Of a DNA stretch of 64,000 nucleotides, positions 1 through 64,000 are shown in pieces. Position 1 is the first letter of the stretch. The number at the start of each line of letters is the position of its first letter. Source of the DNA: Pseudoduganella dura (lineage in GTDB: Bacteria; Pseudomonadota; Gammaproteobacteria; Burkholderiales; Burkholderiaceae_D); NCBI RefSeq assembly GCF_009727155.1, contig NZ_WNWM01000002.1, positions 2,356,001 through 2,420,000 on the forward strand, given 5' to 3'. The notes below the pieces were generated by a model. That model did no database searches. It saw only the letters and a list, made by a program, of their open reading frames with translations, and was not told where the DNA came from. A program made the position numbers and the translations under genes.

Positions 1-277
1 GCGGCCACGAGCCTTGTTCACGAACAAGCTCCATACCGGGATCGAAGCCCCAGCAGCACAGATCGATGCTTTTTTTAGCATTTTTTATTTCTTTGGCTAT
101 GTTATCAAAACCATCTTTGCCGCATATAAACATAGTTATTTTATTATTATTAGTTATTGGATGAGTAGCCTTACCTTTTAAATTTCGATTTTCCAAAAGC
201 CACTGCGTAGTGCACTTACCATTTTTACTTGCCAAGTCTATGTAAGTCGTTTCACAACGATTAATGTCATCAGACAT
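1..277 (-). CDS. Phospholipase D-like T6SS effector, 5' part only
   Basis: Only the first 92 codons are inside the window; the gene runs off the left edge. The start ATG (275-277) has a good ribosome binding site, AGGAG, in the 14-base gap after vgrG. The visible protein carries a segment reading KKSIDLCCWGFDPGMEL near residues 70-86, which resembles the strand before the first HKD motif in PLD-type T6SS effectors (Tle5-like). The catalytic HKD motifs themselves would lie outside the window. The gene is AT-rich with many AAA, AAT and ATA codons, unlike the rest of the window, which suggests recent acquisition as VgrG cargo. An immunity gene would be expected further left. The role (lipid hydrolysis in target cells) is inferred from family and position. 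Confidence 0.7.
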   Translation of the reverse strand, partial: MSDDINRCETTYIDLASKNGKCTTQWLLENRNLKGKATHPITNNNKITMFICGKDGFDNIAKEIKNAKKSIDLCCWGFDPGMELVREQGSWP

Positions 278-291
278 AATAATCTCCTGAT

Positions 292-3042
292 TTAATTATT
301 GTGCTCGCGCCCATCGGCTGCGTCGTTCAAAGCACGGAATCCCTGGTTAGAATACGTCATCTCATTACTATCATTTTCAGCAGAAAGGCCGTCGCGAATT
401 TTCAGGGCAAACTCATCTCCATTACCTAGCCTGATCCTGTATTCATCGGTTCCTTTTTCACATTCGAAATGCGCCCGCCCATGCGCGTCAGTCAGGCCAA
501 TCTTCATCTCAACCCCATTTTTGTACAAAACGTATGGTGTGTTGGCATAGGCTTCGCCTAGTGCGGAATGCGACTGGAGAAGGATGCTGATGCTTTCCCG
601 ATGGGAATCTTCCAATTTCTCCTCAGCTTTAGCCTGTCGCGGCATTGACTGCAAGTTATTTTTTGGTCCAAAAGTTTCCAAATTGCAGTGAAATAGTGTC
701 GGGGAAGGAGAGAATACCTGCACTGTGTCGCTAATCTCGATTAGCGAATTAGAGCCGTGCAAACGGATACCTTTCTTGCCATGTAGTTCAATCCAATCCG
801 AATCGCTGATGAACCGTAGAACTTTTTGCGCCAGAATCTCCATTTCGTCGCTATCTGCTCTAATTTCTACTTTTCCCGAAGCCGCGACCAATTTCATCCC
901 CATTTTTTGAACTAGCATTAACATTCCCTGCCGTACGCTGGCAAATAATCCCCCTTGTGCTGCAATTGAGACATTCGCTCCAGAAGTTATCGCTAGCTGT
1001 TCACCGCTGGCGATGTGTACCGACTGCGCAGCCGTAGCGACAACGCCAGCGGTACTGGACAACACAATGTCAGGTGCAGTCAGTTCCGGAAGATCGCTAC
1101 CAGTGCCTTCGATGGCATCATTCTGAATTCCCAAGACTGTTGCCACATCCATCTGTACATTCCCACCTGTCGGAGCATAGTGGTGCGCAAACCTTGCCAG
1201 CGCCTCATGATGCTCGTGTGCCTTCTTCAAAAGCTTCGTGGTTTCATTCATAGACTTAACTGCGCCGACGGCCTGTGGCCGCGATTCAGTCGTCAGTAGA
1301 AAACCTTCAGCTGCACGCACCACACCATGGCCATCTGAACGTAATTCAAATCCCTCACCACGCTTTTCTTTATGGCCTCCGTTACTCTCCAGCCGATGTA
1401 TCTGCCCCAGCGACAGCTGGCTATGCAAGTGATCACTCCGCAACTGCGCCTGGATTTCTCCCTTTGTATCGTCCAGAACGAGCTGGTTCCCGCGTATTCC
1501 TTCAAGCTCACGCGAGCGCAACCCGGAGAGCGCCCGTTGGCTCGACAGCTCCCAGGGCACGGCGTGCTCGGCGTTGTAGACGACACCCGTAACAATCGGC
1601 CTGTCGGTGTTCTCGCCGAGGAACTGCACGACAACTTCCTGCCCCACCCGCGGTAGCCCGATCTGGCCGAACTGTTTGCCGGCCATCGGCATCGCCACCC
1701 TCACCCACGCCGAGCTGTTCTCATTGCGTTTGCCCTGGCGGTCCCAGTGGAACTGGATCGTTACGCGGCCGTGTCCGTCAGTGTGGATCTCTTCGCCCTG
1801 CGGGCCGGTAACGATGGCCGTCTGCAGCCCGGGTGCCGGTGGTGGCTCGCTATGGAAATGCCGCCCCGGCCGCCATGGAATGGTCTTGCGCAGGCAGGTG
1901 AATTCATTGTTGTAGTACGACGGCTCGCGCTTCGCGGAATTGAGGTTGTTCCCCGCCGAATGGCGGACGGCGACGATCAGGTATTCGCGTTTGCCGATCG
2001 GTTCGCTGATCATCGCCTTCCGGAAAGGCCACGGCATGGAACCGCTGTGGTGATCCGCCAGCACGAAGCTGCGGCCGGGCATTGCGCAACGGTCGTTACC
2101 GGCCGTCTCGAAGGTCTGCGCCATCTGGTCCGCTTCTTCCATCCGGCGCTTGGCCAGGAGCTCGCCATCCTGCCAGTCACGGTAGCCGTAGGCGCCCAGG
2201 TTTTCGTAGACGTCATACGGCGGTGCGTCGCCCTGCCGGTTCATCGATTCGGACATCACCGCCTGCGGCATCGGTTTTTTGAAATCGAAACTGCCTAACG
2301 CCATTGTGGCGGAGCCGACGCGGCGCACCGCCTGCCACTGGTGAATGCCATCGCCCTCGGCCGAACCGGCGAAGGAACGGTAAGGAATCGTGCCCGGTTC
2401 CACTTCGCGCGTGCCGCATGCATCGATGGAATCGGCGATCGTGCTGTCGTCCGACAGCCATAGGGTGTGTCCGTCGCCACGATGTTCGTACCAGTAATGC
2501 AGGCCCGCTGCTTCCCAACGGCGGTGCAGGTGGTTGTAGTCGGTTTCGTTGTATTGGTTCATGCAGGTGACTTTCGGATCCTCCCCCCGCATGCGCAGCT
2601 TCCAGTCATGCTGCTTGTAATGCGCGAAGGTCATTTCCGTCATCTCCAGCACGCTGCGGGCAAGGAACGAAACGCAGTCCTTGCGCAGCTTCGCGAACGC
2701 CAGCCATGGCTCCAGCACGGCGTGGTAGTAGACGAATCCGCCGTCCGTCTTCACATAACGGAACTCGGTGATGTAGCCGTTGAAATGCCGCTCGGTACCG
2801 TTATCGCGTACCAGCGAGACCGTCATCATCTTGCCGATCAGCGATTTCAGCGGGATCGATACGTCATCGGACAATAATTCCACTTCAAAGCGAAAACCGC
2901 TCGACAGTTCTTCCTGAGCGTTGAACGTGTTGACGATGAGCGCGGCGTCGGGTCCATCCCCGTTCGGGAATTGCGAACGCAACAGCCTGCCCGTCTGCTG
3001 CAGGCGATCCAGCGAGGCAAAGCTCGGTTGCGGCACGTTCAT
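292..3042 (-). CDS. vgrG: T6SS spike protein VgrG with C-terminal extension (TssI)
   Basis: 916-residue VgrG, the trimeric spike of the type VI secretion system. The gp27/gp5-like base and OB-fold occupy about residues 20-520 (DGHGRVTIQFHWDRQG and GLPRVGQEVVVQFLGE are typical). A repetitive beta region of the DUF2345 type covers about 610-780. A small domain at about 840-895 (YVLYKNGVEMKIGLTDAHGR) resembles the transthyretin-like adaptor that holds effectors. The start ATG overlaps the tssG stop by 4 bases (ATGA), and the PLD-like gene follows after 14 bases. The first two thirds are GC-rich like the genome, but from about position 1330 down to 292 the DNA is clearly AT-richer, so the tail and its cargo look exchanged as a unit. 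Confidence 0.95.
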   Translation of the reverse strand: MNVPQPSFASLDRLQQTGRLLRSQFPNGDGPDAALIVNTFNAQEELSSGFRFEVELLSDDVSIPLKSLIGKMMTVSLVRDNGTERHFNGYITEFRYVKTDGGFVYYHAVLEPWLAFAKLRKDCVSFLARSVLEMTEMTFAHYKQHDWKLRMRGEDPKVTCMNQYNETDYNHLHRRWEAAGLHYWYEHRGDGHTLWLSDDSTIADSIDACGTREVEPGTIPYRSFAGSAEGDGIHQWQAVRRVGSATMALGSFDFKKPMPQAVMSESMNRQGDAPPYDVYENLGAYGYRDWQDGELLAKRRMEEADQMAQTFETAGNDRCAMPGRSFVLADHHSGSMPWPFRKAMISEPIGKREYLIVAVRHSAGNNLNSAKREPSYYNNEFTCLRKTIPWRPGRHFHSEPPPAPGLQTAIVTGPQGEEIHTDGHGRVTIQFHWDRQGKRNENSSAWVRVAMPMAGKQFGQIGLPRVGQEVVVQFLGENTDRPIVTGVVYNAEHAVPWELSSQRALSGLRSRELEGIRGNQLVLDDTKGEIQAQLRSDHLHSQLSLGQIHRLESNGGHKEKRGEGFELRSDGHGVVRAAEGFLLTTESRPQAVGAVKSMNETTKLLKKAHEHHEALARFAHHYAPTGGNVQMDVATVLGIQNDAIEGTGSDLPELTAPDIVLSSTAGVVATAAQSVHIASGEQLAITSGANVSIAAQGGLFASVRQGMLMLVQKMGMKLVAASGKVEIRADSDEMEILAQKVLRFISDSDWIELHGKKGIRLHGSNSLIEISDTVQVFSPSPTLFHCNLETFGPKNNLQSMPRQAKAEEKLEDSHRESISILLQSHSALGEAYANTPYVLYKNGVEMKIGLTDAHGRAHFECEKGTDEYRIRLGNGDEFALKIRDGLSAENDSNEMTYSNQGFRALNDAADGREHNN

Positions 3043-4082
3043 TGGATGTCTCCGTAGAGTTTGGGTTGCAACAGGTAGCGGATTTCACGCTGGCGGCTTT
3101 TGCCTGGTGCGTCGGCGATAAACGTGTCCCACCCCAGCCGGCATCCCTCGCCCGGCTTGGCGGTCAGGACCAGGGGCCGGATACAGTCGGGGCCGGGAAG
3201 CAGGCAAATCTCGTACTCGACCAGTATCTCGGGCATTGCAAGTGCAAGCAGCCTGGACAGCACGCGCGAGCCCTCCCGGCGCGGAAGCAGCCAGTTGTAC
3301 TGCGCGCGGCCCAGCGGTCCGATGACGATGCGCACCCGCTGGTCGATCCGCCACTGCCGCCGGCCCAATGTGGCGCCGGTACCGAGCTTCGGATTCTCCG
3401 TGCCCAGCGTACTGCGCCGCGAGGGATGCAGTGTTTGCCAGCATCCGACCATCGATTCGACTTGTACAGGCAGACCCAGCTCTCCTGCCAGGATGCACTC
3501 CAGGGTGGCCGCAGATGCGGGGCGTGTCCGAAGAAGCCCCGCATACCATGCATCCGTGTCGTCGTCGGACTCATCCCTGCCGCCAATTGCCTGCAACCGT
3601 CCGCGCCAGCCGTCACGGCCTTGTATGTCGAGCGAAACCTCCGGCCGGTTCAACGCCCATGCCTTCCAGAACAACGCCACCATGCGCGTCGACAGGAAGT
3701 CCAGGAACGCGCGTGCACCGGGTTCCCCTGCTGCGGCCGCATGGGCGCAGCGATCGGTGTCGTGCAACGGCAGCGTGCCGGCAGCTCCGAGCAGGCCGAA
3801 GCAGGTCGGTGTCATCACGATGCGAGGAATAGCTACCGTTTCTTCCGAATGATCATCCGTACGCAGCGCCTCGATCTCACTGGCGGGAAATGCCATCGAC
3901 ATGCTGTTCTCGAAGCGCAGTGCTTTTGTCAGCGCCTCGTCACCGGGCACGCCGCGCCGCGCGCACCAGCGCAGCAGCAGCGTTACTGCGGGCAGTAACC
4001 CGAAACGCCAGGGTTCGGCGAGCAGCCGCGAAATTACGCCGCCTTTCACGCCAGGCTCGCGTTGCCGCTGCGACGTTTGCAT
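3039..4082 (-). CDS. tssG: T6SS baseplate subunit TssG
   Basis: 347-residue TssG (ImpH/VasB family), which forms the TssF2G heterotrimer of the T6SS baseplate wedge in the cytoplasm. The N-terminal block ISRLLAEPWRFGLLPAVTLL, the later GLLGAAGTLPLH motif and the C-terminal segment GWDTFI support the family. Length is normal. The 5' end overlaps tssF by 37 bases and the 3' end overlaps vgrG by 4 bases, so tssF-tssG-vgrG is one translationally coupled unit. A second ATG follows after 16 codons, but the family conservation begins close to the annotated start. Confidence 0.92.
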   Translation of the reverse strand: MQTSQRQREPGVKGGVISRLLAEPWRFGLLPAVTLLLRWCARRGVPGDEALTKALRFENSMSMAFPASEIEALRTDDHSEETVAIPRIVMTPTCFGLLGAAGTLPLHDTDRCAHAAAAGEPGARAFLDFLSTRMVALFWKAWALNRPEVSLDIQGRDGWRGRLQAIGGRDESDDDTDAWYAGLLRTRPASAATLECILAGELGLPVQVESMVGCWQTLHPSRRSTLGTENPKLGTGATLGRRQWRIDQRVRIVIGPLGRAQYNWLLPRREGSRVLSRLLALAMPEILVEYEICLLPGPDCIRPLVLTAKPGEGCRLGWDTFIADAPGKSRQREIRYLLQPKLYGDIQ

Positions 4083-5863
4083 CTCAGGATCTCCCGTTGG
4101 TCACGCTGCGACAGCAGCACCAGTTCGACGTAGTTATTGACTTGCACATACAGCGCGAGGAAGTGGTCCATTACTTGCGCGAACAGGTGGATGCCGCTGC
4201 CGACAAATGCTTCTTCATCCACGGTGATGTGCACTTCGAGGCCTTTCACCAGCGACGAGCCGCGCGTGTGCTTGATCCACGCCGTGGTGATCGTGTGGTC
4301 GAGATTGACGATACCGTTGATCATCCGGGTCGTCACCGGGGAGGCGGGCAGGTCGTGCAGCAAGAGCACGTCCTTGAATTTCTGCAGCCCGCCGGGCACC
4401 AGCGCATGGTGATTCAGTGTCAAGTGCGAGATCAGCCGCCAGTGGTTCTGCCCTGCGGCGAACCGGAGCGGCAGGCTGGGCTTGGTCAGCAGACGTGCCA
4501 TCAGGCCGCCTGTTGCGCCCGGCACTAACAGGTCGCCGGCGGACGTCCCGTAGGGCAACTGGTGCGGGAGTTCGCGGTTGGTGCATGTCACGTCGATCGA
4601 CAGCGTGCTGCGCTCCACCTCCAGCGCCGCGGCATTGATATCTACCAGCGTCATCCGTTTTTCATGTCCCGGGCTGATCACGGCCAGCACGTCGTCGTGA
4701 CGCAGCACCCAATGCCGGCCGCCTCCTGCCCCGCCGTGCCCACGTGCATACAGCGGGGTGTATTCCACCGTTTCCGCGTTGCTTACCTGCTGGCGCACGG
4801 CTTCGACCGAATACACCTCGTAGGCTTGCGGCCGCGGGCCGTCGGCAACCAGAGAATATTCCGATGCCATGCCGGTAACGGCGACTGGCCTGGCCGGCTG
4901 CCTGAAAAGATTGACGACCGTCGTGCAGAACAGGCGCAGGTTCGACGGCTGCAGCGTGCGCAGCATGCGGGCAGTATTGCTGTCCGGTGCCATGCGCGAC
5001 AGTGCAAGATGGAGCGTCACGCTTTGGCTATCTGGTGGCACGAATGCGCGCAGCGCCGCCAGGTCGATGTCGAAGAAGCGGAACTTGTCGGGAAAGCAGA
5101 AGTATTCAGTCAGGATGCGCCACGCACGGTGCGAACGGTCGCCGAATGGAATCAGCGCATCGTCATCCGCGCAGCCAGCCGGAGCCAGCGGCACTGCCGG
5201 CAACGGCAGCCACTTGCCGCCCAGTCCTTCGACAAACGCCCCGCTTACATGCATGAACAGCGTATCGTGCAGCGCGGCGCAGAACGACGGATCGCCATCG
5301 GCCAGTACACGCAGCGTATCGAGCAGTACTTGAGGCAATGTAAGCCGGGACGACACGGAAGCGATCGTGATCGACAGCGATGCTGTCGCATCCGCAGCCA
5401 GCCTGGTGCCGGAAGGTGCCCGAATCAGCGGCTCGAATTTCGCCGACGTGATTGCCAGGGGCGCCAGCGTAACGTCTGTCGCCATGCAGAACTTGCATCG
5501 AGTGCCTTGTACGGGCTGTGTCTCGAGCAGCGTCACGCGCTCGATTACCCGCACGCCGGACATCTCCTGCAGCCCCTTGTCGGGCAGGCCGAAATGGATG
5601 ACCGCGCACGACGGAAATGGACGCAGGTAGTGCGGGAACAGCGATCCCAGCAGCGCCTCGGTGAATTGTGGAAAGCCATCGTCGACCCGCTTCATGATAC
5701 GGGCCGCCAGCAACGCGAGGGCCTGGATCAAGCGCTCGACATGGGAATCGCCATCGCCAATGCGCAGCCTGTCAGCCACACGGGGGAACCTGGCGGCGAA
5801 CTCGGCGGCGTAGGCGCGCAATACCACCAGTTCGCGTTCGAAATACGGGAGCAAGTCTTTCAT
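4046..5863 (-). CDS. tssF: T6SS baseplate subunit TssF
   Basis: TssF (ImpG/VasA family), about 605 residues, the second component of the T6SS baseplate wedge with TssG. The start chosen begins MKDLLPYFERELVVLRAYAAE, which aligns with the usual TssF N-terminus (a tyrosine, then RELxxLR, then the AAEFAARFP stretch). Upstream in-frame ATGs at 5893 and 5917 are possible; 5893 has a GGAAAG about 9 bases ahead of it but falls inside the inverted repeat at 5883-5908. TssE, which normally precedes TssF, is absent; instead tssK diverges. Confidence 0.93.
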   Translation of the reverse strand: MKDLLPYFERELVVLRAYAAEFAARFPRVADRLRIGDGDSHVERLIQALALLAARIMKRVDDGFPQFTEALLGSLFPHYLRPFPSCAVIHFGLPDKGLQEMSGVRVIERVTLLETQPVQGTRCKFCMATDVTLAPLAITSAKFEPLIRAPSGTRLAADATASLSITIASVSSRLTLPQVLLDTLRVLADGDPSFCAALHDTLFMHVSGAFVEGLGGKWLPLPAVPLAPAGCADDDALIPFGDRSHRAWRILTEYFCFPDKFRFFDIDLAALRAFVPPDSQSVTLHLALSRMAPDSNTARMLRTLQPSNLRLFCTTVVNLFRQPARPVAVTGMASEYSLVADGPRPQAYEVYSVEAVRQQVSNAETVEYTPLYARGHGGAGGGRHWVLRHDDVLAVISPGHEKRMTLVDINAAALEVERSTLSIDVTCTNRELPHQLPYGTSAGDLLVPGATGGLMARLLTKPSLPLRFAAGQNHWRLISHLTLNHHALVPGGLQKFKDVLLLHDLPASPVTTRMINGIVNLDHTITTAWIKHTRGSSLVKGLEVHITVDEEAFVGSGIHLFAQVMDHFLALYVQVNNYVELVLLSQRDQREILRCKRRSGNASLA

Positions 5864-5882
5864 GATCGGTGCCGTAGTGTCG

Positions 5883-5908
5883 GGAAAGCTCATTATCGTG
5901 AGCTTTCC
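5883..5908. promoter_or_regulatory. 10-bp inverted repeat between tssF and tssK
   Basis: GGAAAGCTCA, six bases (TTATCG), TGAGCTTTCC: a perfect dyad in the 125-base gap between the divergent tssF and tssK genes. Its position suggests an operator for a regulator of the T6SS unit. A short RNA hairpin in the tssF leader is the alternative. No regulator gene lies next to it in the window. Confidence 0.45.
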
Positions 5909-5988
5909 AAACGGCAATTTGAGTCAGATCAATAGAATGCTACCGAGAAACAATCATGCTTGCTTCATTCATTCCTGGAAGGAGAACC

Positions 5989-7323
5989 ATGAGCATTCAT
6001 TCGAAAGTACTGTGGGGCGAAGGCCTCACCATCGGGCCGCAGCAAATGCAGCGGCTGGACCTGTACCACGAGACCCGGCTGCAGCAGTTGGTCCTGACCA
6101 TCAGTCCCAGCCTGTGGGGGGTACGCAAGGCGGAATGGAACGAGGATATGCTCGCCAATAACATGCTAACGGCCGAGGCATTGTCGTTGCTGTTCCAGGA
6201 CGGCGAGATTTACGATGCGCCGATTTCCGACCCGGCACCGCCGTCCGTCAATCTTTCGACGCTCGATGCCGAGGAGCAGGTATTCACGTTCTACGCGGCG
6301 CTGCCGCTGTTGAACCACCATGGAGGAAACCTTGAAAGTTCCGGCCGCTACAGGATGAAGGATGTCGAGACCGCCGACCTGTTCACCAGCGAGCTGTCGC
6401 TCGGTGTCGATTACCTGACGAAGAATGTGACGCTCGTGCCGCACACCGAGGCGCGCACCGCGTACCTCTCCTTCCCCGTCATCCGCATCAAGCGCTCCCC
6501 CACCGGCGGCTTCGAACTCGACCCCATCTTCATCCCGCCCTCCGTCACGCTGGCCACGGCCGCAGGCCTGCCCGGCATGCTCGATGCCCTGCTGGCCAAG
6601 CTCAATGCCAAGATCGCGGCGCTGTACGAGCGCCATCGCCAGAATGGCCGCCAGGCGTTCGAGGTCCATACGGGCGACGCGTCGTCGTTCTGGATGCTCA
6701 ACGTGATCTGCACGGCGGCGGCGCCGCTCACGCATTGCGCGCGCTATCGCCAGCACCATCCCGAGTACGTGTTCGACAAGCTGATGGCGCTAGCCGGCGG
6801 CCTGATGACGTTCTCGCCGAAGTACACGCTGGCCGACCTGCCGTCGTACCAGCACGACGATCCGGGCCCTGCATTCCAGAGGCTGGACGACATGATCCGC
6901 GACCTGATCGACACGGTGATCTCGTCGCGCTACTTCACGCTGCCGCTGACGAACGATCCGGCGCGCACCTCGCTGCATTACGGCGTGCTGGATCCGGCGC
7001 GCGTGGAGCGCCGCACCGAACTGTGCCTGGCGGTCAGCGCGGACATGCCGGCACTGGAACTGGTGGCCGCCGTGCCGCTGCGCTTCAAGATCGGTTCGCC
7101 GGACGACGTGGATCGCCTGATCAGCAGTGCGATGCCGGGCGTGGAACTGGTGCACATGGCGCAGGTGCCCGGCGAGGTGCCGGTGCGGCCGAACACGTAT
7201 TACTTCTCGCTCACCGCGAAAGGCACCCTGTATGACAACATGCTGAAGGCGCAGACGATCGCGATCTATGCGCCGTCGGGCATGAAGGGCATGCGGATGG
7301 AGCTGTTCGGCATCGCGCCGTAG
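5989..7323 (+). CDS. tssK: T6SS baseplate subunit TssK
   Basis: About 444 residues, TssK (ImpJ/VasE family), the trimeric adaptor linking the T6SS baseplate wedge to the membrane complex (TssJLM). The start is the ATG at 5989, preceded by GGAAGGAGAACC, giving MSIHSKVLWGEGLTIGPQQM, the conserved TssK N-terminus (VxWxEGxxxxPQHxQ type). An upstream in-frame ATG at 5956 lacks a good binding site. The C-terminal domain, which contacts TssL/TssM in known systems, ends with FGIAP. It diverges from tssF and is followed after 12 bases by a convergent, unrelated hydrolase gene. Confidence 0.94.
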   Translation: MSIHSKVLWGEGLTIGPQQMQRLDLYHETRLQQLVLTISPSLWGVRKAEWNEDMLANNMLTAEALSLLFQDGEIYDAPISDPAPPSVNLSTLDAEEQVFTFYAALPLLNHHGGNLESSGRYRMKDVETADLFTSELSLGVDYLTKNVTLVPHTEARTAYLSFPVIRIKRSPTGGFELDPIFIPPSVTLATAAGLPGMLDALLAKLNAKIAALYERHRQNGRQAFEVHTGDASSFWMLNVICTAAAPLTHCARYRQHHPEYVFDKLMALAGGLMTFSPKYTLADLPSYQHDDPGPAFQRLDDMIRDLIDTVISSRYFTLPLTNDPARTSLHYGVLDPARVERRTELCLAVSADMPALELVAAVPLRFKIGSPDDVDRLISSAMPGVELVHMAQVPGEVPVRPNTYYFSLTAKGTLYDNMLKAQTIAIYAPSGMKGMRMELFGIAP

Positions 7324-7335
7324 GCGCGGCGGGTG

Positions 7336-8229
7336 CTACGGCAGGCCGAGCGCGTTGCGGATCGCGCGATCGACGACGGGCCAGGCGGGCGAACCGGCCG
7401 CCACTTCGTCGTAGTGGCCAGCGCCCGGCAGTACGATCACCTCGGCCGCGTCGCCGGCGGCGCGGGCGCGGCGCGCATAGTCCTCGCCGGCCGAGGGCGG
7501 CGCCACGGCATCGAGTTCGCCGTGGATCAGAACCGTGCGGATGCCGGCCGGCAGCATCTCGGCCGGCGACGTGTCGGCAAACACGTCGGGCCGGCCCGCG
7601 CTCGGCACGCCGGCCAGCTGCGCCGTCTCGCGGTCGCAGCTGGCGCGGATCAATGCGGCGCCGTTGCGCAGGTCGGCCAGCCCGCCCAGGCTGATCACCG
7701 TGGGAATGCGCAGCGGATCGGCCACCCATGCCGGGCTCCATTGCGGCAGCCTGTGGCGCGAGGCGGCCCACTGGGCCAGGTGGCCGCCGGCCGAGTGGCC
7801 GACGGCGACGATGCGTTGCAGGTCGAGTCGCGGGTCGTGCTTCGATTCGTCGCGCAGCAGGTCGACCGCGGTGGCCACATCGCGGTACATGCCGGGATAG
7901 CCGCCGCCTTCCTCATCGTGCCTGCGGTATTCCACGTTCCATACGGCGATGCCCTGCGCGGCCAGCGCGCCGGCGATATTGCGCATCTGCGTGATGCCGC
8001 CGTACTGCACGGTCCAGCAGCCGCCGTGGATCAGCACCACGACGGGGAACGGCCCGTCCCCCTTTGGCCGGAACAGCTCCACGAACTGGGAAGGCGCGTT
8101 GCCGTAGGCGATGCGCCGCTCCGGCGGCGGGCCGTCCAGCGCCTGGTAATCCTGCAGCGTCATGGGGGCGGCGCCGGCGGTGCCGATCGTGGCGGCGGCG
8201 AGCAGCGAGTGGCGGAGGATCCTGAACAT
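7336..8229 (-). CDS. Exported alpha/beta hydrolase (BD-FAE-like)
   Basis: About 297 residues. The N-terminus (MFRILRHSLLAAATIGTAGA) is a plausible signal peptide, so the enzyme should act in the periplasm or outside. An oxyanion-hole HGG (68-70, followed by CW) and a nucleophile elbow GHSAG (Ser146) mark an esterase of the BD-FAE/kynurenine-formamidase-like branch; Asp and His later (GELDA, GAGHYDE) complete the triad. The substrate cannot be told from sequence; carbohydrate-bound feruloyl or acetyl esters are possible. A start eight codons upstream (8253) is also open but places polar residues before the signal peptide. The gene is convergent to tssK and does not look part of the T6SS. Confidence 0.8.
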   Translation of the reverse strand: MFRILRHSLLAAATIGTAGAAPMTLQDYQALDGPPPERRIAYGNAPSQFVELFRPKGDGPFPVVVLIHGGCWTVQYGGITQMRNIAGALAAQGIAVWNVEYRRHDEEGGGYPGMYRDVATAVDLLRDESKHDPRLDLQRIVAVGHSAGGHLAQWAASRHRLPQWSPAWVADPLRIPTVISLGGLADLRNGAALIRASCDRETAQLAGVPSAGRPDVFADTSPAEMLPAGIRTVLIHGELDAVAPPSAGEDYARRARAAGDAAEVIVLPGAGHYDEVAAGSPAWPVVDRAIRNALGLP

Positions 8230-8292
8230 GGCGGCCAATGAAAGACGGGACAAGGCGCAGTATAGCGCCCTGCCCCATCGCGTTGCGTTCGA

Positions 8293-10764
8293 TCAGAACT
8301 TGAAGCTGGCGCGCGCGTAGTAGTAGCCGCCGTTGATGCCGAACGGCGAGAACGACGGGTATTTCGTCACGCCCGCGTTGTCCAGGTTCGCGCGGTACAC
8401 GGCCATCAGTTCGCTGTTCACCTCGTCCGGATACTCGTTGAACAGGTTGTTGGCCCCGGCCGACAGCGTCCAGTTCGGGTTCAGCTTGTAGCTCACTTCA
8501 AGATCGGTGATCGCCGTGAAGCCGATCTCGTTCTTGTAGTAGGTGCCGCCGTTCGGCGATTCCCACGTGAAGGCCTTGCCGTACAGCGCCTCGCGCAGGT
8601 TGACCGTCCAGGCACCCGAGCGCCACAGTGCGCCGAGGTTGACGCGGGTCTTCGGCGACGCGGTCTCCAGGTTCGAGATCGCCGTGCGGTCCAGCAGCGT
8701 TTGCGGCTGCAGCTGGGTTGGCGCCTGGTTGATCTTCGTTACCCGTACCTGGTTCCAGTTGGCCGCCAGCGACCAGTCCACCCGGCCGTACTGGCCGTAG
8801 TTGCTGTTCAGCGTGGCCACCAGCTCCAGCCCGCGCGAGCGGGTGTTGACGGCGTTGGTGAAGATGTTGATGCCCGTCTCGCTGACCGTCGGGTCGAGGA
8901 TGTTGCCGTTGGCGAGGATCGCCGAGACCACGGCCGGCGAGTTGACGGCGCCGCCGGAACCGTAGACCGAACCCGAACCCACGATGCGGTCGCGGATCTT
9001 GATCTGGTAGGCGTCCAGCGTGACGGAGACGTTGTTCGCCGGGTTCAGCACGATGCCGGCCGACAGGTTGGTCGACGCTTCCGGCTTCAGACCGTCGATG
9101 CCGACCAGCTTCGCGCCGGCCGAATTCGGCGCCAGCTGCACGAAGGCGCTGGTGGGGCCGACGTTGGTGGCCGAGTAGTACGATTCGGCCAGCGTCGGTG
9201 CGCGGAAACCGTTCGAGAACGTGCCGCGCAGCGCGACGGTCGGCGTGAAGTCGTAGCGGCTGGTCAGCTTGCCCACCTTGGCGTTGCCGAAGTCGCTGAA
9301 GTGTTCATAGCGCGCCGCCAGGTCGACCGTCAGGCCGGCGATCGGGAACGTGATGAAGTTCGCGTAGATCGCCTTGTTGTTGCGGTCATGCTTGCCGGCG
9401 TCCGTCAGCGAGAAGCCGGGGTACGACTGCGAGCCTTCCTTGTAGCGCGAGAACTCGTCGCCAGCCTGGATCTCGTACTCGTCCACGCGGTGCTCGAGGC
9501 CCATCGCGAACGTCGACGGCTTGGCCCAGCCCATCTCGATCTCGCGGGAGACGTCGAAGTTGTTGGTCCACTGGCTGGCGATGAAGGTACCGGCATGGAA
9601 CACGGTGGGCGTGAAGCCGGTGTCGTTGTACAGCGAAACGTTGGCCGAATCCACCACGCCGATTTCCGCCTTGTCGCGGCCGTACGTGCTCGAAACTTCC
9701 CAGTTCCATGCGCCGCCGAACTTGCCGCGCGCGCCGGCCGTGATCGCGTAGTCGGTTTCCTTCATCGTTTCCTTCGGGCTGAAGCCCAGCGGATAGACGG
9801 CCGGCAGCCGGTTCGGCATGCGGTAGTTCTCGTAGGCCCGCGCTTCCTTCTTGCCCCAGGTGGCGAAGGCATACAGCGACGTGTCGTCGTCGATGTCGTA
9901 GCCCGCGTTGGCCGCCAGCGTGTTCAGGTGGTACTGGGCATCGCCGGCGATCTTGTTCAGGTGCGGGTAGCCGGGGATCTGCAGCAGCGGCATGCTGGCG
10001 ATGTTCTGCGGCGCCGTCACGCGCGGGTCGATGTTGCCGCGGTCGCTGTAGCCGTGGTAGCGCGATTCGCCGGTGAGACTGAGGAAGCCCTTGTCGGTCA
10101 GGCGGAAGCCGATGTTCGCCGTGCCGTCGCCCGTGTGGCCGCCGCCGTCGACATAGGCGCCGCCGTTGACGTTGCCGGACAGGCCCTGGTTGTTCGATTT
10201 CAGGATGATGTTGACCACGCCGGCGATGGCGTCGGTGCCGTACTGGGCGGCGGCACCATCCTGCAGCACTTCGATGTGGTCGATCGCGGCCACCGGGATG
10301 TAGTTCAGGTCGGCCGCCGCGCCGCCCTGGTACGGGCCGCCCAGCACGGCCAGGTTGGCGGTGCCGTGGCGGCGCTTGCCGTTCACCAGCACCAGCGTGT
10401 TGTTCGGCGACAGGCCGCGCAGCCGGGCCGACAGCGTGAGGTTGGCCGTGTCGCCGCCGAAGGCCTGTGCGGTGAACGACGGGATGTTCTGGGCGATCGC
10501 CTGGATCAGGTCCGGCTGGCCGGTGCGCTGCAGCGAGGCCGCGTCCAGCACCTGGATCGGCGAGGCGCTGTTTTCCGCTTTCAGGCCGCTGGCGCGGGTG
10601 CCGGTCACGATCACGGCCCCCATCGAAACTGGTGCGCCGGCGGCGCCGGCCATGTTTTCCGCTTGCGGTTCGGGCTCCGGTGCGCCGACCGGATCGGCGG
10701 CGAACGATAATCCGGTGTGCAGCAGCATGGCGGCGGCGCCCGACTTGATGATGGCCTTGTGCAT
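8293..10764 (-). CDS. TonB-dependent outer-membrane receptor
   Basis: 823-residue receptor with a signal peptide (about 1-22), a plug domain at about 60-180 (GAVIVTGTRASG, VNGKRRHGTANL, IDHIEVLQDGAAAQYGTDAI) and a beta-barrel ending in aromatic FKF, as needed for BAM insertion. It imports an unidentified large or scarce ligand using TonB energy. The start ATG has AAAGGA at a proper distance. It lies downstream of and in the same direction as the amine oxidase/cytochrome c/RidA unit, 128 bases after ridA. A hairpin in that gap may partly separate the units. The neighbourhood suggests, but does not prove, import of an amine or peptide-related compound. Confidence 0.92.
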   Translation of the reverse strand: MHKAIIKSGAAAMLLHTGLSFAADPVGAPEPEPQAENMAGAAGAPVSMGAVIVTGTRASGLKAENSASPIQVLDAASLQRTGQPDLIQAIAQNIPSFTAQAFGGDTANLTLSARLRGLSPNNTLVLVNGKRRHGTANLAVLGGPYQGGAAADLNYIPVAAIDHIEVLQDGAAAQYGTDAIAGVVNIILKSNNQGLSGNVNGGAYVDGGGHTGDGTANIGFRLTDKGFLSLTGESRYHGYSDRGNIDPRVTAPQNIASMPLLQIPGYPHLNKIAGDAQYHLNTLAANAGYDIDDDTSLYAFATWGKKEARAYENYRMPNRLPAVYPLGFSPKETMKETDYAITAGARGKFGGAWNWEVSSTYGRDKAEIGVVDSANVSLYNDTGFTPTVFHAGTFIASQWTNNFDVSREIEMGWAKPSTFAMGLEHRVDEYEIQAGDEFSRYKEGSQSYPGFSLTDAGKHDRNNKAIYANFITFPIAGLTVDLAARYEHFSDFGNAKVGKLTSRYDFTPTVALRGTFSNGFRAPTLAESYYSATNVGPTSAFVQLAPNSAGAKLVGIDGLKPEASTNLSAGIVLNPANNVSVTLDAYQIKIRDRIVGSGSVYGSGGAVNSPAVVSAILANGNILDPTVSETGINIFTNAVNTRSRGLELVATLNSNYGQYGRVDWSLAANWNQVRVTKINQAPTQLQPQTLLDRTAISNLETASPKTRVNLGALWRSGAWTVNLREALYGKAFTWESPNGGTYYKNEIGFTAITDLEVSYKLNPNWTLSAGANNLFNEYPDEVNSELMAVYRANLDNAGVTKYPSFSPFGINGGYYYARASFKF

Positions 10765-10833
10765 TGTGATTCCTTTTCTTGTAGTGAAGATGGAAAACTG
10801 GATGCAGCGAAAAACGGACGAAAAAGGGTCCCC

Positions 10834-10855
10834 CTGCCGGCATGCGCGCCGGCAG
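10834..10855. terminator. Hairpin between the RidA gene and the TonB receptor gene
   Basis: CTGCCGGC, six bases, GCCGGCAG. On the minus strand the stem is followed by GGGGACCCTTTTT, so the T-run is about eight bases away from the stem. It could be a weak terminator or attenuator that lowers receptor expression relative to the oxidase unit. Confidence 0.35.
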
Positions 10856-10892
10856 TTTCCCCGGACCTCTCAGTCCTTGCAGCGTTGCGGGT

Positions 10893-11387
10893 TTATTTCT
10901 TGGCGGCGACCACCTCGATCTCGACCAGCCAGCCGGTGGAGTTCAACCCGGCCACCTGCATCACGGCGCGCGCCGGCAGGTTCGGCTGCGTGCCGCCGAA
11001 GAACTGCGTGTAGCCTTCCATGAAGCCCTTGGTGTCCGCGCGGCCGCCCTTCGACGGATCGCCCACGAGGAACACCTGCATCTTGACCACGTCGCCCATC
11101 GTCAGGTTCATGCCCTTCAGGATCTCCTCGATCTTCTTCAGCACGCCCACGGTCTGCGTTTTCGTATCGCCGTAGGCGGCGATCGAGTCCGGGCTGGCGG
11201 CCTTGTCGATCATCGGCGGCACCTGGCCGCTGATGAAGTGGATCGTGGCGCTGGCCGGCAGCGTGACGGCCTGCGCGATCGGGAAATCCGAGCCGGGAAT
11301 CTTGTGGCGCACGATTTCCTGCGCGCTGGCCGAAGTGGTGGCGACGGCGGCGGCCATCAACAGGGCGGCGGCGATGTGCTGTTTCAT
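10893..11387 (-). CDS. Exported RidA-family imine deaminase
   Basis: 164 residues: a signal peptide (about 1-22, cleaving after ASA) followed by a RidA/YjgF/Rid domain. RidA proteins hydrolyse reactive enamines and imines; the key arginine is at residue 140 in NLPAR and the family glutamate is near 156 (LVEIE). Most RidA proteins are cytoplasmic, so a signal peptide is notable. It follows the cytochrome c gene by 12 bases and the flavin amine oxidase, whose imine product is a natural substrate. The binding site GAGAGG precedes the ATG. Function is inferred from family and operon; substrate is unknown. Confidence 0.85.
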   Translation of the reverse strand: MKQHIAAALLMAAAVATTSASAQEIVRHKIPGSDFPIAQAVTLPASATIHFISGQVPPMIDKAASPDSIAAYGDTKTQTVGVLKKIEEILKGMNLTMGDVVKMQVFLVGDPSKGGRADTKGFMEGYTQFFGGTQPNLPARAVMQVAGLNSTGWLVEIEVVAAKK

Positions 11388-11399
11388 GAAGCCTCTCTT

Positions 11400-11801
11400 T
11401 CAGTGTTTGTTGGACAGTTGTCCGGCCGAGAAAACCTCGGCCGAAATTTCGGTGCGCAGTGCGGAGACATCGCCTTCGGCAATGGCGGGCGACTGGTTGC
11501 CCCAGCTGGAGCGCGCATAGGTCAGCACGGCGGCGATGTCGCCATCGTTCAGGCTCTGCGAAAAGTCCGGCATGCCGCCGCGCCCTTTCAACAGCACGGT
11601 GGCCGGTTCCCTGGCCGGCCCCTGCACCAGCGAATTGCCGGCCAGCGCGGGAAACGCGCCCGGAATGCCCTTGCCGCTGGCCTGGTGGCAGGCCGCGCAA
11701 TTCTTCTGGTAGACGGCCTTGCCGTCGGCGGCCGCCGCGTGCAGCGGCGTGGCGGCCACGAAGCCGACCAATGCCATCAAGGCTGAAACATGGTGCGTCA
11801 T
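11400..11801 (-). CDS. Periplasmic c-type cytochrome
   Basis: 133-residue monoheme class I cytochrome c. A signal peptide (about 1-23) is followed by the heme motif CAACH (35-39), and Met77 in GRGGMPDF is the likely axial ligand. The 5' end overlaps the amine oxidase stop by 4 bases (ATGA) and ridA follows after 12 bases. The obvious role is to take electrons from the Tat-exported flavoprotein encoded upstream and pass them to the respiratory chain, replacing oxygen as direct acceptor; this coupling is inferred from the gene order. Confidence 0.9.
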   Translation of the reverse strand: MTHHVSALMALVGFVAATPLHAAAADGKAVYQKNCAACHQASGKGIPGAFPALAGNSLVQGPAREPATVLLKGRGGMPDFSQSLNDGDIAAVLTYARSSWGNQSPAIAEGDVSALRTEISAEVFSAGQLSNKH

Positions 11802-13387
11802 GCCATCGCCCTTTCATGGATGCGCGCCATCTGCTGCCATGCCGATTCGATCGCGCCGGCCTGCCAGCCCGTCAGGTAGGACAGGTGTTCGCCGGCCAGC
11901 AGCACGCGGCCTTCGCCTTCGAGCAGCGTCGGGTAGGCGTTCTTGCGGCTGTCGTCGTTCCACTCGGCCCAGCCGCCCAGGTTGTACTGCACGCGGTGCC
12001 AGGCGACCGAAAAGGCGTTGTCGAACGAATCGCGGTAGGCGGGGAAGATCTTTTCGCCGGCGGCCAGCGCGAACTCGGCACGCTCGGCCGGGCTCAGGCC
12101 GCTCACTTCGATCGCCGCGCTCTGGTAGTTGTAGTAGCCGAGGATCACTCCCTTCTTCTTTTGCCAGCTCGTCGACGGCAGAGAGATCGTGTTGATGCCT
12201 TTCATGTCGGTCAGCACGTGGCCGCCGTAGATGTGTTCATCCTCTTCCCAGAAGCGGCGCTTCATCTGCAGGCCGATCTTGCCCACCGGCGCATAGGCCA
12301 CCGACTTGATCGCGGCCTTGAAGGCGTCCGAGAAATCGGTATCGACCATGCGCAGCGTGGACAGCGGCATCGTGCACAGGCAGAAATCGGCCGTGACGGT
12401 GCTTTCCTTGCCGCTCTTCGTATCCTTGAAGGCGATCGTCACGCTGTTCTCGCCGTGGCTGATCTTTTGCACTTCCGCGTTGTAGCGGATGTGGCGGCCC
12501 ACGCGCTTTTCGAATGCCTTGGCGATCGAATCCATGCCGTTCACCGGCTGGAACATCGTGTTCTGCATCGGGTAATCCTGCACCGCGCTGTAGATCTTGC
12601 CCACGCCGGAGGCGAGCAGGTCGTGGAAGGCCAGCGGATCGGAGAACGAACCCGGTCCCGGGTTCATGCCGGCACCGGGATTGACGGCGAAGCCGCGGCC
12701 GCTGCGGCCCTTGTAGCTGAGGTCGCCCGCTTCCAGGTGGCCCTCGTGCTTCAGGTAGTCGAGCAGCGCTCGCTGGTCGTCGCCGGTCAGCTGCTTGTCG
12801 AGGCCGTTGCCCTGCACCGTCTTGGCCAGCAGCTCGGCCACGTGGCCGCGCAGGTCGGCCTTGATCTGCGCCGGGCGCAGCCGCTGGTTCGACAGCGGGC
12901 CGCCATTCTCTAGGTAGACGAACGAATGGTCGTTATCGTTGACCATCACTTCCAGCGGCACGTCGAACTGGCGCGTGTAGTGCAGCGTGGACTGGTGGTG
13001 CAGCGGAATGCGCCACGGCCCGTGGTTGATGTACTGCCCTTTTTCAAACGCGCAGCGCTGCGTTTCGCCGCCCAGCTCCGTGAGCTCGAAACCGTTGCGC
13101 GCGGTCTGGCAGCGGCCGCCGGCAAAGCCGCGCGCTTCCAGCACCTGCACGCGGTAGCCCAGCTTGGCCATCTCGTAAGCGGCCGTCATGCCGGCCAGGC
13201 CGGCGCCGAGGATCACCACCGACTTGCCCTTGCCGCTGCCGCTCAGCGCCGGCGGGCCGGACATCGTCGACCCGATGCCCATGCCCCAGGCATTCATCGC
13301 GTTCAGCAGCAGCCCGGTCCCGCCCACCGCGGCGGCACGGTACAGGAAATCGCGCCGCGTTACCGCTTTCATCAATCCACTCGTCAT
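11798..13387 (-). CDS. Tat-exported flavin amine/L-amino-acid oxidase
   Basis: About 529 residues from the ATG at 13387, giving MTSGLMKAVTRRDFLYR: a twin-arginine signal (RR 11-12) and hydrophobic stretch to about residue 35. The FAD site is GAGLAG (61-66) with Glu84 at the end of strand 2 and GGRC after it; the C-terminal motif LAGEHLSYLTGWQAGAIESAW is diagnostic of the monoamine/L-amino-acid oxidase family. It oxidises an amine or amino acid to an imine. It starts an overlapping operon with cytochrome c and RidA. A longer reading frame up to 13501 exists but would put 38 residues in front of the Tat signal. Substrate unknown. Confidence 0.88.
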   Translation of the reverse strand: MTSGLMKAVTRRDFLYRAAAVGGTGLLLNAMNAWGMGIGSTMSGPPALSGSGKGKSVVILGAGLAGMTAAYEMAKLGYRVQVLEARGFAGGRCQTARNGFELTELGGETQRCAFEKGQYINHGPWRIPLHHQSTLHYTRQFDVPLEVMVNDNDHSFVYLENGGPLSNQRLRPAQIKADLRGHVAELLAKTVQGNGLDKQLTGDDQRALLDYLKHEGHLEAGDLSYKGRSGRGFAVNPGAGMNPGPGSFSDPLAFHDLLASGVGKIYSAVQDYPMQNTMFQPVNGMDSIAKAFEKRVGRHIRYNAEVQKISHGENSVTIAFKDTKSGKESTVTADFCLCTMPLSTLRMVDTDFSDAFKAAIKSVAYAPVGKIGLQMKRRFWEEDEHIYGGHVLTDMKGINTISLPSTSWQKKKGVILGYYNYQSAAIEVSGLSPAERAEFALAAGEKIFPAYRDSFDNAFSVAWHRVQYNLGGWAEWNDDSRKNAYPTLLEGEGRVLLAGEHLSYLTGWQAGAIESAWQQMARIHERAMA

Positions 13388-13849
13388 CGCAGCCCCTTGT
13401 GTTGGTGAACTTGCTTGCACATAGGTATCTAGCAATCGGTGTGCCACGGCTTGTCCGGAAAGCACTCTTTTCGGCGAGGCGAATGAAGTCGTTTCGGCCA
13501 CGGCGCCTGGCGTGGCATGGCGGCGCGTGCCGCGGAGGGCGGGCCGACATGGGCGTCACACTTTGTTCGATGGGTGCGAAAGCGCGACAGTCCGTTCGGC
13601 GCCGGGCCATGCACCAGCACGACGCAGCGGGGCCATCGCGCATTCCTTGATGTAGCGCAGCAAATGTCCTGGGGCCAGGCCCCAGGTCAAAGACTGTGCA
13701 AGATCAAAGAATGGCCTGGGGTCAGACGCCAGGTCAAAGTCTGTGCAAGATCAAAGATGTCCACCGGGCGGAAGCCGGGCTGTCCGGCGCCAGGCCAAAA
13801 AAAAGCGCGCCGGGTGGCGCGCTGAAAATACGACGAGGTTGAAAAAAGG
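13388..13849. other. 462-base intergenic region with a tandem repeat
   Basis: Between the amine oxidase start and the transposase-like gene. The oxidase promoter must be in the right-hand part next to 13388, but no clear -35/-10 pair stands out. The left portion holds the 47-bp tandem repeat described separately. Open frames here lack coding character and binding sites; no gene is supported. Confidence 0.6.
13668..13761. repeat. Two tandem copies of a 47-bp unit with palindromic head
   Basis: Each unit begins with a 19-bp near-palindrome (CCTGGGGCCAGGCCCCAGG at 13668-13686; CCTGGGGTCAGACGCCAGG at 13715-13733) followed by a conserved tail of the form TCAAAGnCTGTGCAAGATCA. A 29-base stretch (13682-13710 and 13729-13757) is the same in both apart from one base. 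It looks REP-like, but its place 90 bases from the transposase-like gene also allows a transposase binding array. Confidence 0.8.
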
Positions 13850-15634
13850 TCAGCCGACGAACCCGGCGATGATGCGTTCGAAGCTGGGGTACTGGCCGGC
13901 CGCCTGCGGGCGGCGGACCGGCGCTTCGGGCTGCGGGAAGGGGCGCGCCGTGGCGGTGCTGCGCTGGCAGGCATGGAAACGCATCGGCGCGGCCGGGTCG
14001 GGCAGGTAGACGCCATCGCCGATGATCCCGTCGTGCTCGCCATTGTCGTCGCATGCCACGCGCACCACCCAGCGGCCGCGCTGGCGCGCCCGTTCGAACC
14101 AGCGCTCTTCCACCGCCTTGGCGCAGGTGTACAGCTGGCCGTTGACGCTGATGCCCTCCTCGGTCACCAGCGCATCCTGCAGCGGCAGCAGCGCGCAGCG
14201 CACCAGGTCTTCGGCGTATTGCTTCAGAGCGGTGCCGCGCTCGCGCATGCCCCAGTCCCACAGTTGCAATGGCGCCGGGCCCTTGCCGTCGCCCTGCAGG
14301 TTGTGCTCGAGGATGGCGTCGATGACGAGGCGGCGGAACTGGCCGATGTCGAGCGCGCCATCGAGCGCACCCAGTTCGGGCGCGGTGGAGGACGGCAGCG
14401 CGGGCGCGTCGGCGCGCAGCAGGCCGAAACGGCGCTCCAGCGCGGTTCGCGCCGGCACCTCGGCCGGAATGCCCGTCACGCAGCGTATGCCGAAATTGTC
14501 CTGCAATGCGCGGCCGCCGTCGCCGCCGGCCAGCGCGCCGGGCACCAGCAGCCGGTCGGGCAGGTGGCGGCAGGGCCAGTCCTGCGCGGCGATCGCGCGG
14601 CCGTGCCGCAGCGCGAGGCGCGGCTTGTCCGCCGCGCAGTTGGCGAGCGCCGTCAGCGCATGCTGCCAGGCGGGTGCCTCCAGGCTCACGTGAAAGCCCG
14701 TGACCATGCCGGAAAACATGTCGCTGACGAGGTAGACGACGGGCCGGCCGGCCAGCCGGCGGCGGTCGCCGCCGGCCAGCAGCTGCACGTCCGCGCGCAC
14801 GGCGGCCACCTGGAAGGCGGCACCCGGCCGCCCTTCCGCATCCACCAGCGCATGCGGCGCCAGGGGCAGAGGGCGCGGTGCCGGGCGCAGGATGCGTCCC
14901 TGGTCGAGCCAGTAGCTGAACTGGCCGAAGCTCGGCACGGCATCGCTGGCGGCGGCGCGCACCACGTGCATCGTGTCGGGCACGACGCGGCGTTCGCAGA
15001 AGAATTCGCGCAGCATCGCTTCATACGCGCCGCGGCGCGAAAAACGCGTGCCGGTATAGGTGGCCGCGGCAACGCGGAACACGCGGCGCATCGGCTCGTC
15101 GACATTCACGCCCGGTGGCGCGCCTTCGCGGCGCGGCCGGCCGCGCTTGATGCCGGCGGTGGAGGCGCGTGTCTTGCCCCGCGCGCCGCTGTTCGAATAG
15201 TCCGGCAGCAGCGCGTTCGGCGTCTGCCCGCGCTGCCAGTAGCGGCGCAGGTAACGGTAGATCGTGGGGTGCGATACGCCGTGGCGTGCCGTGTAGTCGG
15301 CGATCATCTGGCCGCGCCGGCGCGATTCGTAGATGCCGGGTTCGTCGCCCGTGAGCTCGGCGACGATGGCCCAGGCCCGCTCGCGCAGCGCGAGGTGGCC
15401 CGGCTTGATCGCCTCCTGGTCCGCCACGACCAGCCAGGGATCGTCCGCCAGGCGGCGCGCGCGGCCCGAAGCCAGGTCGGCTTCCAGTTCCGGCAGCCGC
15501 GCCGGCTCCACGTCGCAGCCCTTGCCGTCCATGTCGAACAGCCAGGCCATCGTGCGCGCCGGGTCGATCCACAGCACCCGCATCGTGCGGCGCCGTGGCG
15601 CGCCATATTGAAGTAAGTCGTTTCGCAGTAACAT
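13850..15634 (-). CDS. TnsB/TniA-type transposase homologue with degenerate catalytic site
   Basis: 594 residues resembling TnsB/TniA/MuA-type transposases. The helix-turn-helix region (about 105-150: GVSHPTIYRYLRRYWQRG, then LLPDYSNSGARGK) and the core strand VYLVSDMFSGMVTGFHVS (300-317) fit TnsB well. In TnsB the first catalytic Asp sits in a W-x-x-D-A-T motif before that strand; here the matching stretch reads FQVAAVRADVQ, with Ala near 277. The second Asp (usually P-x-x-L-x-x-D-x-G) is replaced by PDRLLVPGALAG; Glu400 of the third motif (ALERRF) remains. The frame is intact with a strong site (GAGGAGGGCGG) before the ATG. No TnsC/TniB, TnsA or TniQ partner is near, so a domesticated or dead protein is likely. 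Confidence 0.75.
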   Translation of the reverse strand: MLLRNDLLQYGAPRRRTMRVLWIDPARTMAWLFDMDGKGCDVEPARLPELEADLASGRARRLADDPWLVVADQEAIKPGHLALRERAWAIVAELTGDEPGIYESRRRGQMIADYTARHGVSHPTIYRYLRRYWQRGQTPNALLPDYSNSGARGKTRASTAGIKRGRPRREGAPPGVNVDEPMRRVFRVAAATYTGTRFSRRGAYEAMLREFFCERRVVPDTMHVVRAAASDAVPSFGQFSYWLDQGRILRPAPRPLPLAPHALVDAEGRPGAAFQVAAVRADVQLLAGGDRRRLAGRPVVYLVSDMFSGMVTGFHVSLEAPAWQHALTALANCAADKPRLALRHGRAIAAQDWPCRHLPDRLLVPGALAGGDGGRALQDNFGIRCVTGIPAEVPARTALERRFGLLRADAPALPSSTAPELGALDGALDIGQFRRLVIDAILEHNLQGDGKGPAPLQLWDWGMRERGTALKQYAEDLVRCALLPLQDALVTEEGISVNGQLYTCAKAVEERWFERARQRGRWVVRVACDDNGEHDGIIGDGVYLPDPAAPMRFHACQRSTATARPFPQPEAPVRRPQAAGQYPSFERIIAGFVG

Positions 15635-15869
15635 CCGCCCTCCTCGGTGGAGAGTAATAATGCAGATGTCTATGCAAGTATCGGGCCAGCCTCTGCCGAG
15701 GTCATTGGGCCCTGAAACACCCTTCGGCGGGCGCGATGGGCATTATCGTGGTGCAGGCACGGCACCGTGTCCGTGCACCAATCTTACTAATGGCTTACAG
15801 GGCGTGTCCATAATGAACATGGGCCGCCCATGCGGGCGGCCCATCCGTGTCGGCGCCTGGCCGGTGCCC
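15635..15869. other. Intergenic region with two hairpins
   Basis: Two dyads are visible: TGGTGCA...TGCACCA around 15754-15785 with an inner CACGG/CCGTG stem, and ATGGGCCGCCC-ATGC-GGGCGGCCCAT (15819-15844). The second lies about 60 bases past the helicase stop and could help end that transcript, but there is no T-run. Near the transposase-like start, GTCTATGCAAGTATC (15668-15682) resembles part of the 47-bp repeat on the other side of that gene. Confidence 0.5.
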
Positions 15870-15918
15870 GCTTGGCGCTTGGCGCTTGGCGCTTGGCGCT
15901 TAGCGCTTAGCGCTTGGC
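15870..15918. repeat. Seven copies of a 7-bp tandem repeat across the helicase stop codon
   Basis: Units GCTTGGC or GCTTAGC repeat seven times. The helicase stop codon (15907-15909) lies in the sixth unit, so gain or loss of units could shift where the protein ends. On the coding strand the units read GCCAAGC/GCTAAGC. Confidence 0.9.
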
Positions 15919-18168
15919 CTTCGCCTTGCCGGCGACCGGCTTCTTCGGCGGCGTGTGCTTGCCGGACTGCGGCGGCATCGCATCGGCCTTGCTGATCTTC
16001 AGCTGCTGGCCGCCGACCCATACCTTGCCCAGGTGGCGGAAGATCTCGTCCGGCATCCCGTCCGGCATTTCCAGCACCGTGTGGTCCTCGAAGATCTCGA
16101 TACGGCCGATGTAGCGCGCTTCCAGCCCGCTTTCATTGGCGATCGCGCCCACGATGTTCGACGGCGTGGCCTCGTGGTTGGTGCCCACTTCGATCCGGTA
16201 GGCGCGCATTGCCAGGCCGTCCTGCGCCTTGACGCGCTTCTTCTTCGGCGCTTCTTCCTCCACGGCGTCGGCCACCACGGCATCGAGGCCCTTGGGTTCC
16301 GCTGCCCTGGATTCCGCTGCCTTCGGTGCCGCGGCCCTCGGTGCCGCTTCGGGCGCCGACTCCCGTGCCGGCTTCGGCGCCGCTTTCGGCGCCGCCCTGG
16401 CCGGTGCCGGCGCCGGTGCGCCCGCCACGTTCGCAGCGGGCTCGCCGTCGCGGCGAATCCGCATCGGCCGGCCCGCCACCCGCACGCCGGTCAGCGTGTC
16501 GAGCACGTCGGCCGGCAGGTCGGCCGGCATGTCGAGCACCGTGTAGTCTTCGAAGATCTCGATGCGGCCGATGAACTTGGAGTCGACGCCGCCCTCGTTG
16601 GCAATCGCGCCGACGATGTTGCCCGGCTTGACGCCGTCCTCGTAGCCCACTTCGATGCGGTACGTCGCCATGCCCGGCTCCGGTTCGCGGGCGATGCGCT
16701 CTTTCTTGGGATAGGCCGGGCGTTCCGGGCGCTCGGCACGTTCCGGGCGCTCGAACCTGTCACCGCGGTCGCCACGATCGGGGCGGGCGCCGCGCTCTTC
16801 GCGCTGGGGCGCCGCCGGGCGGCCATCCTCGTGCCAGCCTTTTTCCGATTTCTTGTCGAGCAGCAGCGGGGTGTTCCCGCGTGCCAGCTTCGCCAGCGCG
16901 GCGGCGATTTCGCTGGCCGGCACATCGTGTTCGCGCTCGTAGTCGGCAACCAGCGCCTGGAACTGCTCCAGGCCGCCTTCGGCCAGCGTTTCCGTGATCT
17001 GGTCCTTGAACTTGGCGATGCGCACGTCGTTGACGGCCTGCAGCGTCGGCAGGTCCATCGGCTTGATCGGCTGGCGCGTGGCGCGTTCGATCGTCTTGAG
17101 CAGCGTGCGTTCGCGCGGCGTGATGAACATGATCGCATCGCCGCTGCGGCCGGCGCGGCCGGTGCGGCCGATGCGGTGCGTGTAGCTTTCCGCGTCGTAC
17201 GGCACATCGTAGTTCACCACGTGGCTGATGCGCTCCACGTCCAGCCCGCGCGCGGCCACGTCGGTGGCCACCAGGATATCGATCTTGCCATCCTTGAGCT
17301 GGCCGATCGTGCGTTCGCGCGCCGCCTGCTGCATGTCGCCGTTGATCGCGGCGGCGGAGAAACCGCGCGCGGCCAGGCGTTCGGCCAGTTCCTCGGTGCC
17401 GATCTTGGTGCGGCTGAAAACGATCATGCCGTCGAACGGCTCCGCTTCCAGGATGCGGGTCAGCGCGTCGAGCTTGTGCATGCCCGATACCAGCCAGTAG
17501 CGCTGGGTGATGTTCTCGGACGTGGTGGTCTTGGCGGCCACCGTGATTTCGGCCGGGTCGCGCAGGTAGGTGTTGGCGATGCGGCGGATCGCCGACGGCA
17601 TCGTGGCCGAGAACAGCGCGGTCTGGCGCGATGCCGGCGTTTCCTGCAGGATGCGCTCGACGTCGTCGATGAAACCCATGCGCAGCATCTCGTCGGCCTC
17701 GTCGAGCACCAGCGTCTTCAGCTTCGACAGGTCGAGCGAACCCTTGTCCAGGTGATCGATCACGCGCCCCGGCGTGCCGACCACGACGTGCACGCCGCGC
17801 CGCAGCGCGGACAGTTGCGGGCCGTAGCTCTGGCCGCCGTAGATCGGCAGCACGTGGAAATTCGGGATATTGGCGGCATAGCGCTGGAACGCCTCGGCGA
17901 CCTGGATCGCCAGTTCGCGGGTCGGTGCCAGCACCAGCGCCTGCGGCGTGACCTGGCGGATGTCGATCCGCGACAGGATCGGCAGCGCGAACGCGGCCGT
18001 CTTGCCGGTGCCGGTCTGCGCGGTGCCGAGCACGTCGCGGTTGGCCAGCAGGTGGGGAATGGTCTGCGCCTGGATCGGCGACGGGGCTTCGTAGCCCACG
18101 TCGCTCAGTACTTTCAGCAGCGGGGCGGACAGGTTCAGTTCGGAAAACAGGGAAGGTATGGCAGTCAT
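15907..18168 (-). CDS. DEAD-box RNA helicase with two DbpA-type RNA-binding domains
   Basis: 753-residue cytoplasmic ATP-dependent RNA helicase, closest to DeaD/CsdA. The RecA-like core has the Q motif (PSPIQAQT), motif I AQTGTGKT (about 50), PTREL, DEAD (about 158), SAT, and motif VI HRIGRTGRAGR in the second domain (to about 375). A charged low-complexity linker (RPDRGDRGDRFERPER) leads to a DbpA RNA-binding domain at about 500-575, then an Ala/Pro-rich linker and a second copy at about 654-728. Both copies share YRIEVG, NIVGAIANE and IGRIEIFEDxTVL. The tail is basic (KAKAKR). Likely roles are ribosome assembly and cold-stress RNA unwinding. Confidence 0.93.
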   Translation of the reverse strand: MTAIPSLFSELNLSAPLLKVLSDVGYEAPSPIQAQTIPHLLANRDVLGTAQTGTGKTAAFALPILSRIDIRQVTPQALVLAPTRELAIQVAEAFQRYAANIPNFHVLPIYGGQSYGPQLSALRRGVHVVVGTPGRVIDHLDKGSLDLSKLKTLVLDEADEMLRMGFIDDVERILQETPASRQTALFSATMPSAIRRIANTYLRDPAEITVAAKTTTSENITQRYWLVSGMHKLDALTRILEAEPFDGMIVFSRTKIGTEELAERLAARGFSAAAINGDMQQAARERTIGQLKDGKIDILVATDVAARGLDVERISHVVNYDVPYDAESYTHRIGRTGRAGRSGDAIMFITPRERTLLKTIERATRQPIKPMDLPTLQAVNDVRIAKFKDQITETLAEGGLEQFQALVADYEREHDVPASEIAAALAKLARGNTPLLLDKKSEKGWHEDGRPAAPQREERGARPDRGDRGDRFERPERAERPERPAYPKKERIAREPEPGMATYRIEVGYEDGVKPGNIVGAIANEGGVDSKFIGRIEIFEDYTVLDMPADLPADVLDTLTGVRVAGRPMRIRRDGEPAANVAGAPAPAPARAAPKAAPKPARESAPEAAPRAAAPKAAESRAAEPKGLDAVVADAVEEEAPKKKRVKAQDGLAMRAYRIEVGTNHEATPSNIVGAIANESGLEARYIGRIEIFEDHTVLEMPDGMPDEIFRHLGKVWVGGQQLKISKADAMPPQSGKHTPPKKPVAGKAKAKR

Positions 18169-18406
18169 GACGGCACTCGCGATAAATTATTGTTCGAATC
18201 GCCCAATGCGACAGGAAAGGGCATAGTTTACCCTGTCCGCGCCATGGCCGTCTCACGGATGGCGCCGCGGCCGCGTCGGCTCAGCCGTTTTTCGGCTATA
18301 TTTGCCGGTTGCCGCCCTGCCCGGGCCCCGGCCCCCGGCCCGAACTTGCGCTGGAAAGCAGCAGCACGGCAGCAATCCGCCCGCCCAACACTTCGCAGGA
18401 ATCATC

Positions 18407-19411
18407 ATGTTCAAACTGTCGACTTCGTTCTTCCTGGCCCTGGCCGCCGTTACCGGCAGCGCCGTCCATGCCGCCGGCGCCGCCTACGGCCCCGAACTGC
18501 AGGGCTTCAAGTACCCGTACCCGGTGCAGCATTTCCGCTTCAATTCGCAGGGCCAGACGATGCAGATGGCCTACATGGACGTGAAACCGGCCGGCAAGGC
18601 GAACGGCCGCACGGCGGTGCTCATGCACGGCAAGAATTTCTGCGGCGCCACGTGGGAAGGCACGATCGCCGCGCTGTCGCAGGCCGGCTACCGCGTGGTG
18701 GCGCCCGACCAGGTGGGCTTCTGCGCCTCCAGCAAGCCGCCGCAGTACCAGTACAGCTTCCAGCAGCTGGCCGCCAACACGATGGAGCTTCTGAAGAAGG
18801 CCAGTATCGACAAGGTGGTGCTGGTCGGCCACTCCACGGGCGGCATGCTGGCCACCCGCTTCGCGCTGATGTATCCGCAGAACGTGTCGCACCTGGTGAT
18901 GGTCAACCCGATCGGCCTGGAAGACTGGAAACAGCTCGGCGTGCCGTACCGCACCGTGGACCAGTGGTTCGAGCGCGAGCTGAAGGTGTCGGCGGAGGGC
19001 ATACGCAATTATGAAAAAAGCACTTATTACATGAACCGCTGGAAGCCCGAGTACGAAAAATGGGTCGACATGCTGGCCGGCCTGAACGCCGGCCCGGGGC
19101 AGCGGCTGGTGGCGTGGAACTCGGCGCTGATCTACGACATGATCTACACCCAGCCGGTGGTGCACGAATTCCCGCAGCTGAAGGTGCCGACGATCCTGAT
19201 GAACGGCGACGGCGACACCACGGCGATCGGCAGCGACATCGCCCCGCCGGAAGTAAAGGCGAAGATCGGCAACTACAAGGTGCTGGGCAAGGAAGCCGTC
19301 AAGCGCATCCCGCAGGGGCGCCTGGTCGAGTTCCCGGGCCTGGGGCATGCGCCGCAGATCGAGGATCCGGCGGGATTCCACAAGGCGCTGCTGCAGGCAC
19401 TGGCGCAGTAA
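18407..19411 (+). CDS. Exported alpha/beta hydrolase
   Basis: About 334 residues from the ATG at 18407, chosen because it begins a clear signal peptide (MFKLSTSFFLALAAVTGSAVHA). The alpha/beta hydrolase fold shows the oxyanion HGKNF (74-78), nucleophile elbow GHSTGG (Ser143), an Asp in NGDGDTTAIG and the catalytic His in GLGHAPQIEDP. The family includes haloalkane dehalogenase-like and epoxide hydrolase-like enzymes and esterases; the substrate is not readable. It stands alone, divergent from the helicase gene and convergent with the GGDEF-EAL gene. Confidence 0.85.
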   Translation: MFKLSTSFFLALAAVTGSAVHAAGAAYGPELQGFKYPYPVQHFRFNSQGQTMQMAYMDVKPAGKANGRTAVLMHGKNFCGATWEGTIAALSQAGYRVVAPDQVGFCASSKPPQYQYSFQQLAANTMELLKKASIDKVVLVGHSTGGMLATRFALMYPQNVSHLVMVNPIGLEDWKQLGVPYRTVDQWFERELKVSAEGIRNYEKSTYYMNRWKPEYEKWVDMLAGLNAGPGQRLVAWNSALIYDMIYTQPVVHEFPQLKVPTILMNGDGDTTAIGSDIAPPEVKAKIGNYKVLGKEAVKRIPQGRLVEFPGLGHAPQIEDPAGFHKALLQALAQ

Positions 19412-19433
19412 GCGCTCTCCGGTACGGTATCGC

Positions 19434-22358
19434 TCAGCCGCCCGCCCCCACCGTCATGCCGTTGCCGGCCGCCAGCTGCGCCTCGTTCTCGTCGAGCACG
19501 GTGTTGATGGCGGTGGCCGGCACGGGGCGGCTGAAGTAGTAGCCCTGCATCTGCGAGCAGCCGTGCTCGCGCAGGAACGACAGCTGGTCCAGCGTTTCCA
19601 CGCCTTCGGAGATCACCTGCAGGTTCAGGTTCGCCGCCAGCGCGATGATGGTGGTGACGATGGCCGCATCGTCCGGGTCGATCGTCAGGTCGCGCACGAA
19701 GGCCTGGTCGATCTTCAGCACGTCCACCGCGAAGCGCTTCAGGTGGGCCAGGCTGGAGTAGCCGGTGCCGAAATCGTCGATCGCCAGCTTCACGCCGAGC
19801 TTTTTCAGTTCGAGCATCACGCCGATCGCGTGCTCCACGTCGTTCATCACCGCGCTTTCCGTCAATTCGAGTTCCAGCGTTGCCGGTTCCAGCCCCGTTT
19901 CGGCCAGTACGCGCGCCACGTCCGCCACGAAATCCTGTTCCGCCATCTGCCGCGCCGAGACATTGACGGCCACCCGCAGGTAAGGGCGCCCTTCCCGTTG
20001 CCATTCGACCAGCTGGCGGCAGGCGCTTTCCAGCACCCACGCGCCCAGCGGCAGGATCATGCCGGTTTCTTCCGCGAGCGGGATGAAGCGGCCCGGCGCC
20101 ACCATGCCCATTTCCGGATGCTGCCAGCGCACCAGCGCCTCCATTGCCACGATGCGGCCGCTGGCGATGTCCACCTGCGGCTGGTAATACAGCACGAATT
20201 CGCGGCGTTCGAGCGCGCGGCGCATCGCCGTTTCCATCTGCACCCGCTCGCCCAGCCGCTCGCGCATGGCGGTGGTATAGAACTGGTAATTGTTGCCGCC
20301 CATTTCCTTGGCGCGAAACATCGCGATATCGGCCCGTTCCATCAGCACGGCGGCATCGGTGCCGTCGTCCGGGCAGATCGCCACGCCGGCGCTGCCGGAA
20401 ATGAATTGCTCCTTGTCGTCGAGCATCAGCGGGGCGGCCAGCGCGGCCAGCAGCCGCTGTACCTGCTCGGGCCGGGGATGGCGCGCACCGTTCTCGGGCA
20501 GCAGCGTCAATGCGAATTCGTCGCCACCCAGCCGGGCCAGCGTATCGTCCGGCCCCAGGGTTTCGCGCAGCCGCGCGGCCACGATCTGCAGCAGCCGGTC
20601 GCCGCCCCGGTGGCCCACGCGGCTGTTGGTGAACTTGAAGCGGTCCAGGTCGAGCGACACCACCCACAGCGCGCGGCCATCGTGCATCGCCTGGCTGATC
20701 GCGCCATGCAGGTGCTCGTGGAGCAGCAGCCGGTTCGGCAAGCCGGTCAGCGCGTCGTGCGTGGACTGGTGGTGCAGTTCCGTCTCGTAAGCCTTCATCG
20801 CCGTGATGTCGTAATGGATCGCCACGAAATGGGTGACCACGCCATGCTCGTCGCGCACCGGCGAGATATGGGCCTCCACCCAGAACTGCGTGCCATCCTT
20901 GCGGTAATTGCGCAGCACCGCGTGCCCGTCGCGCTGCTCGCGCACGGCGGTGCGCAGCGTCTGCGCGCCCGGCTGGCCGGTATCGTCGCGGTACATCAGC
21001 CGCGGGCTCTGGCCCATCACCTCGTCGCGCGTGTAGCCGGTCTGCTCCTCGAACGCCGGGTTGACATAGACGATCGGATTGCCGGCGCCGGCCTCCATGA
21101 TCATGATCACGTTGGTCGACGATTCGATCGCGCGTTCCCGCAGCAGCAGCGAGCGGTTCGCCTGGGCCAGTTGCGCCGTACGCTCCTCGACCAGGCGCCG
21201 CACCGTGCGGTTGCGCGTGGCGAGCGTGTGGGCCCAGGCCGTGCCCAGCAGCGTCATCACGACCCCCAGCGCCAGCGCCGACAGCGATGCCAGGTGATCG
21301 GCCAGCCCCACCGCGCGATCCATGTCCGCCACCACCTGCCACTGGCGTCCGGCCACGTCGATCGGTACCGACAGCGGCGCGGGCGGCCGCGGGTACAGCC
21401 ACGACACCGGCGCCATCACGACCGGCTGGTCAAGTTCCGGCGGCGGCGTTCGATAGACCAGGCTTTCCGGGATCTCCCGGCTGTCGGCATAGACATGCAG
21501 GCCCACGCGCTGCATGCGCTGGTCGCGGGCATTGAGCACATGGGGCAAGCCGGAAGGCTGCAGCACGTGCGCCACCATCGCACCGGGATCGAGCGCCACC
21601 GAGGTTTCACCAATCACCGCCGCACGGCGCGCCGCCATGCCATCGAGCGGCGCACCGAAGCGGTAGACCGGCATCGACACCACCATGCCGGCCACGGTGC
21701 CCGGCAACTGTGCCAGCGCCGTCAGCCGGCCGGCTGCGGGCGCGCCGGTGTCGTAGGCGCGCTGCCGGCTGGCTTCGTCGCCGGAAAACATCGTATCCAG
21801 GCCCAGCGCCGAGGCATTGGCGCCGAACGGCTCCACGTATTCGATCACGCGGTAGCGGGCACGCCGCGCTGCCGGCACGGTGCGGCCGTTGCGCAATTCC
21901 GTCACCTGGGCGCCGGGCAGCACTTGCCGCAGCCCGGCCTCGAACGCATCGCGCTCGGCATCGTCGATGAAACGCAGGTAGCTGATGCCCACCACGAACG
22001 GATAGCGGGTCGTCAACGGAACGACGAAGCGGTGGAACTCGTCGCGCGTGACGGCGGGCTTGCTGGCGAACAGCTGGTTCACGCTGCGCAGGCTGTCGAT
22101 GACGTTGTTGATGCCTTCGGATAGCGCAAACACCCTCACGTGCGCGCGTTGCGTAAACGTGAGCACGATGCGGTCCTGCTCCAGCCGGCTGATGCCGGTG
22201 AACAGCAGACCCGTCAGGCCGAGTCCACACAGCAACGCCAGCAGTGCAGGCACGTGTTGCCGTGCATTCCTGGCCCGGGCGAGAACGTTGGTGTCGGGAA
22301 TTCGGGCCACCTTGGGAACAGGTTGGACGGGACACCAGAGTAGCACGGTTGCAGTCAC
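19434..22358 (-). CDS. CHASE-PAS-GGDEF-EAL cyclic-di-GMP enzyme
   Basis: 974-residue inner-membrane protein. A membrane segment (about 38-58) precedes a CHASE-type periplasmic sensor domain (to about 320, with VVGISYLRFIDDAERDAFE), a second membrane segment (about 335-355), a short coiled coil, a PAS domain (about 385-500), GGDEF (about 515-685, intact GGDEF motif near 610 and DLDRFKF) and EAL (about 695-945, EALVRW near 739, DDFGTGYSS). Both catalytic halves keep their signature residues, so it could make and break cyclic di-GMP in response to a small extracellular ligand. The start is GTG; no strong binding site is visible, so the exact N-terminus is uncertain. Confidence 0.93.
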   Translation of the reverse strand: MTATVLLWCPVQPVPKVARIPDTNVLARARNARQHVPALLALLCGLGLTGLLFTGISRLEQDRIVLTFTQRAHVRVFALSEGINNVIDSLRSVNQLFASKPAVTRDEFHRFVVPLTTRYPFVVGISYLRFIDDAERDAFEAGLRQVLPGAQVTELRNGRTVPAARRARYRVIEYVEPFGANASALGLDTMFSGDEASRQRAYDTGAPAAGRLTALAQLPGTVAGMVVSMPVYRFGAPLDGMAARRAAVIGETSVALDPGAMVAHVLQPSGLPHVLNARDQRMQRVGLHVYADSREIPESLVYRTPPPELDQPVVMAPVSWLYPRPPAPLSVPIDVAGRQWQVVADMDRAVGLADHLASLSALALGVVMTLLGTAWAHTLATRNRTVRRLVEERTAQLAQANRSLLLRERAIESSTNVIMIMEAGAGNPIVYVNPAFEEQTGYTRDEVMGQSPRLMYRDDTGQPGAQTLRTAVREQRDGHAVLRNYRKDGTQFWVEAHISPVRDEHGVVTHFVAIHYDITAMKAYETELHHQSTHDALTGLPNRLLLHEHLHGAISQAMHDGRALWVVSLDLDRFKFTNSRVGHRGGDRLLQIVAARLRETLGPDDTLARLGGDEFALTLLPENGARHPRPEQVQRLLAALAAPLMLDDKEQFISGSAGVAICPDDGTDAAVLMERADIAMFRAKEMGGNNYQFYTTAMRERLGERVQMETAMRRALERREFVLYYQPQVDIASGRIVAMEALVRWQHPEMGMVAPGRFIPLAEETGMILPLGAWVLESACRQLVEWQREGRPYLRVAVNVSARQMAEQDFVADVARVLAETGLEPATLELELTESAVMNDVEHAIGVMLELKKLGVKLAIDDFGTGYSSLAHLKRFAVDVLKIDQAFVRDLTIDPDDAAIVTTIIALAANLNLQVISEGVETLDQLSFLREHGCSQMQGYYFSRPVPATAINTVLDENEAQLAAGNGMTVGAGG

Positions 22359-22460
22359 GCTCGCGCCGGGATGGAAGGCGACGCATAACTTATTGCCGGC
22401 TTATACTGACTTTCCCGGCACGCGTTGCCGGGAGGACCGATTTTCATACAGGAGGACACA

Positions 22461-23156
22461 TTGGACAGCGATACGAAATGGATCGACATCGAGGGTGCCG
22501 ACGGCACCTTCCAGGCTTACCAGGCGTTGCCGCGCGGCGGCAAGGGCCCCGGCATCGTGCTGATCCAGGAGATTTTCGGCGTCAATGCGCACATCCGCAG
22601 CGTGGCCGAGCAGTTCGCGGCCGATGGCTACGTGGTGCTGGCACCGGATCTGTTCTGGCGCCAGGGCGCCCATATCGAACTGACGTACGACGAGGCGGAC
22701 TGGAAAAAGGCCGTGGCGCTGAAAGGCGCCTCGGACAACGGCAAGGCGGTGGCGGACGTGGCGGCCACGATCGAAGCGCTGCGCGGCCTCGACGGCGTGC
22801 AGAAAGTGGCCTCGGTAGGTTTTTGCTGGGGCGGACTGCTGTCCTACCTGGCGGCGGCCGCCGGCAACGTGGATGCGGCGGTGGCCTACTATGGCGGCGG
22901 CATCCAGAACCAGCTGGACAAGGCCGATGACGTGAAAGTGCCGCTGTTGCTGCATTTCGGCGGCAAGGACAGCCACATCCCGAACGATGCCGTGAAAAGC
23001 ATCGCGGAACGCTTCGGCGAGCGGGACAACGTGGAAATCCACGTCTACCCGGAAGCGGAGCACGGCTTCAACTGCTCGCACCGCGGCAGCTACCACCAGC
23101 GTTCGGCCGCCGAGGCGCGCGGCAACACGCTGCTGTTCCTTTCCGAAAACCTGTAG
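22461..23156 (+). CDS. Dienelactone hydrolase family protein
   Basis: 231 residues, starting at a TTG (22461) that has AGGAGG at the right distance; this beats the in-frame ATG at 22425, which lacks a site. The catalytic triad of dienelactone hydrolases is present: Cys122 in GFCWGG, Asp170 in GGKDSHIP and His201 in EAEHGF. The Cys nucleophile distinguishes it from serine esterases. A hairpin (CCCGGCA-5-TGCCGGG, 22414-22432) lies just before the binding site. Cytoplasmic; likely acts on lactone or small ester substrates, though many members have no proven role. Confidence 0.9.
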   Translation: MDSDTKWIDIEGADGTFQAYQALPRGGKGPGIVLIQEIFGVNAHIRSVAEQFAADGYVVLAPDLFWRQGAHIELTYDEADWKKAVALKGASDNGKAVADVAATIEALRGLDGVQKVASVGFCWGGLLSYLAAAAGNVDAAVAYYGGGIQNQLDKADDVKVPLLLHFGGKDSHIPNDAVKSIAERFGERDNVEIHVYPEAEHGFNCSHRGSYHQRSAAEARGNTLLFLSENL

Positions 23157-23254
23157 GCACACCGCCGCACGCTCGTCCCGCCGCGGCAAATGGCGGCGCC
23201 CGCGCTAAAATGGATTTTTCAATCCCGGACGCCCCGCGCGGGCGCGCTCCAGCC

Positions 23255-23701
23255 ATGGCCAGACTCAAGCTTGCATTCCCCGAAGAGCAGTTCATTTACT
23301 CGACCCTGATGTCGGTGCGCATCACCGACATCAACCACGGCAATCACCTGAGCAACGACTCGATGATCTCGATGATTTCCGAGGCACGCGCGCGCTTCCT
23401 GTATGAAAACGGCGTGCGCGAAACCGGGGACGACGGCTGCGGCATCATCGTGACCGACCTGGCCACCACCTACCGCGCCGAAGCCCATGCGCGCGACCAG
23501 TTGCTGTTCGAAGTGGGCGTAATGGACTTCAACAAGTACGGCGGCGACATCATCTTCCGCGTTACCCGCCCGGCGGACGGCGTGCTGGTGGCGATGGCGA
23601 AGTACGGTTTCGTGTTCTTCAACTACCGCCTGAAGGAAGTGGTGCCGATGCCGGACGATTTCCGCGCGAAGTTTCCGCGCGTCAACTGGGTCGATGCGTG
23701 A
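23255..23701 (+). CDS. Hot-dog fold acyl-CoA thioesterase (4HBT family)
   Basis: 148 residues from the ATG at 23255 (MARLKLAFPEEQF). The segment VRITDINHGNHLSNDSMISMISEAR matches the 4-hydroxybenzoyl-CoA thioesterase family, with the Asp/Asn-His region at the N-terminal active site. An upstream ATG at 23210 is in frame, but the extra residues look non-homologous. Neither start has a strong binding site, so coupling to the upstream dienelactone hydrolase gene, 98 bases away, is possible. Substrate chain length is unknown. Confidence 0.85.
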   Translation: MARLKLAFPEEQFIYSTLMSVRITDINHGNHLSNDSMISMISEARARFLYENGVRETGDDGCGIIVTDLATTYRAEAHARDQLLFEVGVMDFNKYGGDIIFRVTRPADGVLVAMAKYGFVFFNYRLKEVVPMPDDFRAKFPRVNWVDA

Positions 23702-23742
23702 TCGCCCCATGATCGATCAGCGGGCGAGTCGTGGAGGCCGGG

Positions 23743-24240
23743 TCAGCGCTGGCTTACCTGCGCGCCCATGACCGATTTCTGGAACCAGTCGTCGATCATC
23801 TGCTTTTCATAGCGCAGCGCGTCGCCCGATGAATAGCGGTTGATGCGCTGCTGGTACATCATGTTCTTCAGGCCCTCGGTGTCCATGCGGATCACCCGGC
23901 CGTTTTCCTCGAGCGTATAGCTGAGCTTGAGCGTGGGCCAGTCGGCGCCGCCGCGCATGATGCGGATATCGTCCATGGCCCAGCGGCGCGGTTCCTCGCG
24001 GCCGGCCAGGTCGATGTCGGTCACGGTGATCTTGAGCTCCTGCCCGGGGGGCAAGTCCTTTGCCAGCTTGTCGAAATGCCGGGTCATTTCGCGCAGGACC
24101 TGGTCGCGCTCGTGCAGCGAGCGCGGCATGTCGATGAATTCATCGGGCTTTTCATAGTTGACCGTCACGCCGGCGCTGGCGGCGCCTGCCGCTGCCAGCA
24201 GCGCCGCGGCCAGCCAGGTGCGAGGTTGCAGTCGCATCAT
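23743..24240 (-). CDS. DUF3016 exported protein
   Basis: About 165 residues. The start at 24240 follows GAAAGGAACG and opens a signal peptide (MMRLQPRTWLAAALLAAAGAASA), so the protein is periplasmic. The body (VTVNYEKPDEFIDMPRS, VTDIDLAGREEPRR, IRIMRGGADWPTLKLSYTLEENG) matches the DUF3016 family, which has no known function. It diverges from the PhoX-like gene with 139 bases between starts. Confidence 0.85.
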   Translation of the reverse strand: MMRLQPRTWLAAALLAAAGAASAGVTVNYEKPDEFIDMPRSLHERDQVLREMTRHFDKLAKDLPPGQELKITVTDIDLAGREEPRRWAMDDIRIMRGGADWPTLKLSYTLEENGRVIRMDTEGLKNMMYQQRINRYSSGDALRYEKQMIDDWFQKSVMGAQVSQR

Positions 24241-24312
24241 CGTTCCTTTCAGGCGTTTCTCTGGTGATCGAGGCATCAAATATACTCCGATTGCTCCGCC
24301 GGATCGTTTCCG

Positions 24313-24330
24313 GTGTCACGATGTTGTAAC
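24313..24330 (+). promoter_or_regulatory. Weak Pho-box-like site upstream of the PhoX-like gene
   Basis: GTGTCAC-GATG-TTGTAAC, two 7-bp half sites 11 bases apart, resembling the PhoB consensus CTGTCAT-4-CTGTCAT at 9 of 14 positions. It is 50 bases before the PhoX-like start. The match is partial, so this is a suggestion only. Confidence 0.25.
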
Positions 24331-24379
24331 AAGTCGCAACTACCATGCTGGCATCTTTCACAACCTGGATGCCTTGTTC

Positions 24380-26362
24380 ATGTCCGAGTACCTCGACCCT
24401 TCCCGCCGCCGCCTGTTGAAGTTCCTGTCGGGTACCCCGCTGCTGCTGCCGCTGACCGGGGGCAGCGCCGCTGCCGCCCTGCTGACCGCATGCGGCGGCG
24501 ACAGCGACGACACGTCCACGTTCACGCCGCCGGCCACGCCGACGCCGGCCACGCTGACGTCCGTGACGTTCTCGGCGATGGCCGCGCCGACGCTGGCCGA
24601 CGCCGCGAAAATGGCGACCACCACCGTGGGATCGTCGCTGGTGGCCAGCTACAGCGACACCAGCAAGACCACCTACGCGTTGAAGTACGAGACGTTCTTC
24701 ATCACCGGCGCGATGGTGCCGAACGGCAGCGGCGGCACGATCCTTTCCGGCGGCTATTACGACATCAACAACCAGCCGATCCTGGACAAGACCGACCCGA
24801 ACCGCCGGCAGTTCTTCTCCGACTGCCCGGACGGCAGTTCGCTGTTGAAGCTTGCCAATGCCACCGTGACCGGCGTGAAAGGCAACCCGGTGTTCGCCGT
24901 GGTGCAGTTCGAATACACGAGCCGCAACGTGAAGGGCGACTCGATGTACGGCCTGCTGCCGTCGCCGATCGCGATCCTGACGCTGGACCAGGACAAGGCC
25001 ACCGGCGCCCTGACGCTGGTGAAATACCACAACGTCGATACCAGCCCGGCCAACGGCCTGTGGATCACCTGCGGCGCCAGCCGCTCGCCGTGGAACACCC
25101 ACCTGTCGAGCGAGGAATACGAGCCCGATGCCAGCACGATCGCCACCGATGCGCAATTCCGCGATTTCTCGCTGAACCTGTACGGCGACGCCGCGAAGGC
25201 CAACCCGTACCACTACGGCCACCTGCCGGAAGTGACCGTCAATCCGGACGGCACCGGCAGCATCAGGAAGCACTACTGCCTGGGCCGCATCTCGCACGAA
25301 CTGGTGCAGGTAATGCCGGACGAGCGCACCGTGCTGATGGGCGACGACGCCACCAATGGCGGCCTGTTCATGTTCGTTGCCGACAAGGCGCAGGACCTGT
25401 CGTCCGGCACGCTGTTCGTGGCGAAATGGCAGCAGAAGACCACCGATAACGGCGGTTCGGCCGACCTGACGTGGATTCGCCTGGGCAAGGCTACGAGCGC
25501 CGAGATCAAGGCGCTGGCCGACCGCTACAAGGCGGCCGACATCATGGACATCCGGACCGCCGACCCGGCCGACGCCACGTACACGAAGATCCCGTTCAGC
25601 GGCAAGAGCAACTGGGTCAAGGTCAAGCCCGGCATGGAACTGGCGGCCGCCTTCCTGGAAACGCACCGCTATGCGGCGCTGAGGGGCGGCAGCCTGGGCT
25701 TCACGAAGATGGAAGGCACCACCGTCAACGCCAAGGACAAGATCGCCTACTCCGCGATCGCGGCGATCGGCTCGCAGATGAAGGATGGCTCGGGCGGCAT
25801 CGCCATCAAGGGGCCGAGCGCCGGCGCCGTCTATGCGCTGAACATGAAGGGCGGCCAGAAGGATACCGCCGGTACGGCGATCGACAGCGAATGGGTACCG
25901 GTCGACATGGCCGCCGTCCCGGCCCTGCTCTCCGAGGACCTGGCCACGCCGGACGCGCTGGGCAACACCGCCAATGCCGACAAGGTGGCCAACCCGGACA
26001 ACATCAAGTTCTCGGAAAAGCTGCGCACGCTGTTCGTGGGCGAGGATTCCAGCACGCACGTCAACAACTTCCTGTGGGCCTACAACGTGGACACGAAGGT
26101 GCTGACCCGCGTGCTGTCGAACCCGGCCGGCGCGGAATCGACCGGCCTGCACGCGGTGGACGACATCAACGGCTTCGCCTACATCATGAGCAATTTCCAG
26201 CACGCCGGCGACTGGAACGTATCGCGCAACGCGTCGGGCGCCATCACGGGCGGCCTGCACAAGAACGTGGTCACCACGCTCGACCCGCTGATCCGCGCCA
26301 ACTACCGCGACGGCTACGGTGCCGCCGTCGGTTACCTGACCGGCATGCCGTCCCTGTCGTAA
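24380..26362 (+). CDS. PhoX-like (DUF839) exported phosphatase-family protein
   Basis: About 660 residues from the ATG at 24380, which opens MSEYLDPSRRRLLKFLSG: a twin-arginine-like motif and hydrophobic stretch ending in the lipobox LTAC (Cys38). This suggests Tat export and perhaps lipid attachment. The body carries PhoX/DUF839 features such as SRNVKGDSMYGLLPSPIA and WITCGASRSPWNTHLSSEEY (PhoX uses Glu residues in this region for Ca/Fe binding), plus VGEDSSTHVNNFLWAYN near the end. PhoX enzymes release phosphate from organic esters in the periplasm under phosphate starvation; several DUF839 proteins are untested. A good terminator follows. Confidence 0.85.
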   Translation: MSEYLDPSRRRLLKFLSGTPLLLPLTGGSAAAALLTACGGDSDDTSTFTPPATPTPATLTSVTFSAMAAPTLADAAKMATTTVGSSLVASYSDTSKTTYALKYETFFITGAMVPNGSGGTILSGGYYDINNQPILDKTDPNRRQFFSDCPDGSSLLKLANATVTGVKGNPVFAVVQFEYTSRNVKGDSMYGLLPSPIAILTLDQDKATGALTLVKYHNVDTSPANGLWITCGASRSPWNTHLSSEEYEPDASTIATDAQFRDFSLNLYGDAAKANPYHYGHLPEVTVNPDGTGSIRKHYCLGRISHELVQVMPDERTVLMGDDATNGGLFMFVADKAQDLSSGTLFVAKWQQKTTDNGGSADLTWIRLGKATSAEIKALADRYKAADIMDIRTADPADATYTKIPFSGKSNWVKVKPGMELAAAFLETHRYAALRGGSLGFTKMEGTTVNAKDKIAYSAIAAIGSQMKDGSGGIAIKGPSAGAVYALNMKGGQKDTAGTAIDSEWVPVDMAAVPALLSEDLATPDALGNTANADKVANPDNIKFSEKLRTLFVGEDSSTHVNNFLWAYNVDTKVLTRVLSNPAGAESTGLHAVDDINGFAYIMSNFQHAGDWNVSRNASGAITGGLHKNVVTTLDPLIRANYRDGYGAAVGYLTGMPSLS

Positions 26363-26446
26363 GCCCCACTCCCCGGAGGGAGGCCCGCGGGCGGCAAGCC
26401 CGCACAACGGAGTCCTGATGCGTCGTGCTCACGGCGCAATCCTTCG

Positions 26447-26480
26447 CCGCACCCGGCTCGCGCCGCGTGCGGTTTTTTTT
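26447..26480 (+). terminator. Rho-independent terminator after the PhoX-like gene
   Basis: Stem CCGCAC/GTGCGG with an inner CGGC-TCGC-GCCG stem, followed directly by eight T residues (26473-26480). It lies 85 bases past the stop codon. Confidence 0.8.
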
Positions 26481-26500
26481 CGACAGCGCAAGATGCGCCT

Positions 26501-26526
26501 GGTGTCCGACACCGGTTTTCCGTGAT
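26501..26526. repeat. Single REP-like GGTGTCnGACACC element
   Basis: The 13-bp palindrome GGTGTCCGACACC is followed by GGTTTTCCGTG. The same core recurs at 32339, 32377 and 48852, with a close variant at 40064 and 40105. This copy lacks a clear partner arm, though GGTGTCGAATCCGG occurs 40 bases further on. Confidence 0.7.
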
Positions 26527-26638
26527 CCTCCCAGATGGTGTCGAATCCGGCTCATGCGCAGTTTTCTGTGCGTTTCCTAACGGCCCTTCTACCATGGCTG
26601 GCGCACACTCTGCTCCTCAGCCACATGGAGTCCACCAC

Positions 26639-27388
26639 ATGCCCGAAGGCCCTTCCCTCGTCATCCTGAAAGAACTGGTGCAGCCGTACGAAGGCCGCAC
26701 GATCGCGGCGGCGCACGGCAACAGCAAGGCGGTGCCGTTCGACGATCTGCCCGGCCAGCCGGTCCTGTCGCTGCGCACCTGGGGCAAGCACTTCCTGATC
26801 GAACTGCCGCTGTTCACCCTGCGCATCCACTTCCTGATGTTCGGCAGCTACCGGATCGACGAACGCAAGGAAAACAGTCCCGAACGGCTGTCGCTGGCGT
26901 TCGAGGAAGGCGGCGAGCTCAATTTCTACACGTGCGCGGTGCAGTTGATCGAAGGCGACCTCGACAAGGCCTATGAATGGCATGCCGACGTAATGGCCGA
27001 TGCGTGGAAGCCGGCCGCCGCGCTGAAGAAACTGCGGGCCATGCCGGAAACGCTCGTCTGCGATGCGCTGCTCGACCAGACGATCTTTTCCGGGGTGGGC
27101 AACATCATCAAGAACGAAGTGCTGTTCCGCCTGAAGATCCACCCGCTGTCGACAGTGGGCGCGCTGCCGGCCGCCAGGCTGCGCGAACTCGTAAAGCAGG
27201 CCCGGCAATACAGTTTCGAATTCCTCGAGTGGAAGAAGGCCTACGTGCTGAAGCAGCACTGGCTCGCCCACACGAAACGGATATGCCCGCGTTGCAACGT
27301 TGCCTTTCACAAGGCGCACCTGGGCAAGACCAAGCGCCGCACCTTCTGGTGCGAACGTTGCCAGAAACGCTACGGCGAGGTGTTGTAA
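26639..27388 (+). CDS. Fpg/Nei-family DNA glycosylase (endonuclease VIII-like)
   Basis: 249 residues. The start at 26639 gives MPEGP, where Pro2 is the Schiff-base nucleophile and Glu3 the catalytic acid; MPEGP is typical of Nei (endonuclease VIII) rather than MutM (MPELP). GGAG lies upstream. The helix-two-turn-helix region (DQTIFSGVGNIIKNEVLF) and C-terminal zinc finger (CPRC...CERC, four cysteines) are complete. It excises oxidised bases and nicks the abasic site. Slightly short for the family (usually about 260-270), from a compact N-terminal domain. It is transcribed alone, in the same direction as the HD-GYP gene. Confidence 0.9.
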   Translation: MPEGPSLVILKELVQPYEGRTIAAAHGNSKAVPFDDLPGQPVLSLRTWGKHFLIELPLFTLRIHFLMFGSYRIDERKENSPERLSLAFEEGGELNFYTCAVQLIEGDLDKAYEWHADVMADAWKPAAALKKLRAMPETLVCDALLDQTIFSGVGNIIKNEVLFRLKIHPLSTVGALPAARLRELVKQARQYSFEFLEWKKAYVLKQHWLAHTKRICPRCNVAFHKAHLGKTKRRTFWCERCQKRYGEVL

Positions 27389-27452
27389 AGCCGTAGCGCA
27401 ATCACTATTTCCTGTTGTTAATAAGGAAGGCGACGCATACAATCGGTCATCA

Positions 27453-27484
27453 TGCCCGTAATCCGGGCAGTATTTTATTGTTTT
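27453..27484 (+). terminator. Possible terminator after the Nei-type gene
   Basis: Short stem TGCCCG-TAATC-CGGGCA (27453-27469) followed by GTATTTTATTGTTTT, a mostly T tract. It is 64 bases past the nei stop and 23 bases before the HD-GYP start, so it could also act in the leader of that gene. Confidence 0.45.
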
Positions 27485-27506
27485 CCCCTTCCTGAAACCC
27501 CGTGCC

Positions 27507-29006
27507 ATGTCCTTTCTGTCTACCGCATCGCCCAAACTGCCGCCCTGGAAAATCCTGCTGGTCGACGACGAGCCCGACATCCACGACATCACGAAACTGA
27601 CGCTGGCCCGCTTCCGCCTCGATGGCCGCGGGCTGACGTTCCTGCATGCCTACAGCGGCCAGGAGGCCAAGGCCGTGCTGACACGCGAGAGCGACATCGC
27701 GCTGGTGTTCCTGGACGTGGTGATGGAGCGCGAAGACAGCGGCCTGGAAGTGGCGCGCTGGATGCGGCAAGACCTGGACAACCAGTTCACCCGCATCGTG
27801 CTGCGCACCGGCCAGCCGGGCCAGGCGCCCGAGGAACGCGTGATCGTCGACTACGACATCAACGACTACAAGGAAAAGACGGAGCTCGACCGCACCAAGC
27901 TGTTCACCACCACGTTCGCGGCGCTGCGCGCCTACCGCGACATCATGAAGGTCGAGGACGCGCGCCAGCAGCAGGTCCACTACCGCGAGGGGCTGGAGAG
28001 GGTGATCGCGGCATCGACCCACATCTTCAAGCAGCGCAACCTGAAGGACTTTGCCAGCGGCCTGCTGCAGCAGGTCGTGGCGCTGTTGCGGCTCGAGCAC
28101 AGCATGCTGCTGCGGCTGCGCGGCGCCACCGCGATCGCCGGCGAAGGCGATTTCGAGGTACTGGCACAGATCGGCGAGGAAACGCTGCTGACGCCGGAAC
28201 TGATCGCCCAGCTGCAGGCGGCCGAACGCAACCGCATTTCGCGGCTGGAGGGCGACGTCTATGTCGGCTATTTCCCGAACCACAGCGGCAAGGCTTCGCT
28301 GCTGGTGCTGAAAGGCGTCGACGAGATTTCCGAGATCGATACCAAGCTGCTGGAAATCTTCTGCAGCGACGTGGCGATCGCCTTCGACAACATCTTGCTG
28401 AGCCAGGAGATCACCGATACCCAGGCCGAACTGATCATGCGCCTCGGCGACGTGGTCGAATCGCGCTCCCACGAAGCGGGCAACCACGTGCGCCGCATGT
28501 CCGAGGTGTGCCACCTGCTGGCGAAAGCCTCCGGCATGCCGGACGACGAAACCGCGGTGCTCAAGCATGCCGCGCCGATGCACGACATCGGCAAGATCGC
28601 CACGCCCGATGCCGTGCTGCTCAAACCCGGCAAGCTCGATGCGGATGAATGGGAAATCATGAAGCAGCACCCGGCCGTGGGCGCGTCGATCCTCGACGGC
28701 TCGCAGCGCCCGATCCTGAAGGCCGCCGCCGTGATCGCCCACCAGCACCATGAGAAATACGACGGCACCGGTTATCCGCAGGGACTGAAGGGCGAGGAGA
28801 TTCACGTGTATGCCCGCATCGTCGCCGTGGCGGACGTGTTCGACGCACTGATGCACAAGCGCGTCTACAAGGATGCCTGGCCGGTCGACCGCGTGATCGC
28901 CCACCTGCGCGAAGTCGCCGGCCACCACCTCGATCCGCGTTTCGTCGAACTGCTGATCGAGAACGTGGACGAGGCGCTGGCGATCACCGCGCGGCTGCCG
29001 GACTGA
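27507..29006 (+). CDS. Response regulator with DUF3369 and HD-GYP domains
   Basis: 499 residues. The receiver domain (about 14-140) has Asp20, Asp21 and phospho-acceptor Asp70 (LVFLDVVM). A GAF-like DUF3369 domain (about 155-315) follows, then an HD-GYP domain: HD near 359-360 (MHDIGKIA) and the GYP motif in GTGYPQGLKGEEIH (about 418-431). HD-GYP domains hydrolyse cyclic di-GMP. The gene is convergent with a GAF-histidine kinase gene, with only six bases between the stop codons; the pair probably works together. No membrane segments, so it is cytosolic. Confidence 0.93.
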   Translation: MSFLSTASPKLPPWKILLVDDEPDIHDITKLTLARFRLDGRGLTFLHAYSGQEAKAVLTRESDIALVFLDVVMEREDSGLEVARWMRQDLDNQFTRIVLRTGQPGQAPEERVIVDYDINDYKEKTELDRTKLFTTTFAALRAYRDIMKVEDARQQQVHYREGLERVIAASTHIFKQRNLKDFASGLLQQVVALLRLEHSMLLRLRGATAIAGEGDFEVLAQIGEETLLTPELIAQLQAAERNRISRLEGDVYVGYFPNHSGKASLLVLKGVDEISEIDTKLLEIFCSDVAIAFDNILLSQEITDTQAELIMRLGDVVESRSHEAGNHVRRMSEVCHLLAKASGMPDDETAVLKHAAPMHDIGKIATPDAVLLKPGKLDADEWEIMKQHPAVGASILDGSQRPILKAAAVIAHQHHEKYDGTGYPQGLKGEEIHVYARIVAVADVFDALMHKRVYKDAWPVDRVIAHLREVAGHHLDPRFVELLIENVDEALAITARLPD

Positions 29007-29012
29007 CCGGGA

Positions 29013-30422
29013 TCAGCGCTTGCGCTGGTCGCGCGGGAACCGCAGCTTGTAGTGCAGGCCCATGCCGGGCGCGCTGGTCGCCCGGATCGTGCCGCCCAGC
29101 GGGCCGGTGACGAGGTTGTACAGGATGTGCGCCCCCAGCCCCGAGCCGCCGCTGCCCCGCTTCGTGGTGAAGAACGGGTCGAACATCTGGCCCAGCGTGT
29201 GCTGGTCCATGCCGATGCCGTCGTCGCTGTAGTCGAACGTCACGTGATCGCCGTCGAGCCGCCCGGCGATCCGGATGGCGCCCGGCTGGTCTTCGCCGAA
29301 GCCGTGCACCAGCGAATTCTCGATCATGTTCGTGACGATCTGCGACACCGCGCCGGGGAAGCTGTCCAGGTCGATGTCCGCCGGGCAGTCCACCTCGACC
29401 TTGACCGCCTTGCCTTTCAGCTTGGGCTGCAGCGACAGCAGCACCTCGGCCACGTATTTCGCCAGGTTGAAGTGGCGGATGTTTTCCGACGACTGGTCCA
29501 CCGCCACCTGCTTGAAGCTGCGCACCAGCGCCGCGGCGCGCTGCGTGTTGGTGGTCATGATCCGCAGCGACTGGTCGACGGTATCGAAGAACGTGTTCAG
29601 CGTCTCTTCGTCGAGCCGGCCTTCGGCCAGGTCTTCGCGCGTCAGTTTGAGTTCCTGCACCAGGTGCGACGTGGCCGTCACGCAGATGCCCAGCGGCGTG
29701 TTGATCTCGTGGGCCACGCCGGCCACGAGCCGGCCCAGCGACGCCAGCTTTTCCTGCCGCACCAGTTCCGACTGGGCATCCTGCAACTGCGTCAGCGCAT
29801 GGTTCAGCGCCTCGTTCCGCTGTTCCAGCGAAGCCCTGGCCTGGTCCAGCCGCAGCGTGCGTTCCTGCACGGCGCGTTCGAGCCGGTCCATGCTTTGCAG
29901 TCCCTGCAGCGCGGACGACACCTGGTTTGCGATCAGCGCGAACAGCGCCTGGTCTTCCTCGCTGTAGGTATGTTCCCTGTCATAGCTTTGAATGACGATC
30001 GCGCCGATCGGCTGGTGGTTCTGGTCCATCAGCGGGCAGCCGATCCAGTGTTCGGCGACGGTGCCCCTGCCATACGCGGCCACCTGCCGGCGCGAGATGT
30101 GCTCGGCCGCCGTCATCGCCAGGCAGCGGCGGTTCAGGATCACCCATGCGGTGGGCGACTCGTCCGGCGAGGCCAGGTGGGTGACTTCTTCGGGATCGGG
30201 CGGCGCATCGGCTTCGTCGACGTAATAGACGAAGCGCACCGCGTTGGGCTCGCCGTCGCGGTCGTTCAGCGCCACGTAGAAATTGGCCGCATACATGAGG
30301 CGTCCCAGCGCGCCGTGCACGGCACGCAGGAACTGGACGATATCGGTACAGCGGGTGGACAGCTGCCCGATTTCCAGCAGCATGGCCTGGACGGTTTCAA
30401 GGCGGCGAAGGCGGTCTTCCAT
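29013..30422 (-). CDS. GAF-domain sensor histidine kinase
   Basis: About 469 residues from the ATG at 30422 (MEDRLRRLETVQAM). A GAF domain (about 15-175) precedes a coiled coil (about 180-228), the phospho-acceptor His238 (VAGVAHEINTPLG) and an ATPase domain with N-box IVTNMIENSLVHGFG, DDGIGM, and GSGGSGLGAHILYN. No membrane segment is present, so it senses a cytosolic signal. It faces the HD-GYP regulator end to end and is its likely partner. An open frame extends to 30512, but those residues look non-coding and lack a binding site. Confidence 0.9.
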   Translation of the reverse strand: MEDRLRRLETVQAMLLEIGQLSTRCTDIVQFLRAVHGALGRLMYAANFYVALNDRDGEPNAVRFVYYVDEADAPPDPEEVTHLASPDESPTAWVILNRRCLAMTAAEHISRRQVAAYGRGTVAEHWIGCPLMDQNHQPIGAIVIQSYDREHTYSEEDQALFALIANQVSSALQGLQSMDRLERAVQERTLRLDQARASLEQRNEALNHALTQLQDAQSELVRQEKLASLGRLVAGVAHEINTPLGICVTATSHLVQELKLTREDLAEGRLDEETLNTFFDTVDQSLRIMTTNTQRAAALVRSFKQVAVDQSSENIRHFNLAKYVAEVLLSLQPKLKGKAVKVEVDCPADIDLDSFPGAVSQIVTNMIENSLVHGFGEDQPGAIRIAGRLDGDHVTFDYSDDGIGMDQHTLGQMFDPFFTTKRGSGGSGLGAHILYNLVTGPLGGTIRATSAPGMGLHYKLRFPRDQRKR

Positions 30423-30527
30423 GAATTTCCCGGAAAAATAATGCAATAGGGAAATATACCAGCCACGCCAGCCAGGGGCCACCCCGGGGCCAGCGCGCCG
30501 CCCAAAAAGCAACAGCCGGGGCTTCCC

Positions 30528-31097
30528 TTAAGACGGTTTCCGGTAGCCGCCTTCGATCCAGTCGGTGGCGCTGGTGATGGACAGCCGGAAGTCCGGCCGC
30601 GTGCGCACCGAGGCCAGTTCGTCGCCATACTCGTCGACGGCCGTCAGCGTGGCATACGGCTCATCCTCGTCCGGCGTGATGACCAGCTTGACGGTGACCG
30701 CGGCGCCCTCCTCGGTGGTGACGCGCACCGATTTGTGCAGCCGCGCGTGCAGCTGCTGCTCGTGGCGGCGGAGCACCTCGTTGGCGGTCTTGACCAGCGT
30801 GTGGAACGCGGAGACATCGAGCGGCTTCGGGTTTTTCTTGTCGCGGCCCATCGTCCATGGCCCCACCAGCGCCGGTTCCGGTTCGCCATCCTTGATCATC
30901 GCCACGGCCCAGCCTTCATCGTCATCGTTCTTGATGACGCGGGCGGTCCAGCCCTGGCCCTGCCATACGCGGGCTTCCTGGATCAGCGCATCTTCGGCTT
31001 CATGCGCCGGTTCATGGGCGTCGTCGTCATGGCCACCCGTTTCATGGCCGCCTTGTTGCTGTCCGTTCTGGTCCTGCGGCTCGATCAGATCTTGCAT
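30528..31097 (-). CDS. Unknown protein, probable SOS-regulated gene
   Basis: 189 residues, not recognised. The first 35 residues are acidic and rich in Gln/His (DQNGQQQGGHETGG). The rest is a small globular domain with EDALIQEARVWQGQGWTARVI, NDDDEGWAVAMIKDGEPE and a C-terminal EYGDELASVRTRPDF. There is no signal peptide or membrane segment. GAGAGG precedes the ATG by five bases. A near-consensus LexA site lies 17 bases upstream of the start, over the likely promoter. The gene ends 105 bases before the kinase start and reads in the same direction as the kinase, but the LexA site points to separate control. It could bind DNA or a repair partner; nothing in the sequence decides this. Confidence 0.75.
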   Translation of the reverse strand: MQDLIEPQDQNGQQQGGHETGGHDDDAHEPAHEAEDALIQEARVWQGQGWTARVIKNDDDEGWAVAMIKDGEPEPALVGPWTMGRDKKNPKPLDVSAFHTLVKTANEVLRRHEQQLHARLHKSVRVTTEEGAAVTVKLVITPDEDEPYATLTAVDEYGDELASVRTRPDFRLSITSATDWIEGGYRKPS

Positions 31098-31113
31098 GGG
31101 TCCTCTCGGTGAT

Positions 31114-31133
31114 TACTGTATAAATATCCAGTA
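31114..31133. promoter_or_regulatory. LexA (SOS) box
   Basis: The core CTGTATAAATATCCAG is flanked by TA on both sides, matching the gammaproteobacterial LexA consensus TACTGTATATATATACAGTA at 18 of 20 positions. It lies 17 bases from the start of the leftward unknown gene and 83 bases from the rightward porin gene. On the minus strand the AT-rich core could itself contain the -10 element, so LexA would block the promoter. Confidence 0.75.
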
Positions 31134-31215
31134 GTATAGCAGCTCCGGCAGGAAAAATGGGAGCCTCCGGGGCGCCACGTATGGGGGATGCCGGGCGGCC
31201 CGCCGGCACCGGACA

Positions 31216-32316
31216 ATGGCATCCATGAAAACTACTACTCTTTGCCATTGCCTGGCGCGCCTTGCCGTCATTGCCGGCTGCGCCGCCGCATCGCTGGTCC
31301 ACGCCCAGCAGGTGCAGGTCTACGGCCGCCTGAACGTTTCCGTGGAAGCGGCCCGCGCGCCCGGCGCGCACGTGGAGCGCATGGTCAACAACCGCTCGGT
31401 GCTGGGCTTTCGCGGCAGCGAAGACCTGGGCGGCGGCCTGAAGGCGCTGTTCCAGGTCGAAGGCACGCTGGCGCCCGACACCGGGGCCGGCGAGATCGCC
31501 CGGCGCGACACGCGCATCGGGCTGGAAGGTCCGTTCGGCACCGTGTTCGCCGGCCACTGGGTAACGGCCTACAACGGCGCCACATCGAGCCTCGATCCGT
31601 TCTACCCGACCACGGCCGGCTACATGAGCATCCTGGCCAACGGCGCCGCATCGTCCACCGACAACGTCGCCGACGTGGCCTCGTTCGACCGCCGCCAGGC
31701 CAACAGCGTGCACTGGTGGTCGCCCCGCTGGCATGGCTGGACGTTGCGCGCCACGCACGGGCTTGCCGAAGAGCGCCCGGCCAGTGGCGCGCGGCCCTCG
31801 CTGCTGTCGCTGGCGCTGATCCACGACGCCGGGCCGCTGTACCTGGCGCTGGCCCACGAGCGCCACCACGAATACCACGGCCCCGGCACTGCCGATACCG
31901 GCACGAAGGCGGCGGCCGGCTATACCTTCGGAACCACGCGGGTGGCCCTGGTCGCCGAGCGCCTCGAATACGAACTGCCGGCCGGCCAACTGGCCCGCAA
32001 TGCGCTGTACCTGTCGCTGAGCCATCAGGCCGGGCGCCATGGCCTGCGCGCCAGCATCGGCAAGGCCGGCGACGGCCACGGCGGCGGTACCGTCGGCTTC
32101 GTGCGCGGCGGCGCGGACACCGGCGCCCTGCATGCGACCGCCGGCTACGAGTACGGGTTCTCGCCGCGCACCACCGTGTATGCCTATCACACGCGGCTGC
32201 GCAACGACGGCAATGCAGCGTATGACTTCCCGATCAACGGCGTGGGCATGCTGGCGGCGTCGCTGACCGGCGCGCGCATCTCGGCCACGTCGCTCGGCAT
32301 GCGGCACAGTTTTTAG
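31216..32316 (+). CDS. Gram-negative trimeric porin
   Basis: 366 residues. The signal peptide ends near VHAQ, and the mature start QVQVYGRLNVSVEAA is the classic betaproteobacterial porin opening. Further signs are NNRSVLGFRGSEDLGGGLKA early, GYEYGFSPRTTVYAYHTRLRN late, and the terminal Phe. It forms a general diffusion channel in the outer membrane. Two ATGs (31216, 31225) are possible; the difference is three residues. The His content in the middle (ERHHEYHG) is unusual. It has no operon partners. Confidence 0.92.
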   Translation: MASMKTTTLCHCLARLAVIAGCAAASLVHAQQVQVYGRLNVSVEAARAPGAHVERMVNNRSVLGFRGSEDLGGGLKALFQVEGTLAPDTGAGEIARRDTRIGLEGPFGTVFAGHWVTAYNGATSSLDPFYPTTAGYMSILANGAASSTDNVADVASFDRRQANSVHWWSPRWHGWTLRATHGLAEERPASGARPSLLSLALIHDAGPLYLALAHERHHEYHGPGTADTGTKAAAGYTFGTTRVALVAERLEYELPAGQLARNALYLSLSHQAGRHGLRASIGKAGDGHGGGTVGFVRGGADTGALHATAGYEYGFSPRTTVYAYHTRLRNDGNAAYDFPINGVGMLAASLTGARISATSLGMRHSF

Positions 32317-32338
32317 AACCCCGGCAGCCCGAGGCCTT

Positions 32339-32389
32339 GGTGTCGGACACTTTTTCCGGACGATTTGCCCGGAAAAGGTGTCGGACACC
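32339..32389. repeat. REP-like hairpin of the GTGTCGGACAC family
   Basis: Left arm GGTGTCGGACAC then TTTTTCCGG; right arm CCGGAAAA then GGTGTCGGACACC. The arms pair to give a long hairpin with a loop of about nine bases. It lies 23 bases after the porin stop and could also end the porin transcript. Confidence 0.8.
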
Positions 32390-32525
32390 GGTGTTCGCCA
32401 GCGCACCTGGCACCGATTCCCTTCAGTTCACCCCGCAAAACCAGCCGTTCGTCGCTTCCCCCCGCTTCCCCATGCATGGCCGCGTAAAGTCCAATCATCG
32501 CCACAGCCACTCACCCGGAGCCATC

Positions 32526-32912
32526 ATGAAAAAACTTCTCGCCGTTACCATCGTCGTGCTGCTGTTCATCGCGGCCTGCAATACCTTCGACCATCCGTGG
32601 GGCCATGACTTCCACGTGAACGTCGACGGCGACGAATTCGGCGGGCCGTTCGGCTGGCTGCTGGGCGTGCTGCTGGCCGGCGGCGGGGTGCTGGTCGGTG
32701 CCGTGGTGCTGGTGTGCGCGGCCATGCTGGCCGGCCTGCTGTTCGCCGGCCTGGGCATGCTGGTGGTGGTCGGCCTCGCCGCGCTGGGCATCGCGATCGC
32801 CGCCGCGCTGTCGCCGCTGCTGCTGCCGCTGGCGATCGTCATCGGACTGGTGTGGTATTTCAACCGCCGCGGCAGGAAGAGCGTGCCGGCACCGAAGGAA
32901 GCCGCGGTCTGA
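32526..32912 (+). CDS. Small membrane protein of unknown function
   Basis: 128 residues from the ATG at 32526 (MKKLLAVTIVVLLFIAAC). The N-terminus is a signal peptide or anchor ending in a possible lipobox (FIAAC). After a short polar stretch (FDHPWGHDFHVNVDGDEFG) come two or three glycine- and alanine-rich membrane segments (about 42-70, 74-95 and 98-114) and a basic tail. No family is recognised with confidence. It has its own terminator shared with queC, so it is probably a single-gene unit. Confidence 0.7.
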   Translation: MKKLLAVTIVVLLFIAACNTFDHPWGHDFHVNVDGDEFGGPFGWLLGVLLAGGGVLVGAVVLVCAAMLAGLLFAGLGMLVVVGLAALGIAIAAALSPLLLPLAIVIGLVWYFNRRGRKSVPAPKEAAV

Positions 32913-32932
32913 AATCCGCCGCGCAATGAAAA

Positions 32933-32964
32933 ACAGGGGCCGCGATCGCGGCCCCTGTCGTTTT
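32933..32964. terminator. Bidirectional terminator between the membrane-protein gene and queC
   Basis: Perfect 26-base palindrome (ACAGGGGCCGCGA paired with TCGCGGCCCCTGT, 32933-32958). It is followed by CGTTTT on the plus strand and by TTTT on the minus strand, between two convergent genes. Confidence 0.85.
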
Positions 32965-33673
32965 ACGCGGCCTTCCCGGCAACGTAGTTCTTGTAGCCCC
33001 TGGCCCGCAGCGCGCAGGCCGGGCATTCGCCGCAGCCATAGCCCCAGTCGTGCAGCGCCCCGCGCTCGCCCTTGTAGCAGGTATGCGTGTCGGCGCGGAT
33101 CAGGTCCACCAGCGGCTGGCCGCCGAGATCCTCGGCCAGTTCCCACGTTTGCGCCTTGTCCAGCCACATCAGCGGCGTTTCCAGCTTGTTGCGGGTATCC
33201 ATGCCCAGGTTCAGCGCCACCTGCAGGGCCTTCATCGTATCGTCGCGGCAGTCGGGATAACCGGAGAAATCCGTCTCGCACATGCCGCCCACCAGCACGT
33301 TCAGGCCGCGGCGGTAGGCCAGCGTGGCCGCCACCGTCATGAACATCAGGTTGCGGCCGGGGACGAACGTGTTCGGCAAGCCGTTGGCCTGCATCGTGAT
33401 CTCGATATCCTCGGTCATCGCCGTCTGCGACAGCTGGGAAATGAGGCCGAGGTCGATCATGTGGTCCTCGCCCAGCCTGGCATCCCAGTCCGGGCGCAGC
33501 GCGCGCAGCTTCTGCAGCAGATGCGGGCGCATCGTCAGCTCGATCGCATGGCGCTGGCCATAATCGAAACCGATCGTTTCAACCCGTTCGTAACGGTCCA
33601 GTGCCCAGGCCAGGCATGTGGTGGAATCCTGCCCGCCGGAGAACAGCACCAGGGCGGCATCGCGTGTCATCAT
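32963..33673 (-). CDS. queC: 7-cyano-7-deazaguanine synthase QueC
   Basis: 236 residues. QueC converts 7-carboxy-7-deazaguanine to preQ0 with ATP and ammonia in queuosine biosynthesis. The PP-loop SGGQDSTT (12-19) binds ATP, FDYGQRH follows, and four C-terminal cysteines (CYKGERG...CGECPAC) bind zinc. Length is normal. Other queuosine genes (queD, queE) are not here. It diverges from tamA; the 109-base gap has a 15-bp dyad, TTACCG-ATC-CGGTAA (33721-33735), but no preQ1 riboswitch-like structure was seen. Confidence 0.96.
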
Positions 33674-33782
33674 CGAATCCTTCAGAAAATACTAAAACTC
33701 TTATTGGTACGCCATCTTTTTTACCGATCCGGTAACATCCAGGCCGATAACACTCAACCATCCATCACCGGGATCACGAATT

Positions 33783-35588
33783 TTGGCACAACTCGTCACA
33801 AATGTAATGCGGCTGGCCTGCGCGGCGGTGCTTGCGGCGCCGCTGGCTCTCTATGCCGCGGAGGGGCTGCAGTACAACGTCCGGATCAATGCGCCAGGCG
33901 ACCTCGACGAGCTGCTGGAAGCCAACCTGGATCTCGTCAAGTACCGCGGCAACCCGCGCACCGACCTGGAACAGCTGCGCCGCATGGTGCGCACGGCGCC
34001 GGCACAGGCCAACACGCTGCTGGCGACCGAAGGCTTCTACTCCCCCACCGTCAACGTGCGGCTCGATGAAAGCGGCACCACGCCGCAGGTCGTCGTCGAC
34101 GTGACGCCCGGCGAGCCGGTGCTGGTCGGTTCGGTCGAGATCGTGCTGAACGGCTTCGCGTCCAACCCGGAATCGCCGTTCGACAAGGAGGCGCTGAAGG
34201 CCAGCTGGCCGCTGGCCGAGGGCCAGGTATTCCGCCAGGGCGACTGGGAAACCGCCAAGCGCGCGATCCTGCGCGCCGTGGTGCAGACCCGCTACCCGCG
34301 CGCGCAGATGACGGAAAGCGTGGCCACCGTCGATCCCGATACCAGACGCGCGCTGCTGCGCGTGGCGCTCGACAGCGGCCCGGAGATGCGCTTCGGCGAA
34401 ATCAGGATCGACGGACTGAAGCGCTACCCCGAGGAGGTCATCCGCAACCTCAACAAGATCAACCCGGGCGACCTGTACAGCGAAGCGGCGCTGCAGGCAT
34501 TCCAGGCGAAGCTGCAGGACACTGGCTATTTCTCGTACGTGGAAGTGACGGCGGACCTGAACACGCTGATCGGCGAACGGCAGGAAGCGCAGGCAGAGAA
34601 AAGCGCAGGCGCGCCGGCGCCGGCCACCCTGCCGCCGGTGCCGCTGCTGGTGCACGTGGTGGAAAACAAGCGCAAGAACGTCAGCGTCGGCGTGGGCTTT
34701 TCCACCAATACGGGCGGGCGCACGTCGGTCAGCTACGACGACCTGGCGATCTGGAACCTGCGCCTGAAAAGCGCATTGACGGTGGAGCAGAAGAAGCAGA
34801 AGGCCAACGGCGACTTCTACTTCCCCACCACGGCCGATGGCTACAACGACAGCTTCGGCGGCGCGCTCGAGCGCAACGACATCGAAGGCGAGATCACCCG
34901 CACCGCATCGGTATACGGCAAGCGCGCCTGGGGCACGCCGCTGCTGGAGCGCAGCATCTCGGCCGAGTACCTGAACGAAAGCACGTCGGTGGCCGGCGCC
35001 GAATCGAAACATGCGATGAGCGTGCCGATCACCTATGCCGTCACGTGGCGCAAGCTGGACAACCTGATCTTCCCGACCAGCGGCTATGTGCTCAACGCCA
35101 CCGCCGGCGGCGCGCTGCTGCCGATCCTGACGGACGAGAAATTCATTCGCGTCACGGCACGCGGCATCACCTACCGCCCGCTGGACGCGAAGAACATGCT
35201 GATCTTCCGCGGCGAAATCGGCGCGCTGCGCTCGGGCAGCAAGGATGGCGTGCCCACCACCTACCTGTTCCGCGCCGGCGGCGACAATTCGGTGCGCGGC
35301 TATGCCTACCAGGAGCTGGGCGTGCAGGAAGGCGATGCCACCGTTGGCGGCCGCTACCTGGCCACCGCCAGCGCCGAATACCAGTACTGGTTCCGCCCCA
35401 CCTGGGGCGCGGCCGTGTTCTACGATGCCGGCAATGCCGCCGATTCGCTGTCCGACATCCACCCGAAATCGGGCTACGGCATCGGCGCGCGCTACAAGAG
35501 CCCGGTGGGCCCGATCAATGTCGACGTGGCCTATGGCCACGCGGTGCGCAAGGCGCGCCTGCACTTCTCACTTGGATTCACGTTCTGA
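33783..35588 (+). CDS. tamA: Outer-membrane translocation and assembly protein TamA
   Basis: About 601 residues. TamA is the BamA-like outer-membrane part of the translocation and assembly module. A signal peptide (ending LALYA near residue 25) is followed by POTRA-like repeats to about residue 270 (VRINAPGDLDELLEAN, LVGSVEIVLNG, MRFGEIRIDGLKRYP) and the barrel with VGVGFSTNTGGRTSVSYDD, FRAGGDNSVRGY and a final FTF. The start could be TTG at 33783 (GGGA nearby) or ATG at 33807, which trims eight residues and gives a cleaner signal peptide. The stop overlaps the tamB start by one base (TGATG). Confidence 0.92.
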   Translation: MAQLVTNVMRLACAAVLAAPLALYAAEGLQYNVRINAPGDLDELLEANLDLVKYRGNPRTDLEQLRRMVRTAPAQANTLLATEGFYSPTVNVRLDESGTTPQVVVDVTPGEPVLVGSVEIVLNGFASNPESPFDKEALKASWPLAEGQVFRQGDWETAKRAILRAVVQTRYPRAQMTESVATVDPDTRRALLRVALDSGPEMRFGEIRIDGLKRYPEEVIRNLNKINPGDLYSEAALQAFQAKLQDTGYFSYVEVTADLNTLIGERQEAQAEKSAGAPAPATLPPVPLLVHVVENKRKNVSVGVGFSTNTGGRTSVSYDDLAIWNLRLKSALTVEQKKQKANGDFYFPTTADGYNDSFGGALERNDIEGEITRTASVYGKRAWGTPLLERSISAEYLNESTSVAGAESKHAMSVPITYAVTWRKLDNLIFPTSGYVLNATAGGALLPILTDEKFIRVTARGITYRPLDAKNMLIFRGEIGALRSGSKDGVPTTYLFRAGGDNSVRGYAYQELGVQEGDATVGGRYLATASAEYQYWFRPTWGAAVFYDAGNAADSLSDIHPKSGYGIGARYKSPVGPINVDVAYGHAVRKARLHFSLGFTF

Positions 35589-38500
35589 TGGCCGACGATA
35601 CCAACACCCCGCAGAACCCGGCCGAAACCGGCGGCGATACCACGCCCCTGCCCCGCAAGGAACGCCGCTGGCTGCGCCGCACGCTGATCGGCACCGGCAT
35701 CACCGTGGTCGTCCTCGGCGGCGCGATCTGGCTGCTGGGCCGCGAAACCACGCTGCAGCAGATCGCCCAGCGCGTGGCCAGCGCCAGCGGCGGCGCCATC
35801 ACGATCACCGGCGTGACCGGCTCGCTGTACAACCACATGCACATCGGCCGCGTGGTCTACAAGGGCAAGACCAGCACGATCACGGCCGACAATATCGACA
35901 TCGACTGGTCGCCGCTGCAGTTCTTCTCGTCCGGCATCGAGATCAGCCAGCTGCGCGTGGCGTCCGTGCTGATGCAGACCACCGGCGAAGACGACGAACC
36001 GCTGACAGTGCCGGCATCGCTGGCGCCGCCGTTCCGTATCTCGGTGGACGACGCACAGTTGCTGAAGCTGACGATGGTGGGCCTGACCGGCACCCGCAAC
36101 AACATCACCGACATCCGCGCGAAGCTGTATGGCGACAAGACGCAATGGCAGCTGACGGGCGCCAGCGCCGTGACGCCGATCGGCCGCGTGGCGGCGGACG
36201 GCACCATCGGCGCGCAAAAACCGTTCGCGCTGCAGGCGAAGGCCGCGCTGACCGAGGTGCGCATCGCGCCGGGCCAGCCTTCGGCGCAACTGACGGCCGC
36301 CGCCACCGGCAACCTGTCGCTGATGACGCTGGCGATCAAGGGCACGTCCCCGAACGCCAACGGCGACGGCGTGGTGACGTTGACGCCGTTCGAGAAAATC
36401 CCGCTGCGCACGGCGGACATCCGCGCGCATGGCGTCGATCCGTCGCGCTTCCAGTCGGCATGGCCGAAGGCCAGCCTGGACCTGCGCGTGAAGGCCGACA
36501 TCGGCACGCAGCAGCAGGTGAGCGGCCTGCTCGAACTGACCAACACGGCCACGCCGGGCCCGATCGACCGGCAACTGCTGCCGTTGAAGGCCGTCACGGC
36601 ACGCCTGGGCGGCAACCTCACGACGGCCACGCTGGACAACCTGCTGATCGACCTGGGCAATGCCGGCCGCTTCACCGGCAACGGCCGCATCGAGCGCACC
36701 GGCCCGGACGGCGGCATCGAAACGGCCGATATCCGGCTGCACACGGACCGCATCGACCTGCGCGCCATCCACGGCGCCGCGAACACCACGGCGATCGCCG
36801 GCGACGTGTCGGCACGGAGCACCGGCAAGATCCAGACCTTCGACGTCAACCTTGCCGAGAAAAACCTGCGGCTGGACGCGCACGCGAAGCTCGAAGACAC
36901 GCTGGTGACGATCGAGCGCGCCCGCCTGCAGGCTGGCCGCGGCACCATCGGCGTGACGGGCCGCGCCAGCCTGGCGGACGACCGCGCGTTCAAGGCGGCG
37001 GCCACGGTGGACCGCTTCGATCCGGCGGCCCTCGGCGACTTCCCCAGGGCGGACCTGAATGCCGTGGCCAACGTGGCCGGCAAGCTGGTACCCGAATTGC
37101 AGGCCGCCGTCGACTTCACGATCCGGCCCAGCAAGTTGATGGGGCAACCTCTCAGCGGCAGCGGCAAGCTCGATGCCGACGCGCAGCACCTGACGAACAT
37201 CGCCGCCAGCGTGGCGATGGGCCGCAACACGGTCGAGGCACGCGGGGCCTTCGGCCTGCCGGCCGAAAAGCTGAACTGGAAGCTCGACGCGAAGGACCTG
37301 GCGGCGCTGCAGGCGGACCTGGCAGGTTCGGTCAGCGGCAGCGGCGTGGCCACCGGCGGCTATGCCGCGCCGCGCACCAGCTTCGACATCGATGCGCGCG
37401 GCCTCGGCCTCGCGGGTGCGAAGGTGCGCGCGCTGGACAGTTCGATCCGCGCCGCCGGCCAGTTCGCGCTGGCCGGCAAGGACAAGCAGCCGGAAGTGAC
37501 GATGTCCGGCAGCCTGCGGCGGGTGAACCCGGCCGCGTTCGCGGCCTCGGCCCCGGCCGGCAACCTGAACGCCACGTTCTCCGGCAATGCGCGGCTGGCG
37601 GCCGACTGGCGCGCCAACGTCGACCTCGACCTGGCGCCCTCGACGCTGGTCGATGCGCCATTGTCCGGCCACGCGAAAGTGGCCGCCGACCACCGCCACG
37701 TCGACAAGGCCGATGTCGACCTGCGCCTGGGCCCGAACAGCCTGCGGGCGCAGGGCGCGTTCGGCGCACCGGCGGACCGGCTGAACTGGAAACTCGATGC
37801 GCCCCAGCTGTCCAGCCTGGGCGCGGGCTTCGGCGGCGTGCTGCGCGGTACCGGCACGCTGGGCGGCACGATGCAGAAACCCACGCTGTCGTTCGGCATC
37901 GAAGGCAACTCCCTGCGCTTCATGACGCAGCACCAGGTGCGCTCGATCAAGGCCACCGGCACGCTCGGCAACGTCGACGCGCTGGTGGCGGACGTGAACG
38001 TGACCGGCTACAGCTCGCCCACGCTCTCGGTGGATCGCGCGCGGCTGCAGAGCAGCGGCTCGGGCAGCGCCCACACGATCGCGCTGTCCGCGGCGAATTC
38101 GGACTTCGACGCGGCACTGCGCATCAGGGGCGGCTGGGCCAACGACACGTGGACCGGCAGCATCGACACGCTGCAGAACCGCGGCCGCTTCGCACTGACC
38201 CTGCAGGCGCCGGCACCGCTGGTGATCGCGGCGCCGAAAGGCAGCGGCGTGGCGGGCCTGGCGAATCCGGACCGGATCGCGCTGTCGAATGCGGTCATCG
38301 GCCTGCCGGAAGGCAGCCTGCGCGTGGAAAGCCTGGAAAAGAACGGCCCGCGCTGGCGCAGCCGCGGCGCGGCCGCCGGCGTGCCGGCCACGTATCTCGC
38401 GCAGTTGTCCGACGCGTGGCGCGGCCGCGTCGTCAGCGACCTGACGCTGGGCGCGAACTGGGGCATCGACATGACGATGCCGGCCACTGCCGCCGGTTCT

Positions 38501-40027
38501 GCAAATTCGGCACCGGCGCTGGACGGCTCGGTGCGCGTGTTCCGTGAAAAAGGCGACATCACGGTGACGGGCGGCGCCAAGCCGCTGGCGCTGGGCCTGT
38601 CGCAGCTGCAGGCCGGCGTCAACGTTTCCGGCAGCACGCTGAAGGTGCAGGCAGGCATGACCGGCACGCGCGCCGGCCGCATCGCGCTCGATGCCACCGC
38701 GCAGCTGCGCGATGGCCGTATCCCCGGCGACAGCCCGCTGGCCGTGACCGGCAGCGTGGACGTGCCGTCGATCGCATGGCTGTCGCCGCTCGTCGGCATG
38801 GAGGGCCTGGAACTCGACGGTGCCCTGAAAGCGGCGATCGCCGGCAGCGGCACCGTCGCCAATCCGGCGCTGAACGGCGACGTATCGGGCAATGGCCTGG
38901 TGATCAACTGGGCCGACCAGGGCGTGCGCCTGCGTAACGGCCAGTTGCAGGCGCGCGTGGCCGGCGACCAGCTCACGCTGCAGAAGCTGCACCTGGAAGG
39001 CCGTACCGGCCGCGCCGATGCCGAAGGCTGGGTAAAGCTGGCGGGCAAGGAAATGACGATGAACCTGAAGCTCACGGCGGACAAGCTCGAAGCGCTGTCG
39101 CGCCCGGACCGCACGCTGGTGCTGTCCGGCTCCAGCGACATCGTGCGCGATGCGAAGCGCTTCCAGCTGAACGGCAAGTTCCGCGCCGACCGCGCCGACA
39201 TCGAGCTGCCGGACGAGAACTCGCCGACCATCAGCGACGACGTGGTGATCCTCGGCCGTACCAAGCCCTCGATCAAGGAAACCGCGCAGGCGATGCCGCT
39301 GAACGTGGACCTGGAAGCGGACCTGGGCAACGACTTCCGCCTGAAGGGCAAGGGCCTGGATGCCTACCTGGCCGGCGGCGTGCACGTGCGCATCGCGGAC
39401 CGGCGGCCGCCGCGCATCAACGGCAGCATCCGCGTGGCCAGCGGCACCTACGCGGCCTATGGCCAGAAGCTGGCGATCGAACGCGGCGTGATCAACTTCA
39501 CGGGCGCCTACGACAACCCGGGCCTGAACATCCTCGCGGTGCGCAAGCGGCCGGAAGGCACCGAACTGTCCGATACCAACGTGGAAGCCGGCGTCGAAGT
39601 GCGCGGCACGGCGCTGTCGCCGACCGCGCGGCTGGTGTCCACGCCAACCGTGCCGGACAGCGAGAAGCTGTCGTGGCTCGTGCTGGGACACGGCATGGAC
39701 GACATGCAGGGCAACGAGATGGGCCTGCTCGGCACCGCCGCCGGCGCGCTGTTCGGCGGCAAGGGCGGCGGCAGCTTCGCCAACAAGATCGGGCTGGACG
39801 AGCTCGGCGTCTCGCAGGGCAGCGGCACCGCCACCGGCCTGGAAAACACCGTCGTCACGGTCGGCAAGAAGCTGTCGTCGCGCGCCTACCTCGGCTTCGA
39901 GCAGGGCGCCGGCAGCGCCACCTCGCTAGTCAAGCTGCGCTACAAGCTGAACCAGCGGATCACGCTGCAGTTCCAGACCGGCACGAACAACGCGCTGGAT
40001 GTGCTGTATACGTGGGCGTTTGATTGA
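35588..40027 (+). CDS. tamB: Translocation and assembly module protein TamB
   Basis: About 1479 residues from the ATG at 35588. One N-terminal membrane anchor (about residues 31-52, TLIGTGITVVVLGGAIWLLG) holds it in the inner membrane; the rest is a long repetitive beta structure spanning the periplasm, a hydrophobic groove thought to carry lipids or outer-membrane proteins. The C-terminal DUF490 domain (about the last 330 residues, with LVLGHGMDDMQGNEMGLLG and LRYKLNQRITLQFQTGTNNA) contacts TamA. The one-base overlap with tamA means coupled translation. Length fits the family. Confidence 0.93.
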   Translation: MADDTNTPQNPAETGGDTTPLPRKERRWLRRTLIGTGITVVVLGGAIWLLGRETTLQQIAQRVASASGGAITITGVTGSLYNHMHIGRVVYKGKTSTITADNIDIDWSPLQFFSSGIEISQLRVASVLMQTTGEDDEPLTVPASLAPPFRISVDDAQLLKLTMVGLTGTRNNITDIRAKLYGDKTQWQLTGASAVTPIGRVAADGTIGAQKPFALQAKAALTEVRIAPGQPSAQLTAAATGNLSLMTLAIKGTSPNANGDGVVTLTPFEKIPLRTADIRAHGVDPSRFQSAWPKASLDLRVKADIGTQQQVSGLLELTNTATPGPIDRQLLPLKAVTARLGGNLTTATLDNLLIDLGNAGRFTGNGRIERTGPDGGIETADIRLHTDRIDLRAIHGAANTTAIAGDVSARSTGKIQTFDVNLAEKNLRLDAHAKLEDTLVTIERARLQAGRGTIGVTGRASLADDRAFKAAATVDRFDPAALGDFPRADLNAVANVAGKLVPELQAAVDFTIRPSKLMGQPLSGSGKLDADAQHLTNIAASVAMGRNTVEARGAFGLPAEKLNWKLDAKDLAALQADLAGSVSGSGVATGGYAAPRTSFDIDARGLGLAGAKVRALDSSIRAAGQFALAGKDKQPEVTMSGSLRRVNPAAFAASAPAGNLNATFSGNARLAADWRANVDLDLAPSTLVDAPLSGHAKVAADHRHVDKADVDLRLGPNSLRAQGAFGAPADRLNWKLDAPQLSSLGAGFGGVLRGTGTLGGTMQKPTLSFGIEGNSLRFMTQHQVRSIKATGTLGNVDALVADVNVTGYSSPTLSVDRARLQSSGSGSAHTIALSAANSDFDAALRIRGGWANDTWTGSIDTLQNRGRFALTLQAPAPLVIAAPKGSGVAGLANPDRIALSNAVIGLPEGSLRVESLEKNGPRWRSRGAAAGVPATYLAQLSDAWRGRVVSDLTLGANWGIDMTMPATAAGSANSAPALDGSVRVFREKGDITVTGGAKPLALGLSQLQAGVNVSGSTLKVQAGMTGTRAGRIALDATAQLRDGRIPGDSPLAVTGSVDVPSIAWLSPLVGMEGLELDGALKAAIAGSGTVANPALNGDVSGNGLVINWADQGVRLRNGQLQARVAGDQLTLQKLHLEGRTGRADAEGWVKLAGKEMTMNLKLTADKLEALSRPDRTLVLSGSSDIVRDAKRFQLNGKFRADRADIELPDENSPTISDDVVILGRTKPSIKETAQAMPLNVDLEADLGNDFRLKGKGLDAYLAGGVHVRIADRRPPRINGSIRVASGTYAAYGQKLAIERGVINFTGAYDNPGLNILAVRKRPEGTELSDTNVEAGVEVRGTALSPTARLVSTPTVPDSEKLSWLVLGHGMDDMQGNEMGLLGTAAGALFGGKGGGSFANKIGLDELGVSQGSGTATGLENTVVTVGKKLSSRAYLGFEQGAGSATSLVKLRYKLNQRITLQFQTGTNNALDVLYTWAFD

Positions 40028-40063
40028 CGGTTGCCGGCAGTCGCCGGAACGCTTGCGCCGCCT

Positions 40064-40116
40064 GGCGTCGGACACTATTTTGTGGAAGATTCATCCAGAA
40101 AATAGTGTCCGGCACC
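40064..40116. repeat. REP-like hairpin after tamB
   Basis: Left arm GCGTCGGACACTATTTT, right arm AAAATAGTGTCCGGCACC. The arms pair over about 20 bases with a short AT-rich loop. Same family as 32339-32389, with the same GGTTTTCGCCA flank on the right. It may also end the tamAB transcript. Confidence 0.8.
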
Positions 40117-40153
40117 GGTTTTCGCCAACGCCGTCTGCGGCTTGCGGCGAAAC

Positions 40154-40324
40154 CTACTCCGGCTTGTGATCCGGCACCGGATCATCCTGCTCCACCGGCG
40201 CATCCGGATGGTGCGGATGGTGCGGCTGCGGGTCCGGGGCGGGTTCGTCGACAGGCACCGGCAGGTCCGGCGCCCGGTGTGCCCGGTACGGATGGACCGG
40301 TTCCGTCGCGCGATAATGCTCCAT
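40154..40324 (-). CDS. Small proline- and histidine-rich protein
   Basis: 56 residues (MEHYRATEPVHPYRAHRAPD...), start ATG with an excellent site AGGAGGAAAC. Composition is dominated by Pro, Asp and His (PDPQPHHPHHPDAP), so it is probably disordered; metal binding is possible. No signal peptide or membrane segment. A longer frame reaches 40429 but lacks a binding site. It stands between tamB and the membrane-protein pair, in the opposite direction. No family recognised. Confidence 0.55.
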   Translation of the reverse strand: MEHYRATEPVHPYRAHRAPDLPVPVDEPAPDPQPHHPHHPDAPVEQDDPVPDHKPE

Positions 40325-40416
40325 GTTTCCTCCTGTGGTGAACGGCATCACGGTACCACGCTCCCCGTAATCGCGCCGCAGCGTTACAATTTCCGTTTTC
40401 CCGACCATATCGATCC

Positions 40417-40941
40417 ATGCAACTGACAACCCTGGCCCTGCTGATCCTGATTCCGCTGCTGATCTGGCGGGTCTACCTGCGCCTGCGACAGTTCTTTGTC
40501 AGGCAGGAATCGCTGATGTGGAAACACTGGACCGGTGCGGTACTGTTCCCGGTGATGCTGCTGGCGGCGGCCGCTTCGCTGCTGACCGGCGGGCCGGCGC
40601 TGGCGGCGCTCGTCGGCGGCACGGTGGCCGGCGGCTGGCTGGCGTTCTTCGCGCTGAAGAAAACGCGTTTCGAGACCGTCGGCCGCCGTTACTACTTCAC
40701 ACCGTATGCCCGCTTCGGCATCCTGGTCTGCATGCTGTTCGCCGCGCGCGTGCTGCAGATCGGCGTCGAGCTGTACATGAACCGCCAGTCCGATTTTCCG
40801 CAACCGATCACGCGCGAGATGCTGGTGGCGCATCCACTGTCCTGCGCCGCGTTCGGCCTCCTCGCCGGCTATCTCGCCACTTTCTCGATAGGCATGCTGC
40901 GCTGGCGCCGCGCGCAGCCGCCACTGCCGGAGCTCCAATGA
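40417..40941 (+). CDS. Multi-spanning membrane protein, unknown function
   Basis: 174 residues with about five membrane segments (roughly 3-20, 41-59, 63-80, 100-118 and 140-160). It resembles DUF1453/CcdC-like proteins in layout (a run of Arg residues after the first segment, then ETVGRRYYFTPYARFGILV), but this is a weak assignment. Its stop overlaps the next start by 4 bases (ATGA), so the two are co-translated. Confidence 0.75.
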   Translation: MQLTTLALLILIPLLIWRVYLRLRQFFVRQESLMWKHWTGAVLFPVMLLAAAASLLTGGPALAALVGGTVAGGWLAFFALKKTRFETVGRRYYFTPYARFGILVCMLFAARVLQIGVELYMNRQSDFPQPITREMLVAHPLSCAAFGLLAGYLATFSIGMLRWRRAQPPLPELQ

Positions 40942-41867
40942 ACCTGCTGCCCCCTCCCCTTTTGCCCCGCGCCTTGTTACCCAACGAGCCACGCATCGCC
41001 GACGAGCTCCAGCAAACCCTGACCGAGCGGTACCTGCTGCCGGCGCTGCCGGCGCTGCGGTCCCTGCTTGTCGAACTGCGCGCCCGGCTCGACCCGGTGC
41101 TGTCCGCCCGCGCGCCCGTCAAGCTGGGGCGGCGTTATCCACTGGGCCAGAGCATGGAGATCGCGCAGGCGCTCCATGAAATGCTGGGCGGGCTCAATGC
41201 CGGCACGCTGCCCGGCCGGGCCGCGGAAGGCTACGCGGCGCTGAGCGCCTTCCATGCGCTTGGCGGCAGCCTGCGCCAGGTGTGGGGCGCGCTGCACGGC
41301 ACGCACTTCCACAATGCTTTCCTGTTCGGCACGCTGTATGTCGACGTGGCGGCCGACAGCATCGCGCCCGGCGGTACGACAGTGGACATCGCGCCGTTCC
41401 GGCAAGCCCGCATGACACCGGTGCGCGACCATCGCCATTTCGCGCTGCTGGCGCAAAGCGCGTGGCATGCCACGGTCTATCCGAACCATGTGCTGCCCGC
41501 CCTTGCGCCGTATGCGCCGCTGATCATGCTGGTTCCGGGCGGCTCGGTGCGCATCGAAGCCGATGCGGCCTACATGGGCGAGCTGGCACTGGCCGGCGGT
41601 TTCGCTTCCAGCGCGGATGTGCTGAACGGGCCGGCGATGCCGCCCGACCTGTTCAACCTGGTGGCCGACACGCTGCGCAGGGCCGGCATTACCGTGGCCG
41701 GCAACGCCGCCAAGGGCCAGCAGGAAGCACTCGGGCTGTGCGTGCGCTACCGCGACGGGCGGCGGCGCCCGGGCGACCTGCACCACGTGCGCGCACTCGA
41801 ACTGCTGGCGAAGGCGAACAGCCTGCTGGGCGCGCTGCACGTCTCCGCGCAGCCGCAAGCGGCCTGA
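40938..41867 (+). CDS. Unknown cytoplasmic protein
   Basis: 309 residues (MNLLPPPLLPRALLPNEPR). No signal peptide, membrane segment or catalytic motif stands out. Recognisable stretches are LGRRYPLGQSMEIAQALHEM, HGTHFHNAFLFGTLYVDVAAD and LVRYRDG-type strands near the end. It is translationally coupled to the membrane protein before it, so the two probably act together; what they do cannot be told. Normal codon use for the window. Confidence 0.75.
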   Translation: MNLLPPPLLPRALLPNEPRIADELQQTLTERYLLPALPALRSLLVELRARLDPVLSARAPVKLGRRYPLGQSMEIAQALHEMLGGLNAGTLPGRAAEGYAALSAFHALGGSLRQVWGALHGTHFHNAFLFGTLYVDVAADSIAPGGTTVDIAPFRQARMTPVRDHRHFALLAQSAWHATVYPNHVLPALAPYAPLIMLVPGGSVRIEADAAYMGELALAGGFASSADVLNGPAMPPDLFNLVADTLRRAGITVAGNAAKGQQEALGLCVRYRDGRRRPGDLHHVRALELLAKANSLLGALHVSAQPQAA

Positions 41868-41874
41868 CACCGGC

Positions 41875-42894
41875 CTACACCAGGCTGCGCAGGGCGCCTT
41901 CCAGCTGCGGATAACGGAACCGGAAGCCCTTGCGCAGCAGCCTGGCCGGCACCACGTTCTGGCCTTCCAGCAGTAGGTCCGCCTGCTCGCCCAGCAGCAG
42001 CCGCACGGGCCAGGCCGGTGTCGGTAACCATGCGGGCCGATGCAGCAGCCTGGCCGCGGTGCCGATGAATTCGCGCTGCGTCACGACCTGCGGCGCGGTG
42101 AAATTCCAGGCGCCCTGCACGCCCGCTTGGTGCACGCCCGCTTGCAAGCCCGCAGGCTGCACGCCAGACTCCTCGCCCATCGCTTCGCTGCGCGCCGCCA
42201 GCCACGCGTGGCCCCGCAACAGATCTTCGATGTGGATCCACGACAGCCTTTGGCACCCGCCGCCCATCGGCCCGCCAACGCCCAGCTTCACAGGCAGCAG
42301 CATCGGCGGCAACGCGCCCCCATCGCCCAGCACCAGGCCGAAGCGGGTCGTCGCCACCTGCACGCCATGCTGCGCGGCGCGCTGCGCCGCCGCTTCCCAC
42401 TCCTGGCACAGCTGCGACATGAAAACCGGTTGCGGCGGGCTGTCTTCCGTCAGCGGCGCCGCCCCATCCTGCGGCTGCACGCCGTAGTACCCGATGGCGG
42501 ACGCGGACACCAGCAGCCGCGGCTTGTGCCGCGCCCTGGCGATCCAGTCCACCACGCGCCGCGTCAGCGCCACCCGGCTGGCGCGCAGCGCGGCCTTGCG
42601 CTTGTCCGTCCAGCGCGGGCCGAGAATGCGTGCGCCCGCCAGGTTGACGACGATGTCGATCTTCTCCGTGTCCGGCAGCTCGTCCATCGTCATCACGCAG
42701 CGCACGGCGCCGCCCGCATTTCCCAGGGTGCGCGCGGCCCGCGCCGTGTCGCGCGTCATCGCGATCACGCGCTGGCCATCGGCCAGCAGTGCCGCCACCA
42801 GCCGGCGGCCGACGAAGCCGGTGGCACCGGTGACGAGCACCGTCTGGCCCGGCGTGCCGAAATGGAGGGGTTCAGCGGTCTTCGGTGTGCTCAT
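41875..42894 (-). CDS. SDR39U1 family epimerase (TIGR01777)
   Basis: 339 residues. The extended short-chain dehydrogenase fold shows the NAD(P) motif TGATGFVGRRL (about 22-32), NLAGA, and the family signatures SASAIGYYG and RFGLVLGDGGALP. The biological substrate of this family (YfcH/SDR39U1) is not known. Residues about 240-262 (GVQPAGLQAGVHQAGVQG) are a repeat insertion encoded by a 15-bp tandem repeat. It is preceded by a GbsR-type regulator gene six bases upstream, so the two form an operon. Confidence 0.88.
   Translation of the reverse strand: MSTPKTAEPLHFGTPGQTVLVTGATGFVGRRLVAALLADGQRVIAMTRDTARAARTLGNAGGAVRCVMTMDELPDTEKIDIVVNLAGARILGPRWTDKRKAALRASRVALTRRVVDWIARARHKPRLLVSASAIGYYGVQPQDGAAPLTEDSPPQPVFMSQLCQEWEAAAQRAAQHGVQVATTRFGLVLGDGGALPPMLLPVKLGVGGPMGGGCQRLSWIHIEDLLRGHAWLAARSEAMGEESGVQPAGLQAGVHQAGVQGAWNFTAPQVVTQREFIGTAARLLHRPAWLPTPAWPVRLLLGEQADLLLEGQNVVPARLLRKGFRFRYPQLEGALRSLV
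42116..42172. repeat. In-frame 15-bp tandem repeat inside the epimerase gene
   Basis: TGCACGCCCGCTTGG and TGCACGCCCGCTTGC are adjacent near-identical 15-base units, then a diverged 12-base unit and a fourth diverged unit. Each full unit encodes five residues (pattern A-G-V-x-Q), so copy changes would keep the frame. Confidence 0.75.
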
Positions 42895-42900
42895 GATCGG

Positions 42901-43422
42901 TCATCCAAGTAGTTTGGCCACCTTGCCGCCCATTTTCAGGAAGCGCTTGAGCGTGACGGGCGGCATGTGCTTGTAGTCGTCATAGCTGTCGGCCAGCATT
43001 TCCAGGAAATCGAGCACGTGCGCCATCTTCTCGCGCGTGGCCGGCTGCATGCCGCGGTCCTCCTCGGCCTCGATGGCGCACTGGCGCAGCACGGACAGCG
43101 TGGGATCGATCTCGCGCCGTTTCCGTTCCTCGACGATCACGCGGAAGATCTCCCACACATCCTGCAGCGCCACGAAGTGATCGCGGCGGTCGCCCATCAC
43201 GTGCGCCACCTTGACCAGGCCCCAGCTTTGCAGCTCCTTCAGGCTGTTGCTGACGTTCGAGCGGGCCACGGCCAGCGTTTCGACGATCTGCTCGGCGTTC
43301 AGGGGCTCGTTGGCCAGGAACAGCAGCGCGTGGATCTGCGCCACGGTGCGGTTGACGCCCCAGCGCGTGCCCATCTCGCCCCAGTGGAGAATGTATTTCT
43401 GTTCGGTCGGACTCAGGGTCAT
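42901..43422 (-). CDS. GbsR/MarR-type transcriptional regulator
   Basis: 173 residues of the GbsR branch of MarR-like regulators. The winged helix covers about residues 25-85 (NRTVAQIHALLFLANEPLNA, VARSNVSNSLKELQSWGLV, HVMGDRRDHF), followed by a helical dimer region. It probably binds a small ligand and represses its own operon, which includes the SDR39U1 epimerase six bases downstream. A dyad just upstream of the start is a likely operator. Start ATG with GAGAAT ahead of it. Confidence 0.88.
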   Translation of the reverse strand: MTLSPTEQKYILHWGEMGTRWGVNRTVAQIHALLFLANEPLNAEQIVETLAVARSNVSNSLKELQSWGLVKVAHVMGDRRDHFVALQDVWEIFRVIVEERKRREIDPTLSVLRQCAIEAEEDRGMQPATREKMAHVLDFLEMLADSYDDYKHMPPVTLKRFLKMGGKVAKLLG

Positions 43423-43434
43423 GAAATTCTCTTG

Positions 43435-43452
43435 TTTCTGTTGTTACAGAAA
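43435..43452. promoter_or_regulatory. Probable autoregulatory operator of the GbsR-type gene
   Basis: TTTCTGT-TGTT-ACAGAAA, a perfect 7-bp inverted repeat with a four-base spacer, ending 13 bases before the regulator start codon. It is AT-rich against a GC-rich background and in the expected place for a self-repressing MarR-like protein. Confidence 0.6.
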
Positions 43453-43534
43453 TTAGAGATCAAATTGAGGTATCTGTCAAACGATTTCGCCAGCAACGGG
43501 ACCGGTCCAGCTTCGAGCCGCCCGGCTCCAAAAA

Positions 43535-43563
43535 CGAAAAGCCGCGCAGTGCGCGGCTTTTCG
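43535..43563. terminator. Terminator after mksB
   Basis: Perfect 14-bp stem (CGAAAAGCCGCGCA paired with TGCGCGGCTTTTCG) with a one-base centre. On the minus strand it is followed by TTTTTGG, 18 bases past the mksB stop. Confidence 0.85.
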
Positions 43564-43580
43564 TTGGCGAAAGCAGCCGG

Positions 43581-46418
43581 TCAGGCGGCCTTGGCGGCAT
43601 CGGCCGCCTCCTCCTTGCGCCGCTGCAGCACGAAGATCGGCTGCGCCCACGGCGTATCCTTCTTTTTCTTGCTCGTGATGAGCGTGAGTTCGGAAGGATC
43701 GTAGACGTCCGTATTGTGCGTCAGCGGCGTCGTCATCAGGTACTGGGCATCGGTGTTCTTCAGGAACTCGCCGACCAGCTGGATGTTGCGGATGTCCAGG
43801 TGGGCGAACGGTTCGTCGATGAACACGAAGCCGCCGGAGCCTTCGTCGGATTTCAGCAGGCCGATCAGCAGCACCAGCGACTTCATCACCTGCTGGCCGC
43901 CGGAAGCCTCGCCGTCGTTCATGCCGATCACGCCCTTGCCGTCGAACTTGAAGCGCACGTGCAGGCCGGCCTGCGCCAGCAGCAGGTCGTCGTTCTCCAG
44001 CTTGACGGGGTCGGCGCTGACTTCGATCTTGGCCAGTTCGCCCAGCTCCCGGATGTTCTTCGTGTACTGCTTGATCGTGTAGCGCAGCCGGTCCATGTAG
44101 GCGCCGCGGGCGTTGCCGGTCGCCTCGATCGCGCGGTTGTTCTGGTAGCGGCGCTCTTCCGTTTCGCTCTTGCGGCTCGACAGCTGCTCGTTCAGGCGGG
44201 CGTACTGGTCGATCACGGTGGCATCGAGTTCCCAGTCGTCGCGCGCCAGGCTGGCCTGCAGGCTGGCGATGCGCAGGTCGACCTGGTGCGCATTGACGTG
44301 CTGTGCCACCAGTGCCTGGCGGCGGGCGGGACGGCGCCATCCGGCCGGCAGGTGGCGCCACTGGCGGCGCAGCGCCAGCAGCGCGCGGGCGTGGTCGGAG
44401 CGCTGGTCGAGCTGGCGCTTGTAGTTCAGGCGCATGCCGGCTTCCGCTTCGGACAGCGCCATGCGCGCGCCATTCCACGCGCCATCGGCACGGGTGCGCG
44501 CCACCGTGGCGCTCTTCATCAGGCCCTGCAGCTCGCCGAGGCGCGAGCCCACTTCGAGGCGTTCGGCGCGCAGCGGCACCGAGGCGCGGGCGGCTTCGTC
44601 GAATTCATCGGCGCGTGCCGAGAGTTCCTTCACCGCGTCCACGCCGGCCACGCGGGCCTTCAGCGCGCTGGTTTCGGAAACGAGCCGGCTGATCTGCAGC
44701 GTGAACTTGTCTTCTTCCGCTTCCAGCGACGGCAGGTTGCGGGCGATCGCTTCCTGGCGCTGCGTGCGGCCGGCGGAACCGAAGCGGTAGCGCGACACTT
44801 CCACGAACAGCGAACGGCCGCCGCGGCGTTCCTTGTGATACGCATCCGGCGTGATCCATTCCTCGATGTTGCCGAGTTTGGCGCCCTGCTCCACGGAGTC
44901 GACGCGCGTGATGCGCGACAGCTGTTCGATCAGCCATTCCGGCGCGCGCGCCGTGAAGCGCACCACCGACAGCAGGCTCTCGTTCTTCGGCTCGTGCGCC
45001 TTCACGCATTCGGGCACGATGAAGTGGCGATAGCGCTCCTTCTCCGCGAGGCGGTAGGCGGCGGCCGCATCGGAACCATTTTCGAGCAGCACCACGGAGG
45101 CGTAGCCGCCCAGCACGCCCTCGACGGCACCCTGCCACTTCGGATCGGTGACTTCCACGATATCGGACAGCATCGCGTGCGGGATGTTCGCATCGCGCAG
45201 CACGCGGCGCATCTGCCGCACGTTGTCCGGCTCCGGCATCGCGGTCTTGCCCTGCAGCGCGGCGATCGTAGCCTTGTCGGTGGCGATGCGGGTCGACACG
45301 GTATCGCGCGCGGCGCGCAGGCGCGCCAGTTCCGCTTCCTTCTCTTCGAGCTGCTTGGCCACGTCGGCGATATCGGCGCCCGCTTCGGCGGCGAGCTTTT
45401 GCAGGCGCGACTTCTGTTCGATCAGGCTGTCCAGCGGTTTCAGCCTGGCGTTCAGCGCCGACAGGCGGGTCTGCAGCACCGTCGATTCCTGCTCCAGCAC
45501 CGTTTCCTGCTGCTGCGCTCCCTGCAGCAGCAATGCCTGCCGCTCGACTTCGCGGCGGCGCTCGGCGATCTGCTGGTCCACCTGCGCCAGCGGCTTCTTC
45601 CCCTCGCGCAGCTGGCGGCCGACATTGGCCGCCTTCTCCCGCGCCTCGTGGTATTCGAGCGACGGCAGCACTTCTTCCTGCAGGTTGCGGCGCTCCTTGT
45701 GCAGCGTTTCCCACTGGTGGTAGTTGGCCACGCGCAGGCGCAGGCCCTCCAGGTTGGCGCGCGAGCCTTCCAGCTCCGCCTCGAAGCGCTTCAACTCTTC
45801 CTCGGTGTCGCGCTGGTGGCGCTTCGCCTCGTCGTAGGCATCGAGCACTTCCTTGTCGCCGAACACCTGGAATACCAGGTCCAGCAACTGGCGCGGCGCG
45901 TATTCGCACAGCTTGTCGGTTTCGCCCTGCTCCAGCGCCAGCACCTTCGCCATCGCCGGCGACAGGCCCGCATTCGCCAGGCGTTTCCGGTAGTTCTCCA
46001 CGCCGAGCCAGTCGTTCGCTTCCGTCACTTCCTCGATCTCGACGTTCCCCGGACGCATCAGGTACTGGCGCTTCCAGTCGCCGCCGTTCTTCTGGATCTG
46101 GCAGAACAGCGTCACTTCATCTTCGGAAAAGAAGCCGCTGGAACGGAACGGGCGGTTCGACAGTTGCCGGCCGGTCGCCTTGTTGTCGACCACGGCGCGC
46201 AGCCAGGCGTTCTGCTGGCCCGAGTGCCGCGCATAGTGCTTGTAGGTACGGCCCATCGAGCAATCGAGGCCGAACAGCGTGCGCAACGCATCGAGCAGCG
46301 TGGTCTTGCCGGAGCCGTTCTGGCCGGCGATCGTGATGATCTTGGCGTCGAGCGGAATGTTCTTGATGCGCTGCCAGTAGTCCCAGTGGACCAGCTCCAG
46401 CGATTTGATGTGAAACAT
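43581..46418 (-). CDS. mksB: SMC-like condensin ATPase MksB
   Basis: 945 residues. The ABC ATPase head is split: Walker A GQNGSGKTT (32-40) at the N-terminus, signature SGGQQVMKSLVLLIGL and Walker B GGFVFIDEPFAHLD near the C-terminus. Between them run two long coiled coils (about 200-385 and 560-800) around a hinge-like domain (about 410-540, VEGVLGGYASVVLLENG). Length is right for MksB and shorter than MukB or most JetC proteins. It is the third gene of an mksF-mksE-mksB operon, three bases after mksE. Such complexes compact chromosomes or, with a JetD/MksG nuclease, cleave plasmids; no nuclease gene is adjacent here. Confidence 0.82.
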   Translation of the reverse strand: MFHIKSLELVHWDYWQRIKNIPLDAKIITIAGQNGSGKTTLLDALRTLFGLDCSMGRTYKHYARHSGQQNAWLRAVVDNKATGRQLSNRPFRSSGFFSEDEVTLFCQIQKNGGDWKRQYLMRPGNVEIEEVTEANDWLGVENYRKRLANAGLSPAMAKVLALEQGETDKLCEYAPRQLLDLVFQVFGDKEVLDAYDEAKRHQRDTEEELKRFEAELEGSRANLEGLRLRVANYHQWETLHKERRNLQEEVLPSLEYHEAREKAANVGRQLREGKKPLAQVDQQIAERRREVERQALLLQGAQQQETVLEQESTVLQTRLSALNARLKPLDSLIEQKSRLQKLAAEAGADIADVAKQLEEKEAELARLRAARDTVSTRIATDKATIAALQGKTAMPEPDNVRQMRRVLRDANIPHAMLSDIVEVTDPKWQGAVEGVLGGYASVVLLENGSDAAAAYRLAEKERYRHFIVPECVKAHEPKNESLLSVVRFTARAPEWLIEQLSRITRVDSVEQGAKLGNIEEWITPDAYHKERRGGRSLFVEVSRYRFGSAGRTQRQEAIARNLPSLEAEEDKFTLQISRLVSETSALKARVAGVDAVKELSARADEFDEAARASVPLRAERLEVGSRLGELQGLMKSATVARTRADGAWNGARMALSEAEAGMRLNYKRQLDQRSDHARALLALRRQWRHLPAGWRRPARRQALVAQHVNAHQVDLRIASLQASLARDDWELDATVIDQYARLNEQLSSRKSETEERRYQNNRAIEATGNARGAYMDRLRYTIKQYTKNIRELGELAKIEVSADPVKLENDDLLLAQAGLHVRFKFDGKGVIGMNDGEASGGQQVMKSLVLLIGLLKSDEGSGGFVFIDEPFAHLDIRNIQLVGEFLKNTDAQYLMTTPLTHNTDVYDPSELTLITSKKKKDTPWAQPIFVLQRRKEEAADAAKAA

Positions 46419-46421
46419 GCG

Positions 46422-47192
46422 TCAGCTCCGGTTCTCGGGTTCGTTGGCGGAAGGCGATGCCAGGCCGGCGTCGCGGATCGCCGCTTCCACTTCGTCGATG
46501 ACCGTGTCGTCGACCGGCGTGTCGTTGGCCGCGGCGAGCACGGCGCGCGGAATGTGCACCACCTGCGCCGGCGCGCGCTTGAACACGTCCGCCAGGGCGC
46601 CGCTGATGATGCGCTCCTTCAGCAGGTCGGTATCCATCAGCAGGTCCAGCAGCGGGCCCTCGACGAGGATGTCGCCGCGCCGCTCGATGAAGCCCAGCTT
46701 CGAGAGGATGCCCAGGTTCATGTCCATGCGCGTCTTCTTGCCCAGCTTGTCGCCGAAGTCGGCCAGCAGCGCCTTGTACGGAATGCCGATCGACGTGTCT
46801 TCCGCGCGCGGCACCGGTTTTTCGCTGCCGAACATGTCGTCCTGGTTGTCGTCCGCGTGCTGGTGCGTTTCCTGCCGTTCGCGCTTGGGCAGGATGATCA
46901 GAGCCCACAGCACCACCAGCAGCGCCACGCCGTCGCGGGCCAGGCCGAAGTTGTTGTTCTGCCACGTGTCGCGCGCGCCGAAGATCTTCGGCTCGATAGC
47001 GCGGTGCAGCGCCAGCGTCACATGGTCCGCATACACGTTGTCCAGCAGCTTCAGGCCGGTGGCGAGCAGGCGCGCATCCACCTCCTGGCGGAACAGTTCG
47101 TCGGAGAGCGCGCGTTTCACCAGCTTGTCGTCGCGGCGCAGCGTCTGATGCGTCAGCAGGCGCGCGATCAGGATTTGGGAATCGTCATTCAT
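46422..47192 (-). CDS. mksE: Condensin accessory (kite) subunit MksE
   Basis: 256 residues. The layout fits MksE/JetB: paired winged-helix domains that bind the kleisin, with IGIPYKALLADFGDKLG and LGILSKLGFIERRGDILVEGPLLDLL as the likely second wing. A short hydrophobic helix (about 87-103, DGVALLVVLWALIILPK) precedes a polar loop (ETHQHADDNQDD). It lies between the kleisin and SMC genes, the conserved order. The 73-base gap before it is filled by a 14-bp tandem repeat. No catalytic motif is expected. Confidence 0.75.
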   Translation of the reverse strand: MNDDSQILIARLLTHQTLRRDDKLVKRALSDELFRQEVDARLLATGLKLLDNVYADHVTLALHRAIEPKIFGARDTWQNNNFGLARDGVALLVVLWALIILPKRERQETHQHADDNQDDMFGSEKPVPRAEDTSIGIPYKALLADFGDKLGKKTRMDMNLGILSKLGFIERRGDILVEGPLLDLLMDTDLLKERIISGALADVFKRAPAQVVHIPRAVLAAANDTPVDDTVIDEVEAAIRDAGLASPSANEPENRS

Positions 47193-47198
47193 CGTTTA

Positions 47199-47274
47199 AT
47201 TCGCATGATTCAATTGCATGATTCAGCTTGCATGAGTCCAATTCGCATGGGTCGGTTCGCATGGGTCAGTTCGC
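47199..47274. repeat. 14-bp tandem repeat filling the mksF-mksE junction
   Basis: About five units of 13-15 bases with the shared core TTCGCATGRKTCA, and a partial sixth. The mksF stop codon (47266-47268) lies inside the fifth unit. Each unit contains CATG, so on the coding strand several ATGs appear just ahead of the mksE start. Confidence 0.85.
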
Positions 47275-48639
47275 GGCCTTGCCGTTGTCGTTCAAATCGA
47301 GGGAGAGGTTGGCCAGCGTCATGGCGGCCACTTCCATGTCCTCCAGCTGCACCATCATGTCGGTGGGCGCGAACTGCAGCGGCAGGCGCGCCAGCTCGGC
47401 GGTCGCGCCCTGCAGGCTGGCCTCGCCCTCGTCGCCGAGCAGCGGCAGCATCGACGCGCGGTACGACGCCACCGCGAAACTGGCCGGCAGCAGCGCCTCG
47501 TGCGCCTGGATGGCCTTCGGCGATTCGGAAGCGATGCTGGGGAAGTTGTTCAGCGTGGCGAAATCCGACAGGCGCGCCAGCCAGTCGTCCAGCTCGCGCT
47601 GCATCACCTGGTCTTCATTGACCGTCAGCGGCGCGTTCTCGCCGGTCGGCAGGCCGGAGACGGCGGTGGCCACGCGCTCGGTCAGCAATTCGGTTTCGGC
47701 CACGTCGATCATTTCGGCCGGCGTGATGAACAGCGGCTTGACCGGCTGCTCGATGGCGTCCTCGGCCAGCGAGGCCAGGTCCTGGTGCGCCAGCAGCCAG
47801 CGCTTGATGTCGGTCGTGGACAGGCCGGACTGCCCCAGGTGCACGCGCTGGCGCTCGATCTGGTTCAGCGCCCGCGAGAACATGCCCTGCATGTTCAGCA
47901 GCGAGCTTTGGGCGCGGCCGATCGCCTGGGCGGCGCGCTGGGTGGCCGCATCGGCGTTCTCGTCGCTGGTGATCGCGCGCAGGATCTCGGATCCCTTTTC
48001 CACCCAGTCGCACGCGGTGTGCCACTTGGCCTGCGATTCGCGCAGCTGGAATTCGGAGCCGGAGGCGATCGCGTCGCGGAATTCCTCGGTCAGGTCGGTC
48101 AGGCGGCCCAGCAGGTGCTGCAGCTGTTCGGTGGTGACACCGCCCACCGCCTGCGCGCCGGCCACCTGCGACAGCAGGAAGCTCATGCCGGCGTCGTCCT
48201 CCTGCTGGCCCAGGCCGAGCAGGCTGTCGATCGACGACAGCACGTTGCGCGCCATCGGCGTCACGCGGTAGACGCCCTGCTGCGCGTCCCAGGCCAGCAA
48301 TTGGTTGGTACGCAGGCGCATCAGCACCGTTTCCAGGCTTTCCGGCAGCAGGTAAGCCAGGCGGGTGTTGATATCGGCGCGCGAGAAGGCGGTGGACACC
48401 GTGTCGTTGGCCAGCTCGCGCAGCACCAGCAGGCGCACCAGCACGCTTTCGAAGCCGCCGTGGAACAGCGCGGTAAATACCTGCAGCAGCGGCTGTGCGC
48501 GCTTCAGGTGGAAAACCTGCTCGATCTCGTCGACGGAAACGTGCGGCTGGAAGTGGGCCTGCAGTGCCTGTTCCTGCTCGCTGGAATTGTGTTCGGCAGC
48601 CGTGGCTGCGCTGGCTGTCGCATTTGCGGTATTACTCAT
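47266..48639 (-). CDS. mksF: Kleisin-like condensin subunit MksF
   Basis: 457 residues from the ATG at 48639 (MSNTANATASA), which has GGAGC upstream; a frame reaching 48735 lacks support. The N-terminal winged helix (about 30-125: VDEIEQVFHLKRAQPLLQVF, FSRADINTRLAYLLPESLETV, QGVYRVTPMA) and central helical bundle match MksF/JetA-type kleisins. It bridges the two MksB heads and binds MksE. First gene of the operon. About 30 residues at the start are low in complexity. Assignment rests on size, domain pattern and gene order together. Confidence 0.75.
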   Translation of the reverse strand: MSNTANATASAATAAEHNSSEQEQALQAHFQPHVSVDEIEQVFHLKRAQPLLQVFTALFHGGFESVLVRLLVLRELANDTVSTAFSRADINTRLAYLLPESLETVLMRLRTNQLLAWDAQQGVYRVTPMARNVLSSIDSLLGLGQQEDDAGMSFLLSQVAGAQAVGGVTTEQLQHLLGRLTDLTEEFRDAIASGSEFQLRESQAKWHTACDWVEKGSEILRAITSDENADAATQRAAQAIGRAQSSLLNMQGMFSRALNQIERQRVHLGQSGLSTTDIKRWLLAHQDLASLAEDAIEQPVKPLFITPAEMIDVAETELLTERVATAVSGLPTGENAPLTVNEDQVMQRELDDWLARLSDFATLNNFPSIASESPKAIQAHEALLPASFAVASYRASMLPLLGDEGEASLQGATAELARLPLQFAPTDMMVQLEDMEVAAMTLANLSLDLNDNGKAAN

Positions 48640-48750
48640 CGCGCTCCGGGGTTCTGGGCGGCCTGAAAAGCTCGTGGGCTCAGGCGGGGACGTGAGTATA
48701 CCAGTTCCGGCCAGCAAAACCGCGGTTGCTGGCACTCTGGGAGCCGCGCA

Positions 48751-48816
48751 AAAAATGGGGACGGACCCTGTTTTTCAGGAAATATTTCTTATAAAACAGG
48801 GTCCGTCCCTATTTTT
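48751..48816. repeat. REP-like hairpin of the GGGACGGACCC family
   Basis: Arms of 24 bases (48751-48774 and 48793-48816), from AAAAATGGGGACGGACCC to its complement, with one mismatch and an 18-base AT-rich loop. The inner 17 bases pair perfectly (GGGACGGACCCTGTTTT). It is in the gap between the mksF start and the DUF3108 gene end. Confidence 0.85.
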
Positions 48817-48851
48817 CCTTTATCCGAGGCAGGTAGCGGCGGCGAAATCAT

Positions 48852-48864
48852 GGTGTCGGACACC
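48852..48864. repeat. Half-element GGTGTCGGACACC
   Basis: One 13-bp palindrome identical to the right arm at 32377-32389, seven bases from the DUF3108 stop codon, without a partner arm. Confidence 0.7.
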
Positions 48865-48871
48865 GCTGTCA

Positions 48872-49633
48872 TTACTGCTTCCTGTTTACCTTGTCGAGCA
48901 GTTGCTCGAAAGAATCTCCATCGTCTTCCTGGAACACGAGGCGCACCGGATACCATTCGAGCGACGGGGCCAGCCACAGGTCCACCTGCTGGCCCTTGCC
49001 CTTCGGCGACGCCTTGCTGAAATGGACGGCCTTCAGGTCGCCGGCGCCGGTCTTGACGGTCTCGGTGCCGACGACCTTGAAACTCCAGGTTTCGGCGCTG
49101 CGCCGGCCGATCACGTAGAACTTCCACTCCGAGCCGGGAACGAATTTCTGCGGCGCGGCGCGCGCCACGGCGGCCAGTTGCCAGGGCGCGCTGCTGCGAT
49201 CCTGTTCGCCGCCATGGATCGGCACCGTGTTGTCGCTGTCGGCCAGGTCGATGGTCCTGGTGTCGCGCCTGAACGTGGTGGTGCCGGCCTCCTTGCGGAG
49301 GCGCTTCTCGTGATACGTGTCCGGCGCCAGGCCAAAGGCGTCCACTGCGCCTTCGCTGCGGTATTCGAGCACCTTGCCGAAGAGGGCCGAGCGGGCTTCC
49401 GTCACGAGCGAATACTTGCCGCCGCCCTGCTGCCACGTGATGGTGCCGTTGCCGGCGAGCGGGATGCCGTGGTTGCTGGCCTTGATCGCATAGGTCAGTT
49501 CCGCCGAAGGCGGCAGGTCGAACGCCCGCTTCACGCTCGGATGGTCTTCCTGGGCGGCGGCCGGGCCGGCCGCGGCGAACAGGGCCGCCAGGGCGGCCCA
49601 TTGCAGGGTCTTTTTGCGCAGGGTGCTTTTCAT
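48872..49633 (-). CDS. Exported DUF3108 protein
   Basis: 253 residues with a signal peptide (MKSTLRKKTLQWAALAALFAA... cleaving after AAA near residue 27). The DUF3108 body runs from PPSAELTYAIKASNHGIPLAG to WLAPSLEWYPVRLVF near the C-terminus. The family is periplasmic, of unknown role. Its start ATG follows AAAGGAAACACG. It lies 11 bases after a second DUF3108 gene, so the two are an operon of diverged paralogues. A longer open frame upstream is a shadow of that neighbour. Confidence 0.88.
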   Translation of the reverse strand: MKSTLRKKTLQWAALAALFAAAGPAAAQEDHPSVKRAFDLPPSAELTYAIKASNHGIPLAGNGTITWQQGGGKYSLVTEARSALFGKVLEYRSEGAVDAFGLAPDTYHEKRLRKEAGTTTFRRDTRTIDLADSDNTVPIHGGEQDRSSAPWQLAAVARAAPQKFVPGSEWKFYVIGRRSAETWSFKVVGTETVKTGAGDLKAVHFSKASPKGKGQQVDLWLAPSLEWYPVRLVFQEDDGDSFEQLLDKVNRKQ

Positions 49634-49644
49634 CGTGTTTCCTT

Positions 49645-50790
49645 TCAGCTTGCCGGCCGCAGGATCTTCGTGACGGTCTGCGTCGTCACGGCGCCGCTGC
49701 GTTCCGTGTTCCTGATCTGCACCGGGTACCAGTCCAGGCTCGGCGCGAGCCAGATATCGAGCCGCGCGTTGTAGCTGCCGGGCCGCGGCGGGCGCGCCAG
49801 GCGCCACGTCACGAGCCGGCCCATCTTCGTTTCCAGTTCTTCCTCGCCCACCAGCACGAAGCGGTACACCATCGCTTCGCGGTCCTCGCCCACCTGGATA
49901 TCGATATCGCTGCCGAACTGGTTGACATCGCCGCGGCCGATCGCGGCCAGCTGGAACGGCACCGTGGCCTTGTCCTGCGCACCGGTGGCCATCGGCACGG
50001 CGGCCGTGCTGGCTGAAAACGTGATGCGCTTGCCTTCGTGGTCGAAGTGCGTGGCCGTCTGCGAGCGGCTGCGCCGCTTTTCCGTCAATTTCACCGGGGC
50101 GATGCCGGCATCGTCGATCGTGCCTTCGCTGGCCAGCTCCAGCAGCGCCACGCGCGCGACCAGCATGCTGATACCCACTTCGAGGCCCACCTTGTAGGTA
50201 CTGCCGTCGGTTTGCCAGTGCATGTCCGCGCTGCCGTTCCATTTCGTGCCGTCCGCATCGGTGCGCCTGACCTCCAGCTCGAAGTTCGCGCTCGGCGGCA
50301 GGTTGACGCGGAACCGGCGACCGGCAATGGGCTCGGCCGCCGCAGCCAGCGATTGTACCGCGGGCGCTTCCGGCGCAGCGCCGGCTTGCGCCGGCACTGG
50401 GCCGATATTGGCCGGCGGCGGCACCGCTGCCGCGGCCTGCACCAGTTCCGTTACCGTCTCGGGCGCCGCTTCCGGCACCGGTTCGGGAACGGCGTCGAAG
50501 GGTGCCGCGATCCGGGGTGCCGATACCGGCGCCGCCGGCCGGTGCGGGCGGGGCTGCACGGGCGCGGTGTCGGCGGCGGGCGCTTCCGCCTGGCGCTGCG
50601 CGGCTTGCGTGCGCGGCGGCAGTGCGGGCCGCAGCTGCGCGGTGACCGTCATCGGCACCAGCGCGCGCGGCGTTTCGGTAGTGCCGATGCGTGCGGCCAG
50701 CCAGCCGATCGTCACGAAGTGCAGGGCCGCGGTGGCCGCGCACAGCACCAGCACGCGGCGGTGCCGCGACAGGAAGGAAACGATCGTCAT
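49645..50790 (-). CDS. Membrane-anchored DUF3108 protein with Pro/Ala-rich linker
   Basis: 381 residues. An N-terminal anchor (about 12-34, RVLVLCAATAALHFVTIGWLA) is followed by a Pro/Ala-rich linker (about 50-155) reminiscent of TonB-type spacers, then a DUF3108 domain (about 155-380) with PPSANFELEVRRTDADG and WLAPSLDWYPVQI. The arrangement suggests an inner-membrane protein with its domain held in the periplasm. Its paralogue without the linker follows after 11 bases. It diverges from phaM with a 94-base gap. Confidence 0.87.
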   Translation of the reverse strand: MTIVSFLSRHRRVLVLCAATAALHFVTIGWLAARIGTTETPRALVPMTVTAQLRPALPPRTQAAQRQAEAPAADTAPVQPRPHRPAAPVSAPRIAAPFDAVPEPVPEAAPETVTELVQAAAAVPPPANIGPVPAQAGAAPEAPAVQSLAAAAEPIAGRRFRVNLPPSANFELEVRRTDADGTKWNGSADMHWQTDGSTYKVGLEVGISMLVARVALLELASEGTIDDAGIAPVKLTEKRRSRSQTATHFDHEGKRITFSASTAAVPMATGAQDKATVPFQLAAIGRGDVNQFGSDIDIQVGEDREAMVYRFVLVGEEELETKMGRLVTWRLARPPRPGSYNARLDIWLAPSLDWYPVQIRNTERSGAVTTQTVTKILRPAS

Positions 50791-50884
50791 CCCCGTAGTG
50801 TAACGGCTCCGGCTTTTTGCCGTGAGCAGAGTGGAAATCTGCTACGCTAAGCGACGCGTTCTAACCCAAGCTTTGGAGACAACC

Positions 50885-51646
50885 ATGAGCACACCGCAAA
50901 TGCCAAACATTCCCGGCGCCGCCGTGATGACCGACACGCTGGACTTCGTGAAATCGCTGTGGGGCAGCATGGGCGTGCCCGGCCTGGCGACGCCGACGCT
51001 GTCGGTGGATGAACTGGACAAGAAGATCAACGAGCTGAAGGCCGTCGAAGGATGGCTGAGCATGAATTCGACGATGCTGCGCAGCAGTATCCAGGCGCTC
51101 GAAGTGCAGCGCGGCACGATTGCAACCCTGAAGTCGATGGGCCAGAGCCTGGCCGACTCGATGCAGCAGAAGCCGGGGAAACCGGAAAAATCGCTGTACG
51201 ATGCCAACCCGTACGCGGCGGCGTTTTTCAGCCAGTTCGATCCGGCCAGGTTGACGCCGAAGCCGCCCGCCGCCACATCCGTGCCGAAGCCGCCGGAGGT
51301 GAAGCCGGAAGCGAAGGTGGAAGCCAGGCCGGAGCCGAAGCCGGCCGAGGAAGGGGGGCCGAAGCCGGACCTGGCCGCCGCGGCGGCCGCGCAGATGGCC
51401 AATCCGGCCATCTGGTGGAACATGCTGCAGGACCAGTTCAAGCAGGCGGTCACCACCGCGATGACGGCGGAGGGGAAACCGGCGGCCTTCCAGGCGCCTG
51501 GTAACGGAAACGGCAACGGCACCGCCGGCAGCGATGGTACCGGCGACAGCGGCGGTAGTGCCGCCCAGGCGGAACCGGAAACCCGGCCGGAAGCCGGCGC
51601 GGCCCGCAAGGCGCCGGTCCGCAAGACCGCGCCAAAGAAAGAGTAA
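50885..51646 (+). CDS. phaM: PhaM-like polyhydroxyalkanoate granule regulatory protein
   Basis: 253 residues from the ATG at 50885, with TTGGAGACA just before it. The N-terminal half (MTDTLDFVKSLWGSMGVPG, LDKKINELKAVEGWLSMNST) matches PhaM, which activates PHA synthase and ties granules to DNA. A Pro/Lys linker (PEVKPEAKVEARPEPKP) leads to an amphipathic stretch (MANPAIWWNMLQDQFKQAV), a Gly/Asn-rich loop and a basic tail (RKAPVRKTAPKKE) suited to bind DNA. An in-frame start at 50822 lacks a site. No pha genes are adjacent. Confidence 0.85.
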   Translation: MSTPQMPNIPGAAVMTDTLDFVKSLWGSMGVPGLATPTLSVDELDKKINELKAVEGWLSMNSTMLRSSIQALEVQRGTIATLKSMGQSLADSMQQKPGKPEKSLYDANPYAAAFFSQFDPARLTPKPPAATSVPKPPEVKPEAKVEARPEPKPAEEGGPKPDLAAAAAAQMANPAIWWNMLQDQFKQAVTTAMTAEGKPAAFQAPGNGNGNGTAGSDGTGDSGGSAAQAEPETRPEAGAARKAPVRKTAPKKE

Positions 51647-51668
51647 TCGCGGAGCCGGCGCGGTCAGG

Positions 51669-53372
51669 TTACTGCGGCGCCCCGCTGTCTTCCGCCGCGC
51701 TGGCCTCGGCGGTTCCCCGGCCCGGTATGAGCTCCTGCAGCTGCTCGACGAGTTGCGCGAAGCGCTGCTGGCCGGGCGCCAGCGCATCCACGTGCATCAG
51801 CACGCCGTTCGCCTCGATCATCAGGGCCTCGTCGTAGCCCTGCTGCTGCATGTGGTTGATCAGCATCTGCGCCGAGTTGAACAGGATGCGCATATTGTCC
51901 GGCAGGCGCTCGCGCGAATCGCGCATCCATGCCACGGCATCGCCGAGCCGGCCGGTCTTCCACAGCAGCACGCCCATGTTCATCATCTCCGAGGCTTCCT
52001 TGCGCGCCGCGGCGATCAGGTCGACGCCCTCCTCGCTCATGCGCGCCTTGTCGAAGATCTTTTGCACCTCGTCCAGCAGCACCGTGTTGTCGTGGTTGTT
52101 GCGCACCACATGGCACAGCAGCTCCACCGGCGCATCCTTGACGCCGACCGCGAACAGCAGCGTGGCCATCTCGATGCAGGTGGCGGTATGCGGCCGCTGC
52201 TTTTCCGCTTCCAGCATGGCTTCGAGCTGGTCGCCGGACTTGCGCGCGCGGCGGTAATCGCCGCTCTCGTGGTAGACCATGCCCTCGGTGACCTTGCTGC
52301 GCAGCTGCACCACCTCGCCCGGGAAGTCGCGCTGGGCGATGGCCAGCAGCCGCAACGCCTCCTTCGTGTCGTTCTTCATGCCGCACACGCGCGCCATGCC
52401 CAGGTAGGCGTCCACGGTGCGGCGGATCGAGTATTCGCCGATCGCCACGCACTTGCGGAACGCATGCTCGGCCAGCTGCACGTTGCCGATGCGTAGCGCG
52501 GTATTGCCCAGGTTGCGCTGGCGCGGCACCGAGTTCGGCGACAGCTTCGCGGCCTTTTCCAGCACGCCGCAGGCATCCTCGTGCCGGCCCATCAACTCCA
52601 GCGCCGCGGCCAGCTGGTCATAGGCATCGATGTAGAAGCGGTTTTCGGCGATCACGCCCTGGAACATCTGGCGTGCCGCGTCGTGGTCGCCGTTGGCCAT
52701 CCTGATCTTGCCCAGCCCGGTGCGGGCCCAGTTGTATTCGCGTTCCTCGAGCAGCTTTTCATACACGATGCGCGCCTTTTCCGGCTCGCCTGCCTTCAGC
52801 AGCAGCGCCGCCTTCATCCGCATCAGGTCGATCTCGTGCACCTTGTGGCGGGCGATCTGCTCGTCGCATAGCCGCGCCGCGCGCAGGTAATCCTTTTCGA
52901 TGTAGGCCGCGTCGATCTCCTGGAACACCTGCTTCTTGTGCCACACGCGGTTCAGGCGCGTCAGCAGCACGCCTTCGGTGATCGGCTTGATGATGTAGGC
53001 ATCCGGCTGGTGCTCGGCCGCGCCCATCACCGATTCCACGCTCTTCTCGGCCGACACCATCAGCCATACGCTGCTGGGGACCATCAGGTTGCGCACGCGC
53101 GCTTCTTCCAGTACCTGCTGGCCGTTCTTGCCTTCGCCCAGGTTGAAATCGCACAGCACCACGTCGTAATGGGTGCGCCCGAGCAGCGTCATCGCTTCGC
53201 CGCCGCTCGATGCCTGGTCGATGTGGCGGGCGCCGATGTTGCGCAGCGATTCGCGCAGCAGCTGGCGGATGCCGACGAAGTCGTCGACGATCAGGTAGCG
53301 CTTTTCGCTCCATTCCACGCCGGAGATTTCGGCAACCGGCGCACCGCTCGCGGTGATGTAGGTATTGGTCAT
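51669..53372 (-). CDS. Response regulator with TPR array
   Basis: 567 residues. The receiver domain (about 24-145) has Asp30/Asp31 and phospho-acceptor Asp75 (VVLCDFNLG). From about 155 to 530 the protein is a row of TPR-like helical hairpins (for example ARTGLGKIRMANGDHDAARQMF). There is no DNA-binding or enzyme domain, so output is probably through protein contacts. It follows a small histidine kinase gene in the same direction; the junction is built of 14-bp repeats. Confidence 0.9.
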   Translation of the reverse strand: MTNTYITASGAPVAEISGVEWSEKRYLIVDDFVGIRQLLRESLRNIGARHIDQASSGGEAMTLLGRTHYDVVLCDFNLGEGKNGQQVLEEARVRNLMVPSSVWLMVSAEKSVESVMGAAEHQPDAYIIKPITEGVLLTRLNRVWHKKQVFQEIDAAYIEKDYLRAARLCDEQIARHKVHEIDLMRMKAALLLKAGEPEKARIVYEKLLEEREYNWARTGLGKIRMANGDHDAARQMFQGVIAENRFYIDAYDQLAAALELMGRHEDACGVLEKAAKLSPNSVPRQRNLGNTALRIGNVQLAEHAFRKCVAIGEYSIRRTVDAYLGMARVCGMKNDTKEALRLLAIAQRDFPGEVVQLRSKVTEGMVYHESGDYRRARKSGDQLEAMLEAEKQRPHTATCIEMATLLFAVGVKDAPVELLCHVVRNNHDNTVLLDEVQKIFDKARMSEEGVDLIAAARKEASEMMNMGVLLWKTGRLGDAVAWMRDSRERLPDNMRILFNSAQMLINHMQQQGYDEALMIEANGVLMHVDALAPGQQRFAQLVEQLQELIPGRGTAEASAAEDSGAPQ

Positions 53373-53464
53373 GGCGGCAGGCTCATGGCAAAAGGGTCTT
53401 GGCGACGGGATTATGGGATGAGGCTATGGCACCGGGGTCATGGCAGCGGGGTCATGGCAGCTGG
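53370..53464. repeat. Degenerate 14-bp tandem repeat covering the kinase-regulator junction
   Basis: Units of 13-15 bases with core CATGGCRnnRGGGT, about seven in a row. The best are at 53425-53438, 53439-53452 and 53453-53464. The array starts at the regulator start codon and ends within the last codons of the kinase, so the whole gap is repeat. Confidence 0.75.
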
Positions 53465-54153
53465 AGCACGAAGCAGCCGCCGCCCAGCGGGCCGCCGTTC
53501 TCGAGGCGGATGGCGCCGCCGCGTTGCCGCCGCTTGTGCATCCTGGCCACTTCGCTGGCGAAGAACAGCCCGAGGCCGCTGCTGTTGGTCAGGAAGTTGA
53601 CGCCCTTGCCCACCGAGGCGCCGGCCTCGATCATCGATGGCGGAAAACCCATGCCGTTATCCTCGACACGGCATTCGAGCATGCCGTCGCGCTCGGCGAT
53701 CGACAGGCGGATACGGTCGCGCGTGTAGCGCACCGCGTTGTTGATGGCGTGGCACAGCACGCCGATGACGAGATCCTCGTCCAGCGTCCACAGCAGGTCC
53801 TCGGCGAACTCGAGGTCGAGCCGGATATCCTTCGCCGCCAGCAGCACGCGCGACTGGCTGGCCACCTGGTGCACCAGCTCGCCGAGCGGCACCGTCACCG
53901 GCTCGAACGGATAGGTCGGCTTGCCCACTTCCTTGTACAGCGCCAGCAGCTGCATCAGGTTGTCGGACAGCCGGCGCGTCTGGTACAGCATGTGTGCCAT
54001 CTGCGGGTGCGAGGCGTCCTGCGCGGCCCGGGCATCGCCTTTATCGAGCAGGTTCTCCAGCGTCCCGCCCAGCACGGCAATGGAATTCTTCATGTCGTGC
54101 ACCGTGGAAGCCAGGAACACGAACAGCTCGGGCGAGCCGCTGCCATCCTCCAT
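53452..54153 (-). CDS. Small soluble histidine kinase
   Basis: 233 residues. The protein begins directly with a dimerisation and phospho-acceptor helix: His19 in LASTVHDMKNSIAVLGG. The ATPase domain has the N-box CHAINNAVRYTRD, VEDNGMGFPP and NSSGLGLFFASEVARMH. There is no sensor or membrane domain, so the signal must come from a partner. The next gene, a response regulator with TPRs, is the likely target. About 80 bases separate the two genes. Confidence 0.9.
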   Translation of the reverse strand: MEDGSGSPELFVFLASTVHDMKNSIAVLGGTLENLLDKGDARAAQDASHPQMAHMLYQTRRLSDNLMQLLALYKEVGKPTYPFEPVTVPLGELVHQVASQSRVLLAAKDIRLDLEFAEDLLWTLDEDLVIGVLCHAINNAVRYTRDRIRLSIAERDGMLECRVEDNGMGFPPSMIEAGASVGKGVNFLTNSSGLGLFFASEVARMHKRRQRGGAIRLENGGPLGGGCFVLQLP

Positions 54154-54227
54154 GATCGTTACCCCGCAAAGTTTCAGTGCGGCAATTATATCTGCGAAGC
54201 CGCATGAAATCAGGGTTTATCGGGGAC

Positions 54228-55931
54228 CTATGGCGCGCTTGCGACAGTTTTACGACGCGATTTGAGCAAAAACCGGCCTGGATCAAGCGCGGCGGCCAGC
54301 GTGGCCTCGACGGGCGATGGCAATCCTTCAAGCTGGCAAACCAGCAACTCGGCCGCCAGCGGCGCCCAGATCAGCCCGCGCGACGCATAGCCGAGCAGCG
54401 CGTGGAGCCCCGGGTGGCGCGCCACGTCGCGCAGCCGCTCCGGCGCGCCGGGAGCGCCATGGTCGGGCAACGCGCCGACGAGTGGCAGCCGGTCCGGCGC
54501 CATGCAGCGCAGGCCCACGCGGCCGGCCAGCGGCGGATCGGCCGGGACCCGGGCGGCGCCCAGGATGTCGCGCGCCCGCGCCAGGTTCTCCGCCTGGCTG
54601 GCGGGCCGCAGCGGGTGTTCCGCCGCTCTTTCCGCCTCCTGCTCCGCGGTTTTCTCCGCAGTTTTTTCATACGTGGCGCCAACGCTGGCGATGCCGTCCA
54701 TCGCCGGCGTCATGTACGCTTCGCGGCATACCACCAGCGGCGGCGCCGCGAAGGCCTCGGCAGCCAGGTGCGTGACCTGGCCGCGCATCGTGTACAGCGG
54801 CAGCGGCGCGGTCTGCGGCAGCTGCAGCGCACCGGCCCCGTTGGCGACGATCACGTGCGCACCTTCGGCCAGCAGCGCGCCATCGCCGCCGCGCACTAGC
54901 CAGCGCTCGCCGGCACGCTCCAGCGACAACGCCTCGGCATGGAAGATCCGCGCCAGCCGGGCGCCGCACGCGGCCAGCATGGCCCGGCACACCGAAGCGG
55001 GATTGGCCCAGCCGCCCTGCGGGAACAGCCAGGCGCCGTGCGGCGTGGCCGAGCCGAGCAGCGCTGATGCCTGGTTTTCATCGAGCCAGCGCACGTAGTC
55101 GGGCGGGTAGGCCCATGCCCGGGCCACCTCGCGCTGCAAAGCCGCGTGTTCCGCGTCGCGTGCCAGTTGCAGCACGCCGCACTGCCGGCCGCGCACCGGC
55201 GCGCCGCCGTCGTCCGCCATGCCGCCCAGCGCCTGCCAGCGGCGCAGTGCGTACAGGTAGGCGGCGCGGGTCAGGCGGGTCGGTATGTTGTCGTCGCGCG
55301 AGAGCAGCGGCATGAAGATGCCGGCCCGGTTGCCCGATGCCTCCTGCGCCGGCGTATCGTGCCGCTCGATCAGCGTCACGTGCCACCCGTGGGCGCACAG
55401 GCGCTCGCAGGCGGCCGCGCCGGCCACGCCCGCGCCGATGACGACCGCGCTGCGCACGGGCGGCGCCGGCCGCGGCGGCTGCGGCTTGCGGCTCGTGTAG
55501 CGCGCCTCGAACGGCGTGGTTTCGCCCTCCCGCGAAAAGCCGGCGGCGCGCAGGCCGCGCTGCCAGTTTTCGTCCCGCCAGGCTTCGTCGCCCGGCGCCG
55601 TGCGGAGCCGGGCACCGGGTACCGCGAGCCGCGACAGTGCCCGCAACGGTGCCGCGGCCGCCGGCACGATGAACTCATCGACCCGCGCGTCCAGTTCGGG
55701 CACCAGGGTATCGGGTTCGCCCAGCGCGATGTCGAGGATCGTGCGGCCGCCATCGAGCTCGATCCTGTGCAGGCCCGGCACGGCTACCGGCCACACCGCC
55801 GCGAGGACGGCATCGCGCGCGGCCGGCAGCGTGGCCATCACGGCGATGTAATGCAGCGTGCCGCCCGCGGCGCGAGCCGCGGCAAGGCGTTCCTCATCGA
55901 ACGCCAGGTCGAGGACGACGCGGTCAGCCAA
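54228..55931 (-). CDS. mnmC: MnmC-like tRNA-modifying oxidoreductase with degenerate methyltransferase part
   Basis: About 567 residues from a TTG (55931) that overlaps the tag stop by eight bases and has GGAG upstream. Residues 160-560 are the FAD-dependent cmnm5s2U34 oxidoreductase half of MnmC (FAD motif GAGVAG 166-171, ASGNRAGIFMPLLSRDDN, LGYASRGLIWAPLAAELL). The first 150 residues align with only the later part of the MnmD methyltransferase: the SAM-binding N-terminus is missing and the catalytic stretch, usually DAFYLDGFSPxxNP, reads DEFIVPAAAAP. So the oxidoreductase looks intact and the methyltransferase dead. A longer open frame to 56201 runs through tag and is rejected. Confidence 0.8.
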   Translation of the reverse strand: MADRVVLDLAFDEERLAAARAAGGTLHYIAVMATLPAARDAVLAAVWPVAVPGLHRIELDGGRTILDIALGEPDTLVPELDARVDEFIVPAAAAPLRALSRLAVPGARLRTAPGDEAWRDENWQRGLRAAGFSREGETTPFEARYTSRKPQPPRPAPPVRSAVVIGAGVAGAAACERLCAHGWHVTLIERHDTPAQEASGNRAGIFMPLLSRDDNIPTRLTRAAYLYALRRWQALGGMADDGGAPVRGRQCGVLQLARDAEHAALQREVARAWAYPPDYVRWLDENQASALLGSATPHGAWLFPQGGWANPASVCRAMLAACGARLARIFHAEALSLERAGERWLVRGGDGALLAEGAHVIVANGAGALQLPQTAPLPLYTMRGQVTHLAAEAFAAPPLVVCREAYMTPAMDGIASVGATYEKTAEKTAEQEAERAAEHPLRPASQAENLARARDILGAARVPADPPLAGRVGLRCMAPDRLPLVGALPDHGAPGAPERLRDVARHPGLHALLGYASRGLIWAPLAAELLVCQLEGLPSPVEATLAAALDPGRFLLKSRRKTVASAP

Positions 55932-56505
55932 GGCGCGCGCACTCCGCGTGCCGGAAGCACGCCGCGTCGTGGTCGTTGACGATGCCGATGCCCTGCAGGT
56001 AGGCATACACGATCGTGGAACCGACGAACTTGAAGCCGCGCTTCGCCAGGTCCTTCGAAATGCGGTCGGAGAGTTCCGTCTTCGCCATGCGGTCGGCGGG
56101 CGTGGCGATGTGATTGCACACCGGCTTGCCGTCCACCCAGCCCCACAGGTAGCCGTCCAGCGTCTGGCCGCTGTCGCGCAGGCGCAGGTAGGCCTGCGCA
56201 TTGGTGACCGCGGCCGCCACCTTCAGGCGGTTGCGCACGATGCCCGGATCGGCCAGCAGCGCGGCTACCTTCTCCGCCCCGTAGGCGGCGATCGTGGCCG
56301 GCTCCCAGCCGTCGAACGCGGCGCGGTAGGTATCGCGCTTGTTCAGGATGGTCTCCCACGACAGCCCCGCCTGCGCGCCCTCCAGGTTCAGCATCTCGAA
56401 CAGCCGGCGCTCGTCGTGGCACGGCACGCCCCACTCTTCATCGTGGTAGGCGATATAACGGGGGTTGGCCGGGTTGGCCCAGGTACAGCGGATACGGTCG
56501 CTCAT
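55924..56505 (-). CDS. tag: DNA-3-methyladenine glycosylase I
   Basis: 193 residues. Tag removes 3-methyladenine from alkylated DNA in the cytoplasm. Family marks are RCTWANPANPRYIAYHDEEWG at the N-terminus, with Cys and His ligands of the zinc site, the GLSWETILNKRDTYRAAF block and the C-terminal NDHDAACFRH zinc ligands. Length is normal. The mnmC-like gene starts within its last codons, so the two are coupled. Its role with mnmC is probably co-transcription only. Confidence 0.95.
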   Translation of the reverse strand: MSDRIRCTWANPANPRYIAYHDEEWGVPCHDERRLFEMLNLEGAQAGLSWETILNKRDTYRAAFDGWEPATIAAYGAEKVAALLADPGIVRNRLKVAAAVTNAQAYLRLRDSGQTLDGYLWGWVDGKPVCNHIATPADRMAKTELSDRISKDLAKRGFKFVGSTIVYAYLQGIGIVNDHDAACFRHAECARLG

Positions 56506-56711
56506 GGCGGGTCGGAAACAGTAACGAGACCCGCAGTATAGGGCCGCATCAGCATGGTGACCATGGCGCGATGGCCATCACGCGGGGGGCGCAGGATGCC
56601 GGTCCATCGAGGCGCAACGGCGGCGGGCGATGCGGCCGGACCGAAGTGCCACAGCGAAGGCTCCCCGCAGGCGCTAAACTGGAGCTCTCGCAACGGGCAC
56701 GGAGGGATCTC

Positions 56712-57185
56712 ATGCAATTCGAAGCACGACTGGAATGGCAGCGCAACGGCCAGCCTTTCCTGGACCAGAAGTACAGCCGCGGCCACGAGTGGCAATTCGA
56801 CGGCGGGCTGCGGGTGCCGGCCTCATCGTCGCCGCTGTCGGTGCCGCTGCCGATGTCGGTGGCGGACAACGTGGACCCGGAAGAGGCGCTCGTCGCCGCC
56901 GCCGCCAGCTGCCACATGCTGTTCTTCCTGTCGATCGCGGCAAAGCGCGGCCATACGGTGGAGAGCTACATCGACAACGCGGTGGGCCTGCTGGACAAGG
57001 ATGCGGACGGCCGGATGGCGATGACGAACATCACGCTGCGGCCGGAAATCCTGTTCGCCGGCGCGCACTGGCCCGGGGAAGACGAAATCGCCGCGATCCA
57101 CCACGAAGCGCACGGCAAGTGCTACATCGCGAACTCGCTGAAGGGCGAGATCACGATCGAGCCGCCGATCGAGCCCGAGGGCTGA
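56712..57185 (+). CDS. OsmC family peroxiredoxin-like protein
   Basis: 157 residues from the ATG at 56712, with GGAGGGA ahead of it. OsmC/Ohr-like proteins reduce organic hydroperoxides with two cysteines: here Cys in AAASCHMLFFLSIA (about residue 68) and Cys in GKCYIANSL (about 136). NVDPEEALVAAAASCH is the usual motif before the first one. Single-gene unit with a strong terminator shared with the DUF4142 gene. Confidence 0.9.
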   Translation: MQFEARLEWQRNGQPFLDQKYSRGHEWQFDGGLRVPASSSPLSVPLPMSVADNVDPEEALVAAAASCHMLFFLSIAAKRGHTVESYIDNAVGLLDKDADGRMAMTNITLRPEILFAGAHWPGEDEIAAIHHEAHGKCYIANSLKGEITIEPPIEPEG

Positions 57186-57196
57186 ACGACAGGCGT

Positions 57197-57228
57197 AAAA
57201 AAGCCGGGCCCATGGGCCCGGCTTTTTT
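57197..57228. terminator. Bidirectional terminator between the OsmC and DUF4142 genes
   Basis: Ten-base stem GCCGGGCCCA/TGGGCCCGGC (57203-57222) flanked by six A and six T residues, which serves both convergent genes. Confidence 0.92.
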
Positions 57229-57271
57229 CCGTTTGCCGCGGCCGGCCAGTGCCGGCAGGCTGGCCGGCTGC

Positions 57272-57952
57272 TTACTTCGGTGGATTGGTCGTCGGATTGG
57301 CCGGGTTGACCGGGCTGTCCGTGTTGCCGCTCGATTGCTGCTGGGTACTGATCTTGTCCTTACCCTGAGGCATCGAGCCGCCGGTGCTGCCGGTGCCCGA
57401 AGTACCCATCGCGGTACCGGCCTTCATGCCCTTCATGTTCGACGCCAGCTGCTCGACGTGGCCCATGTGCTGGTCGATCGTCGGCTGCAGCTTCGCGGCC
57501 AGGCCCTTCACATCGGCATCCTTGGCGCTCGACTGGGTCTTGACGACCAGCGCGTGCGCTTCCTTGTGGCTCTTCACGCCGGCCATGTCGAGGTAAGCCT
57601 TGTCGAATTTCTCGCCGGACATGGCCTGCAGGTTTTTGGCCATCTTCTTGTGCTTCGCGTCGAGCTCGGCCGGCAGGGTCACGTTCTTCGCCTGGGCCAC
57701 GGCCTTCACTTCATCGAGCCCCTTCGTGTGGTCGTCCACCATCTGCTGGGCGAAGGCCTTCACCTCGGCATTCTGCGATTTCTGCAGTGCCATCTTGCCC
57801 GCTTCCACTTCGGCCATGTTGGCGATCGCCATGTCCTTCAGGGCCTTCTGGTCGGCTTTCGCCAGCGATTGCGCATGAGCAACGCCCATGCCCATCAGGG
57901 CGGCCAGCAGCGGCACGCCCAGGTACCTGTTCCACATTGTTGCCTTGTTCAT
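57272..57952 (-). CDS. DUF4142 exported protein
   Basis: 226 residues from the ATG at 57952 (AGGAGAATCGA site). A signal peptide (to about MGVAHA, residue 28) is followed by a DUF4142 helical domain (LAKADQKALKDMAIANMAEVEAGKM, AFAQQMVDDHTKGLDEV), a ferritin-like four-helix fold, then a Gly/Ser/Gln-rich tail (about 180-226) that is probably disordered. The family is linked to stress in the envelope, but its activity is unknown. An AT-rich dyad lies about 110 bases upstream. Confidence 0.85.
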   Translation of the reverse strand: MNKATMWNRYLGVPLLAALMGMGVAHAQSLAKADQKALKDMAIANMAEVEAGKMALQKSQNAEVKAFAQQMVDDHTKGLDEVKAVAQAKNVTLPAELDAKHKKMAKNLQAMSGEKFDKAYLDMAGVKSHKEAHALVVKTQSSAKDADVKGLAAKLQPTIDQHMGHVEQLASNMKGMKAGTAMGTSGTGSTGGSMPQGKDKISTQQQSSGNTDSPVNPANPTTNPPK

Positions 57953-58062
57953 TCGATTCTCCTGACGGTTGCAAATGGGTAAGCCCGGGGGTACGCCTTG
58001 GGAGGAAGCCTGGGAATCCAAGGCAAGCCCGGGGTCGAGACCGGCGCTGCTTTCAGGAACAT

Positions 58063-58089
58063 ATGTATATTAATAATTTAGATATACAT
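58063..58089. promoter_or_regulatory. AT-rich inverted repeat upstream of the DUF4142 gene
   Basis: ATGTATAT, 11 bases (TAATAATTTAG), ATATACAT. The AT tract stands out from the GC-rich surroundings and lies 110 bases before the DUF4142 start. It may be an operator or an AT-rich promoter element; the factor is unknown. Confidence 0.4.
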
Positions 58090-58162
58090 CTTACGGCGGA
58101 ACGGTGCGGCACGGCCGCACGGCAGGAAGGAATGGGGCGGGAATGAGACGAAGACAGCAAAA

Positions 58163-58195
58163 AGAGCGCCGGCTGCAATCCGCAGCCGACGCTCT
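58163..58195 (-). terminator. Terminator after the HxlR-type gene
   Basis: 14-bp stem (AGAGCGCCGGCTGC with GCAGCCGACGCTCT, one mismatch) with a five-base loop. On the minus strand it is followed by TTTTGCTG, 22 bases past the HxlR stop. Confidence 0.75.
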
Positions 58196-58217
58196 TCACG
58201 TTAGAGCCCGCAGGGTG

Positions 58218-58760
58218 CTAGTTCGGGCCCGTGTTGGCACTCCCGTTGCCGCCCGGATGCTTGATGAACGGAACACGCTGGCTTACTTCACGCAGCCGCG
58301 CCCGCATTACCTCCGGCGCCGCCGGGCCCGGTGCGAACACATAATCCTCGTCGCTGATCGCGCGGCCGCTGCGCTTGTCGACCAGGATCTGTTCGGCAGG
58401 CTGCCCGGTTTCCCGGTGCACGACGAGCAGGCTGGCGCCTTCCGGTGCCAGGTGTTCATTCCCCCATCCAACGAATGCCAGCAGTACGGGTTTGAAAGCA
58501 CGGCCCTTTTCCGTAAGCAAATATTCATAACGGGGTGGCCGGGCACTGTACTGCCGTTTTTCCATCAGCCCGCCAGCGACCAGCCCGGCCAGCCGCCGGG
58601 TCAGCATGTTGGGGGCAATCTTCAGGCTTTTTTCAAACTCGTCGAACCGTGACAGCCCGTAGAACGCGTCGCGCAGGATGAGAATGCTCCACCATTCGCC
58701 AACCTTCCCGAGGCTGCGCGCGATCGGGCAAGGCATCTGGCCAAAATCGGTATGTTTCAT
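58218..58760 (-). CDS. HxlR-type transcriptional regulator
   Basis: 180 residues from the ATG at 58760, with GGGAGGAATA before it. HxlR regulators are winged-helix proteins; here CPIARSLGKVGEWWSILILRD has the Cys used for redox or electrophile sensing in many members, and FDEFEKSLKIAPNMLTRRLAGLVAGGL is the recognition region. The C-terminus (about 110-180) is an extra tail. A target gene is usually divergent: the neighbour to the right is a response regulator 261 bases away, with no clear operator seen. Confidence 0.88.
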   Translation of the reverse strand: MKHTDFGQMPCPIARSLGKVGEWWSILILRDAFYGLSRFDEFEKSLKIAPNMLTRRLAGLVAGGLMEKRQYSARPPRYEYLLTEKGRAFKPVLLAFVGWGNEHLAPEGASLLVVHRETGQPAEQILVDKRSGRAISDEDYVFAPGPAAPEVMRARLREVSQRVPFIKHPGGNGSANTGPN

Positions 58761-59021
58761 TATTCCTCCCACTTGTGCACATTAGAAAACGAACGAGCGC
58801 AACAGAGACTACGTTTTACCCTGAAAAGGACCCTCAGAAACTATCGAATAATCACCGACGGGATAAAACAGGCATTTTTTTCGCAATATACTCAACCTTA
58901 TGCACAGAGTGAAACGGCTAACCTTTTGCAAGGTGAGAAAAAATGATCGGAAAGCGCGAAGCACGATAAATTCAATTTAATTCGGCGCATAATACGGCCA
59001 GTCCGAGAGCCACCGCCAATC

Positions 59022-59846
59022 ATGTACCTGACGACCGACGCCACCGTGCGCAATATTCTCATCGTGGACGATTCCGCATTCGAGCAGCGCCTGCTGGCCG
59101 ACCTGCTCAGCGAGATGCCATACCGGGTTTGCGTTGCCTTCAACGGCGCCGAAGGCTACCGCCTCGCGCTGGACCGTCACCCCGACCTGATCCTGCTCGA
59201 CGTGCGCATGCCGGACATGGACGGCTATGCGTGTTGCCGGTTGCTGAAAGCCAACCCTGCCACGCAGGACATTCCGGTGATCTTCGTCAGCGGCACCGAA
59301 TCGGCGGAAGACCGGATCCTGGGGCTGTCGATCGGGGGCGTGGATTTTGTCAGCAAGCCGTTCATGCCGGCCGAACTGGCCGCCCGCATCCATGTCCACC
59401 TGAACCTGGTGCCCCGCCCCGAAGCGGCATCCGCCGCCCTGCCTGCCGCTGTCACTTCCGCCGCCGTTTCCGATCCCGCTCCTGTCCCGGCGTCCCCATC
59501 GGGCGATACCGACGCGGTCACCGTGCGGGCGGCAATGCGGCTGATCCGCGACAACCTGGGTGCGCTGCCGCGCCTGTCGGACATCGCCCGCAACGTGGGC
59601 ACCTACCGCGAAAAGCTGAGCGCCCAGTTCCGCGAACAGACGGGCAAGACGGTATTCGCCTTCGTGCGCGAAGAACGCCTGGCGCGCGGCATGCAATTGC
59701 TGCGCGAAACCGACTTCGACGTGCAGCACATCGCCCAACTGCTGGGCTTTCGCAGCGCCGCCAACTTTGCCGCCGCGTTCCGCTCGCGCATGGGCATCAC
59801 GCCTGGCGCCTACCGCAACGCCATACTGGGCCGGAACGACAACTAG
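59022..59846 (+). CDS. Response regulator with AraC-type DNA-binding domain
   Basis: 274 residues. The receiver domain (about 10-128) has Asp16/Asp17, phospho-acceptor Asp60 (LILLDVRMPDMDG) and Lys112. A Pro/Ala linker (about 130-165) is followed by two helix-turn-helix motifs of the AraC family (about 170-265; ARNVGTYREKLSAQFREQTG and IAQLLGFRSAANFAAAFRSRMG). It should bind target promoters after phosphorylation; no kinase gene is adjacent. The 261 bases before the start are AT-rich and hold the likely promoter. Confidence 0.9.
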   Translation: MYLTTDATVRNILIVDDSAFEQRLLADLLSEMPYRVCVAFNGAEGYRLALDRHPDLILLDVRMPDMDGYACCRLLKANPATQDIPVIFVSGTESAEDRILGLSIGGVDFVSKPFMPAELAARIHVHLNLVPRPEAASAALPAAVTSAAVSDPAPVPASPSGDTDAVTVRAAMRLIRDNLGALPRLSDIARNVGTYREKLSAQFREQTGKTVFAFVREERLARGMQLLRETDFDVQHIAQLLGFRSAANFAAAFRSRMGITPGAYRNAILGRNDN

Positions 59847-59904
59847 ACTTCCTGGTCTAAGCTCAATTGCCGACTGGCAGCCGCCTCGAGGCGCACTGCA
59901 AAGT

Positions 59905-59928
59905 AAACTATACAAAGCGGTCTAGTTT
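59905..59928. promoter_or_regulatory. Candidate BlaI-type operator
   Basis: AAACTA, 12 bases, TAGTTT, a dyad 34 bases before the BlaI-type start codon. BlaI/MecI/CopY repressors bind TACA...TGTA-type dyads; the spacer contains TACA and the next bases include GTGTA. It is in the right position to control the operon. Confidence 0.45.
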
Positions 59929-59961
59929 CGCTATCGTGTAAAAAAGACACGAGGAACCGCG

Positions 59962-60345
59962 ATGACCGCCCCACCCGACATCCCCAAGCCGACCCCCGCC
60001 GAACTGGAACTGCTGCAAGTGCTGTGGCCGCTCGGCTCGGCCACGGCGCGCCAGGTGCACGAAGCGCTGCGCGCTGCCCGTCCCGACCTCGGCCATGGTG
60101 CCGTGCTGCGCCTGATGCAGGTCATGCACGGCAAGGGCCTGCTGATCCGCGACGACAGCCAGCGCTCCCACGTCTATGCCCCGGCGCAGCCGCGCGACGC
60201 CCTGCAGACGAACCTGCTGAAGGACCTGCTGCAGCGCGCCTTCGCCGGCTCGGCCAAGGCCCTGGTGCTGGCGGCGCTGAAAACCGGCATCTCGCGCAAG
60301 GACCGCGAAGAGATCGAACGGATGCTGAAGGAGGAAAAAGAATGA
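59962..60345 (+). CDS. BlaI/MecI/CopY-family repressor
   Basis: 127 residues. The winged helix (about 10-80: PAELELLQVLWPLGSATARQVHEAL, GHGAVLRLMQVMHGKGLLIRD) and dimerisation helix (about 85-125) match the BlaI group. The start ATG follows GAGGAACCGCG. Its stop overlaps the M56 gene start by 4 bases. In this system the membrane peptidase cleaves the repressor after a signal; here the trigger is unknown and no beta-lactamase gene is adjacent. Confidence 0.9.
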   Translation: MTAPPDIPKPTPAELELLQVLWPLGSATARQVHEALRAARPDLGHGAVLRLMQVMHGKGLLIRDDSQRSHVYAPAQPRDALQTNLLKDLLQRAFAGSAKALVLAALKTGISRKDREEIERMLKEEKE

Positions 60346-61667
60346 CGGCCGGCGCAGTGGCGAACATCTCGGCAGTCATCGGCCGGTCCGGCGGCATCGT
60401 GGACGCGCTCGGCTGGACCCTCGTGCACTTTCTATGGCAAGGGGCCGTGGCGGGCCTCGTCACCGCGCTGGTGCTGGCCATGCTGCGCGACGCGCGGCCG
60501 CACCTGCGCTACCTCGCGGCCTGCGCCGGCCTGCTGACCTGCGCGCTGTGGCCGGCCGTCACGCTGGCGCTGCGCCTGCGCGGCGGCGTGGCCGTGGACG
60601 CTGCGCAAGACGTGCAGGCGGCGCAGCTTGCCTTCCAGCTGGGCGCGCACTTTGCCGCGCAGTTGACCGATTCGCTGCAGCGGCACATGGCATGGATCGT
60701 TGCCGCCTGGGCCGCATGCTGCGTGACGCTGCTGGCCCGTACCGCGCTCGGCATGGCGTGGATCGTTCGCGCCGGCCAGCATGGCGCGCGCGATCCGCAC
60801 TGGCAGGCGCAACTGGACAGGCTGGCGCGCGCGATGGGCGTGGCGCGGCGCGTGCGCCTGCGCATCGTGCAACACCTGGCCAGCCCGGTCACCGCCGGCT
60901 GCCGGCACCCGCTCGTACTGGTGCCGGCCAGCCTGCTGACGGGCATGCCGCCGGAGCTGCTGCACGCGCTGCTGGCGCACGAGATGGCGCACATCCGGCG
61001 CCACGATTACCTGGTGAACCTGTTGCAGAACCTGGCCGAGATCCTGCTGTTCTACCACCCCGCCGTGTGGTGGATCTCGCGCCGCATCCGATGCGAACGC
61101 GAGCTGATCGCGGACGATATCGCCGCCGGCCCTGCCGGCGGACCGCGCCGCCTGGCGCAAGCCCTGTCCGAACTGGAAAAAAGCCAGTTCGCCCACCACG
61201 AACCGGCCCTCGCGGCCGATGGAGGAGACTTGATGAACCGTATCGCCCGACTGCTGCACCCCGCCCCGCGGCGCAACCTTCCCGTCGCCGTATCCGCGGC
61301 GCTGGCCGCCGTGCTGCCGGCGCTTGCGCTGGCCGGAGCCTTCGCCACCGGCCAGGCCCAGGCGGGGGACGAGCCCATCGTCGACAGGCCCCAGCAGCGC
61401 GGCGTGGTCGATTTCGCCAGCTGCGCCAAGCCGGTGTGGCCGCAGGCATCGCTGGCCGCGCAGCAGACCGGCACCGTGACGCTGGCGTTCCTGGTCGACG
61501 AACGGGGCGTCGTGCACGACTCGCAGGTGCGCAAGTCGAGCGGCCATCCGGCGCTGGACGAAGCGGCCCGCGAAGGCATCGCCAAATGCAGCTTCCATGC
61601 CGGGCGCCAGGACGGCGCGCCCGTCAAATCCTGGGTCATGCTGCAATACGCGTGGGTCCTCGAATGA
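60342..61667 (+). CDS. M56-family membrane metallopeptidase with TonB-like C-terminal domain
   Basis: 441 residues. The BlaR1/MecR1-type part has several membrane segments (about 24-48, 56-78, 115-140) and the zinc motif HEMAH (213-217) with a Glu ligand near CERELIADD (about 252). It is expected to cleave the BlaI-type repressor. After a further membrane segment (about 312-330) comes a TonB C-terminal-like domain (about 350-441: PVWPQASLAAQQTGTVTLAF, SGHPALDEAAREGIAKCSF) on the periplasmic side, where BlaR1 has a beta-lactam sensor. Overlaps its neighbours by 4 bases on both sides. Confidence 0.9.
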   Translation: MTAGAVANISAVIGRSGGIVDALGWTLVHFLWQGAVAGLVTALVLAMLRDARPHLRYLAACAGLLTCALWPAVTLALRLRGGVAVDAAQDVQAAQLAFQLGAHFAAQLTDSLQRHMAWIVAAWAACCVTLLARTALGMAWIVRAGQHGARDPHWQAQLDRLARAMGVARRVRLRIVQHLASPVTAGCRHPLVLVPASLLTGMPPELLHALLAHEMAHIRRHDYLVNLLQNLAEILLFYHPAVWWISRRIRCERELIADDIAAGPAGGPRRLAQALSELEKSQFAHHEPALAADGGDLMNRIARLLHPAPRRNLPVAVSAALAAVLPALALAGAFATGQAQAGDEPIVDRPQQRGVVDFASCAKPVWPQASLAAQQTGTVTLAFLVDERGVVHDSQVRKSSGHPALDEAAREGIAKCSFHAGRQDGAPVKSWVMLQYAWVLE

Positions 61668-62422
61668 TGCGGCGAATTCTTCCGCTCCTTCTGCCGCTCA
61701 TCCGTCCGTCCATCCGTCCGCTCATCCTGCCGCTGATCCTGGCCATGCCTGCCGCCGGCGCCGGCGCAACCGACCTGCCCGGCTACCCGTTCGTTTCCAC
61801 CGGCGGCAAGGCGCAGATCTGGCTCCAGCCCGACATCGCCGAACTGCGCTTCGATACAGGCGCCCAGCACGCCAGCGCGGAAACCGCCGCCGCGGCGATC
61901 GGCGAGCTGGGCGCCGCGCTGGCGGCCCTGCTGGCCGAGAACGGCGTGGCCGAAAGCGACATCGACAATGGCGAAGTGACAAAGAAGACGGTCAAGCTGA
62001 CCAACCCCGCCGCCGACGGCGCCACCGAAGCCTGGACGCTGGAACGCCGCTACCGCGTGGTGGTGCGCGACCTGGCCCGCTGGCCCGACCTGGCGGCGGC
62101 GTTGATGGCGCGCGACCATGTCGACAGCCTGTCGGTATCCTTCGACCGGACCGACAAGGAACAGGTTACGCGCGAGCTGATGACGCAGGCGGCGCGCGAT
62201 GCGCGCGCCAACGGCACGCTGCTGGCGCAGTCGTTCGGCCGGCAGCTCGGCCCGGCCGTGGCGATCGCGCGCGGCCCGCTGGACAAGGTGGCGCCCGCCA
62301 TCTTCGAAGGCGCCGGCGGCACCCCGCCGGCCGCGCCGCGGCCGGTCACGGCATCGAACTACCGGGCGCCGCCGGCGATCCCGTTCGCGCAATCGGTGAA
62401 CGCGGTGTTCAGGCTGAAGTAG
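61664..62422 (+). CDS. SIMPL-domain (DUF541) exported protein
   Basis: 252 residues. The N-terminus (MMRRILPLLLPLIRPSIRPLI...) is a hydrophobic signal peptide; the body (ISTGGKAQIWLQPDIAELRFDTG-like opening, ERRYRVVVRDLARWPDLAAALM, ALARGPLDKV-like end) matches SIMPL/DUF541, a periplasmic family of unclear function. It is the third gene of the BlaI/M56 operon and overlaps the M56 gene by 4 bases (ATGA). Its stop overlaps the pnuC 3' end on the other strand by 14 bases. Confidence 0.85.
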   Translation: MMRRILPLLLPLIRPSIRPLILPLILAMPAAGAGATDLPGYPFVSTGGKAQIWLQPDIAELRFDTGAQHASAETAAAAIGELGAALAALLAENGVAESDIDNGEVTKKTVKLTNPAADGATEAWTLERRYRVVVRDLARWPDLAAALMARDHVDSLSVSFDRTDKEQVTRELMTQAARDARANGTLLAQSFGRQLGPAVAIARGPLDKVAPAIFEGAGGTPPAAPRPVTASNYRAPPAIPFAQSVNAVFRLK

Positions 62423-62978
62423 CCGCCTTCTTCATCTGCCGGTGCCACCACCACCACGACAGCAGCGCGTTGCACCAGTAAGCCGCGTACAGCACGGCCG
62501 TCAGGTACAGCCCGCGGCTGGCGTACAGCGGCACCGAGATCGTGTTCACCAGCACCCATACCGGCCACGTCTCGATGCGCCGCCCCATCAGCAGGCATTG
62601 CGCGATCACGGAAAAGGCCAGCACGGCCGAGTCGACGAACGGCGCATAGGCGTCGGTGAATTCCCGGAGCATCAGGCCGTAGGCCGCGGTGGCGGCGAGG
62701 CCGGCGAGCGCCATGGCCCCCACCGCCCGGACGCTGGCGGACGTGATCGGCCGCGGCTTGCCGCCGGCGCCGCGCCGCCACTGCACCCAGCCGGCGACAC
62801 AGGTCAGCACGAAGAACACCTGCAGCGCCACATCCGCATACAGCCGCACGCCGTGGAACAGCAGCGCGAACAGCGAGCAGCCGACGATGCCGAGCCACCA
62901 CGAGTGGATATTGTTGCGGCCGGCAAGCACGATGGAGACGGCCATCACGGCATTGGCCGCGATCTCGAGTGGGGACAC
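62409..62978 (-). CDS. pnuC: PnuC-type nicotinamide riboside transporter
   Basis: 189 residues with about seven membrane segments. PnuC proteins move nicotinamide riboside (or related vitamins in other branches) by facilitated diffusion. WWLGIVGCSLFALLFH near the N-terminus and a Trp-rich segment (ETWPVWVLVNTISVPLY) fit the family; the C-terminus is WWWWHRQMKK. No kinase (nadR) gene or thiamine riboswitch is seen next to it, so the substrate is uncertain. The 3' ends of pnuC and the SIMPL gene overlap by 14 bases. Confidence 0.87.
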   Translation of the reverse strand: MSPLEIAANAVMAVSIVLAGRNNIHSWWLGIVGCSLFALLFHGVRLYADVALQVFFVLTCVAGWVQWRRGAGGKPRPITSASVRAVGAMALAGLAATAAYGLMLREFTDAYAPFVDSAVLAFSVIAQCLLMGRRIETWPVWVLVNTISVPLYASRGLYLTAVLYAAYWCNALLSWWWWHRQMKKAATSA

Positions 62979-63054
62979 GTTGCGTTCCTGTCAGGGCGTT
63001 GATCGGCTCATTGTCCCGCAAGCCCGGCAGCGGTGTAAAGGCCGCGTCCGCGGA

Positions 63055-64000
63055 TCACGGGCGCACCATGACCGCCAGCAGGCCGGCCACGTCCGCGCCG
63101 CTGTCCTGCCGCAGCGTGCACGGCTCCAGCGCCCGTACCGCGAAGCCATGGCGGACCGCCACGGCCCGCAGGTAGGGCGCCGCATGGGCATAGCGGCCGG
63201 ACGCACGCAATGCGAACGTGCCTTCCGTGCCGCCGCCATCCCGGTCGAGCGCCTCGACCGAGAACGCGAACACGCCGCCTGCGCGCAATGCCGGCCGCGC
63301 CGCGGCGAATAGCGGATCGAGGTCGCCGAGGTACACCAGCACGTCGGCCGCGGCCAGCACATCCCACTGCCGGCCGTCTTCGTGCAGGAACGGCACGATG
63401 CCGGCGCACGCCAGCGTGTCGTACACCTCCAGCAGCCGGGCCCGTTCCAGCATCGCGGGCGACAGGTCCACGCCTGCCAGGTGCCGCGCGAACGGGCGCA
63501 GCAGCGGGCCGCACAGGCCGGTGCCGCAGCCCAGGTCCAGCACGTCGTTGTCCGCGGCGCGCGGCAAATGCCGTTCCAGCAGCGCCACCAGCAGCCCGGG
63601 GGTACGGTAACGCAGCTCGCCGACCAGGTGGTGGTCGAAGCGCGGCGCATACCCGTCGAATAGCGCGGCCACGTATTCCGGCGGCGATGCCGCCGGCGCA
63701 ACGCCGGCACCCAGCGCGGCCAGCAGATAGTCGACCGTGGCGCCATCTGCACCGGCTTCCCTCGCCTGCCGGTAGGCGGCGATCGCTTCGTCGCGGCGGC
63801 CCAGCGCGCGCAACGTGTTCGCCAGCCCCAGCTGCGCGCGCCCATACGCGGGACGGGCCGCCAGCGCGTTGCGCCAGCTGTCCAGCGCCGCGTCGAGCTC
63901 CCCCGCATGCAGCAGGATGGCGCCACGGCCGCACCATGCTTCGGCATAGCCGGGCCGCAGCTGCAGCGCGCGCCCGAAGCCTTGCAGCGCCTGCGCCGCA
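63055..64000 (-). CDS. TPR-containing class I SAM methyltransferase, 5' end outside window
   Basis: The reading frame is open through the right edge, so the start lies outside. The visible N-terminal part has TPR-like units (ALQLRPGYAEAWCGRGAILL, ALAARPAYGRAQLGLANTLR, then ALGRRDEAIAAYRQAREAG). It continues into a methyltransferase: LDLGCGTGLCGPLLRPF is the SAM-binding motif, with AGVDLSPAMLERA and DVLAAADVLVYLGDL following. The protein ends AGLLAVMVRP. Such TPR-methyltransferase fusions are often annotated as BioC-like or generic; the substrate is unknown. It is 76 bases before pnuC and reads the same way. Confidence 0.85.
   Translation of the reverse strand, partial: AAQALQGFGRALQLRPGYAEAWCGRGAILLHAGELDAALDSWRNALAARPAYGRAQLGLANTLRALGRRDEAIAAYRQAREAGADGATVDYLLAALGAGVAPAASPPEYVAALFDGYAPRFDHHLVGELRYRTPGLLVALLERHLPRAADNDVLDLGCGTGLCGPLLRPFARHLAGVDLSPAMLERARLLEVYDTLACAGIVPFLHEDGRQWDVLAAADVLVYLGDLDPLFAAARPALRAGGVFAFSVEALDRDGGGTEGTFALRASGRYAHAAPYLRAVAVRHGFAVRALEPCTLRQDSGADVAGLLAVMVRP

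Follow-up and report, generated by a model that had tools for sequence, protein, structure and literature searches.

The window, by which we mean the whole 64,000-nucleotide stretch of the Pseudoduganella dura genome that was analysed, carries on its reverse strand a gene for a TnsB-like protein, with an oxidase operon directly downstream (Table 1). The operon encodes an L-amino-acid-oxidase-like flavoprotein, to which 2jae is the nearest solved structure, a c-type cytochrome and a RidA-like protein, and is followed by a gene for a TonB-dependent receptor. The oxidase is likely to start at the ATG at 13387, with a twin-arginine-type leader (MTSGLMKAVTRRDFL), since a sigma-54-type box falls within the longer frame given in the table.

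Table 1. Features of the TnsB-like gene and the neighbouring oxidase operon, in window coordinates.
Feature	Position	Strand	Basis or remark
TonB-dependent receptor after the operon	8293..10764	-	PF00593/PF07715; synteny
RidA-like (Rid family) protein of the oxidase operon	10893..11387	-	PF01042; synteny
c-type cytochrome of the oxidase operon	11400..11801	-	PF13442/PF00034; synteny
L-amino-acid-oxidase-like flavoprotein	11798..13501	-	PF01593; 2jae L-amino acid oxidase, E 1.9e-86
Sigma-54-type box of the oxidase operon (TGGCACACCGATTGCT)	13431..13446	-	in 36/36 clade-linked oxidase promoters
Tentative third, degenerate predicted site GAAAAGAGTGCTTT	13459..13472	-	two mismatches
Proximal inverted predicted TnsB-type operator GAATGAAGT	13481..13489	+	one mismatch; -43
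Distal predicted TnsB-type operator GAACAAAGTGTGACG	13554..13568	-	core 13560-13567, -122 from the sigma-54 box
Weak NtrC-like dyad upstream of the oxidase operators (TGCGTCGTGCTGGTGCA)	13610..13626	-	weak class
47-bp tandem repeat	13663..13757	+	2.0 copies, 89%; local to this genome
TnsB-like protein, 594 aa, very probably catalytically dead	13850..15634	-	A277, P365, E400 at the DDE columns
Sigma-54-type -24/-12 box of the TnsB-like gene (TGGCCCGATACTTGCA)	15673..15688	-	TGGC-N7-TTGCW
NtrC-like dyad upstream of the TnsB-like gene	15761..15777	-	TGCAC-N7-GTGCC

The 594-codon frame is intact and the ribosome binding site GAGGAGGGCGG precedes its ATG, both as claimed in a preliminary description of this DNA. 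The kinship with TnsB proposed there also holds: the protein aligns with E. coli Tn7 TnsB (PDB 7pik) over residues 19–556 (E 1.9e-59), and the homology extends from sequence to fold. The C-terminus, where TnsB has its TnsC-contacting tail, is shorter, at 594 residues compared with 703 in the 7pik chain; the phmmer match stops at chain residue 569, and the structure model of the window protein is disordered beyond approximately residue 562. A Pfam scan detected no transposase domain in this protein, nor in one real TnsB fragment; the family PF27135, precomputed on relatives, is absent from the Pfam copy that was scanned.

Alignment to the catalytic core places Ala277 (codon 14804–14806) at the first Asp and Pro365 (14540–14542) at the second, with only Glu400 (14435–14437) kept, which bears out the earlier remark that the Asp residues are missing; the triad reads APE instead of DDE. 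The same loss runs through the clade to which the gene belongs. In a MAFFT alignment none of the 55 full-length members has DDE, compared with all eight real TnsBs of the same family, and the members show 20 different triads, the commonest being DNE (17) and APE (6). The seven rows that keep the second Asp have Glu in first place and either Ala or Gly in third. Variation on this scale indicates that catalysis was lost by several routes. Since DDE is lost in every aligned member, the TnsB-like protein is very probably unable to cut DNA.

Within the genus, 59 of the 74 genomes sampled gave a match and 58 have the clade gene, the match in G004 being left out of the count because it is only a 29% match and TnsB-like. 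Outside this genus, members of the family match only over residues 1–250 or so, in frames of 249–376 residues. A tree of the N-terminal half, built by a quick method, separates all 81 clade rows from the eight TnsBs, and a single branch (SH-aLRT 81) divides the 26 short forms from the rest, so that the whole catalytic domain may have been lost just once among the short forms. These family searches scored the best four candidates per genome, so that an absence there is less certain than one in the genus. Beyond the family, 300 sampled genomes of the order yielded no recognisable clade member; seven out-of-family genomes gave matches of 28–36% identity in frames of 403–818 residues, as expected for TnsBs. 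No relatives on viral contigs were confirmed. Named relatives come from Pseudoduganella, Duganella, Massilia, Rugamonas and Janthinobacterium. In databases the relatives are entered as 'Mu transposase C-terminal domain-containing protein' or 'hypothetical protein'.

Many positions in the DNA-binding half of the clade are invariant. In the window's group of five genomes the mean pairwise dN/dS is 0.146 over the whole gene, 0.117 in its DNA-binding half and 0.104 in the dead core; two other groups, of five and six genomes, give means between 0.21 and 0.38. These values point to purifying selection after catalytic loss. We conclude that the dead core is retained as a fold, not as an enzyme. The gene is present as a single copy in its own genome, among conserved neighbours, and is not a decaying transposon. 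No TnsA-like or TnsC/TniB-like cluster was found within about 7 kb of any of 52 clade loci, whereas real TnsB loci have a TnsA cluster in 8 of 8 cases and a TnsC/TniB cluster in 7 of 8. The earlier statements that no TnsC/TniB gene is present, and that this is a domesticated protein and not a mobile element, are thus upheld, the case for domestication resting on catalytic loss in 55 of 55 members, on the selection and synteny just described, on the single copy in its own genome, and on relatives reduced to the DNA-binding half.

The clade gene is closely tied to the oxidase. With a threshold of E <= 1e-150 the oxidase is present in 54 of the 74 genus genomes, and every one of these (54/54) has the clade gene; in the coordinates listed for the genus the two lie within about 1.5 kb of each other. 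In G007 the clade gene is split across two contigs, the 3′ part adjoining the oxidase. Outside the genus, oxidases of at least 71% identity occur in 11 genomes of the family sample, and in all 11 the short gene stands beside them. The pair is found in at least three chromosomal contexts: genus members have it after a DEAD-box helicase, and two further arrangements occur elsewhere. More distant oxidases (41–67% identity) occur without the clade gene at 12 places in 11 genomes of the family sample. The converse also occurs: four of the 58 genus genomes with the clade gene (G005, G020, G036 and G054) have no recognisable oxidase, and in G005 the contig reaches about 11 kb on the oxidase side, so that a contig end does not account for its absence. 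The short gene is likewise found without a recognised oxidase in at least 12 genomes (10 in g12, 2 in g19). In such genomes the gene must therefore have another role, or one that has replaced control of the oxidase.

Inspection of the oxidase promoters identified a shared repeat, AAYAAAGTCTG, occurring as tandem and inverted AA[TC]AAAGT sites. It was counted by scanning 400 nt upstream for [AG]AA[TC]AAAGT with at most one mismatch, in 36 clade-linked promoters, 26 of them linked to a full-length gene and 10 to a short one. At least one site is found in 36/36 and at least two in 30/36, compared with 52/659 and 1/659 for the upstreams of other genes; these figures are enrichments and not independent probabilities, because the motif had been spotted by eye in these very promoters before it was counted and the genomes are relatives of one another. 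As controls, we took 10 of the 12 oxidase places that lack the clade gene, leaving out G083 and G285. Three of the 10 have one site, none has two, and none has an exact core. Exact cores number 59 in the 10,800 nt of the 36 promoters compared with 7 in 1,036,505 nt elsewhere in 52 loci, and a single one was found in total in 16 loci of 20 kb that have the gene and no oxidase. Ahead of the TnsB-like gene itself the sites are no commoner than background (at least one in 10/50, at least two in 2/50), which gives no sign of autoregulation through them. End-type sites at the host promoter are accordingly tied to the presence of the gene, in 36/36 cases as against 0/10 controls with two sites or an exact core. 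Refining the operator iteratively as a position-weight matrix led off into AT-rich noise, and fixed-core counts were used in its place.

The sites are also ordered. Same-strand pairs less than 40 bp apart are spaced by 19–21 bp in 14 of 15 cases, distal sites share one orientation (38/39), and proximal sites mostly have the opposite one (41/58). The layout is unchanged in genomes that have just the short gene, and the DNA-binding half therefore seems sufficient to maintain it. The window's own operators are worn, with one exact core, which is the only exact AA[TC]AAAGT in the 64 kb; an inverted core likewise lies at -43 in L002–L008, L010 and L012. Within 13400–13660 the predicted sites read AACAAAGT and GAATGAAGT.

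Both genes have sigma-54-type boxes. In 48 of 52 clade loci the motif TGGC-N7-TTGCW, which we take to be the sigma-54 -24/-12 consensus, lies no more than 330 nt ahead of the conserved N-terminal motif, compared with 2 of 658 other genes at the same loci. Among the four misses a looser scan finds a box in L062 and L114 and none in L074 and L093, and it finds none before real TnsBs (0/8 loci). A dyad resembling TGCAC-N7-GTGCC, presumed here to be the NtrC consensus, precedes 23 of 48 clade genes compared with 8 of 658 others when up to one mismatch is allowed. Oxidase upstreams have it in 4 of 36 cases with at most one mismatch, and in 18 of 36 with at most two, compared with 111 of 658 others. 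Six of the 10 control oxidase promoters, including five of the seven nearest, have a TGGC-N7-TTGC box, and with these in view sigma-54 control of the oxidase looks older than the TnsB-type sites, which follow the gene.

These sites differ from those proposed in the preliminary description, in which the protein was to act on the 47-bp tandem repeat past its stop codon and on the upstream 15-mer GTCTATGCAAGTATC (15668–15682), read as a copy of the tail of that repeat. The tandem repeat does exist. A genome search, however, returned only the two copies here and one match with three mismatches to a 21-base core, and the repeat was not seen in the 350 nt past the stop in relatives L002–L012; being confined to one place in the genome and not seen in those relatives, it was rejected as an operator. 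The 15-mer overlaps, on the other strand, the sigma-54 box of the TnsB-like gene, which stands before the gene in nearly all clade loci, and was likewise set aside. One repeat copy does contain CAAAGTCTGT, of which nine bases (AAAGTCTGT) match the operator consensus, possibly by chance. Action on the repeat and 15-mer is the least probable of the readings considered here, and hardly credible, the conserved sites lying instead between the gene and the oxidase (13459–13568). The idea of a DNA-binding protein derived from a domesticated TnsB survives, with its proposed sites replaced.

Comparison with Tn7-like elements suggests where the operators come from. Two real elements of this kind in the family, L077 and L079, begin with arrays of AATAAAGT[CT][CT]GCCAC and AATAAAGTCTGAC at a spacing of 20–21 bp, and the gene before each, judged by its C-terminus, is presumably glmS. 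The same scan found no such array within the fetched stretch of the other six real TnsB loci. A similar array lies after glmS in the window's own genome. A genome-wide scan of 30 genomes returned the exact tandem pair in 13 and a reversed control pattern in none. The oxidase promoter is the sole match in G001, G052, G057 and G058 and one of two in G067, giving five of the 11 oxidase-bearing genomes tested, although these five were chosen because the pair had already been seen at that promoter; in the other six the exact pair is absent from that promoter: G000, G091, G117, G194, G206 and G301. Matches away from oxidase promoters resemble Tn7-like end arrays on inspection in G000 (the window's own genome), G264 and G042, those in G000 and G042 lying after glmS. 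In PMC11406308 the Tn7 right end is described as having four partly overlapping 22-bp TnsB sites, and the left-end sites as spaced. PMC13370975 states that the N-terminal domains DBD1 and DBD2 of TnsB bind the end sites and that in a related system the ends are paired with IHF-bent DNA.

That Tn7-like end arrays with the same core are present in the genome itself and in relatives, and that the end-binding domains are conserved, might also be explained if the dead TnsB occupied such ends to block incoming Tn7-like elements, the promoter sites being secondary. We regard such a defensive role as improbable, given the set distances of the sites from the oxidase sigma-54 box, the tight linkage to the oxidase and the sigma-54 box on the clade gene itself. 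It is only slightly less unlikely that the gene and the oxidase operon are merely co-inherited and that the AAYAAAGT sites serve another regulator. Block co-inheritance would yield full co-occurrence just as well, but the pair recurs in its several chromosomal contexts, the sites match real Tn7-like ends in both core and spacing, and oxidase promoters without the gene lack them.

The explanation that we favour, with a probability of roughly 0.75, is that a Tn7-family TnsB has been exapted as a host regulator of the oxidase operon, acting through operators that resemble transposon ends. Its support at the sequence level lies in the homology, the catalytic loss, the selection, the linkage, the promoter boxes and the occurrence of operators only where the gene is present. 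The dead protein would retain the N-terminal end-binding domains of TnsB and would be made from a sigma-54-type promoter, probably controlled by NtrC; because of that probable control, expression is most likely under nitrogen shortage. It would then bind the AAYAAAGTCTG sites between the enhancer region and the oxidase sigma-54 box, which often comprise a distal pair about 20 bp apart followed by inverted proximal sites, and may bend or loop the DNA as TnsB does at ends, thereby setting the output of the operon. Amino acids would be oxidised outside the cytoplasm, with the RidA-like protein alongside handling imines, and ammonia would be released, which would fit nitrogen limitation.

The sign of this regulation is less clear-cut. 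TnsB has no AAA+ domain, and would therefore be unable to activate the sigma-54 polymerase alone. An architectural co-activator is slightly favoured over a repressor because the oxidase is never found without the gene within the genus. The same protein and operators could instead act as a brake, covering the -24 box or looping across it and so silencing the oxidase promoter; this reading is nested within the exaptation explanation and differs from it only in sign. In its favour, the -24 box has proximal sites right beside it, at about -43 and -22, and TnsB itself represses the tns promoter at the right end of Tn7. With sigma-54 boxes on both genes, such a brake might also give a delayed feed-forward loop. 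Loss of a brake should, however, sometimes be tolerated, and none of the 54 oxidase-bearing genomes lacks the gene; repression is a real possibility to which we would give rather less than even odds. More tentatively still, the transposase and its ends may have been co-opted together, the dead TnsB synapsing a miniature, inward-facing set of Tn7-like end sites in the oxidase promoter (the distal ones often tandem, the proximal ones inverted) into a loop like that of paired ends. Such a loop would position the enhancer against the sigma-54 polymerase and so act as a nitrogen-responsive switch, for which the DNA-binding half alone would suffice in the sister genera.

The window protein resembles Tn7 TnsB (PDB 7pik) in its homology over nearly the full length and the same predicted fold, in a near-identical DNA-binding segment (LRRYWQRGQTPNALxPDYxNSGA) and in AATAAAGT-type sites about 20 bp apart. 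In contrast to Tn7 TnsB it has lost DDE, has a shorter C-terminus and has no TnsA or TnsC adjacent, and its gene lies outside transposon ends, has a sigma-54 promoter and is linked to a metabolic operon. A further comparison is with TldR, which we take to be derived from TnpB. As described in PMC13418256, TldR is likewise a mobile-element nuclease that lost catalysis and regulates genes, but it is RNA-guided, whereas the window protein is a DDE transposase that would recognise DNA through protein domains. The Ner/SfsB and antitoxin-derived regulators described in PMC8987985 were also recruited from mobile elements to host control; those were already small regulators, whereas here the transposase itself appears to be reused, apparently together with its end sites. 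CvkR, a MerR-type repressor of type V-K CAST, is similarly a transcription regulator tied to a Tn7-like system, but it is a regulator in its own right, encoded alongside that system (PMC9938897), and is not a transposase that became a regulator of its host. In a literature search with most subscription journals outside its scope, a TnsB-derived host regulator was not recognised in any report.

If the favoured explanation is correct, this would be a bacterial DDE transposase acting as a transcription regulator, whose end sites are still read and now serve as operators at a host promoter. Catalytic loss, loss of the catalytic domain in sister genera and gain of operators form layers that can be compared across dozens of genomes, and the comparison also spans related operons without the gene or the operators. 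Transposase domestication would thereby become directly testable, raising the question of what end-binding oligomers do at promoters, and genes now entered under their two database names would gain a testable function.

Within the window, the CGCTTGG repeat lies between the end of the DEAD-box gene and the promoter of the TnsB-like gene.

Features in the window, elsewhere in its own genome and in a compared genome (L, extracted loci; C2, contig)
Feature	Location	Remarks
Type VI secretion genes, including TssF, TssG and a VasE/ImpJ-like protein	window 292-7323	adjoin oxidase operon
7-bp unit (CGCTTGG), seven copies	window 15869-15918	
Tandem repeat, 14/29 bp, TTCGCATGAGTCAG-type, 2.7-5.4 copies	window 47200-47274	
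Tn7-like end array	L198 7114-7330; own genome, C2 about 3069128	AATAAAGT repeats at 20-bp spacing
AAYAAAGT sites: three in tandem and an inverted one 2.7 kb further	L199 6725-9425; own genome, C2 about 5950725	
AATAAAGT arrays, back-to-back, both orientations	L200 9199-9330; genome G264	

A search of the window's own genome gave no second TnsB match. The L199 interval bounded by AAYAAAGT sites, the core of the TnsB-type site, appears to be a small element that has Tn7-like ends and lacks its own transposase. The L198 array lies immediately 3' of glmS and, by eye, adjoins restriction-modification-like and other accessory-looking genes; no glmS was recognised at the place of the L200 arrays.

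Three related genomes each carry two short TnsB-derived genes (G194, L073/L084; G301, L091/L085; G339, L088/L087), one adjoining the oxidase operon and the other located elsewhere, without the operon. The short gene is also retained without the oxidase in the g12 group of genomes (L066-L068, L075, L094, L095 and L115), and in most of these loci, as judged by eye, it is adjoined by a phasin-like gene.
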